This document shows positions 1-32,351 of a stretch of DNA of 32,351 nt, in pieces. A program made the position numbers and the translations under genes. The notes under the pieces were generated by a model that was not told the DNA's origin, searched no databases, and saw nothing but the letters and a program-made list of their open reading frames with translations. Positions within the stretch are counted from its first letter, which is position 1. Every line of letters starts with the position of its first letter. This stretch comes from Tychonema litorale BBK16 (lineage in GTDB: Bacteria; Cyanobacteriota; Cyanobacteriia; Cyanobacteriales; Microcoleaceae): positions 1-32,351 of the forward strand of contig NZ_JAKJHX010000056.1 in the NCBI RefSeq assembly GCF_021648855.1, given 5' to 3'.

Positions 1-9
1 CCACCCCAA

Positions 10-32
10 CCCTCCCCTTAGTAAGGGGAGGG
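10..32. repeat. GC-rich perfect palindrome
   Basis: An 11-nt arm (ccctcccctta) is followed by one unpaired g and its exact reverse complement. It looks like one of the short GC-rich hairpin repeats dispersed in cyanobacterial genomes. No T-run follows, so a terminator role is not supported. Confidence 0.7.
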
Positions 33-430
33 AGTAAGAAATTCACAAATGATTGAGGATTGCTATATTGAGTACAAGCTGTTACTGCCAAAAGATTGTT
101 CTCAGATGTAAAACTTGCCCACAAAATCTCAAAGTATAGCGTAGTCTTATGAGAATTGCTTTGTAATCCAATCTGCCGATTGACCGACTACATTTAGACT
201 GGTAGTTTTCTGAAAGTGCGATCGCCTAGCGACTAAACTTTTATATAACACATATATTAACTTTTGTCAACTTCTTTTAGACTGAAATCACGGCTCAATT
301 CTCAAATCGATTCGATCGACATGACTTTTAAAATGCTTAACTGTGTCATAGGAAATTTAATAAAGATTTACAAAAAAAACGTGCAAGAATGTAAGTAATA
401 AGGTACGAGTCGCTGACAAGGAGGCACGTT
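33..430. other. Gene-free region upstream of flv3
   Basis: About 400 AT-rich bases with no open frame that I would call a gene. The flv3 promoter must lie here, but no unambiguous -35/-10 pair stands out. One HIP1-like gcgatcgc core occurs near 218. The region ends in a textbook Shine-Dalgarno, aaggagg, seven bases before the flv3 ATG. Confidence 0.6.
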
Positions 431-2158
431 ATGGTAGCGCTGACTGAACGAGTCCAACGCAGATTGACGGTGGAAAAGGTCGAAATTGCCACTGATACAA
501 CGGCAATTCGATGCCTAGACTGGGATAGAGACCGCTTTGACATTGAGTTCGGACTCAAAAACGGTACAACTTACAACTCATTTATCATTCGGGGTGAAAA
601 GACGGCCCTCGTCGATACCTCTCACGAGAAATTTCGCCAACAATACATGGACTGTCTGACGGGCGAAATCGACCCGAAGCAGATTGACTATCTAATTATC
701 AGCCATACCGAACCCGACCATAGCGGTTTGGTGAAGGATGTGCTGGCGCTGGCACCTCAAGCGATTGTTGTAGGCGCGAAAGTAGCAATTCAATTTTTAG
801 AGAACCTGATACACCAGCCATTTGAGCGACTGGTAGTCAAAAATGGTGACAAACTAGATTTAGGAAACGACCACATTATCGAATTTGTATCGGCACCGAA
901 TTTGCACTGGCCTGATACGATTTTCAGCTACGATCACAAAACCAAAGTGCTGTTCACCTGCGATGCTTTTGGGATGCACTACTGTTCCGATAGCACCTAC
1001 GATGACGATTTAGCAGCGGTTGAGGAAGATTACCACTTTTATTATGAGTGTTTGATGGCTCCGAATGCCCGATCGGTCCTGAGTGCAATGAAACGCATGG
1101 CAGAATTGGGGGAAATTGGCACTGTGGCGACAGGTCACGGCCCTTTGCTACGATACAACGTGCTGGAACTCACCGGGCGCTACAAAAAATGGAGCCAAGA
1201 ACAAACTAAGGCAGAAACTACGGTAGCAGTATTTTACACTTCCGACTACGGTTTTAGCGATCGGCTCAGTCAGGCGATCGCCCACGGAATCACCAAAACC
1301 GGTGTCGCCGTAGAAATGATGGATTTAAGAATCGCCGACTTACAAGAAGTGCGGGAACTTGTTGGTACAGCCGCCGGGATTGTGATTTGTTCACCACCGA
1401 GTACCGGTGCTGCTGCGGTGAATGCCGAAGCCGCCATCAACACAATTTTAGTAGCTGCTAATAACAAACAATCCTTCGGTTTGTGCGAATCTGGCGGCGG
1501 CGATGATTCATCAATTTATCCGCTGCGAAACAAGTTCAAAGAGTTGGGTTTGAAAGAGATATTTCCCAACATTTTAATTAAAGAAACGCCGACAGACACA
1601 ATTTATCAACTTTGTGACGAAGCTGGTACTGACTTGGGACAATGGCTAACACGGGACAAAGCTGTCAAACAGATGAAAGCTCTGGATAGTGACGTCGATA
1701 AAGCCTTGGGAAGAATCAGCGGTGGCCTGTATATAATCACGACTCAAAAAGGTGATTTGAGTGGTGCAATGCTAGCTTCTTGGGTAACGCAAGCCAGCTT
1801 TAAACCACTGGGTTTAACAATTGCGGTTGCAAAAGATCGGGCGATTGAATCGATGATGCACGCGGGAGACAAATTTGTTTTAAATGTGCTCGAAGAAGGC
1901 AATTATCAAACCTTGATGAGGCATTTTTTAAAGCGTTTTCAACCAGGTGCCGATCGATTTGCTGGAGTCAAAACTCAACCGGGTAGTAATGGTTCTCCCA
2001 TTTTGACAGATGCTTTGGCGTACATGGAATGCGAAGTAGTAAGTCGGATGGAACTTTCGGATCATCATGTCGTGTATGCGACGGTAGATAGCGGCCGCGT
2101 ATCCAATCCCGATGCACTCCCAGCAGTTCACCATCGCAAAGTTGGGAATCACTATTAA
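431..2158 (+). CDS. flv3: Flavodiiron protein Flv3 (Mehler-like O2 photoreduction)
   Basis: This 575-aa protein has the three-domain cyanobacterial flavodiiron layout: a metallo-beta-lactamase-like diiron domain (about 1-255), a flavodoxin-like FMN domain (about 262-405) and a C-terminal flavin-reductase-like domain (about 425-575). The canonical diiron ligands are present: H92-x-E94-x-D96-H97, H159, D178 and H236. The complete ligand set points to the Flv3 class, not Flv1. In this family Flv3 and Flv1 form a heteromer that reduces O2 to water with photosynthetic electrons, protecting photosystem I under changing light. The start is secure because aaggagg lies seven bases upstream of the ATG. 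The partner flv1 follows on the same strand after 220 bp. Family assignment is firm; the Flv3 label rests on ligands and neighbour. Confidence 0.93.
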   Translation: MVALTERVQRRLTVEKVEIATDTTAIRCLDWDRDRFDIEFGLKNGTTYNSFIIRGEKTALVDTSHEKFRQQYMDCLTGEIDPKQIDYLIISHTEPDHSGLVKDVLALAPQAIVVGAKVAIQFLENLIHQPFERLVVKNGDKLDLGNDHIIEFVSAPNLHWPDTIFSYDHKTKVLFTCDAFGMHYCSDSTYDDDLAAVEEDYHFYYECLMAPNARSVLSAMKRMAELGEIGTVATGHGPLLRYNVLELTGRYKKWSQEQTKAETTVAVFYTSDYGFSDRLSQAIAHGITKTGVAVEMMDLRIADLQEVRELVGTAAGIVICSPPSTGAAAVNAEAAINTILVAANNKQSFGLCESGGGDDSSIYPLRNKFKELGLKEIFPNILIKETPTDTIYQLCDEAGTDLGQWLTRDKAVKQMKALDSDVDKALGRISGGLYIITTQKGDLSGAMLASWVTQASFKPLGLTIAVAKDRAIESMMHAGDKFVLNVLEEGNYQTLMRHFLKRFQPGADRFAGVKTQPGSNGSPILTDALAYMECEVVSRMELSDHHVVYATVDSGRVSNPDALPAVHHRKVGNHY

Positions 2159-2159
2159 C

Positions 2160-2190
2160 GAAGGAAGAAGGAAGAAGGAAGAAGGAAGAA
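2160..2190. repeat. Heptamer tandem repeat (gaaggaa)n
   Basis: Four and a half units of a 7-bp repeat begin two bases after the flv3 stop codon. The reverse complement of the same 31-nt tract recurs at 4854-4884. Heptamer STRRs of this kind are known from filamentous cyanobacteria. Confidence 0.85.
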
Positions 2191-2268
2191 AGAAGAAAAA
2201 CCATCTTTTGTTTGTCTTCCCCGATGTTTCTTATTTGAACTTTTTCTAATAGGCAATCCCTGAAATTT

Positions 2269-2302
2269 AGAGTAGGGGCAATTCATGAATTGCCCCTACT
2301 CT
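2269..2302. repeat. Perfect 34-bp palindrome between flv3 and flv1
   Basis: The left half agagtaggggcaattca is followed immediately by its exact reverse complement. The transcript would fold into a long hairpin between flv3 and flv1. It may attenuate read-through or stabilise the flv3 3' end. The motif resembles dispersed cyanobacterial palindromes and may simply be a mobile repeat. Confidence 0.85.
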
Positions 2303-2378
2303 TCGGTTAATCAAAAAAATCTGATTCAAAAAATCAATGACATTCCTGTAACAAAATTCATAAAAATAGGTGCAATCA

Positions 2379-4124
2379 ATGATTAATACTCTAATTCCCA
2401 TGCCTGCATCCAATGTTAAACCTCGCGATGTGCAGTTTGTCCAAATTGCCACAGATACGGCCGCAGTGCGATCGCGAACTTGGGATAGACTCAAATTTGA
2501 AGTAGAATATTCCCTGCAAAAGGGGACAACGGCAAATAGCTATATCATTCAAGCCGACAGAACTGCTTTGTTTGACCCGCCTGGGGAATCTTTCACTCAA
2601 AACTATCTGGATTGTTTACAGAAACGGGTGGATTTCAAAAAGTTAGATTATGTAATTTTGGGACATTTTAATGCTAACAGGTCAGTCACAATTAAAGCTC
2701 TGTTAGAGTTGTATCCTGAAGTAGCATTTGTTTGTACAAATCCAGCAGCTATTGGTCTGCGGGCTGCTTTTCCAGAGCAAGAATTGAATATTTTGATCGT
2801 TCGAGGTGAAGAAAGACTCAATTTAGGAAAAGGTCATGAATTAAGATTCATCGCTACTCCTACTCCTCGGTGGCCAGATGAGCTTTGCACTTACGATCCG
2901 CAGACTCGTATTGTGTTTACTGATAAGTTTTTTGGAGCTCACGTTTGCGGCGATCAAGTGTTTGATGAAGGTTGGACTGTTTACAGCGAAGATAGACGCT
3001 ATTATTACGATTCTCTGCACTCTTCCCAGGCGAAACAAGTGCTGACAGCAATGGATAAATTAGCTGATTTATCAACAGCATTTTATGCTCCTGGTCACGG
3101 CCCAATTGTTCGTTATGGCTTGCATGAATTAAGCAATTTGTATAGAGAATGGAGTCAACAACAAAATTCCAAAGACTTGACAGTTGCGTTGCTTTATGCT
3201 TCGGCTTATGGTAATACGGCTACTTTAGCACAGGCGATCGCGAAAGGAATTACTAAAGCAGGTGTTGCGGTAGAAACAATCAACTGTGAATTTGTTGAAC
3301 CGGGAGAGATTCAAGAGGCGATCGAGAAATGTGCTGGATTTATCATCGGGACTCCCACGCTGGCCGGACACGCACCGACGCAGATTCAAACGGCTTTGGG
3401 AATTGTGTTATCGACAGCAACCAAGAGTAAGCTGGCTGGGGTTTTCGGTTCTTTTGGTTGGAGTGGAGAGGCGATCGATTTGGTAGAAGGTAAGTTGAAA
3501 GATGCTGGTTATCGCATCGGATTTGAACCGATTCGAGCGAAGTTTAAGCCGACGGCTGCGACGATTCATGAGTGCAAAGAGGCGGGAACAGATTTTGCTC
3601 AAGCTTTGATCAAATCGCAAAAATTGCGAGCCCCAAAACCGACTTTGACTGCTGGGAGCGATCGCACAGAACAAGCCGTAGGAAGGCTGGTTGGTTCCCT
3701 GTGCGTACTCTCCGCCAAACGGGGGGATGTTAGCAGTGCCATGCTTGCATCGTGGGTATCACAAGCGACGTTCACTCCTCCTGGTTTGACGATCGCGGTT
3801 GCTAAGGATCGATCGATCGAAGCTTTGATGTATGCCGGCGATAAATTTGTGCTTAATATCCTCGCAGAAGGCCGACAGTTGCGGAAGTATTTCATGAAAA
3901 ACTTTGCGCCCGGAGAAGATAGATTTGCCGGAGTTGAAACGATGGAAGCTAGCAATGGTTGTCCGGTGTTAACTGAAGCTTTGGCTTATCTGGAATGTGA
4001 GGTGGTGAGTCGGATGGAATGCGGCGATCATTGGGTAGTTTATGCCGCCGTTGATAGTGGTCATTTATTGAAAAATGACGGGGTGACAGCAGTGCACTAT
4101 CGGAAGTCTGGGAGTCATTATTAA
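2379..4124 (+). CDS. flv1: Flavodiiron protein Flv1 (non-canonical diiron site)
   Basis: This 581-aa protein is collinear with Flv3: beta-lactamase-like domain, flavodoxin-like domain (about 265-410), then flavin-reductase-like C-terminus. The diiron motif is degenerate: HxExDH has become H96-x-N98-x-N100-R101, the next His is Arg (in TPTPRWPD), and the Asp after the strand ending VFT is replaced (TDKFF). Such substitutions mark the Flv1 class, the obligate partner of Flv3. I start at ATG 2379, preceded by atagg; an in-frame GTG at 2370 is the alternative. The lost ligands suggest that this subunit does not bind a standard diiron centre, which is expected for Flv1 and not a decay signal, because the other two domains are intact. 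Confidence 0.92.
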   Translation: MINTLIPMPASNVKPRDVQFVQIATDTAAVRSRTWDRLKFEVEYSLQKGTTANSYIIQADRTALFDPPGESFTQNYLDCLQKRVDFKKLDYVILGHFNANRSVTIKALLELYPEVAFVCTNPAAIGLRAAFPEQELNILIVRGEERLNLGKGHELRFIATPTPRWPDELCTYDPQTRIVFTDKFFGAHVCGDQVFDEGWTVYSEDRRYYYDSLHSSQAKQVLTAMDKLADLSTAFYAPGHGPIVRYGLHELSNLYREWSQQQNSKDLTVALLYASAYGNTATLAQAIAKGITKAGVAVETINCEFVEPGEIQEAIEKCAGFIIGTPTLAGHAPTQIQTALGIVLSTATKSKLAGVFGSFGWSGEAIDLVEGKLKDAGYRIGFEPIRAKFKPTAATIHECKEAGTDFAQALIKSQKLRAPKPTLTAGSDRTEQAVGRLVGSLCVLSAKRGDVSSAMLASWVSQATFTPPGLTIAVAKDRSIEALMYAGDKFVLNILAEGRQLRKYFMKNFAPGEDRFAGVETMEASNGCPVLTEALAYLECEVVSRMECGDHWVVYAAVDSGHLLKNDGVTAVHYRKSGSHY

Positions 4125-4152
4125 GAAGGCATTTGTCGTTCATCAGGTATAG

Positions 4153-4217
4153 AGGACACAACAGTGTTGTGTCCCTACCGCAAATAATACTGTAGGGACA
4201 CAACACTGTTGTGTCCT
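4153..4217. terminator. Nested inverted repeat between convergent flv1 and pgsA
   Basis: Two perfect 26-nt arms (4153-4178 and 4192-4217) flank a 13-nt loop. Each arm is itself near-palindromic (ggacacaac / gttgtgtcc), so either one large or two small hairpins can form. Its place between two convergent stop codons suggests a bidirectional terminator, although no T-run follows. The smaller palindrome at 11286-11308 uses the same gged-acac style arms (aggacac / gtgtcct). Confidence 0.6.
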
Positions 4218-4261
4218 AATTTATTATATCGAGTAGCAAATAGTAAAGCTGCCAAAATCCC

Positions 4262-4780
4262 TTACTTTTCCTCAGCCCCCTGTTCCGGCCACAGATAAAT
4301 CAGTCCAGAAATCAAGGTTAAAGCGACTGATACCCAAAAAGCAATTAATGCCGGAAGATTCCAGGCTTCAGAGAGGGGAGCAATTAAAAGTGCGATCGCG
4401 ACAATCTGACTTACGGTTTTCAACTTACCCCAAATATTAGCACCAGAAATCGTAGTTTTGTTAACACGCCATCCTGCAATTGTCAACTCTCTGCCCAAAA
4501 TCAGAAATACCGCCCAAGCTGGAACTTTTCCCAATTCAATCAATACTAAAAGCGGGGCTAACACTAACAATTTATCTACCAAAGGATCGAGAAATTTTCC
4601 CAGATCTGTAATTTGATTGAGCTTTCTAGCCAAATAGCCGTCTAGCCAATCTGTAGCCGCAGCTACGACGAAAATAGCTACACAAATCCAGCGACTTTGT
4701 ACGCTTGGATCGTACAAGCCGTAGAGTAGAAAAGGTACTCCTAGTAAGCGAGAAAAAGTAATCAGATTAGGTAAGTTCAT
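4262..4780 (-). CDS. pgsA: CDP-diacylglycerol-glycerol-3-phosphate 3-phosphatidyltransferase
   Basis: This 172-aa integral membrane protein carries the full CDP-alcohol phosphotransferase signature: D44-x2-D47-G48-x2-A51-R52-x8-G61-x3-D65-x3-D69. The enzyme transfers a phosphatidyl group from CDP-diacylglycerol to glycerol-3-phosphate. This is the committed step to phosphatidylglycerol, an essential thylakoid and photosystem lipid in cyanobacteria. Hydrophobic segments occur on both sides of the motif, and the length is close to bacterial PgsA proteins. PgsA is preferred over other family members because of the short length and the MNLPNLITFSRLL start. Upstream lie two heptamer tandem repeats and then the stop of the actin-like gene, so it may be the last gene of a minus-strand unit. 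Confidence 0.9.
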   Translation of the reverse strand: MNLPNLITFSRLLGVPFLLYGLYDPSVQSRWICVAIFVVAAATDWLDGYLARKLNQITDLGKFLDPLVDKLLVLAPLLVLIELGKVPAWAVFLILGRELTIAGWRVNKTTISGANIWGKLKTVSQIVAIALLIAPLSEAWNLPALIAFWVSVALTLISGLIYLWPEQGAEEK

Positions 4781-4792
4781 AAATTAAAAGGC

Positions 4793-4847
4793 ATTGGGAA
4801 TTGGGAATTGGGAATTGGGAATTGGGAATTGGGAATTGGGAATTGGG
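4793..4847. repeat. Heptamer tandem repeat (attggga)n
   Basis: About 7.9 exact units of a 7-bp repeat (55 nt) lie directly upstream of pgsA on its leader side. It is a typical cyanobacterial STRR. Confidence 0.95.
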
Positions 4848-4853
4848 CATAGT

Positions 4854-4884
4854 TTCTTCCTTCTTCCTTCTTCCTTCTTCCTTC
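4854..4884. repeat. Heptamer tandem repeat (ttcttcc)n
   Basis: This 31-nt tract is the exact reverse complement of the repeat at 2160-2190. Its last two bases overlap the stop codon of the actin-like ATPase gene, so the tract starts at the very 3' end of that gene. Confidence 0.9.
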
Positions 4885-6823
4885 AAATATCGCTATGAAC
4901 ACCCCAAGAAATTGTGAGGGGTTCTAGAATTTTTTGCTGAGTGCTAGAGGCGAGTTTGGTCAAATATTCGCGGACAATAGCAGCCTGTTGGATATTCAAA
5001 CTATAAGTCCGTGAAGCGCAGCTATCCCGTAGAGAATCGCCATTTTGGATAAACAACACCGCCGCTGAAATAGCCTCCCAATCAGGATTTTGGCGTGAAT
5101 CCGGGGCTAATAACATTAAATCTGTGCGATCGGGCAAAAGTCCAGCGACCCAATTTCCCGATAAAATCTCCAAAATCCGTGACTCACAGGTGCGAGTATT
5201 CACACCGCGACGTTCCAATAACTGCACAATTTGCTCAAAACTCAAAGCTGCTTCCCCCAATACTTGCATCAATTCCCACAGCAAACAAAAGTTGCCATAC
5301 TGGTGTCTGGAAACATCTAAAATGCGAGGATAAAGAGCTAAATTTGCTAGTCCACAAGCAACTCGACTGATTTTCATATCCTGAAATTCTGGGTATTGAA
5401 CCACGATCGCATTTGGGAGTTTTTGGCGCAACCAACGCGCGATCGCAGACCAACCACCCATTCCCCCAGCACAAATAGCCTGATTAATCCCCGCAGGCGA
5501 CATTCCCACACGACTCAATAAAGCATTTAATTCACGGTTCAACTGCTGGACAAAAGGCACTAAAACTTGAGTTTCTAAATCTCTTCGCCGTACATTCCAG
5601 CGTTTTTCACCAATATCCAAAACAAAGCTTTCTTGATGTTGCAAAATTACTTTCAAATGTCTCGCAGCATCCAACAATTGCAGACCAAAATCTGAACTTT
5701 GCAATCGCTGTTGCAATTCATAGCGATTGGGCAAATCGGGATGTCCGGGACGTGGCAAATTCATCGACATTCCAAAGGTTTCGTTTTTTGCTAATAGTTG
5801 ACAGATAATATCTTGGTCGAAAGCATCGCCAGCAAAAGCAAAACTTTGGCAACTAAAATCAGCATAAGTTAAATGCGTGCCCTGAGCGAAGTCGAAGGGT
5901 TGAGTATTTTCTGGCAAGTCAACTAAACCCAATTCTACTGTCGTCGCACCAGCATTCAAAATCAAAGTTCCACCACTAAAAGAAGAAGCTTGAACAGCCA
6001 ATTTTCTGTTGGATATATCGCGATCATCGATCGCTTCAGTAGCTTCCGAATACCCAGGATTAGCATTTTGCATCGGAGTGATGGCCGAAAGCAAAGTGGC
6101 GATCGCATCTTCCACCACAAAAATCTGCTCACATTCCCCCACCAATCCCGCACCCAAGACTGCTTCTCGCAGGTTAAACCGATAAGCATTACTCCAACCA
6201 GCCGGAGTCCCCAAAATTACGCCCTGTAAGCCTTCGAGCGCTTTATCGAAAGCTTCCGTCTCTAGTCCCGAAGCTCGACAGATTAAATTAGGAATTGATA
6301 AACCCTCAAAATTCGCCGACAAACGGGGATTTAATGTCGTCAACAGCGCCCGTAAACAGTTTAGCGGCAAGGCGATGGAAATAGCCCGATCGCCCGAAAA
6401 CTCCAACAGAGGCTCATAAACCACTCCCGTTCCCCGCAAATAGGGAATTGCCACCTTCAAAGGGAGTTTAAAATTTCGTAGCAAAAATTCCCCAACGGCC
6501 AAGGTCTGTGGTTGACAACCCACAGAATTGACTGTTATTTGCTGTCCTAAGCTCCCATTGGCTGTTTCCTTCAAAATTGCAACGGAGGGGATTCGATAAG
6601 TGCTAACAGACTCGAAAACGTCCTTATTTGGTGTTTCTGAGTCCTGTCTGGTCTCCCAATGAATCGGGTATAATTGGCCACTTTGGCGATCGACCAAAGC
6701 TGCCGAAAGCCCGCTGGTGCCGAAGTCGATACCTAAATACCAGTGAGAATTTGGGCGATTGGGAGATCCGATTGAAGTTTCTGGGAATGAAGGCGCGATC
6801 GATCCTGTGGTAGGATTTGTCAC
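4883..6823 (-). CDS. Actin/Hsp70-fold ATPase-like protein
   Basis: This 646-aa protein has the ATPase motifs of the actin/Hsp70/MreB superfamily: phosphate-1 loop GIDFGTSG (31-38), a second Gly-rich phosphate strand ([13 protein letters not shown], about 286-298) and a later adenosine-type motif ([11 protein letters not shown], about 449-459). It lacks a recognisable Hsp70 substrate-binding domain, so it is Hsp70-like only in the nucleotide-binding fold. The only start available is a GTG at 6821-6823 with no Shine-Dalgarno. The frame is open upstream to 6907 and runs back into the last codons of the preceding gene in the -1 frame (see findings). The sequence PFDFAQG at about 308-314 is encoded by a dispersed DNA repeat. 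Function is unknown; cytoskeletal or scaffold-coupled ATPase is an inference. Confidence 0.75.
5880..5899. repeat. Dispersed repeat inside a coding region (ccctgagcgaagtcgaaggg)
   Basis: This 20-mer occurs identically at 15664-15683 and with two changes at 15725-15744. Here it lies within the actin-like gene and on the coding strand encodes PFDFAQG in frame. Confidence 0.85.
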
Positions 6824-6864
6824 CGATTTGTCTGTAACTGATTCTGCTTTAGTTGCGATCGCGA

Positions 6865-9204
6865 TTAGTTTTTTTTTTGACTTTCTGGAGAATTTGACCG
6901 CAGTTTGTTAGTTTGCTGGCTAATTTGGGCCGAGGCTTGATCTGCTTCGATCAAACTAGCCAAAATATCATCTAGGCTGACATTCTCGTCTTCCTCTTGG
7001 GCCAACAACTCAACATCCAGCTTCTCTTCCAAAGTAAAAATTTCAGCCATTTCATCCTCAGATGACAGTTCCAACATATCTGGGAACAAATCTTCTAGGG
7101 TGCCAAGTTCTTCCTCAGCCAGTTCCGCAAAGGGGTTCTTTGCATCACCATCTGAGGTACTTATCAAGAAACCTGAGTTGAGTGTTGCTGATGGTTGCGA
7201 TCGCCTAGGGCTAATGTTTGGCAATCCTTCCAGACTATAAAGGTCTGACTCTAATTGTTCCAGAATATCGTTGTCTAAGTTTAAAGAGCGATCGACATCT
7301 TCCTCATTCTCCTGTTCTACCGGCAGCAAATTTTCGTCCGGCGAAGCTTGGATGTAGACATCGCCCGGCGCGACATGGCTGCGATCTAAATTAGTTTGGG
7401 CGATCGTTCTTGAGACGGTTGTTTCAGGAAACAGGCGTACTGTGACCACTTCTTCCTCTCTCAAGGGATTTGGAGTATCTAATGTGAGATTTTCTACAGA
7501 ATTTGAATTTACGAAATCTGAGTTTTCATCGACCAGAAAATCTGCCACTGAGTCATCTTCATCCAATGTATTTGGGGACAACTCAAACCCAGCATTCAGG
7601 GGTGCATCAGTTTCTGAAATTGCTGGTTCTTCTGGAAATTGTGATTCATCATCTACTAGATTAGAGAACAAATCTTCAGTATCTATTGATGATTCATCCC
7701 TGTCACTGATTGTCAGTTCTTCTGGAAATAAATCGTCGTCATCTACTAGATTAGAGAACAGATCTTCAGTATCTGCTGATGATTGAGCGTTGGCATTACC
7801 TGCTGGTTCTTGAGGTGGTAAATCTTCTTCGCCTAGTAGACTCGCGAATAAATCTTGAGTATTTATTGATGGTCTACTCCTGCTACTAACTGGCTGTGTT
7901 TCAGATTGTACTAATTCAATTTCAGTAGCAGTATTTTCTATAACGAAGTCTTCGAGGTCAAGTTCTGCGACTTCTTCTTCCAGGAACAAATTCGCATACA
8001 CATCCTCAACATCTTCATCACTTTCAGCCGACTCTGGTTCGGATTGGGCACCTGGGAATGCAGTTGTCGGTCGATCGCTTTGGGGTACAGCATTGAACAA
8101 GTTTTCTGCCAAATCCGGGAGTGAGATGGCTGTGGAAGTGCGATCGCGCTTCAATTGTCCAAATTGCGGAGAAAGTTCTGTTCCGGCGTAGGGAAATCTT
8201 TCTTGTTCCCGGAGTCCTTCGTTGCTCCTATCTGCGATCGCCCCTTCTGCCATTAGAGTCTCTCCAGTTAACTGGATTTGAGCCGTGTTTGGCAGCATCT
8301 GGCTGGTTGATGTTGCATTTTGGTTTGATAAGTCGATCGTCGGCTGCTGCACGTAGGATGACGCTTCTCGACCCAATTCCTCCGCCAAGTGGTTGACCAA
8401 AGCTGTGAACATCATCTCGCTCTGTTGGCCCAGGCCGTGCATTCTTTCGAGTCCTTGGGACAAAGATCCTTGATAGGTTTCCAGATTTCCTTGCAAAGCC
8501 TCAAATACAATATTCATGGTAGAGTCGAGTCTCATCAGCAGGCGATCGGCCCCAGTCTCGAACTGTTGCATCTGTTCCAATCTTTCTGCGGGTGTCAGCA
8601 GTCTTTGTTCGATGGGAATTTGTTGGTTCAAATCCAAAGAATTAGATGCACTTCCTAAAGACTGATTTTGCAGATTGCGTGGACTTAGGGAGAAATCTGC
8701 AACCAAAGTTTCTGACAAACGGCTAGTCATAGCCTGCAAAAAATCGGAAATGATTTGCTGTTGGTTAGCTTGTTGTTGGGCCAAGGATTGTTGCTGCTGA
8801 CGTCTTACTTCCAGCAGCTTAATTTCTTGAACTAGAGCTTGTTGCTCTTCGCGCAGAGCTTGTATATCTGCTTCCAGTGGGCCTGTCAGGCTTTCTCGCA
8901 GGTAACTGATTTCTCCGGTGACAGCTTGCAAAATTTGCTGTGTCGCTGATTGTTGATTAGTGGTACCCACTGGTACTTTTGGTACTGGAACGGGTGGTGG
9001 CGGAATCTTGGGGCTGTTTGCCTGTTTGTGCCCCGCCATTAGCTTTGAGTCTGGGGAAACCAGATAGGTGCGAACTCGCTCTAAAATTTGACGTTGGTGC
9101 ACAAGATCGATCGAACCCGTCCAAGGCAATCGGGGTACGGGTTTGCTGAGTACCTCATCAATCTCAGCAATTAGTGCTTGAATTTTGTACTTCTGAGAAT
9201 TCAA
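6865..9204 (-). CDS. Coiled-coil and acidic disordered scaffold-like protein with 30-residue repeats
   Basis: I do not recognise this 779-aa family by function. Visible parts: a small N-terminal helical region (1-55); a Pro-rich linker with PPPPVPVPKVPV (about 68-79); a Gln/Glu-rich coiled coil (about 85-165); a second helical stretch (about 200-285); then a long acidic, probably disordered tail. The tail holds three 30-residue repeats starting at 451, 481 and 511, each beginning DLF-x-x-L and followed by Asp/Glu. Looser relatives (ENLF, YANLF, EDLFPDML, DDILASL) occur elsewhere in the tail. There is no signal peptide or membrane segment. The start is TTG at 9204 with gagg eight bases upstream. 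The gene ends in a run of ten A's. The layout suggests a scaffold that displays repeated short binding motifs, perhaps for the ATPase encoded 41 bp downstream. Confidence 0.75.
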   Translation of the reverse strand: MNSQKYKIQALIAEIDEVLSKPVPRLPWTGSIDLVHQRQILERVRTYLVSPDSKLMAGHKQANSPKIPPPPVPVPKVPVGTTNQQSATQQILQAVTGEISYLRESLTGPLEADIQALREEQQALVQEIKLLEVRRQQQQSLAQQQANQQQIISDFLQAMTSRLSETLVADFSLSPRNLQNQSLGSASNSLDLNQQIPIEQRLLTPAERLEQMQQFETGADRLLMRLDSTMNIVFEALQGNLETYQGSLSQGLERMHGLGQQSEMMFTALVNHLAEELGREASSYVQQPTIDLSNQNATSTSQMLPNTAQIQLTGETLMAEGAIADRSNEGLREQERFPYAGTELSPQFGQLKRDRTSTAISLPDLAENLFNAVPQSDRPTTAFPGAQSEPESAESDEDVEDVYANLFLEEEVAELDLEDFVIENTATEIELVQSETQPVSSRSRPSINTQDLFASLLGEEDLPPQEPAGNANAQSSADTEDLFSNLVDDDDLFPEELTISDRDESSIDTEDLFSNLVDDESQFPEEPAISETDAPLNAGFELSPNTLDEDDSVADFLVDENSDFVNSNSVENLTLDTPNPLREEEVVTVRLFPETTVSRTIAQTNLDRSHVAPGDVYIQASPDENLLPVEQENEEDVDRSLNLDNDILEQLESDLYSLEGLPNISPRRSQPSATLNSGFLISTSDGDAKNPFAELAEEELGTLEDLFPDMLELSSEDEMAEIFTLEEKLDVELLAQEEDENVSLDDILASLIEADQASAQISQQTNKLRSNSPESQKKN
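6869..6878 (-). promoter_or_regulatory. A10 slippery run (A AAA AAC) at the scaffold/ATPase junction
   Basis: Ten consecutive A's on the coding strand give the zero-frame codons CAA AAA AAA AAC followed by TAA. This contains the -1 frameshift heptamer A AAA AAC. It is also long enough for RNA-polymerase slippage. The -1 frame has no stop before the downstream ATPase frame. Confidence 0.5.
7585..7854 (-). repeat. Three 90-bp in-frame tandem repeats
   Basis: Residues 451-540 of the scaffold-like protein are three consecutive 30-residue units. Units two and three share DLFSNLVDD and FPEE and are close at the DNA level (tctactagattagagaacaa or -aga in both). The pattern indicates recent tandem duplication. 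Confidence 0.8.
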
Positions 9205-10000
9205 GGGTGGAACCTCTAAGAATGCGACTTGCGAAAAACTTTACCAAAAAAAAGGCTGAAGCGATGAAATAGCCATGTTCAATAGACAGAATAATCTGGA
9301 TGCGAGCCCGCTGTTTCGGGTATCGTATTTTTTAGCCCGACCATCTGTAGGGTTCTTTTTGCTTGTTGCCAACTGCTATCTACTTTTTGCCTGCCATCGG
9401 TAAGCATTGATCATAACTTTTGATCTTTATCTATGACTAGACATTAATGGTACAATGTTCTTAGGGTAATATAGTGTCAAGTTTTTCACTGATGAGACGC
9501 ATGGCGATCGCCAACCTTGCGGCTACCATTCCCGTCGATATTCCATTGATACTGACATTTGAGAGGCTCCCGGCAGTAGAAAGTCCTATTTTGTTCCTAG
9601 CATCACCGCCTAGCGTACTGTATCGGTCTACGGTTGGGTTCGCATGACAAAAAAGCTCTCAGTAATGTTAAGCTATCTCTCGCTAGCTGCTTGACGGGGA
9701 GTATATCAAAAAAGTAGTCTCATTCACTCACTGCCTGACGATCCTAAAATTTCGTAGCAAAATTTTAGCCACAGGTATACATCCCAAAAATTGTGGTATG
9801 TTTTTTAGTTTCTAGCTCCCAATCAGAGATGTAGCCCATTAATCCATTCTTTGAACTTTGACCACAAACCTTTAGAGGTAAAATTTCTAATTTTTAGATA
9901 CTTGTTTCTGGTTTTTGGTTTCTACAAATCCAATTACTCCACTGCAAGCTATTTCTAACTACCAGTACAGCTCAAGCGCATAAATTAAAATGATGGCCTC
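9205..10000. other. 796-bp divergent intergenic region
   Basis: The region separates the minus-strand scaffold gene from the plus-strand Crp-type gene and must hold both promoters. It contains no credible open frame. One clear hairpin (ctaaaattt / aaattttag, 9744-9768) has no T-run. A second small one lies near 9309-9325 (cccgctgtttcggg). I recognise no known ncRNA, though an uncharacterised one could fit. Confidence 0.5.
9744..9768. repeat. AT-rich hairpin in the long intergenic region
   Basis: Nine-base perfect arms surround a seven-base loop. It lies about 230 bp before the Crp-family start codon. It could be an operator-like dyad or an RNA stem; the sequence does not decide. Confidence 0.5.
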
Positions 10001-10711
10001 ATGGAAGACCGCTTTAACACCCGAGATCCCCAATCGAATATAAATCAACAGATAGTCTCTACTCCTTTCTTTTTGGGCTTGCCCGATCCTGTAATTGAGA
10101 GAGCAACTCTCCATATCGTTACCCGTAGCCATCCATCAAATCAAGTGATTTTGTTGGAAAATGACTGGGGTACATCGGTGTATTTCATATTGGATGGTTG
10201 GGTGAAAATTCGCACCTACAACCTAGATGGAAAAGAAGTAACCCTGAATATTTTGGGCAAAGGAGAACTATTTGGTGAAATGGCCGCGATCGAAGAAACA
10301 CCGCGATCGACAGATGTCATCACCCTAGCACCCACACTGATTGGCAATATGCCATCTCAGGATTTTGTGCAACTAATTCACACCGAGCCCCTAGCAGGCA
10401 TTCGTCTCGCTCAACTGATGGCCCGCAGACTGCGACAAGTCAATCGTCGTCTCCGTTTGCGAGAATCCGACAGTACCTCGCGAGTTGCAGATATTCTATT
10501 ATTTTTGGCAGAGGGACAAGGAAAAATCATGGTAACAGGAGGTACAGAAATTCCCAACCTCCCACACAGAGAATTAAGCAGCCTCAGCGGCTTGGCAAGG
10601 GAAACAGTAACACGGGTGTTGAGCAAGCTGGAGAAAAAAGGAACTATTCAGCGCGATCGCGACGTTTTGTGTATTCCTGACTTACACGCCTTAGAACGCC
10701 TGTTAGTCTAG
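10001..10711 (+). CDS. Crp/Fnr-family transcription regulator, likely cAMP-responsive
   Basis: This 236-aa protein has an N-terminal cyclic-nucleotide-binding beta-barrel (about 22-135), a long dimerisation helix (about 133-165) and a C-terminal winged helix with HTH at about 189-212 (ELSSLSGLARETVTRVLSKLEKKG). The phosphate-binding cassette has G92-E93 and R102-S103, matching the Glu and Arg-Ser that hold cAMP in E. coli CRP. It is therefore a plausible cAMP receptor like cyanobacterial SyCRP1. NtcA is excluded because the DNA-binding helix and cassette differ from that conserved protein. A universal stress protein gene follows 43 bp later and may be co-transcribed. Ligand and regulon are inferences. 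Confidence 0.85.
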   Translation: MEDRFNTRDPQSNINQQIVSTPFFLGLPDPVIERATLHIVTRSHPSNQVILLENDWGTSVYFILDGWVKIRTYNLDGKEVTLNILGKGELFGEMAAIEETPRSTDVITLAPTLIGNMPSQDFVQLIHTEPLAGIRLAQLMARRLRQVNRRLRLRESDSTSRVADILLFLAEGQGKIMVTGGTEIPNLPHRELSSLSGLARETVTRVLSKLEKKGTIQRDRDVLCIPDLHALERLLV

Positions 10712-10754
10712 AACTATAAGAGTTGGACTTAAATGCCAAATAGGAGGTTAATTT

Positions 10755-11252
10755 ATGACTTTTAAGAAAATCTTCGCAGCCTTAGATGACTCTGAATTGA
10801 GCCACCGCGTCTTCAGCCAAACTCTAGAATTAGCTCAGGCTAATCAAGCTGAAGTGATGCTATTTCATTGTGTTAGTGTCAACACCTTTGGCCAGTCAGC
10901 AGTACCAATTCCAGTAGATTTGGGCATGAATGTGCAGTTAATGGATCAGGCTTATCAAACTCAACGTTTGTTACTAGAAACAGAAGTCAAACACAGTGAG
11001 AGTTTGCTGAAAAAATACTGCGAAACAGCAGCCAATCAAGGAGTACAGGTAGAATTCGACTCCCAAATAAATAGTGATCCTGGCCATTGTATCTGTGAAT
11101 ATGCCGAAAATTGGGGTGCAGATCTAATCATATTAGGGAGACGTGGCCGCACGGGACTAACAGAAGCTTTCCTCGGTAGCGTCAGCAATTATGTAGTTCA
11201 CCACGCATCTTGCTCGGTTTTTGTAATTCAGGAACCCAATAGCAAAAAATAA
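10755..11252 (+). CDS. Universal stress protein (UspA family, ATP-binding type)
   Basis: This 165-aa single-domain Usp begins with the typical strand and Asp (FKKIFAALDDS). It ends with the ATP-binding signature G128-x2-G131-x9-G141-S142. That motif separates ATP-binding MJ0577-like Usps from the non-binding UspA type. Such cytoplasmic proteins are linked to survival under stress, but the specific role cannot be read from sequence. A strong ribosome-binding site, taggaggt, precedes the ATG. The preceding Crp-type gene may regulate it or share its transcript. An aggacac/gtgtcct palindrome follows the stop. Confidence 0.9.
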   Translation: MTFKKIFAALDDSELSHRVFSQTLELAQANQAEVMLFHCVSVNTFGQSAVPIPVDLGMNVQLMDQAYQTQRLLLETEVKHSESLLKKYCETAANQGVQVEFDSQINSDPGHCICEYAENWGADLIILGRRGRTGLTEAFLGSVSNYVVHHASCSVFVIQEPNSKK

Positions 11253-11285
11253 TCGTGCTGAAAATTTTTGCTGAGTCGAGCCATC

Positions 11286-11308
11286 AGGACACGGCATTGC
11301 CGTGTCCT
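11286..11308. terminator. Palindrome downstream of the usp gene
   Basis: An 11-nt arm (aggacacggca) and its exact reverse complement flank a single t. It lies between the usp stop and the next gene on the same strand, so it may be a terminator or processing hairpin. There is no T-run. It belongs to the same style of repeat as 4153-4217. Confidence 0.5.
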
Positions 11309-11338
11309 CAGTTACTAAAACATCAAATCTAAAATCGG

Positions 11339-12112
11339 ATGAGTGATTTTTTATCATCAAATTCTGCGTCAAATTTGAACAATTCATCTAATACAAATAA
11401 CGACCCACAAGCGGCTGCTATTTCAGATTCCTCAGCCGATCGCACAAATCCAGATCCAGACGACGTAGACACAACATCAGACACCGCTAAAGCCGCACCC
11501 TTGAGGCTAGTGGAAACCGCATTTTTGGCAAGTACCGCCAGCTTAATTTGGCTAGTCAATTACTACTTTCCCCTAGGCCCTTTACTGCGCGTATTCTTTC
11601 CAATACCGATCGCCCTCGTCTACCTGCGATGGGGCAAACGAGCCGCTTGGATGTCAGCCTTAGTCTCCGGTTTACTCCTATCGGTACTCATGGGCCCAAC
11701 CCGCAGCATTTTATACGTGATTCCGTTTGGAGTTATGGGAGTCGCCCTCGGAGGACTGTGGCGGCGCAAAACCACAAGTTGGGCTGTTTCGATTAGTTTG
11801 GGTGGCCTAATTGGGACTTTTGGCTTCTTTTTTCGATTTTGGCTATTGTCAGCCTTGGTTGGTCAAGACCTCTGGGTTTACGTCACCGCCCAGGTTACAG
11901 AGATGGTGGAATGGGTATTTGTGAAATTCGGTTGGCTGAGTGTACCGAGTTTGAACAGCATTCAGGCGATCGCCGCAGCTATGATTTTAGTGAATAACAT
12001 TATTTATTTATTTGTAGTACATTTAGTAGCCTTACTCTTATTAGATCGTTTAGGAAATCCGATTCCCCGACCCCCACGTTGGGTACAAATTTTGATTGAT
12101 TACGAAGAATAG
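11339..12112 (+). CDS. DUF2232-type polytopic membrane protein
   Basis: This 257-aa protein starts with about 55 polar, Ser/Asn/Asp-rich residues that look disordered. Roughly six hydrophobic segments follow (about 57-77, 79-98, 101-118, 124-141, 147-175, 210-238). The arrangement and the PLGPLLRVFFPIP region fit the cyanobacterial DUF2232 family, whose role is not established. Some distant relatives resemble the membrane components of vitamin transporters, which is interesting beside a cobamide-related gene but does not prove transport. No strong Shine-Dalgarno is visible before the ATG. A heptamer repeat separates it from the CobT-like gene. Confidence 0.7.
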   Translation: MSDFLSSNSASNLNNSSNTNNDPQAAAISDSSADRTNPDPDDVDTTSDTAKAAPLRLVETAFLASTASLIWLVNYYFPLGPLLRVFFPIPIALVYLRWGKRAAWMSALVSGLLLSVLMGPTRSILYVIPFGVMGVALGGLWRRKTTSWAVSISLGGLIGTFGFFFRFWLLSALVGQDLWVYVTAQVTEMVEWVFVKFGWLSVPSLNSIQAIAAAMILVNNIIYLFVVHLVALLLLDRLGNPIPRPPRWVQILIDYEE

Positions 12113-12123
12113 TTATGGGAATT

Positions 12124-12154
12124 GTTGACTGTTGACTGTTGACTGTTGACTGTT
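12124..12154. repeat. Heptamer tandem repeat (gttgact)n
   Basis: Four exact units plus gtt follow the DUF2232 stop codon. A different heptamer array begins at the next base. Confidence 0.9.
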
Positions 12155-12189
12155 AACCAATAACCAATAACAAATAACGAATAACTAAT
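12155..12189. repeat. Degenerate heptamer array AACNAAT x5 in the leader of the CobT-like gene
   Basis: Five consecutive units read AAC-C-AAT, AAC-C-AAT, AAC-A-AAT, AAC-G-AAT and AAC-T-AAT, so only the fourth base varies and it takes all four values. The array ends six bases before the ATG and leaves no room for a Shine-Dalgarno. Confidence 0.85.
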
Positions 12190-12195
12190 AACAAA

Positions 12196-13299
12196 ATGAT
12201 TGGTATTTATACGGAAATTGAACAAGGTCAAAGATGGCTGGAACGCTATCGAGGAAAAAAACCGATATTTGCCTGCATTTTAGGATTTACAGATACAGGC
12301 TTAATTCCCGGTATTTCCGCAGCAGGCGCAACCCCCCACGATCGCCAATTTACCTGCTTAGCAGACGCAGAATTCTTATACAACGGCCCCCAAACCCAGC
12401 CCCAATATCCCCTACCACCCCTAGAAGCAGGCGCATCTCCTGTACTCATATCTCGCGCCGTAATCCAAGCTTTGGACATTCCCCTTGAACTATTCAACGC
12501 CGGTTTGCCCTTGCTTCTTCCCGTACCTGCGATCGATTTAGGCGGCGTCCCAGCCAAATGTCTCACATCTGGGAATGCTTTAGAAATAGGAAAAGTCAAA
12601 CATTTGCTGGAACAAGGACTAATTTGGGGAGCTAAATTAGCTGCTAAAACCCATGATAGCTACCTGATTTTAGGGGAGTGCGTAGTTGGCGGAACCACTA
12701 CAGCTTTGGGAGTATTAATGGGTTTGGGTATAGCCGCAGCGGGGAAAGTTAATAGCAGTCATCCTCAGTGCAATCACGCTCAAAAATTGGCTGCGGTGAC
12801 AATGGGACTCAACATTGCTGGCTGGGAAATTGCCGGAAAAAAAATGTCTCCTCTCGAAGTAGTGGCGGCTGTTGGCGATCCTATGCAGATAGCAACTGCC
12901 GGAATGGCGATCGCAGCAAGTCGGACCTGTGGCGTGATCCTAGCTGGAGGCACCCAAATGCTCGCAGTCTACGCCTTGATCAAGGCTCTATCCCGCGAAT
13001 ATGCTCTTATATGGAATCCAGAACGAGTCGTGGTGGGGACTACGGGCTGGGTAGCTGAAGATGCTACAGGGGACACAATAGGTCTCGCTAATGATATTGG
13101 TGGTGTACCTTTGTTGGCTGCACAGCTAAGTTTTGCAGGCTCCCGTTACCCGCAATTGCAAGCTTACGATCGCGGATATGTTAAAGAAGGTGTCGGTGCT
13201 GGAGCGTGCGCGATCGCATCTCACCTGATCGGAAATTGGAGTCCAAATCAACTCCTAGAAGCCGTTGAAAAATTAGCCTCAGAGTGTGAAATTAAATAA
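12196..13299 (+). CDS. CobT-like (TIGR00303) phosphoribosyltransferase-related protein
   Basis: This 367-aa protein matches the cyanobacterial/archaeal family related to nicotinate-nucleotide:dimethylbenzimidazole phosphoribosyltransferase (CobT). Visible traits are the Gly-rich loops GECVVGGTTTALGVLMGLG (about 162-180) and ILAGGTQMLAVYAL (about 252-265). CobT activates the lower base of cobamides. Cyanobacteria usually make pseudocobalamin with adenine, so the true substrate here may differ from dimethylbenzimidazole. The ATG is preceded by the AACNAAT array, not by a recognisable ribosome-binding site. The family is fairly certain; the reaction is inferred. Confidence 0.8.
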   Translation: MIGIYTEIEQGQRWLERYRGKKPIFACILGFTDTGLIPGISAAGATPHDRQFTCLADAEFLYNGPQTQPQYPLPPLEAGASPVLISRAVIQALDIPLELFNAGLPLLLPVPAIDLGGVPAKCLTSGNALEIGKVKHLLEQGLIWGAKLAAKTHDSYLILGECVVGGTTTALGVLMGLGIAAAGKVNSSHPQCNHAQKLAAVTMGLNIAGWEIAGKKMSPLEVVAAVGDPMQIATAGMAIAASRTCGVILAGGTQMLAVYALIKALSREYALIWNPERVVVGTTGWVAEDATGDTIGLANDIGGVPLLAAQLSFAGSRYPQLQAYDRGYVKEGVGAGACAIASHLIGNWSPNQLLEAVEKLASECEIK

Positions 13300-13309
13300 T
13301 TGAGTTAGC

Positions 13310-13693
13310 CTATCTTTGTGAAAGCATTCTTCTTGACAATAACTGTTCTTCTAGGGCGGCGATTCGATTGTAAGCTGCTGTTAACTGAGCTGTTAGACGC
13401 TGGATTTGAATCTCGGAAGTCAGTTCTTTTTCTAGATTTTGAGAATTCTTGTCAAAGTAACTGTCATCTAACAGGATGTCTTTGTGATCCAGCATCCCAT
13501 CAAAACCGCTGTAATTTTGATAAGATGGAATTGTCTCAGTTTCTTCGATTCTTGAACGCTCGTTGTTCTGTTGCTGGGCCAGCTTAGTCTCATTAGCTGA
13601 TTGCAATAAAGTTTGATTCAGATTTTCTATGAGTTTGTATAGACCATCGACTTGTTGAGTCAATAGTGACACTTGTTGACGAAGCGCTTCCAT
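13310..13693 (-). CDS. Small coiled-coil hypothetical protein
   Basis: This 127-aa protein has an N-terminal heptad-patterned helix (about 1-45) and a C-terminal helix (about 88-120, QIQRLTAQLTAAYNRIAALEEQL), joined by a polar, Asp-rich linker. There is no signal peptide, membrane segment or known motif. The ATG has agga seven bases upstream, which supports a real gene. It converges with the CobT-like gene, with ten bases between stop codons. The function is unknown; oligomerisation or adaptor work is the most that the coiled coils suggest. Confidence 0.65.
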   Translation of the reverse strand: MEALRQQVSLLTQQVDGLYKLIENLNQTLLQSANETKLAQQQNNERSRIEETETIPSYQNYSGFDGMLDHKDILLDDSYFDKNSQNLEKELTSEIQIQRLTAQLTAAYNRIAALEEQLLSRRMLSQR

Positions 13694-13859
13694 AAAACAA
13701 TCCTGTGTATGTTAAGTTATGTGTCTATATCTTAGGCATCTCTTGACATAACTACGATTTATCACTAAATTATTTAATTTTTGAGCTTACTGTTGTGCTA
13801 TAAATTGCGTATCAGTCGATCGCACTGGGGACGACTGAAGCTAAAACCAGTACCCAGAA

Positions 13860-13886
13860 TTGCATCTTTCTTCCTTCTGCTATACT
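13860..13886 (+). promoter_or_regulatory. Possible promoter of the solute-binding lipoprotein gene
   Basis: A good -10 box TATACT (13881-13886) has ttgcat 15 bases upstream; the spacing is short. A start site near 13893 would leave a leader of about 20 bases before the GTG. Confidence 0.35.
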
Positions 13887-13914
13887 ATCAACATTTAGAA
13901 AAGCGCATTCAAAA

Positions 13915-15018
13915 GTGAAACGAAGGTCTTTGCTATTGGGGACAGCAACCCTAACATTAAGTCAATTGGCGGCAGGGTGCGAGTCGAAACCTAGTCTCAA
14001 AATTCGATCGCTCAAAAATGCGATTCCGCCCCAACTCGTAAGTAATTTTAGCCGCGATTCAAAGCCCTCTTCAGTTTTACAAGTAACGCAGTCAGCGCAA
14101 TTAACAGAATTGTTCGCCCTATTACAAGATTGGAAACGACTTCCCCAATCCAAAGATCAAGCTGACTTAGTGATGCTAGGAGATTACTGGCTAACTTTAG
14201 CAATTCGGCAAAAATTGATTAAGCCCATTGATCCAAATAAAATTTCTAATTGGCCACAAATTCCAGAAAGATGGAGAACACTGGTAAAACGCAACGATGA
14301 CGGTCAATTAGACCCAAAAGGTAAAATTTGGGCGACACCTTACCGCTGGGGAAACACAGTAATTGCCTATCGAACTGACAAATTCAAAGCTTTGGGATGG
14401 ACTCCCACAGATTGGAGCGACCTGTGGCGTGAGGAATTGCGCGATCGCATTTCTCTACCAAACAACGCCAGAGAAGTCATTGGTTTAACTTTAAAAAAAT
14501 TAGGTAAATCCTACAATACCCAGCAATTAGATCAAGTTCCGAATCTCAAAACAGAACTCACCAGATTAAATCACCAAGTTAAACTTTATAGTTCCGATGG
14601 TTACCTACAACCTTTGATTTTAGGTGATACTTGGCTGGCCGTCGGTTCATCAGCAGACGTGCTACCACTATTGCAAACTCAGAAAGATATAGCTGTAATA
14701 ATTCCCGTTTCTGGAACTGCGCTTTGGACAGATTTGTGGGTAGAACCAGCATCTGCAAATTCAGTTACTTTAGCAAAAGAATGGATTAATTTTTGTTTAA
14801 AAACTTCGGTTGCACCTCAATTATCTTTGCTAACTCAAGTTAGTTCGCCGATAATTGTGGGCATGAAACCGGAGGATTTGCCAGCGAATATTCGCACTAA
14901 TCCTGTATTATTACCCGATGCGAAGATTCTGGATCGCAGTGAATTTTTGCTGCCTTTTGGCGATACTGCGATCGCACAATATCGATCGCAATGGCAAGCA
15001 ATGCGGAAGCTCAAATAA
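13915..15018 (+). CDS. Periplasmic solute-binding lipoprotein (PotD-like fold)
   Basis: This 367-aa protein begins with a twin-arginine-like, lipoprotein-type leader: KRRSLLLG, a hydrophobic stretch, then LAAGC at about 18-22, where the Cys would be lipidated. The mature part has the pattern of extracellular solute-binding proteins of the spermidine/iron class (KIWATPYRWGNTVIAYRTDKF, here about 142-162; DLVMLGDYWL; WVEPASANS). No permease or ATPase gene is adjacent, so the transported substrate, and whether it serves a transporter at all, cannot be told. The start is GTG and no strong Shine-Dalgarno is seen; an upstream TATACT box fits a short leader. Confidence 0.75.
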   Translation: MKRRSLLLGTATLTLSQLAAGCESKPSLKIRSLKNAIPPQLVSNFSRDSKPSSVLQVTQSAQLTELFALLQDWKRLPQSKDQADLVMLGDYWLTLAIRQKLIKPIDPNKISNWPQIPERWRTLVKRNDDGQLDPKGKIWATPYRWGNTVIAYRTDKFKALGWTPTDWSDLWREELRDRISLPNNAREVIGLTLKKLGKSYNTQQLDQVPNLKTELTRLNHQVKLYSSDGYLQPLILGDTWLAVGSSADVLPLLQTQKDIAVIIPVSGTALWTDLWVEPASANSVTLAKEWINFCLKTSVAPQLSLLTQVSSPIIVGMKPEDLPANIRTNPVLLPDAKILDRSEFLLPFGDTAIAQYRSQWQAMRKLK

Positions 15019-15090
15019 ATTACTGAATAATGTCATCACACCATAAATTATTGGAAATTGTCCATGTTAATGGATCCAGAAGTCTTCTAT

Positions 15091-15603
15091 CTAAAATAGC
15101 TTTGGCCTTCTCTGAATACCGGGATTTGATACCGATTCTAAGTCAATGCGACAACTTAGCCGATCGCGATTACATGAATAAACAGCCAAACCCGCACCTT
15201 GACGATTGCACACTCGCACATTATATCCATATTCGCTAGCAGCCACGCCGAACCGATTCACAAATTGGTAGCGCGCTACATAATCCAATCCACTCCAAAG
15301 CTGGCGATTGACAACGAGAACTACCCAACTATTGGTTGAATTAGAATCAATGAACCAGCGATCGAGCAATTGTCCACCAAACTGTTTTTGAGCCAACCAC
15401 AAACTCGGCACACTCTTTTGGTTTTGCGACAGTGGAGGCGCAGGAAAATCAGCAACATCCCCTTTTGGACACACAGGCTGTTGTCCCATTACAGCAGATT
15501 CCTCTGGCTGCAAAGCAATAATCCCAGTAAAACCAGCAATTAAAAACAGAAATAAACTTTTTGTAAAAGGGGATTTTTTGCCACAACAAACATCATATTT
15601 CAT
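15091..15603 (-). CDS. Secreted hypothetical protein
   Basis: This 170-aa protein has a basic N-terminus and a hydrophobic segment at about 15-32 (SLFLFLIAGFTGIIAL), which looks like a signal peptide or anchor. The remainder is polar, with Cys at about 45, 131, 143 and 150 that could pair in the periplasm. I recognise no domain. It resembles the small secreted proteins conserved only in cyanobacteria, so I treat it as real; the opposite-strand frame across it is weaker. It converges with the solute-binding protein gene. The function is unknown. Confidence 0.6.
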   Translation of the reverse strand: MKYDVCCGKKSPFTKSLFLFLIAGFTGIIALQPEESAVMGQQPVCPKGDVADFPAPPLSQNQKSVPSLWLAQKQFGGQLLDRWFIDSNSTNSWVVLVVNRQLWSGLDYVARYQFVNRFGVAASEYGYNVRVCNRQGAGLAVYSCNRDRLSCRIDLESVSNPGIQRRPKLF

Positions 15604-15653
15604 AATTATTTTCTTTCATATTATAGCAATAGCAAAGGCTATTAAGGTGCTTT

Positions 15654-15693
15654 AGTCATTGTGCCCTGAGCGAAGTCGAAGGGCACAATGACT
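15654..15693. repeat. Inverted repeat around the ccctgagcgaagtcgaaggg core
   Basis: Perfect 14-nt arms (agtcattgtgccct / agggcacaatgact) enclose gagcgaagtcga. The core equals the repeat inside the actin-like gene at 5880. The extended arms show that here it forms a complete hairpin. Confidence 0.85.
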
Positions 15694-15724
15694 GCATTTA
15701 TCCTGATCTCTGAGCGTAGTCGTA

Positions 15725-15744
15725 CCCTGAGCGGAGCCGAAGGG
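15725..15744. repeat. Variant copy of the same dispersed repeat
   Basis: It reads ccctgagcggagccgaaggg, two substitutions from the other copies, with flanking ta/ta extending the stem. A further degenerate fragment (ctgagcgtagtcg) lies just upstream near 15711-15723. Confidence 0.8.
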
Positions 15745-15752
15745 TAGAAGTC

Positions 15753-15777
15753 CAATGCCCAATGCCCAATGCCCAAT
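15753..15777. repeat. Heptamer tandem repeat (caatgcc)n
   Basis: Three and a half units of a fifth heptamer type lie just downstream of the histidine kinase stop codon. Confidence 0.85.
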
Positions 15778-15792
15778 TCCCTACAATAAATG

Positions 15793-18696
15793 TCATAACT
15801 CATGACGTTTGAATAATGCCGCAGGCAAACAAACCGTAAAAGTAGAACCACAATCAATCTCGCTTTCAATTTCAATATCGCCGCCCATCATCTGACAGAA
15901 ACGCTGACTGATAGTCAGTCCCAAACCAGTACCACCATACTTGCGAGTAGTTGAATTGTCGGCTTGAGTAAAAGGTTGAAACAGCCGTTGCTGCTGCTCT
16001 TCTGTCATGCCGATGCCTGTATCCGTAACTCGAAAAATTAAAAAATCTGAATCCAAAATTAACATTTGAGCAACTGTCGGTTGATATTTATTTTTTAAAT
16101 TTTCACAGGTAACTCTTTCGACATTAAGCTCGATCGCACTTAATGTCGAAAATTTAGCAGCATTACTCAATAAATTAAGCAATACCTGCTGCACTTTCAT
16201 CAAATCAGCGTGCATCGCGCCTATACCTTCAGCAATATTCACTTGCAACGTATTATGGTTTTTCTCCATTAGCGGTTTCACTGTAATTGCCACCTCCTCA
16301 ATTAATCCACCAACATCGAAGCTTTCAAGACAAAGTTCCATCTTGTCAGCCTCAATTTTCGAGATATCCAGAATATCGTCAATCAATCGCAACAAATGTT
16401 TGCCAGCATTGCGAATCTTATTTAAATCCGAGACAGTCTGTTCCTCCCCCAACTCTTGAGCATCTTCCGCCAGCATATCGCTGTACCCAATAATGGCGTT
16501 GAGGGGGGTACGCAACTCGTGGCTCATGTTTGCCAAAAACGCACTCTTGGCGCGGTTGGCGAGTTCTGCGGCTTCTTTCGCCAATTGCCACGCTTCCTCC
16601 GCGTCTTTGCGTTCCGTGATATCCCGCAGCGTCGCAACCACTGATTCGACACTGCCATCTGTAGCGCAAACCGGGCTGAGAATGTACTCATAGTCACGCA
16701 TTCCCCAGGAGGCGGTGGGGACTATTACTTCGCCTTTGGCAGGGATTGTTGTGGCAAATACAACGTCACACTTTTGGTGAACCTGTTCCATAATTTTGGG
16801 AGACCAACCCAATTCCTGCCAGCTTTTGCCAATCATTTCTCTAGGGTTCATACCAGCGGCTTGAGCGGCAGTGCGACTGACATAAGTGTACTTTCCGGAC
16901 TGGTTAACTAGAAAAATTAGGTCTAGGGATGCGCCGAGAATGCCGTCAACAGTTCTAGCGTGCCTGGCCACTTGAGCGGTCATTTGTCTGACGCTGATGG
17001 CACCACGGACTCTGGCTGAGAGTTCTAACTGCAACTGTTCGTTGGATTGTTTTAGGAATATAGTACGTTCTTTGACTTCTATTTCTAATTTTTCTTTGGC
17101 TTCTTCTAGGGCTAATTCAGCAAGTTTTCGCTCGCTCATATCTGTAGAAATAGTACCGACTGCGTAAGCTATTCCTTCGGAATTGTATAGAGGAAATTTT
17201 AGGGAAATATAGGTGTGTTCTCCGTCGTCTAGAGAGACAACTTCTTCGAGGGTGAGCGGGGAGTCTTCCAGAATAACTTTGAGGTCGTTGGCTCGCAAAA
17301 TTTCTGCTTTTTCTTTGGGAAAAATATCGAAATCAGTTTTGCCTCCAATTTGCTGTTTTGTGATGTGGAATAGGGTTTCAAAATAGTGGTTTACTAGCAA
17401 ATAATTTCCTTCAGCATCCTTGATGTAGATCACTGCTGTGGAATTATCTAAGATAGCTTGTAGTAATCCTTGGCTATTTTGCAGGGCTTTTTCGGCGTGT
17501 TCGCGATCGACTATTTCTCGCTGCAATTCCAAGTTGAGGCGGTTTAAATCCTGCAAGCTTTCTTTGGTCTGAATCCAAAATCTAAAATTGGCTTTGCGGG
17601 CGATCGCAATTACCAAGCCAATTGGCGCCGCTAAGACGGCCCCAGACAGTACCAACAACAGCCAATTGTCGCCTAGCCCGGTTTGGGGGATTCCCCGGAC
17701 TAAAATTGCTGCTGGTTTTCCGCCTAAATTCTTCAGAGATTTTGCTGCTACTGTATAAGTCTGATTACCTATTTTTATTTGCTCAGCAACTGGTTTGCCA
17801 TCAGCGGCGATCGCAGCAGATCTCAGTAGCGATCGGTCCATCGATTGTAAGTCCGGCAAAAGTTGATTTCCCTTAACATTTTGTGCACTTACCAAGACAT
17901 ATTTTCCGTCATTCAGTGGTGCATAAATAGCGTAAAATCCGCCGAGGAGTGAATTGACGGTTTCCGTACTGGCAACCATCGGGATTTTGCTCAGATTTCC
18001 CCCTAGAAATAATGCACCAATAACTGTCTGATTTTTGGGATTTTTTACGGGAATTTCTACATAATTAACAAAGGCACTTTCGGTCAATCCCGGTTGCAAA
18101 GTGGGCAATTGTTTTTGATTTTCCGATTTAGCCAGAATTTTGCTGGCTATAATTGGTGTTTTTTTTGCTAATACTGGATTGGCTAGATTACGAGGATTAA
18201 AACTTTGTCCTTCCTGGTTGAGATTAACGCTCACAATTATCTTCCCATCTTTCCCCACTAAAACTGCACTGTGTATTCCCCCTGTTTTGACTTGATTTTC
18301 CAGAATTTGCTTGACAGAATTTTGTAAATATGGTGATTTTTTGCCACTGTTATAAGCTATCGCTGTCTGAGCGATCGCCAGTCGATCAGATGAGTATTTT
18401 AAACTGAAAGCAGCACGATCTAATTTGAGATTATAGTTAATTTCACTAACAGCTAATTCTGATTTAGCTTTAGTTTGTACTTGCTTCAGCCCCGCTGTCC
18501 AGATCATCCAAAGGGCCGTTCCTCCAAGTCCCAGTGGCAAGATTATTAGTAAAGTTAGAAGTCCAATTAGTTGTTTGTGAGTGAGAGACAAATTGTAGAC
18601 GCAAGGCATGACAGCTACTGCAAATTGATCGGGATTTACTGTTGTAGTTGGCTGCGTACAATTTGACTGGATGTTATTTAACTGAGTCTGAGCCAT
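15793..18696 (-). CDS. Membrane sensor histidine kinase: Cache-like sensor, two PAS domains, HisKA/HATPase
   Basis: This 967-aa kinase has a membrane segment at about 42-66, a periplasmic sensor of about 275 residues that looks like a Cache domain, and a second membrane segment at about 344-366. Next come a coiled linker, PAS/PAC (about 405-530), a coiled coil, a second PAS/PAC (about 590-700) and the kinase core. The H-box [18 protein letters not shown] has its phospho-acceptor at His726. The N-box [13 protein letters not shown]1 VTDTGIGM and G2 [11 protein letters not shown] follow. No receiver domain is attached and no response regulator gene is adjacent, so the partner is elsewhere. The signal is probably a small extracellular ligand, as is usual for Cache domains; that is inference. 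Dispersed repeats follow the stop. Confidence 0.9.
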
Positions 18697-18885
18697 AGGA
18701 GTAGATGCTAAATCGGTAGTAGACGCGAGCTGCCAATTAATCTAATTTTGGTAGAAGTCTATTCTTGATAGTGACCAGTTTGTAAGGATGGATTCACCGA
18801 CAATCATTGCCTCAAACCCACAATTTGTAAACCCGTCTTCACCTAACGCTTTAGAACGAGTTTAACCTAATTGTTGCAGATACAT
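18697..18885. other. Intergenic region holding one end of the IS607-type element
   Basis: There is no gene. The histidine kinase promoter must be here. The sequence just beyond the tnpB stop (about 18840-18886) is where the element's terminal structure and any guide (omega) RNA 3' end would lie. I cannot place the exact boundary. Confidence 0.4.
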
Positions 18886-20097
18886 TTAACCCGGTAAATC
18901 CAGGACTAAGCCTGAAGCTACCGTGTATGGCAAGACAGAAAAAGCTGCAAGCTCTCCTGTCAAGGAGGTATCTCTCAAAGCTTTCAATAAAATATTGAAA
19001 GCGCCATTTAATTCTCTGTCCAGAGTGTGCCCGCATTCTGGACATTTAAACTTTTTAGACCCGCCTAATTTAGGATGAATTAGTCCACATTTTGAGCAGG
19101 TTTTGGATGTGTATTCTTGGGTTACGTCTACTACAGTGCTGCCATATTTAACAGCCTGATGCTTCAACATTTGTTTAAAACGATAATGGCTTAAAGTAAC
19201 CATCGCCCTAGCTGTTTTAGTCGCTAATTTTCGTTTACCTTTTTTTACCATTTGTTGTGTTTCAAAGGTCGGTAGGAAAATTAGTTGATACTTTGTTACC
19301 AAGTATTTAGCAGCCTTCTTGTGCAACTCATTGACTAAGTTTTTAATCTTAATCCGAATCTTTGCCGCTGACTTTCTCAAACAATATCTTAATCTCTTGA
19401 ATCGCCCTCCTTTATTTACCCCTATTCTCGACATCAACTTATCTAAATGTCTTGCCAGTCGGTAGATACGACCAATATCACCCTTACCTAGTTCGACAAT
19501 ATCACTACCATCGAATCCAGTCAAAAATGTTCTAATACCAGGGTCTAAAGCAATAGCTAAATCGCTTTGGAGTTGCTCTGGCTTTGTGATGTCAACTGCA
19601 TAGCAAATAAACCATTGCCCATTGATTAGTGATAGTGTTGGCTCGTGTTCCATCACTTCTATAATTGGTTCAGACGCTTTAAATGATAGTCCTTTGGTTG
19701 CTTGTGGATAAAAAGTTCTAGACTTCCAATTACCAACTTGAAATCTGATGGTCTGAGATACATCAAAGCGACTTCTAAATTTGGCAGTTCCTTTTAACTT
19801 TTGGGCGGCTTTGTGTGCTTCAAAAGCTTGGAACACTGCCATTTGTCGTGGGTTATAAGGTTGTTCGGAAACCCAGATTGGCGCTGAGTCCATAATCTTT
19901 TTTCTGAGGTCATACTTACCAATCCTTTCGGTTTTAAGGATAGCAATTGCTTGGTTATAGCACCATCTGCTTGCTGCAATCCAAGTCCTCCACTTGTCTG
20001 CTAGCTTGGTTTCCGGGTAAACTCGAATCTTCTTTGATAGCAGATTTGTACTTTCGCAGACCGTAGAGTCGGCAACTAAAGACGTGGATGATGGCAA
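18886..20097 (-). CDS. tnpB: TnpB, RuvC-type RNA-guided nuclease family
   Basis: The TnpB sequence proper begins near KKIRVYPETKLADKWRTWIA and gives about 400 aa, the normal family length. The RuvC residues are all visible: Asp in ALDPGIRTF, Glu in FLPTFETQQ and Asp in LDRELNGAFN. The zinc ribbon CSKCG...CPECG lies between the last two. So the nuclease may be active. TnpB proteins cut DNA guided by an omega RNA from the 3' end of their own element. I suggest the TTG at 20097 as start; the frame is open up to 20337, but those extra residues overlap the resolvase gene out of frame and look non-coding. No good ribosome-binding site decides the start. Confidence 0.85.
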   Translation of the reverse strand: MPSSTSLVADSTVCESTNLLSKKIRVYPETKLADKWRTWIAASRWCYNQAIAILKTERIGKYDLRKKIMDSAPIWVSEQPYNPRQMAVFQAFEAHKAAQKLKGTAKFRSRFDVSQTIRFQVGNWKSRTFYPQATKGLSFKASEPIIEVMEHEPTLSLINGQWFICYAVDITKPEQLQSDLAIALDPGIRTFLTGFDGSDIVELGKGDIGRIYRLARHLDKLMSRIGVNKGGRFKRLRYCLRKSAAKIRIKIKNLVNELHKKAAKYLVTKYQLIFLPTFETQQMVKKGKRKLATKTARAMVTLSHYRFKQMLKHQAVKYGSTVVDVTQEYTSKTCSKCGLIHPKLGGSKKFKCPECGHTLDRELNGAFNILLKALRDTSLTGELAAFSVLPYTVASGLVLDLPG

Positions 20098-20345
20098 GGA
20101 TATCTTCAACCATCTCTCGTTCTGGAGACAACTCGTTTCTACTGAGAACCATGAGTTGGCAATTGTTTTGCTCATCAAACCATTTGATGAGGTCGCCACT
20201 AAACCTGGCGAGTCTGTCTTGGTGTCTGACCACAATTGTTGAGATATTTCCTGACATGACTTGTCCCAAAAGGGCAAGCAGCGCTTTTCTTTTGAAATTG
20301 AATCCGCCTCCAATGTCTTTAAAGATTTTTTTTTCATCTATAGTA
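19955..20345 (-). pseudogene. tnpA remnant, C-terminal part of IS607-type serine resolvase
   Basis: In this frame the strand reads DIGGGFNFKRKALLALLGQ, then VRHQDRLARFS and DILAIIHVFSCRLYGLRKYK. These are hallmark C-terminal blocks of IS607 TnpA. The N-terminal MerR-type HTH and the catalytic-Ser segment (usually CRVS near residue 65) are missing. Upstream the frame soon hits a TAA near 20380. The product cannot be a working recombinase. It overlaps the tnpB frame, as in intact IS607 elements. Confidence 0.8.
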
Positions 20346-20504
20346 CCGGGTTTTACTAGGATTTTCCTTGACTTTTTAGGAAATCGTTTACTTTATGCCA
20401 GCAGTAGTTAAAAACTGGAGTTACGCAGGGTTCTTCCAAAACCAAGTTTTTGTAGGGTATTTTGTGGTAGGTGCGATCGGGTTTTGCCCAGAAACCGATG
20501 TTTT

Positions 20505-21635
20505 TCAATCCCACAACCGCCTCCCTGATTTGCCACCCAGCCGCTGGTGAGTATCTTTCAGCAGGGCTGGAATGTCTAATTTTTCGGGACATCGGGGCAA
20601 ACATTCGCCACAATCATTGCAGCGATTGCCTTTGTTGCCAGGAAACCAATGTCCGGCGTTTTCAAACATGGCGTAACGGTATTTACCAAAGTCAGTCATG
20701 TCGCAGCCGACGGCGAGATTGCGGAGTCGCAATATTTCGGGAATGTTGATGTTTTCTGGGCAAGGTAAACAGGCATAGCACTGGCTACATTTGTCGGTTC
20801 CCAAATTGGATGCTATCAAAGATTCTAGGTGATCGAAGGCAGTGATTTCCCTCGGTGTGAGCGGAAAGTCGCGATCGCCATATTTCAATGGTTCCTCTAA
20901 TTCCATCGGGTTTGCAGCCCCCACGCTCAAAGTCCCAATCCTAGTATCGCTCAATAAAAACCGATAATTCAACTCTAGTGGCGAGAAAGGCAAACACAAT
21001 TGTTTCACGGTTTCGGGCGGAGTGTAGAGTTGTCCACCTTTGTCTGCCGGCGAAATGATGAAAATACCCAGATCTTTTTGGCTGGCTAGTTCAATTGCTG
21101 GGGCGTTGCGCTGGAAAAAATAGTAATAATGCAGATTGACAAATTCAAACAAATCTGTATTAATAGCTGCCAGAATTAACTCCAATGGGCCGTGAGTGGA
21201 GAAGCCGACGTGCCGAATTCTGCCATCGGCAACAGCTTTTTGGACAGTTGCCATACAGCCTGTTTCTGCTTGCACCCAAGCCAAATGTTCCCAAGTATTC
21301 AAACCGTGAATTGCCAGACAATCTAGGTAGTCTAAATTCAGGCGTTTTAGTGACTGATCGATCGAACGTTCCATTGCAGCAGCATCGTCCGTTGGGGAAA
21401 TTTTCGTGGTGATGTGCAGGCGCGATCGATCCAAAGCCAACCCAGTCTTCAGTGCTGCACCGAGATATTCCTCACTGCAACCATAACCGGCCGCTGTTTC
21501 TAGATGATTAATTCCCTGAGACACCGCCTGTTGTACAGTCTGACAAGCAGTTTCCTCAGAAGCCAAATAGCGCATGGTTCCCAAGGAAAATACGGATAGA
21601 TTTAGGTGGGTTTTGCCAAACCTTCGATAGCGCAT
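20505..21635 (-). CDS. Aldo/keto reductase with C-terminal Fe-S cluster domain
   Basis: This 376-aa protein has an aldo/keto reductase barrel (about 1-275) followed by a ferredoxin-like tail. In the catalytic tetrad Tyr51, Lys78 and His110 are present and the usual Asp is Glu46 (HLETAAGYG). The tail has C283-x2-C286-x2-C289-x2-C292-P and C339-x2-C342-x2-C345-x3-C349-P, enough for two [4Fe-4S] clusters. This architecture suggests electron transfer to or from ferredoxin in addition to NAD(P)H. The substrate is unknown. No Shine-Dalgarno is evident at the ATG. It follows the DUF151 gene on the same strand but 18 bp away, so co-transcription is likely. Confidence 0.85.
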   Translation of the reverse strand: MRYRRFGKTHLNLSVFSLGTMRYLASEETACQTVQQAVSQGINHLETAAGYGCSEEYLGAALKTGLALDRSRLHITTKISPTDDAAAMERSIDQSLKRLNLDYLDCLAIHGLNTWEHLAWVQAETGCMATVQKAVADGRIRHVGFSTHGPLELILAAINTDLFEFVNLHYYYFFQRNAPAIELASQKDLGIFIISPADKGGQLYTPPETVKQLCLPFSPLELNYRFLLSDTRIGTLSVGAANPMELEEPLKYGDRDFPLTPREITAFDHLESLIASNLGTDKCSQCYACLPCPENINIPEILRLRNLAVGCDMTDFGKYRYAMFENAGHWFPGNKGNRCNDCGECLPRCPEKLDIPALLKDTHQRLGGKSGRRLWD

Positions 21636-21653
21636 AACTAGCTTAGTTAACTT

Positions 21654-22166
21654 TTACGAAGAAGAAGTTTCGCCCGGACTGAAGCCACTGCCCTTGATCA
21701 AATCCTCTGGACGGAGATTTGAGATAAATTCTCGGAAGGCCCTGCGTTCGGCCTCATCAGCATCTCGATCGACCGGTATGGAAGCATCAGCGATGACTTC
21801 TTCCATCACCCAGATAGGGCAGTTCGTCCGCAGGGCAAGGGCGATCGCATCGCTAGGTCGGGCATCGATTTCTTTTTTAATTTCCCCGTGACGAGTGATT
21901 AGCACAGCATAGAAGGTGTTATCTTGCAGGGAGTGAATCACGATTCGCTCCAATGTCAGATTCCATGCTTCCAAGAAATTAACCATCAGATCGTGAGTTA
22001 AAGGTCGAGGAGGCTTGTGGCCTTCCAGAGCGCTGATAATCGCTTTTGCTTGCTCCTGACCGATATAAATAGGCAGAGCACGTCGCTCCGTAGCGTCTCT
22101 CAACAGTACAATAGGACTGCGCGTGGCTGCATCTAAGGCAATTCCAGCGACTTTCATTTCAATCAT
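21654..22166 (-). CDS. Bifunctional nuclease family protein (DUF151)
   Basis: This 170-aa protein matches the DUF151/BFN family: an N-terminal strand-rich core with LRDATERRALPIYIGQEQA (about 23-41), the RPSDAIALALR motif (about 102-112), and an acidic, charged C-terminal tail. Plant relatives have reported DNase/RNase activity; the bacterial role is unclear. gagg lies eight bases before the ATG. It is divergent from riboflavin synthase across about 210 bp, a neighbourhood I believe to be common in cyanobacteria. Confidence 0.88.
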   Translation of the reverse strand: MIEMKVAGIALDAATRSPIVLLRDATERRALPIYIGQEQAKAIISALEGHKPPRPLTHDLMVNFLEAWNLTLERIVIHSLQDNTFYAVLITRHGEIKKEIDARPSDAIALALRTNCPIWVMEEVIADASIPVDRDADEAERRAFREFISNLRPEDLIKGSGFSPGETSSS

Positions 22167-22377
22167 TGGATCGGCCTCATAGAATACTGTAAGGCGGTGG
22201 AGAACTTGAGTTTAAACATAACTTGAATCCAGTATTACTTGATCTTCGCATGAATCTACAATCGATCGAGGTCAAATTAATCTCCTGAAAGAGGTAAGAC
22301 GGCAACGGACTCCTGCGTCTGTTTTTGTTTTTGCCTATGCTTTTTGTCAATCAGCGATCGAATACAGGAAAATAATT

Positions 22378-23091
22378 ATGTTTACAGGACTCATTCAATC
22401 TCTTGGACAACTGAAATCCCTAGGAAATGACCGCTTTCAGATTTCCTGCACCTCCAGCAACTCCCACCAAATTTTACAAGATTTGGCGATCGGCGACAGT
22501 GTAGCCGTGGATGGCGTGTGTTTGACAGTAGTCTCAGTTTTGCCCCAGGGCTTTGTCGCCATCGCTTCCCCCGAAACCCTGCGCCGCACGAATCTCGGAT
22601 CATTCCCCGATGCTTCTGTTAACATAGAAACCTCGTTGCGTGCTGGTAGCAAGTTAGGCGGACATTTTGTGACTGGACACGTAGATGCGATCGGGACTTT
22701 AGCTACATCAACCCAAACCGCCAACGCCTGGGAAATGCGGTTTACAGCCCCAGCAACCACAAATTCAGGATGGCAACGTCAAATTGCACCTTACCTTGTT
22801 TCCAAGGGCAGTATCGCCGTCAACGGCATCAGTTTGACCGTGGCAGATTGCGATGCAGACGGTAATTGGTTTGAAGTTGCAGTCATTCCCCACAGTTTTG
22901 GTGAGACGAATCTCCGCTATTTGCAGCCAGGAAGTTTAGTCAACTTAGAAGCAGATATTCTCGCCAAATACGTCGCAAAATTCCTCCGCAGTGGCTCTAA
23001 AATCCATCCAGAACCCTGGGAAGAAGCCCCCGCCATTAACAGTTTGGCAGGCATTACCCCAGAATTCTTAGCAGAACACGGATTTATTTAA
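22378..23091 (+). CDS. ribE: Riboflavin synthase alpha subunit
   Basis: This 237-aa protein has the two tandem lumazine-binding barrels of riboflavin synthase: the first starts MFTGLIQ and holds GDSVAVDGVCLTVV; the second holds GSIAVNGISLTVAD and HSFGETNL. It dismutates two 6,7-dimethyl-8-ribityllumazines into riboflavin and the pyrimidinedione. It works as a cytoplasmic trimer, the last step of flavin synthesis, feeding among others the FMN-dependent flavodiiron proteins of this window. It is slightly longer than the usual 210-220 aa through a C-terminal extension (about 205-237). aggaaaa precedes the ATG. I saw no FMN riboswitch in the leader. Confidence 0.93.
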   Translation: MFTGLIQSLGQLKSLGNDRFQISCTSSNSHQILQDLAIGDSVAVDGVCLTVVSVLPQGFVAIASPETLRRTNLGSFPDASVNIETSLRAGSKLGGHFVTGHVDAIGTLATSTQTANAWEMRFTAPATTNSGWQRQIAPYLVSKGSIAVNGISLTVADCDADGNWFEVAVIPHSFGETNLRYLQPGSLVNLEADILAKYVAKFLRSGSKIHPEPWEEAPAINSLAGITPEFLAEHGFI

Positions 23092-23118
23092 TCTTAGTCT
23101 TGGACGCATCAAAACCAA

Positions 23119-23183
23119 AGAAACCGGGTTTTTGCCATTTTCGCGGGCTATAATACATGATATCGGAAAAAAACCCGGTTTCT
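23119..23183. terminator. Inverted repeat between convergent ribE and the glycosyltransferase gene
   Basis: Perfect 15-nt arms agaaaccgggttttt and aaaaacccggtttct flank a 35-nt loop. Because the genes converge and the left arm carries a T-run after a GC core, a bidirectional terminator is plausible. The arm resembles a dispersed cyanobacterial repeat. Confidence 0.55.
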
Positions 23184-23196
23184 AGCCACCCATCCA

Positions 23197-24087
23197 TTAT
23201 TCATCATAATGAATGTTCTTCTCCCAAAACAAACCCGCTGCAATTGCCACCTGTGAAACCACAAACAATCCTGCGATTAATAGCTTTTGAATACCCGGTG
23301 TGTGAATCAATGGATAAGTTAGTAAATTCAGATAAAATGACGGATGTTGCAGTTTCTTATTTCCCTCACGTTTAGCAGTAATTTGCTGAAATAAAAAAGC
23401 ACCCTTACCGTAATTGAATTGCTGTTCCCAAAATTTGTGCAGTGACAGCTCATGGGAATGATAAACTATAACTTCGGGAGCGTAAACCGCACCATAGCCG
23501 GAATTGAGCCACCGATCGCAAAATTCCCGATCTTCTCCAGCAAACGAAAAAGTTGTGCCAAAGCCACCGATTTTCCTGAAGGAGTCAGCCGGAAGGGCAA
23601 AATTATTAGAAGTGAAGTATTTTGCGCGATCGGGAATAGCATTATAATAACTGTAAAGATAATCAATCAATTGCTGGCTAGCAGTAGAATATACATTATC
23701 AGGAAGTGCATTAATAATGCGACCTCCGATTAGGCAGTCTGGTGTTTTAGCAAATCTAGCTTCTAGAGTTTGCAGCCAGTCTGGCGCAACACTACAATCA
23801 TCATCTGTAAACACTAAAAATTTCCCTGTAGCTGCCAAAGAACCAGTATTTCTGGCTATTGCCGGTCCAGAATTTTTCTGGACTAAAAGTCTGAGATTTA
23901 GCTGATCTTGAAAAGAGGAAACTATTGATTCTAAAGATATTTCGGTACTATCATTCACAACAATAACTTCAAAGCGATCGCGCGGATATTCAAGTTTACA
24001 AAAAGACCCAAGACACGCCGTCAAATTTTCAGGACGAGCGTAGGTTGGAACAATAATTGAAAATACCATTGGGTCTAAGTTAACCAT
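23197..24087 (-). CDS. Family 2 glycosyltransferase
   Basis: This 296-aa GT-A-fold enzyme shows FSIIVPTYARPENL at the N-terminus, VNDS at 44-47, the metal/nucleotide-binding TDDD at 94-97, and GEDREFCDRW near 190, the usual acidic catalytic region. A hydrophobic stretch near the C-terminus (about 270-289) may anchor it to the membrane. GT2 enzymes add sugars from nucleotide donors to polysaccharide or lipid acceptors. An alternative start is Met7. It lies 12 bp after the large membrane protein gene, so the two are probably one unit acting on the same surface glycan; donor and acceptor are unknown. Confidence 0.88.
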   Translation of the reverse strand: MVNLDPMVFSIIVPTYARPENLTACLGSFCKLEYPRDRFEVIVVNDSTEISLESIVSSFQDQLNLRLLVQKNSGPAIARNTGSLAATGKFLVFTDDDCSVAPDWLQTLEARFAKTPDCLIGGRIINALPDNVYSTASQQLIDYLYSYYNAIPDRAKYFTSNNFALPADSFRKIGGFGTTFSFAGEDREFCDRWLNSGYGAVYAPEVIVYHSHELSLHKFWEQQFNYGKGAFLFQQITAKREGNKKLQHPSFYLNLLTYPLIHTPGIQKLLIAGLFVVSQVAIAAGLFWEKNIHYDE

Positions 24088-24099
24088 AACTGATATGTT

Positions 24100-26424
24100 T
24101 TAATTTTTCAAGCGATATAGCACTGATTCCGTCTTAAAATCCTTCCCGAAAACAAGTTCCAGCGGGCCCTCAGCACTTGTCAGCCAAAATAGAGATTTTC
24201 TGGTATCTGCGTCTGTCTCAGTCAGGGGCCCGAACCCCACAATCCTAACTCCATTGTGTCGCAGGTTGTCAATCCATGCAGAAATGCGATCGGCTTTAAA
24301 AGGTACATACAAAACTTTTCTATTCAAATTTTTTCCATAAAAAAGGTAACTGCGAGAACTCAGAAAGAATCCAATCTTTTCATTTGGCACCGTGTTTTCA
24401 TTAATATACTCGTGAATACCACCATACATTTCTGTGCAAGCAATATCTCGTTTTTCCCTCCAATCACCAATTACAATCAATCCTACACATACACAGACTA
24501 TCAGTATGCAACTTATTTTTTTTCTGTTTGAAAATAGATTGTTTAGCCATCCTAAACCAGGATTTATTTTAAACAATATCCAAGACAACAATATAATTGA
24601 CACAATATAAAATATCCCGTCTTTTAATATGTATGCCGAATGGGGAGCTAATATTTGTCCGACTGTCTTGCTGGCTGCTACTGGATTTGATTTGAAACTG
24701 TCAATCAACCCACTCCCCCAAACAATACTATCTCCGGTAAAAGAAGCATTTTTAATATAATCAAAAATTGTGTTGCTAGTAATTCCCAAAAAACTGCTAA
24801 CCACAACAACAGCCACAACAACTAGATTTCCAGTGTTCAAAAAAGTTGCTGTAGCTGCGGCAGCTACACCTAGTACACTTAAAAATGGGAATCCATATCT
24901 GAGGTTAAAACCGAGTATAGGACTTAATTGACCGATCGACTCTCCCGCAGTACCAGAAGTATAAGGCGTAATCAAATACAAAATTCCTGTGCTGAATAGA
25001 ACTACAATTAGAATAATAGTGTTTTGATTAATTACTCTATTTTTACCCTTAGTAAAACCAAGAGGTACAGCCAATACCTGAAAGGCAAGTGCTATAAATG
25101 GCACTTGCAATCTTATGATAATTTGCAAGCCCAGAGTTTGCCAGTGAGAAATATTGGTAGGATTAAATTGAGCAGCCAAAGTGCTTTGCCAAATATTAAA
25201 AGGTGGCGAAACTGGCTGCTCTTTTACCAAAGGTGTTGACGGCTTTACAGAAGATTGCGATGTCTGTATCCAAGATGTTGACGGCTTTACAGGAGATGGT
25301 ATTGTAACTGGTTGTAAGGGAACTTCCATTTTGCTAACATTACTAGCAGGATAATTTATCAGTAACAAGTTTCTCCCATACCAAAAACCTCCTAAAAGCA
25401 ACAAACAAACTATGCCACATAACAAGACAGGCTTGATAAGTTGGAAAATTTTAAATTTAGTTTTTTGGAATTTTATATCAGCTAAAAATCTTTGAATCTC
25501 TAATATTAGTAATCCTCCTAAAAGAGACGCTGCATAGACTATACCAGTGATTTTGATTCCTGCTAGCATTCCCGTCGATGCAAAAAATAGGGATAATTCG
25601 GATAACGAACGGCTTTTATAAAAAGATAAACCTAAATACAAGCCAACTGTAAATATTGCAGCTAGCGGTAAGTCTGGGTGAATTGTATTAACCTGGTTGA
25701 GCATCATTGGCACTGTCAATACCAAAGATGATGCTCCCATGCTGTGAATTCTAGTTGCTCCAAATTTAACCCCCAAAAGATAGACCGAAAGTCCCTGAAT
25801 TACCCACGCAATTAGCATAGGAAAAGCTGCCAAAAAATCTGTTTTGAAGGGAAGCAATGATAAAGCAGACAAAATATGCCAATTGTAAGGATATATTTTG
25901 GCTTGCTCTTGTTCAAAAATCCAATTTCCAGTAGCATCTAATAAAGTCAACGAACCTGTTTGATACCATCTTGCAATTACAGGGAGATGAAACCATAATG
26001 AATCATAATTTGTTATGGGCTGAGTCGCTAGATTTTTTAATAATATAATTCCCACTAAAGTAACGGAAATAATAATTAGCCATTCCCATCGACTCAGAGA
26101 TTCCTTGAGTTGTAATTTTTGCCAATTTGTGACATAAAAATCTCTGCTTTTTTTGTAATAAATTAAGCTAGAGCCGACGACAAAAATCGCAAATTCTGCT
26201 AAGATAACAGCATAAATATTTAATCGATCGCAACTTCCTAAGATTAAGCCTGTAGAGACTTGTATAATACTCCACCCAGTTAAAAATACAAGTAAAAAAT
26301 GGGCAAATGAATAGTTACTATTTTCTTGCTTCTGCTCAAAGCTCAGATCTAAACACAAGGGAATCGGGCCGACTAAAATAATCAAAAATAAAATCAATTC
26401 CCATAAATGTTGTACTACGCTCAT
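24100..26424 (-). CDS. Large polytopic membrane protein, GT-C-glycosyltransferase-like
   Basis: This 774-aa protein has more than a dozen hydrophobic segments across its length. After the third or fourth comes TNYDSLWFHLPVIARWYQTG (about 137-156), which resembles the Asp-containing first loop of GT-C enzymes such as the GT39/ArnT class that use polyprenyl-phosphate sugars. A central extramembrane stretch (about 365-410) is Pro/Ser/Thr-rich and holds a duplicated VKPST linker. The last 100 residues form a soluble domain. ggag lies nine bases before the ATG. A GT-C role is inference from topology and this loop; a Wzy-like or plain hypothetical membrane protein is the alternative. Confidence 0.7.
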   Translation of the reverse strand: MSVVQHLWELILFLIILVGPIPLCLDLSFEQKQENSNYSFAHFLLVFLTGWSIIQVSTGLILGSCDRLNIYAVILAEFAIFVVGSSLIYYKKSRDFYVTNWQKLQLKESLSRWEWLIIISVTLVGIILLKNLATQPITNYDSLWFHLPVIARWYQTGSLTLLDATGNWIFEQEQAKIYPYNWHILSALSLLPFKTDFLAAFPMLIAWVIQGLSVYLLGVKFGATRIHSMGASSLVLTVPMMLNQVNTIHPDLPLAAIFTVGLYLGLSFYKSRSLSELSLFFASTGMLAGIKITGIVYAASLLGGLLILEIQRFLADIKFQKTKFKIFQLIKPVLLCGIVCLLLLGGFWYGRNLLLINYPASNVSKMEVPLQPVTIPSPVKPSTSWIQTSQSSVKPSTPLVKEQPVSPPFNIWQSTLAAQFNPTNISHWQTLGLQIIIRLQVPFIALAFQVLAVPLGFTKGKNRVINQNTIILIVVLFSTGILYLITPYTSGTAGESIGQLSPILGFNLRYGFPFLSVLGVAAAATATFLNTGNLVVVAVVVVSSFLGITSNTIFDYIKNASFTGDSIVWGSGLIDSFKSNPVAASKTVGQILAPHSAYILKDGIFYIVSIILLSWILFKINPGLGWLNNLFSNRKKISCILIVCVCVGLIVIGDWREKRDIACTEMYGGIHEYINENTVPNEKIGFFLSSRSYLFYGKNLNRKVLYVPFKADRISAWIDNLRHNGVRIVGFGPLTETDADTRKSLFWLTSAEGPLELVFGKDFKTESVLYRLKN
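25234..25292 (-). repeat. 17-bp direct repeat within the membrane-protein gene
   Basis: tgttgacggctttacag occurs at 25234-25250 and 25276-25292, 42 bp (14 codons) apart. It encodes the two VKPST linkers in the extramembrane loop. Confidence 0.85.
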
Positions 26425-26483
26425 TGCAAGTTACTCCAAATTTTTATTCGCTTGCTTCAATTTGACTGTATGCTTCTTTACTA

Positions 26484-27788
26484 TTAGAAGTCAGGGTTGC
26501 GGGCAATATAATCGGCTATTTTTGCGATCGACCTACGCATTTCTATATCACTACCGCTGCTCTTATCAATCACAGTCATCACATAGGCTTCACCGTCAAT
26601 ACTCATCGCTAAAGTTGTACCGAGAACCAGAGAATTTTCCCCAGTTTTTTCGCCCAGCCACTGAGCTTTAGTTCCCTGCAAAGCAGCAAATCCCAGATTG
26701 CGATCGTACTGGCGATTCAGAGTCTCCACTAACATTTTAGCACCAGGTGTTTCGCCGTTGTAGATTTGCACCATCATTTCTGTTAGTTCGTTGACCGTCA
26801 CCCGGTTAGCACCAGTACCGGGGTTGGTAGGCATAATATTTTTCCCCATTAACTTGAAGTTAACGCGGGTCACTTGGTAGCCACGATTTTCTAAGAATTG
26901 ATTGATATAATCTGAACCCAAATAATCGATCAGTTGATTGGTGGCGATGTTACTACTGCGATCGATCATTTCTTCTAACAACATCTGTATCGGGTAATTC
27001 TGCTTGGAGACAATCTGTGTCGATGAATCTTCAGTGAAATTACCGGGAGTGACAAATACTTGCTGATTGAGACTAATTTTTTCTTGTTCCACTTTCTGCA
27101 TCAGCGCGACAGCAATTGGCAGCTTGATCAAGCTAGCCGGACTGACAGGAGGCGAATTACCCCGCAGGTGAATGCAGTCTCTGGAAAGCTGGCAAATGCC
27201 AATCGAAGCTTGATTAGATAAGCCGCTTTCCCTAGCAACAGAACCCAAAAAATCTGATTTTGCTTGTTTGACTTGAAAGCTTGCTGCTGTTAAGTTTTTG
27301 CCATATTCTTCAGTTTTTGAGGCAGTTAAATTTGCCAAAAAAGAATTTTTGGGAACTTCGGACAAGTTGTCGAGGGCTTGTTGCCACAGAAATTGACTTT
27401 TTTGCGAAGAGTCAATTGACTGATTTTGCCCACGTCCAGTTTCTAGGGCTTGGTTAGCTAAACGGACTGCTTGCTGAAAATTATCATTAGCCCTCTGTTC
27501 TACTAATATTTGTACCTCTACTGACTGCAACTCCTGTAGTAATTTTTCTGAAGTATTAGCAGTGAAAGGTACTAAGCGAGAAAGTAGAGTTGGTTCTGGG
27601 GAGGGAGACGGAGGTTGTTCTAATTGAGTGATGATGCGATCGCGGATTTTGTATAGTTCATCCAGGGAACGCTGGTTTGATGATTGAGAAAATGAACTGG
27701 CAATGGTTAATACTTGAATTAATCCAACTCCAATTACTATTCCAACAGTCTTGTTTGTAGCACACAAAAAACGTCTAATCCCCAGCAT
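26484..27788 (-). CDS. Class-A beta-lactamase-like serine hydrolase
   Basis: The protein is 434 aa from the ATG at 27788, which has agggag seven bases upstream; an in-frame TTG at 27818 would add ten residues. An N-terminal hydrophobic segment (about 12-34) is a signal or anchor. A coiled, Gln-rich region precedes the hydrolase domain, which starts near 200. The domain has SxxK as SLIK, SxN as SSN (SDN in most class A enzymes) and KTG as EKTGEN. I see no clear equivalent of Glu166 in the omega-loop region, so efficient beta-lactam hydrolysis is doubtful. A penicillin-binding or peptidoglycan-related role in the periplasm is as likely. Confidence 0.8.
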   Translation of the reverse strand: MLGIRRFLCATNKTVGIVIGVGLIQVLTIASSFSQSSNQRSLDELYKIRDRIITQLEQPPSPSPEPTLLSRLVPFTANTSEKLLQELQSVEVQILVEQRANDNFQQAVRLANQALETGRGQNQSIDSSQKSQFLWQQALDNLSEVPKNSFLANLTASKTEEYGKNLTAASFQVKQAKSDFLGSVARESGLSNQASIGICQLSRDCIHLRGNSPPVSPASLIKLPIAVALMQKVEQEKISLNQQVFVTPGNFTEDSSTQIVSKQNYPIQMLLEEMIDRSSNIATNQLIDYLGSDYINQFLENRGYQVTRVNFKLMGKNIMPTNPGTGANRVTVNELTEMMVQIYNGETPGAKMLVETLNRQYDRNLGFAALQGTKAQWLGEKTGENSLVLGTTLAMSIDGEAYVMTVIDKSSGSDIEMRRSIAKIADYIARNPDF

Positions 27789-27861
27789 AGTTAACTCCCT
27801 GAACACAACTACACTCAATATAAGCAGCTATTATTACAAGAGTCAAACTATTTGAGACTCT

Positions 27862-27990
27862 ATAAGCTGTGGAGCATTTAAACCACTAACGAGGCCTGTA
27901 GGGTGCGTCAGCTAGAACACTGACTATACATGGGAAATACCTTAAAACTGACGCACCCTACCATCGTCTTTTAAATGCCGAACAGCTTAT
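27862..27990. mobile_element. 129-bp MITE-like element
   Basis: The outer ends are imperfect inverted repeats: ATAAGCTGT, two to three mismatches, then GCATTTAAA on each side. Perfect inner arms gtagggtgcgtcag (27898-27911) and ctgacgcaccctac (27948-27961) follow. It has no coding capacity. No clear target duplication was found. It is probably a non-autonomous element moved in trans. Confidence 0.65.
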
Positions 27991-28046
27991 TTGATATTCT
28001 AGATTATGACTGAAAAATCCTAAAAAATCAACGCCGATGGTAGATC

Positions 28047-28078
28047 AAAAAAGGGCGATCGCATTTGAACGATCGCCC
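28047..28078 (-). terminator. Intrinsic terminator of the IS630-type HTH gene
   Basis: On the minus strand a nine-base GC-rich stem (gggcgatcg with its complement, HIP1-like) with an eight-base loop is followed by six T's. It lies just after the stop of the HTH gene, in the right orientation. It is the only clear rho-independent terminator that I see in this window. Confidence 0.8.
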
Positions 28079-28100
28079 CACACTAAATACAATCTATCAT

Positions 28101-28556
28101 CTATCTTCGCCGCGTGCGTCGCCAGTCAACACCTAAGCGATTTAGGTAATCCCAGCCACGTTGAGGCCAGACATGAGCTTTACCAGTCTTTTCAGCAATC
28201 CAGCGAGCTACTTTAGGACCAGTCCAAATTCCCCCGTCGGGGGCCAAGCCTTGCAGCGCTTGTCGCAGTTCTTCTTGCTGTTCTGGATTCAGTAAAGATT
28301 TAGCAGGAGGTGGCTGGCGGTCTCTACTGCGGTTTTTAACAGAGTTAGGCCCTTCTCGGTTATAGCGCTGGACAATTTCTTTGGCGTAATCATAATTGAT
28401 CCCTATAACTTGAGCTGCTTGCTTGATAGTCCAATTTCTGGAAACCAACAGCAGCAAGTGCCAGCGGCGAGATTCTGTAGTGTTTTCGGCCTGCCGGTAG
28501 CGAATTTTGAGTTCCTCTGCCGTCAGGTGAGATTCTAGGTGGGCTTTAGGTGGCAT
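28101..28556 (-). CDS. IS630-type helix-turn-helix protein, catalytic domain absent
   Basis: The protein is 151 aa from the ATG at 28556; in-frame starts at 28589 (with ggaag upstream) or 28622 are possible. It matches the N-terminal, DNA-binding half of cyanobacterial IS630-family transposases: MPPKAHLESHLTAEELKIRY, an HTH around WTIKQAAQVIGINYDYAKEI, then GGIWTGPKVARWIAEKTGK and WDYLNRLG, a second winged helix. It stops at WRRTRRR where the DDE catalytic half would begin, and no DDE remnant follows. The frame is undamaged and has its own terminator, so it may be a domesticated DNA-binding protein. The simpler reading is a first ORF of a broken IS. Confidence 0.7.
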   Translation of the reverse strand: MPPKAHLESHLTAEELKIRYRQAENTTESRRWHLLLLVSRNWTIKQAAQVIGINYDYAKEIVQRYNREGPNSVKNRSRDRQPPPAKSLLNPEQQEELRQALQGLAPDGGIWTGPKVARWIAEKTGKAHVWPQRGWDYLNRLGVDWRRTRRR

Positions 28557-28652
28557 TCCTGCATTGGGGCATCGGGAACTTCTCTCCATATATCTTCCGG
28601 TTGGGGTCTTATTCCGGATCAAACTGTGATTCGGGAGATAGTTCGATAAGTA

Positions 28653-29624
28653 GGGCTTGCTGAATATATTGATGGCACTTGACGTGGCATGGGTTAAGAA
28701 CTGGTGCGATCAAGAGTTAGATGCAAAATAAACAGGTAAAATAGATCAAAACCCGTGCATCACCACCTGCGATCGTGTACAGAAAAGCTGAGTTTGCTCC
28801 CCTCCCACCCTTAGACTTTGAACTAGCCAACGGGTCTAAATTGTCGGCGGACAACCGTTGGGTAAAAATGGCTCAAATAATCCCGTGGTCTGAATTTGAA
28901 TCAGAATATGCGGCCAACTTCCCGACAGAAAAGGGTGCACCAGCCAAATCATGGAGGATGGCATTGGGGGCATTAATTATTAAAGAAAAATTAGGAATTA
29001 GCGATCGGGAAACAGTAGAACAAATCCGCGAAAACCCCTATCTGCAATACTTCATCGGTCAATTAAGCTACAGTAACTAACTACCATTTGACCCATCACT
29101 TTTAGTACACTTTCGGCAACGAATCAGTCCCAACCTAATTAATCAAGTCAACGAACGCATGGTCGAAAAAATGCGAGAACTCAAGCCAGTCAAACCCGAA
29201 AAAAAAAGGATTCGGACGGCAAAAATGAGTCATCCAATCGCGGAAAACTCATCATAGACGCAACCTGCGCCCCAATGAATCAGGGGACTTAAAAGCACAA
29301 GTAGAATCATATCATAGGTTTACAGGATATTATCCAGAGTCCGTTCATGCAGATCGCATTTACCGTACAAGAGAGAACCGAGCATGGTGTAAAGAAAAAG
29401 GCATTTATTGCAATTACTTTTTTGGTAATGAACCTTGTTACCTGGTGGCGCCGGGTTTTTTGTGTGTTTTTATGTCTATTTGGAAACAGAAAACCTATTT
29501 TGGGGCTGAAGATAACCTACAATTATAATTGGGTGGAATTGACACAGAAAAACCTATCTTTAGTTGAGTTTGAATATATCGATCGCTCCTGTTCATAGTT
29601 TGCGATCGATTATTCAGCAAACCC
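28653..29624 (+). mobile_element. Degenerate IS (IS1182/IS5-like transposase) with inverted repeats
   Basis: The terminal inverted repeats are gggcttgctgaata (from 28653) and tattcagcaaaccc (to 29624), with one mismatch. Direct repeats TAAGTA flank both sides (28647-28652 and 29625-29630). At 972 bp it is too short for a full element, consistent with internal deletion. Confidence 0.75.
28775..29600 (+). pseudogene. Broken IS1182/IS5-like transposase gene
   Basis: The 5' part is intact for 101 codons from a GTG: DNRWVKMAQIIPWSEFESEY and LGALIIKEKLGISDRETVEQ are typical of this transposase family. A stop and frameshift follow. Further matches appear in changing frames: FDPSLLVHFRQRISP (about 29090-29130), GKLIIDATCAP (about 29240-29275), then a gap where central sequence is missing, then HRFTGYYPESVHADRIYRTR (about 29315-29375). 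The remainder to 29600 is unrecognisable. The product cannot be functional. Confidence 0.8.
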
Positions 29625-29679
29625 TAAGTAGGGAGTTTTTTTACCTCAATTGAGGCAAATAAGCTGAACTGCATCTAAA

Positions 29680-31548
29680 TCACACGAGAACGTTGTGCCA
29701 AATCTTAATGGTTTTATCACTACTTCCACTCGCAATAAACTGTCCTTCCGGGCTGAAATTAACAGAATAAACAGAATTTGTATGACCAACAATACTGCAA
29801 ATTTCTTGACCATCTTTGACTTTCCAAATCTTAATAGTTTGATTACTGCTGCTAGCAATAGTTTCGCCATCAGGACTAAAAGCAACCGAATCCACATACC
29901 AAGAATGACCTGTAATACTTAAAACCTCTTGCCAATCTTTTACCCACCAAATTTTGATAGTATTATCGTGACTACCGCTAGCTAAAAGTTCTCCATTGGG
30001 ACTAAAGATAATACACCTAACGCAATCTGTATGACCTGTCAGCGTATGAATTAGTTTCCCATCTTTGACTCGCCAAATCTTGATTGTTCTATCCCAGCTA
30101 CAGCTAGCTAAGATTTCCCCATCAGGACTAAAAGCAACAAAATACACTAAATTTATGTGGCCAATGAGTGTGCGAATTTCTTGTCCGTCTTTGACTCGCC
30201 AAAGCTTAATTGTTCTGTCCCAACTGCTGCTAGCAATAGTTTCACCGTCTGGACTAAAAGCTACGCCATAAACTGAGTTGTTGTGACCAATAAGGGTACC
30301 CATTTCTTTCCCATCTTTCATCCCCCAAAGTTTGATTGTTTTGTCGTGGCTACTGCTAGCAATAATCTCTCCATCGGGGCTGAAAGCCACCGTATGAACC
30401 GAGTTTTTATGTCCTGTAAGCGTAGTGATTTCTTGTGCATCTTGTACTCGCCAAAGTTTAATTGTTTTGTCATCGCTAGCGCTCACAATTACTTCTCCAT
30501 TCGGGCTAAAAGCAACAGATGAAATCAAATTTTTGTGTCCTCTCAAAGTATGAATACATTGCCAGTTAAAAGTTGGATATTGGGACGAAATGTGAAGGAA
30601 TCTGGGTTGAGTTGGCTTGCTAATTGTTGGGGCAACAGTAAGATTTATTGCTGCTTGTGGGTTTAATATTTTTAATATTTCTACTGCTGTTTGATAGCGA
30701 CGGTTAGTAGCATTTTCAATCATGTTGTCTAAGATTTTACCCAATTCTTCAGTGATTGGGTTGTTCGCCAAATACTGCCGCCATATCCAGACATCTTCTC
30801 CCGGATCGAAAAGGTCAAACGGGGAAACCTGAGTTAGTAAATAAAGGCAAGTTACGCCTAAACTGTATAAATCGCTGGTAAAGAATGCTTTGCCTCTGGC
30901 TTGTTCTGGGGCGATATATTCAGGACTACCAATACTGGTTCCTGTTTTAAGTAATGCTGTACCTGTGGCAATTTTGGCTGCACCAAAGTCTACTAAAATT
31001 AATTCTTTGTTTGCGCGGCGAATGATGTTTCCGGGCTTGATATCTCGGTGAATAACATTATGTGAGTGGATGAAGTGAAGTACGGGCAGTAAGCTATTGA
31101 GTAAGTCTTGAATTTCATTGTCTGTAAAAATGCCTTCTGTTGCTACAATTTGTGCTAAGTTTTGCCCATCTATAAATTCTTGGACTACATATTGTCGGTT
31201 GTCTTGGATGCAATATGCTAATAATTCGGGAATTTGAGGATGTTTGCCCAATTCGTCTAATCGCATTGCTTCTTGTTCAAAAAGTTCGGCTGCTTTTTTG
31301 CTGTTGCGATTGCTGGCTGAAGGGATTAGCACGGCTTCAGCGGGTAAAAATTGTTTGATGACGCAGCGAGGTTTCGAGGGTTTGTCTTCGTCAACCGCGA
31401 GGAATGTTCTGCCAAAACCTCCTTGTCCGATCACCTTTACCGCCCGATAGCGATCCCGCAGCAGCAGTTTCGAGCGACAATTTTTGCATAGTTTGGCTGT
31501 GTCTGGGTTTTGCGGCTTGGAACAGCTAGGATTTAGGCAGTAACTCAT
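29680..31548 (-). CDS. Ser/Thr protein kinase with zinc ribbon and seven WD40 repeats
   Basis: The protein is 622 aa from the ATG at 31548 (MSYCLNPSCSKPQNPD, a common start of this family); an upstream in-frame start at 31599 is less likely. A short zinc ribbon (C4, C9, C21, C24) precedes the kinase domain: GQGGFG 41-46, Lys65, HRD 167-169, DFG 187-189, APE 213-215. All catalytic elements are intact. A linker (about 300-335) leads to seven WD40 units, enough for one closed beta-propeller, ending at the C-terminus. The kinase is cytoplasmic and has no membrane segment. Cyanobacteria carry many such kinases and their targets are mostly unknown. Several blades are nearly identical. Confidence 0.92.
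   Translation of the reverse strand: MSYCLNPSCSKPQNPDTAKLCKNCRSKLLLRDRYRAVKVIGQGGFGRTFLAVDEDKPSKPRCVIKQFLPAEAVLIPSASNRNSKKAAELFEQEAMRLDELGKHPQIPELLAYCIQDNRQYVVQEFIDGQNLAQIVATEGIFTDNEIQDLLNSLLPVLHFIHSHNVIHRDIKPGNIIRRANKELILVDFGAAKIATGTALLKTGTSIGSPEYIAPEQARGKAFFTSDLYSLGVTCLYLLTQVSPFDLFDPGEDVWIWRQYLANNPITEELGKILDNMIENATNRRYQTAVEILKILNPQAAINLTVAPTISKPTQPRFLHISSQYPTFNWQCIHTLRGHKNLISSVAFSPNGEVIVSASDDKTIKLWRVQDAQEITTLTGHKNSVHTVAFSPDGEIIASSSHDKTIKLWGMKDGKEMGTLIGHNNSVYGVAFSPDGETIASSSWDRTIKLWRVKDGQEIRTLIGHINLVYFVAFSPDGEILASCSWDRTIKIWRVKDGKLIHTLTGHTDCVRCIIFSPNGELLASGSHDNTIKIWWVKDWQEVLSITGHSWYVDSVAFSPDGETIASSSNQTIKIWKVKDGQEICSIVGHTNSVYSVNFSPEGQFIASGSSDKTIKIWHNVLV
29683..30560 (-). repeat. Seven WD40-encoding repeats of about 126 bp
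   Basis: Each unit encodes GH(x)n-V-x-x-V-x-F-SP-x-G followed by (A)S-S-S-x-D-x-TIK-(L/I)W. Blades 2 to 4 are the most alike (SSSWDRTIKLW against SCSWDRTIKIW), which suggests recent internal duplication or conversion. Confidence 0.85.
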
Positions 31549-31599
31549 TCGATTTTGAATTTTGGATTTGAAATCTGTGAATATCGCACCCTGAGACAC

Positions 31600-32255
31600 C
31601 TCATTACCCTCAGAGATATTTCATCTTATACATAAAAATACTTGCTCTAGGTTGTCTTTGTTTAATGCCCGTGAGATGGTGCGATCACTCCAACGTAAAG
31701 CGATCTCAACTTTTGTGGTATCCCCATTAGTCTTAGCTAGCCTCAATCTATTTTACGCGATCTGTCATGCGATCGACATTACTACTAAGCTCTTACAGGG
31801 TAAACCACGCAAGTCACCAATTCTGACTGACAGCTTGATCTATAACTCTATAGCGTTACGACAATCTGTTTCACGCCTGCCAGATGTCACTTTTTTTCGG
31901 GTCAGGGAGTTTGATACCGGACATAACTGTATGACGGAGCTCGTAATTATGGGATTTTGGGCGATCTACCCAGAGGACTCAAGACCACTTCCAGTCTATG
32001 CCATGATCGCTTTGAGGATTGCTACATATATATGTACTCCTAACCTGCTTACGTGGTTAGTTCCACGATGTTGAAGCCCTGAAAAATTATCCATACCCAA
32101 AGCAGAATCCCTGCCGAAAACCCCACTTTCGGGGTCAGTCTTGAGGAAAACACCGAATAGAAGATTCAGGCAGCAAATGCCGTATCAGTCAAAACAGGTT
32201 AAACTCTCTCCCTGTATAGGTTTACAAATCAAACAAAAATACTTTGCCAAAACGC
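31600..32255. other. Region without a convincing gene at the right end
   Basis: The only long frame (about 31652-32074, plus) starts with TTG, has no ribosome-binding site and shows no recognisable motif. Two small hairpins occur: cgtgg/ccacg near 32052-32067 and acccc/ggggt near 32125-32140. The base composition is less AT-rich than other spacers. It may be the upstream region of an RNA or protein gene beyond the window. Confidence 0.5.
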
Positions 32256-32284
32256 TTGACAAGAATCGGGTAAGTAAGTATATT
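32256..32284 (+). promoter_or_regulatory. Consensus-like sigma70 promoter facing the right edge
   Basis: TTGACA (32256-32261) and TATATT (32279-32284) are separated by exactly 17 bases. Expected transcription starts near 32291 and runs off the window after about 60 bases that contain no start codon with a credible frame. The strength is unusual for this window and would suit a stable RNA operon or a highly expressed gene. Confidence 0.6.
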
Positions 32285-32351
32285 AATAAAGCGCCGGAAG
32301 AGAAGCGATTCACCGAAACGCGCGCTGAACCTAGAAAAAAGAATAGTTTGA

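Follow-up and report, generated by a model that had tools for sequence, protein, structure and literature searches.

The window analysed here is a stretch of 32,351 nucleotides from Tychonema litorale BBK16 (contig NZ_JAKJHX010000056.1), in which a gene for a predicted coiled-coil scaffold ends at a run of ten A's and overlaps the open frame of a predicted Hsp70/MreB-fold ATPase. The features of the locus, in plus-strand coordinates, are:

6865..9204, minus strand: scaffold gene, 779 aa, TTG start, from the ORF list; the short product ends ...SPESQKKN, and orthologues with the same neighbours occur in many relatives
6869..6878, minus strand: A10 slippery run, read directly from the window sequence
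6865..6867, minus strand: TAA stop of the short product, immediately 3' of AAC, from the sequence
4883..6907, minus strand: ATPase frame, uninterrupted between two stops (674 codons and the closing stop) and overlapping the scaffold 3' end, from frame reading
4883..6823, minus strand: ATPase ORF, 646 aa, whose GTG start at 6823 lacks a Shine-Dalgarno core; the expected annotation, from the ORF list
6743..6868, minus strand: 42-codon linker, read in the ATPase frame (LIAIATKAESVTDKS...), from frame reading and stop counts
6704..6742, minus strand: start of the ATPase domain, 13 residues, from the sequence and from the resemblance of the predicted model to the Hsp70 and MreB folds; we take it to be the phosphate-binding motif of the actin/Hsp70 fold
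4262..4780, minus strand: downstream gene and neighbour in many relatives, from the ORF list and neighbourhood comparison; presumably pgsA-like, a name given from sequence

On the minus strand the junction reads AGT CAA AAA AAA AAC TAA. As the preliminary description had claimed, the 779-aa ORF ends in CAA AAA AAA AAC TAA at this site, and the -1 frame contains no stop from the run into the ATPase; this frame is open from within the scaffold gene and across the A10 run for a total of 674 codons. One added A would give a fusion of 770 + 670 = 1,440 aa, with the 670 counted from scaffold residue 771, matching the earlier estimate of about 1,440 aa. The absence of a Shine-Dalgarno sequence at the ATPase GTG was also borne out, with no core found upstream of 6823. 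Since the 5.27 Mb genome contains only eight different A runs of length ten or above, both strands counted, and no other A or T run of nine or more was found in 30 homologous ORF pairs (125.6 kb), the A10 at the junction is not a product of chance. We would expect split loci to be annotated as two genes or as a frameshifted gene, and fused loci as one.

In the conserved N-terminal region of the scaffold, AlphaFold2 run on alignment A2 predicted two long, coiled-coil-like helices at residues 87-182 and 205-285 (8350..8946, minus strand). The model of the N-terminal 300 residues gives long helices only, and with a pLDDT of 70.8 and a pTM of 0.27 the helices are predicted while their packing is unreliable. 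Searches of Pfam and NCBIfam gave no usable match for the scaffold of the window and weak ones in relatives. The predicted ATPase model matches the Hsp70 and MreB folds, including the Hsp70 nucleotide-binding fold. Hsp70/DnaK and MreB are actin-fold ATPases; the ATPase of the window has no Pfam or NCBIfam family match at E up to 1, HSP70 included. Among 24 relatives searched against Pfam at up to E = 1, HSP70 was matched by five and PilM_2 by 16, the best at about 2e-5. These models suggest that the locus encodes an uncharacterised cyanobacterial system of a coiled-coil protein and an actin-fold ATPase.

Run length and reading frame in the genus and beyond

We compared the junction in 30 genus loci, comprising the window, 28 same-genus genomes and L172, a locus from a named collection that lies beside L154 on the tree. 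The run was A10 in 27 of these loci, A9 in two (L032 and L033, which carry a second frame change within the scaffold) and A11 in one (L044), and apart from these length exceptions both fused and split loci carry A10. The reading frames are far less uniform, with 12 loci forming one fused ORF, 17 needing a -1 shift and one needing the other shift, and the genus tree requires 10 or more changes of the frame relation. Most junction contexts vary in their flanks rather than in run length, through C, CC or CCC 3' of the run, or T or C 5' of it. In all loci except L153, where the ATPase has decayed, the ATPase frame is open from the run and a stop in the short-product frame lies no more than 4-5 codons from the run start (29/30 for each). 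Loss of a single A in the fused genus loci leads to a stop one to two residues on in every case (12/12). The alignment of homologues had been set as a possible refutation in the preliminary description; in the genus it found the run kept, the ATPase frame open in 29/30 and a fused ORF passing through the same run in 12/30. As judged by sequence comparison, then, the run, the frame, the linker and the stop are conserved in the genus, and the frame relation flips.

In addition, we examined a chosen set of 142 loci. From 59 relatives and 388 genomes of the order, 110 stretches with a match were taken, the best or those spreading over families first; the window and 80 loci kept out of 349 in the named collection were added, 48 duplicates were removed, and L113, which lacked an N-terminal match, was dropped before the 142. 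Overlapping ORF pairs carried a run of A9 or longer in 40/45 cases and separate pairs in 1/27, by a single rule for both layouts, and a run of A9-A11 touching the overlap was present in 39/45 overlapping pairs. On a 136-row tree, from which the short or doubtful loci L077, L153, L154, L061, L129 and L118 were omitted, loci with A9 or longer changed between fused and split at least 18 times; L126 has an additional frame change upstream. In 27 fused and 30 split loci, the 420 bases upstream of the ATPase motif contain no run of eight or more A's, indicating that the family does not depend on a slippage device.

Loss of one A in the fused run-bearing loci brings a stop one to two residues on in 29 of 44, a set that includes L093 (A8, without a long ORF leading into the run), which is not really fused. 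Thirteen of the 44 have longer tails after one-A slippage, and 12 of these belong to a Nostoc-like clade, where they make up 12 of 14 loci, with tails of 3-33 residues after A loss and 15-36 after gain. No defined short form is apparent in this clade, and a near stop after slippage was rejected as a test for all fused loci on the grounds that it fails in most of the clade. Stop nearness is also weak for any one locus, as about 0.1 of control codons are as near.

Proposed transcriptional slippage and its alternatives

Across 806 linker codons from the 17 split genus loci (L153 left out), the ATPase frame contains no stops while the other frames contain 31 and 45; 17 of the 31 are the short product's own stop and 14 are not. 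These per-frame stop counts replaced a coding test based on third-position excess in linkers, which was only slight and too weak to use (16/22/29 substitutions by codon position in split-split pairs). For the 39 run-bearing split loci, a count that omits L077 (A8, with no long ORF reaching the run) and the decayed L153, no ATG, GTG or TTG lies between the run and the ATPase in 14/39 (8/17 in the genus), and an ATG does so in 11/39 (1/17 in the genus); four Okeania/Trichodesmium-like split loci have an ATG at -13. Where split loci lack a run, an ATG for the ATPase is present in 29/30, a difference from run-bearing loci with a Fisher P of 2.7e-9, where, as in all our P values, related loci are treated as independent.

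We consider programmed transcriptional slippage at the A10 run probable; it would yield free coiled-coil scaffold together with scaffold tethered to the Hsp70/MreB-fold ATPase. RNA polymerase would slip at A10 to give mRNAs with nine, 10, 11 or more A's, and ordinary translation of this mixture would produce two proteins with a common N-terminus, one being the coiled-coil scaffold alone, terminating right after the run, and the other a scaffold-linker-ATPase protein. In the window, the A10 transcript would encode the short form and an A11 (or A8) transcript the 1,440-aa fusion, while in fused sister species an A9 or A11 transcript would encode the short form. At 110 Da per residue, the two products would have masses of about 86 and 158 kDa. 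Since slippage would supply both products from mixed mRNAs, the DNA frame at the junction would be nearly free to drift as long as the run is retained. A likely use of such an arrangement would be a fixed ratio of bare to ATPase-bearing subunits within one assembly. We infer slippage, both products, their ratio and their use from sequence.

Programmed -1 ribosomal frameshifting at A AAA AAC or A AAA AAG would instead produce the fusion, or the short form in fused species, from unedited mRNA, a mechanism we regard as rather unlikely. The proposal in the preliminary description that A AAA AAC is a -1 heptamer holds as far as phase is concerned, as the motif is in phase in the window (X_XXY_YYZ); a -1 shift is also the right direction for 35/39 run-bearing split loci, and A-rich heptamers do shift in bacteria (PMC5009743). 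A ribosomal shift is nevertheless probably not the main mechanism, and polymerase slippage fits better, because the run is held at A9-A11, both shift directions are needed and no stimulatory RNA structure was detected. A heptamer comprises seven bases, yet overlapping pairs keep the run at 9-11, and a -1 shift is in the wrong direction for 4/39 split loci (L044, A11; L069, A10; L111, A10; L114, A9). No stimulatory stem-loop was found downstream of the run in 43 loci, with mean z values of -0.3 and -0.2 for the 60 and 90 bases 3' of it and values below -2 in only two and three loci, as judged by pseudoknot-free folding. Likewise, a Shine-Dalgarno core 4-mer lies 4-16 bases 5' of the run in only 2/78 loci and is absent in 76/78.

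It is quite unlikely, in our view, that the run is a DNA hotspot without any recoding, at which replication slippage causes fusion and fission (phase variation), with the ATPase of split species, if made at all, translated separately from GTG, TTG or other starts or through translational coupling. Close relatives do differ in frame (L154/L172 and L045/L047, and L037/L044 by run length), some ATG, GTG or TTG is present in 25/39 run-bearing split loci, and the L153 ATPase has decayed, observations that speak for a hotspot. However, the frame differences arise mostly from indels in the flanks, with run length constant at A10. Apart from L032 and L033 (A9) and L044 (A11), run length did not differ between ON and OFF states from genome to genome, the mark of a phase-variable (contingency) locus, A10 being found in both. 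Separate starts are likewise at odds with the 14 split loci that lack any of these codons, with a linker kept free of stops in the ATPase frame, and with the near-universal ATG of run-less split loci and the absence of a run from 26/27 separate pairs. An error in homopolymer length at what is really one fused gene, the alternative raised in the preliminary description, is very improbable. Homopolymer lengths are prone to error, and the assemblies include many drafts and MAGs, but the nearest relative, an independent assembly (L040 = L155), has the same A10-C-TAA, two single-contig genomes, G019 and G021, have split loci, and the complete genome of Microcoleus vaginatus HSN003 (L164 = L054) carries a split A10. 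With A10 shared by split species and by fused ones, such as the isolate Microcoleus sp. FACHB-61 (L162 = L043), and with the differences lying beside the run, we rejected sequencing error.

Comparison with known slippage systems and implications

The closest parallel to the proposed slippage is dnaX, for which PMC5009743 and PMC3711429 describe tau and gamma production by transcriptional slippage in Thermus thermophilus and Chlorobi. As at the locus studied here, 9-10 A's lie between a common N-terminal part and an additional C-terminal part, stops are near in the other frames of Thermus dnaX as they are in our genus, and both single-ORF (Thermus) and two-ORF layouts exist; of 17 two-ORF dnaX genes described there, 12 have poly-A and nine have 10 A's (PMC5009743, PMC3711429). 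The dnaX proteins are unrelated to those studied here, and the two dnaX layouts are given in those texts for different genera, whereas the layouts of the scaffold/ATPase locus, known from sequence, have switched 10 times or more inside a single genus.

A second parallel is tssM of Citrobacter rodentium and Yersinia pseudotuberculosis, which has two length variants, with slippage at A11 in Citrobacter; according to PMC4256274, A11 precedes a stop, slippage restores the longer frame, no stimulator was found, and both forms and their ratio are required. In contrast to the present locus, tssM encodes a secretion protein whose slippage was demonstrated by mass spectrometry of cDNA, and its long form restores a family domain, whereas the long form proposed here adds a whole ATPase to the scaffold (PMC4256274). 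A cyanobacterial precedent is provided by IS genes of Nostoc PCC 7120, in which 8-10 A's are taken as slippage sites (PMC1088944), although bacterial IS elements with A8-A10 slippage are mobile, whereas the gene pair described here is chromosomal and its neighbours are conserved. In the literature consulted, the bacterial slippage genes named outside IS elements are few (dnaX, type III and type VI secretion genes, and mapW), and no paper among the matches listed from open-licence PMC literature concerned slippage in this gene pair.

Taken together, an A10 at the scaffold/ATPase border appears to have been kept in many filamentous cyanobacteria so that slippage yields both forms, whichever DNA frame is present. 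We also lean, by a small measure, towards a broader reading in which the gene is frame-blind: slippage at A10 would give both products from either frame, selection would keep run length rather than frame while sister species drift between fused and split, the ratio of bare scaffold to ATPase-scaffold would be fixed, the ATPase of split species would exist only in tethered form, and the whole would be an old, order-wide, chromosomal and non-mobile system. Many sister species share the A10 but carry it in opposite frames, which provides a natural experiment on whether slippage makes the frame neutral and on the ratio in each configuration. If the slippage model is correct, scaffold/ATPase stoichiometry in these cyanobacteria may be set by the polymerase.

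The scaffold-ATPase junction in the window

In the window, a gene for a coiled-coil-like scaffold protein is followed by one for an ATPase of the Hsp70/MreB fold, and a run of ten A's lies where they meet (plus-strand coordinates):

9204, minus strand: TTG start of the scaffold ORF, 779 aa (ORF list)
6869-6878, minus strand: A10 run, in the context AGT CAA AAA AAA AAC TAA
6865-6867, minus strand: TAA stop ending the scaffold ORF (sequence read)
6823, minus strand: GTG start of the ATPase ORF, 646 aa (ORF list)

The ATPase frame is open for 674 codons from stop to stop, overlapping the end of the scaffold gene, and no Shine-Dalgarno core lies upstream of the ATPase GTG. Computed products are a fusion of 1,440 aa with eleven A's, a short product ending in ...SPESQKKN with ten, and one ending a few residues further with nine. 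The preliminary description had reported the same junction, from run, stop and open frame to the poorly served GTG and the 1,440 aa fusion, and was correct. Among 22 loci (the window, 9202-9204, and 21 relatives), the scaffold start is TTG or GTG in 18 and ATG in one, while the aligned codon is no start codon in three; a weak scaffold start appears to be conserved. Elsewhere in the window, two putative transposase-like ORFs (18886-20337 and 28101-28622) were named by eye from the ORF list, comprising a TnpB-like ORF with a zinc ribbon and a helix-turn-helix ORF as in IS630 elements.

The whole 5.27 Mb genome contains only eight distinct A runs that reach ten bases or more. Across the 30 loci of the genus, which comprise the window, those of 28 same-genus genomes and L172, neither ORF contains a further A or T run of nine or more (125.6 kb), and 280 kb of flanks contain none of ten or more. 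The A10 at the junction is therefore more than chance. A further A10 in the same genome (L144, G000:C15:19000-21000) begins at codon 6 (ATG TCA GAA GCT AGT AAA AAA AAA A..), after which 327 more codons are open; slippage there would abort that protein early.

Conservation of the run and changes of frame

Searches located the ATPase in 46 of 59 relatives and, across the order, in 254 of 388 genomes; both figures include the window's own. We analysed 142 loci, obtained from 110 fetched stretches, 80 named loci and the window after removal of L113 and 48 duplicates. Comparison of positions revealed a neighbour arrangement common to many of them, with what we take to be a pgsA-like gene after the pair and, before it and pointing away, presumed CRP-like, DUF2232-like and CobT-like genes; because these neighbours match, we regard the loci as orthologues.

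Sorted by ORF layout alone, the 142 loci comprised 68 fused, 45 overlapping (scaffold stop within the open ATPase frame) and 27 separate pairs, and 2 without scaffold. A run of A9-A11 was found at the overlap in 39/45 overlapping pairs; the six others include five with an ATG and the irregular L126. Against 2/27 separate pairs this gives P = 1.3e-11, which is only a guide, the loci being related. When the same rule was applied to the two layouts, runs of at least nine A's occurred in 40/45 overlapping but 1/27 separate pairs, the latter being the decayed L153. In the Okeania/Trichodesmium group, the sister locus L092 has a run reduced to A7, together with a closed ATPase frame and an ATG. In L085 (Okeania sp. 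SIO3I5), even the scaffold gene breaks into two overlapping ORFs, at a second run, A11, some 986 bases upstream of the ATPase motif, and this locus may thus need slippage twice. The device of a run at the junction is spread through the order: outside the genus, Stenomitos and a pair of Leptolyngbyaceae (L199, L201, L202) also carry split A10 loci, with the ATPase in another frame.

Within the genus, the run is A10 in 27 loci, A9 in two and A11 in one. The preliminary description had asked whether homologues keep the run or carry one fused ORF; both were found, the run being retained while 12/30 loci are fused through it, 17 have the ATPase in the -1 frame (L153 included) and one, with A11, needs the other shift. 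In a tree built from ATPase DNA, frame state changes at least ten times.

Contexts of the run in the genus
GTC-A10-CCTAAT: fused, 8 loci
AGT-A10-CCTAAT: split, 5 loci
GTC-A10-CTAATC: split, 2 loci, the window among them
AGC-A10-CCTAAT: split, 2 loci
AGC-A10-CCCTAA: fused, 1 locus

As these contexts illustrate, the frame is altered beside the run while its length stays ten, the exceptions being L032 and L033 (A9) and L044 (A11). Such a pattern would be expected if selection acts on run length, not on frame. An error in homopolymer length, the alternative raised in the preliminary description, does not fit, since the flanks differ while A10 stays; sequencing error and simple phase variation both predict otherwise. 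The sister loci L032 and L033 show a second frame change upstream in the scaffold, one with a run of N there, which may be an assembly fault. L153 (G006:C250) keeps A10, but its ATPase frame is closed and largely gone, and it is an apparent pseudogene.

Predicted products of split and fused loci

We examined the linker, the codons between run and ATPase, in 17 split genus loci, excluding L153; of these, 16 require a -1 shift and one a shift in the other direction. No stop occurred in the ATPase frame in 806 codons, compared with 31 (17 of which end the short product) and 45 in the other two frames. All 29 intact genus loci have a linker beginning LI or LT despite lengths of 36 to 61 codons, indicating that its indels keep frame. 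These features suggest that split species make use of the fused frame. Counting only ATG, GTG and TTG, no candidate start for a free ATPase was found in 8 of the 17 loci, and ATG in only one; among all 39 run-bearing split loci, 14 had none and 11 an ATG, versus an ATG in 29/30 run-less split loci (Fisher 2.7e-9).

Loss of one A would bring a stop one residue past the run in all 12 fused genus loci; of all 44 fused run-bearing loci, 29 would reach one no more than two residues on, and gain of one A would give a near stop in two more (L060 and L094). The near stop in the genus requires that the fused frame read CTA, a codon that accounts for 20% of CTN codons there. The remaining 13 would have longer tails after slippage, and 12 of these are Nostoc-like fused ORFs with A8-A10 near the same place (L132-L136, L138, L200, L216-L218, L222, L232); L208 and L229 of that clade do have the near stop. 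In the 13 long-tailed loci the run may be no more than a lysine tract; the two-product claim is limited to the others.

Proposed transcriptional slippage and known systems

The preliminary description had proposed -1 ribosomal frameshifting or polymerase slippage at the run. We infer that transcriptional slippage is the preferred mechanism, since the run is held at 9-11 in overlapping pairs, whereas a frameshift heptamer needs only seven bases, and since 4/39 split loci (L044, L069, L111, L114) require the other shift direction. Ribosomal frameshifting is further disfavoured because no stable RNA structure was found downstream of the run (mean z -0.3 and -0.2 over 43 loci), because just 2/78 loci have an SD-like 4-mer ahead of it, and because fused species retain the run as well.

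IS elements of Nostoc PCC 7120 with 8-10 A's provide a cyanobacterial precedent (PMC1088944). The closest demonstrated cases appear to be Thermus dnaX (PMC5009743) and Citrobacter tssM, whose A11 yields RNA with 10-15 A's and of which both forms are needed (PMC4256274); a two-ORF dnaX with ten A's is described as predicted only (PMC3711429). Among the matches listed in the open-licence literature, there was no report of slippage in this gene pair. Taken together, the finding first made in the window holds and is stronger than the window alone could show, the device being found across the order. The scaffold-ATPase pair would join the genes already recognised as using programmed slippage, among which it is unusual in that the templated frame flips so often.
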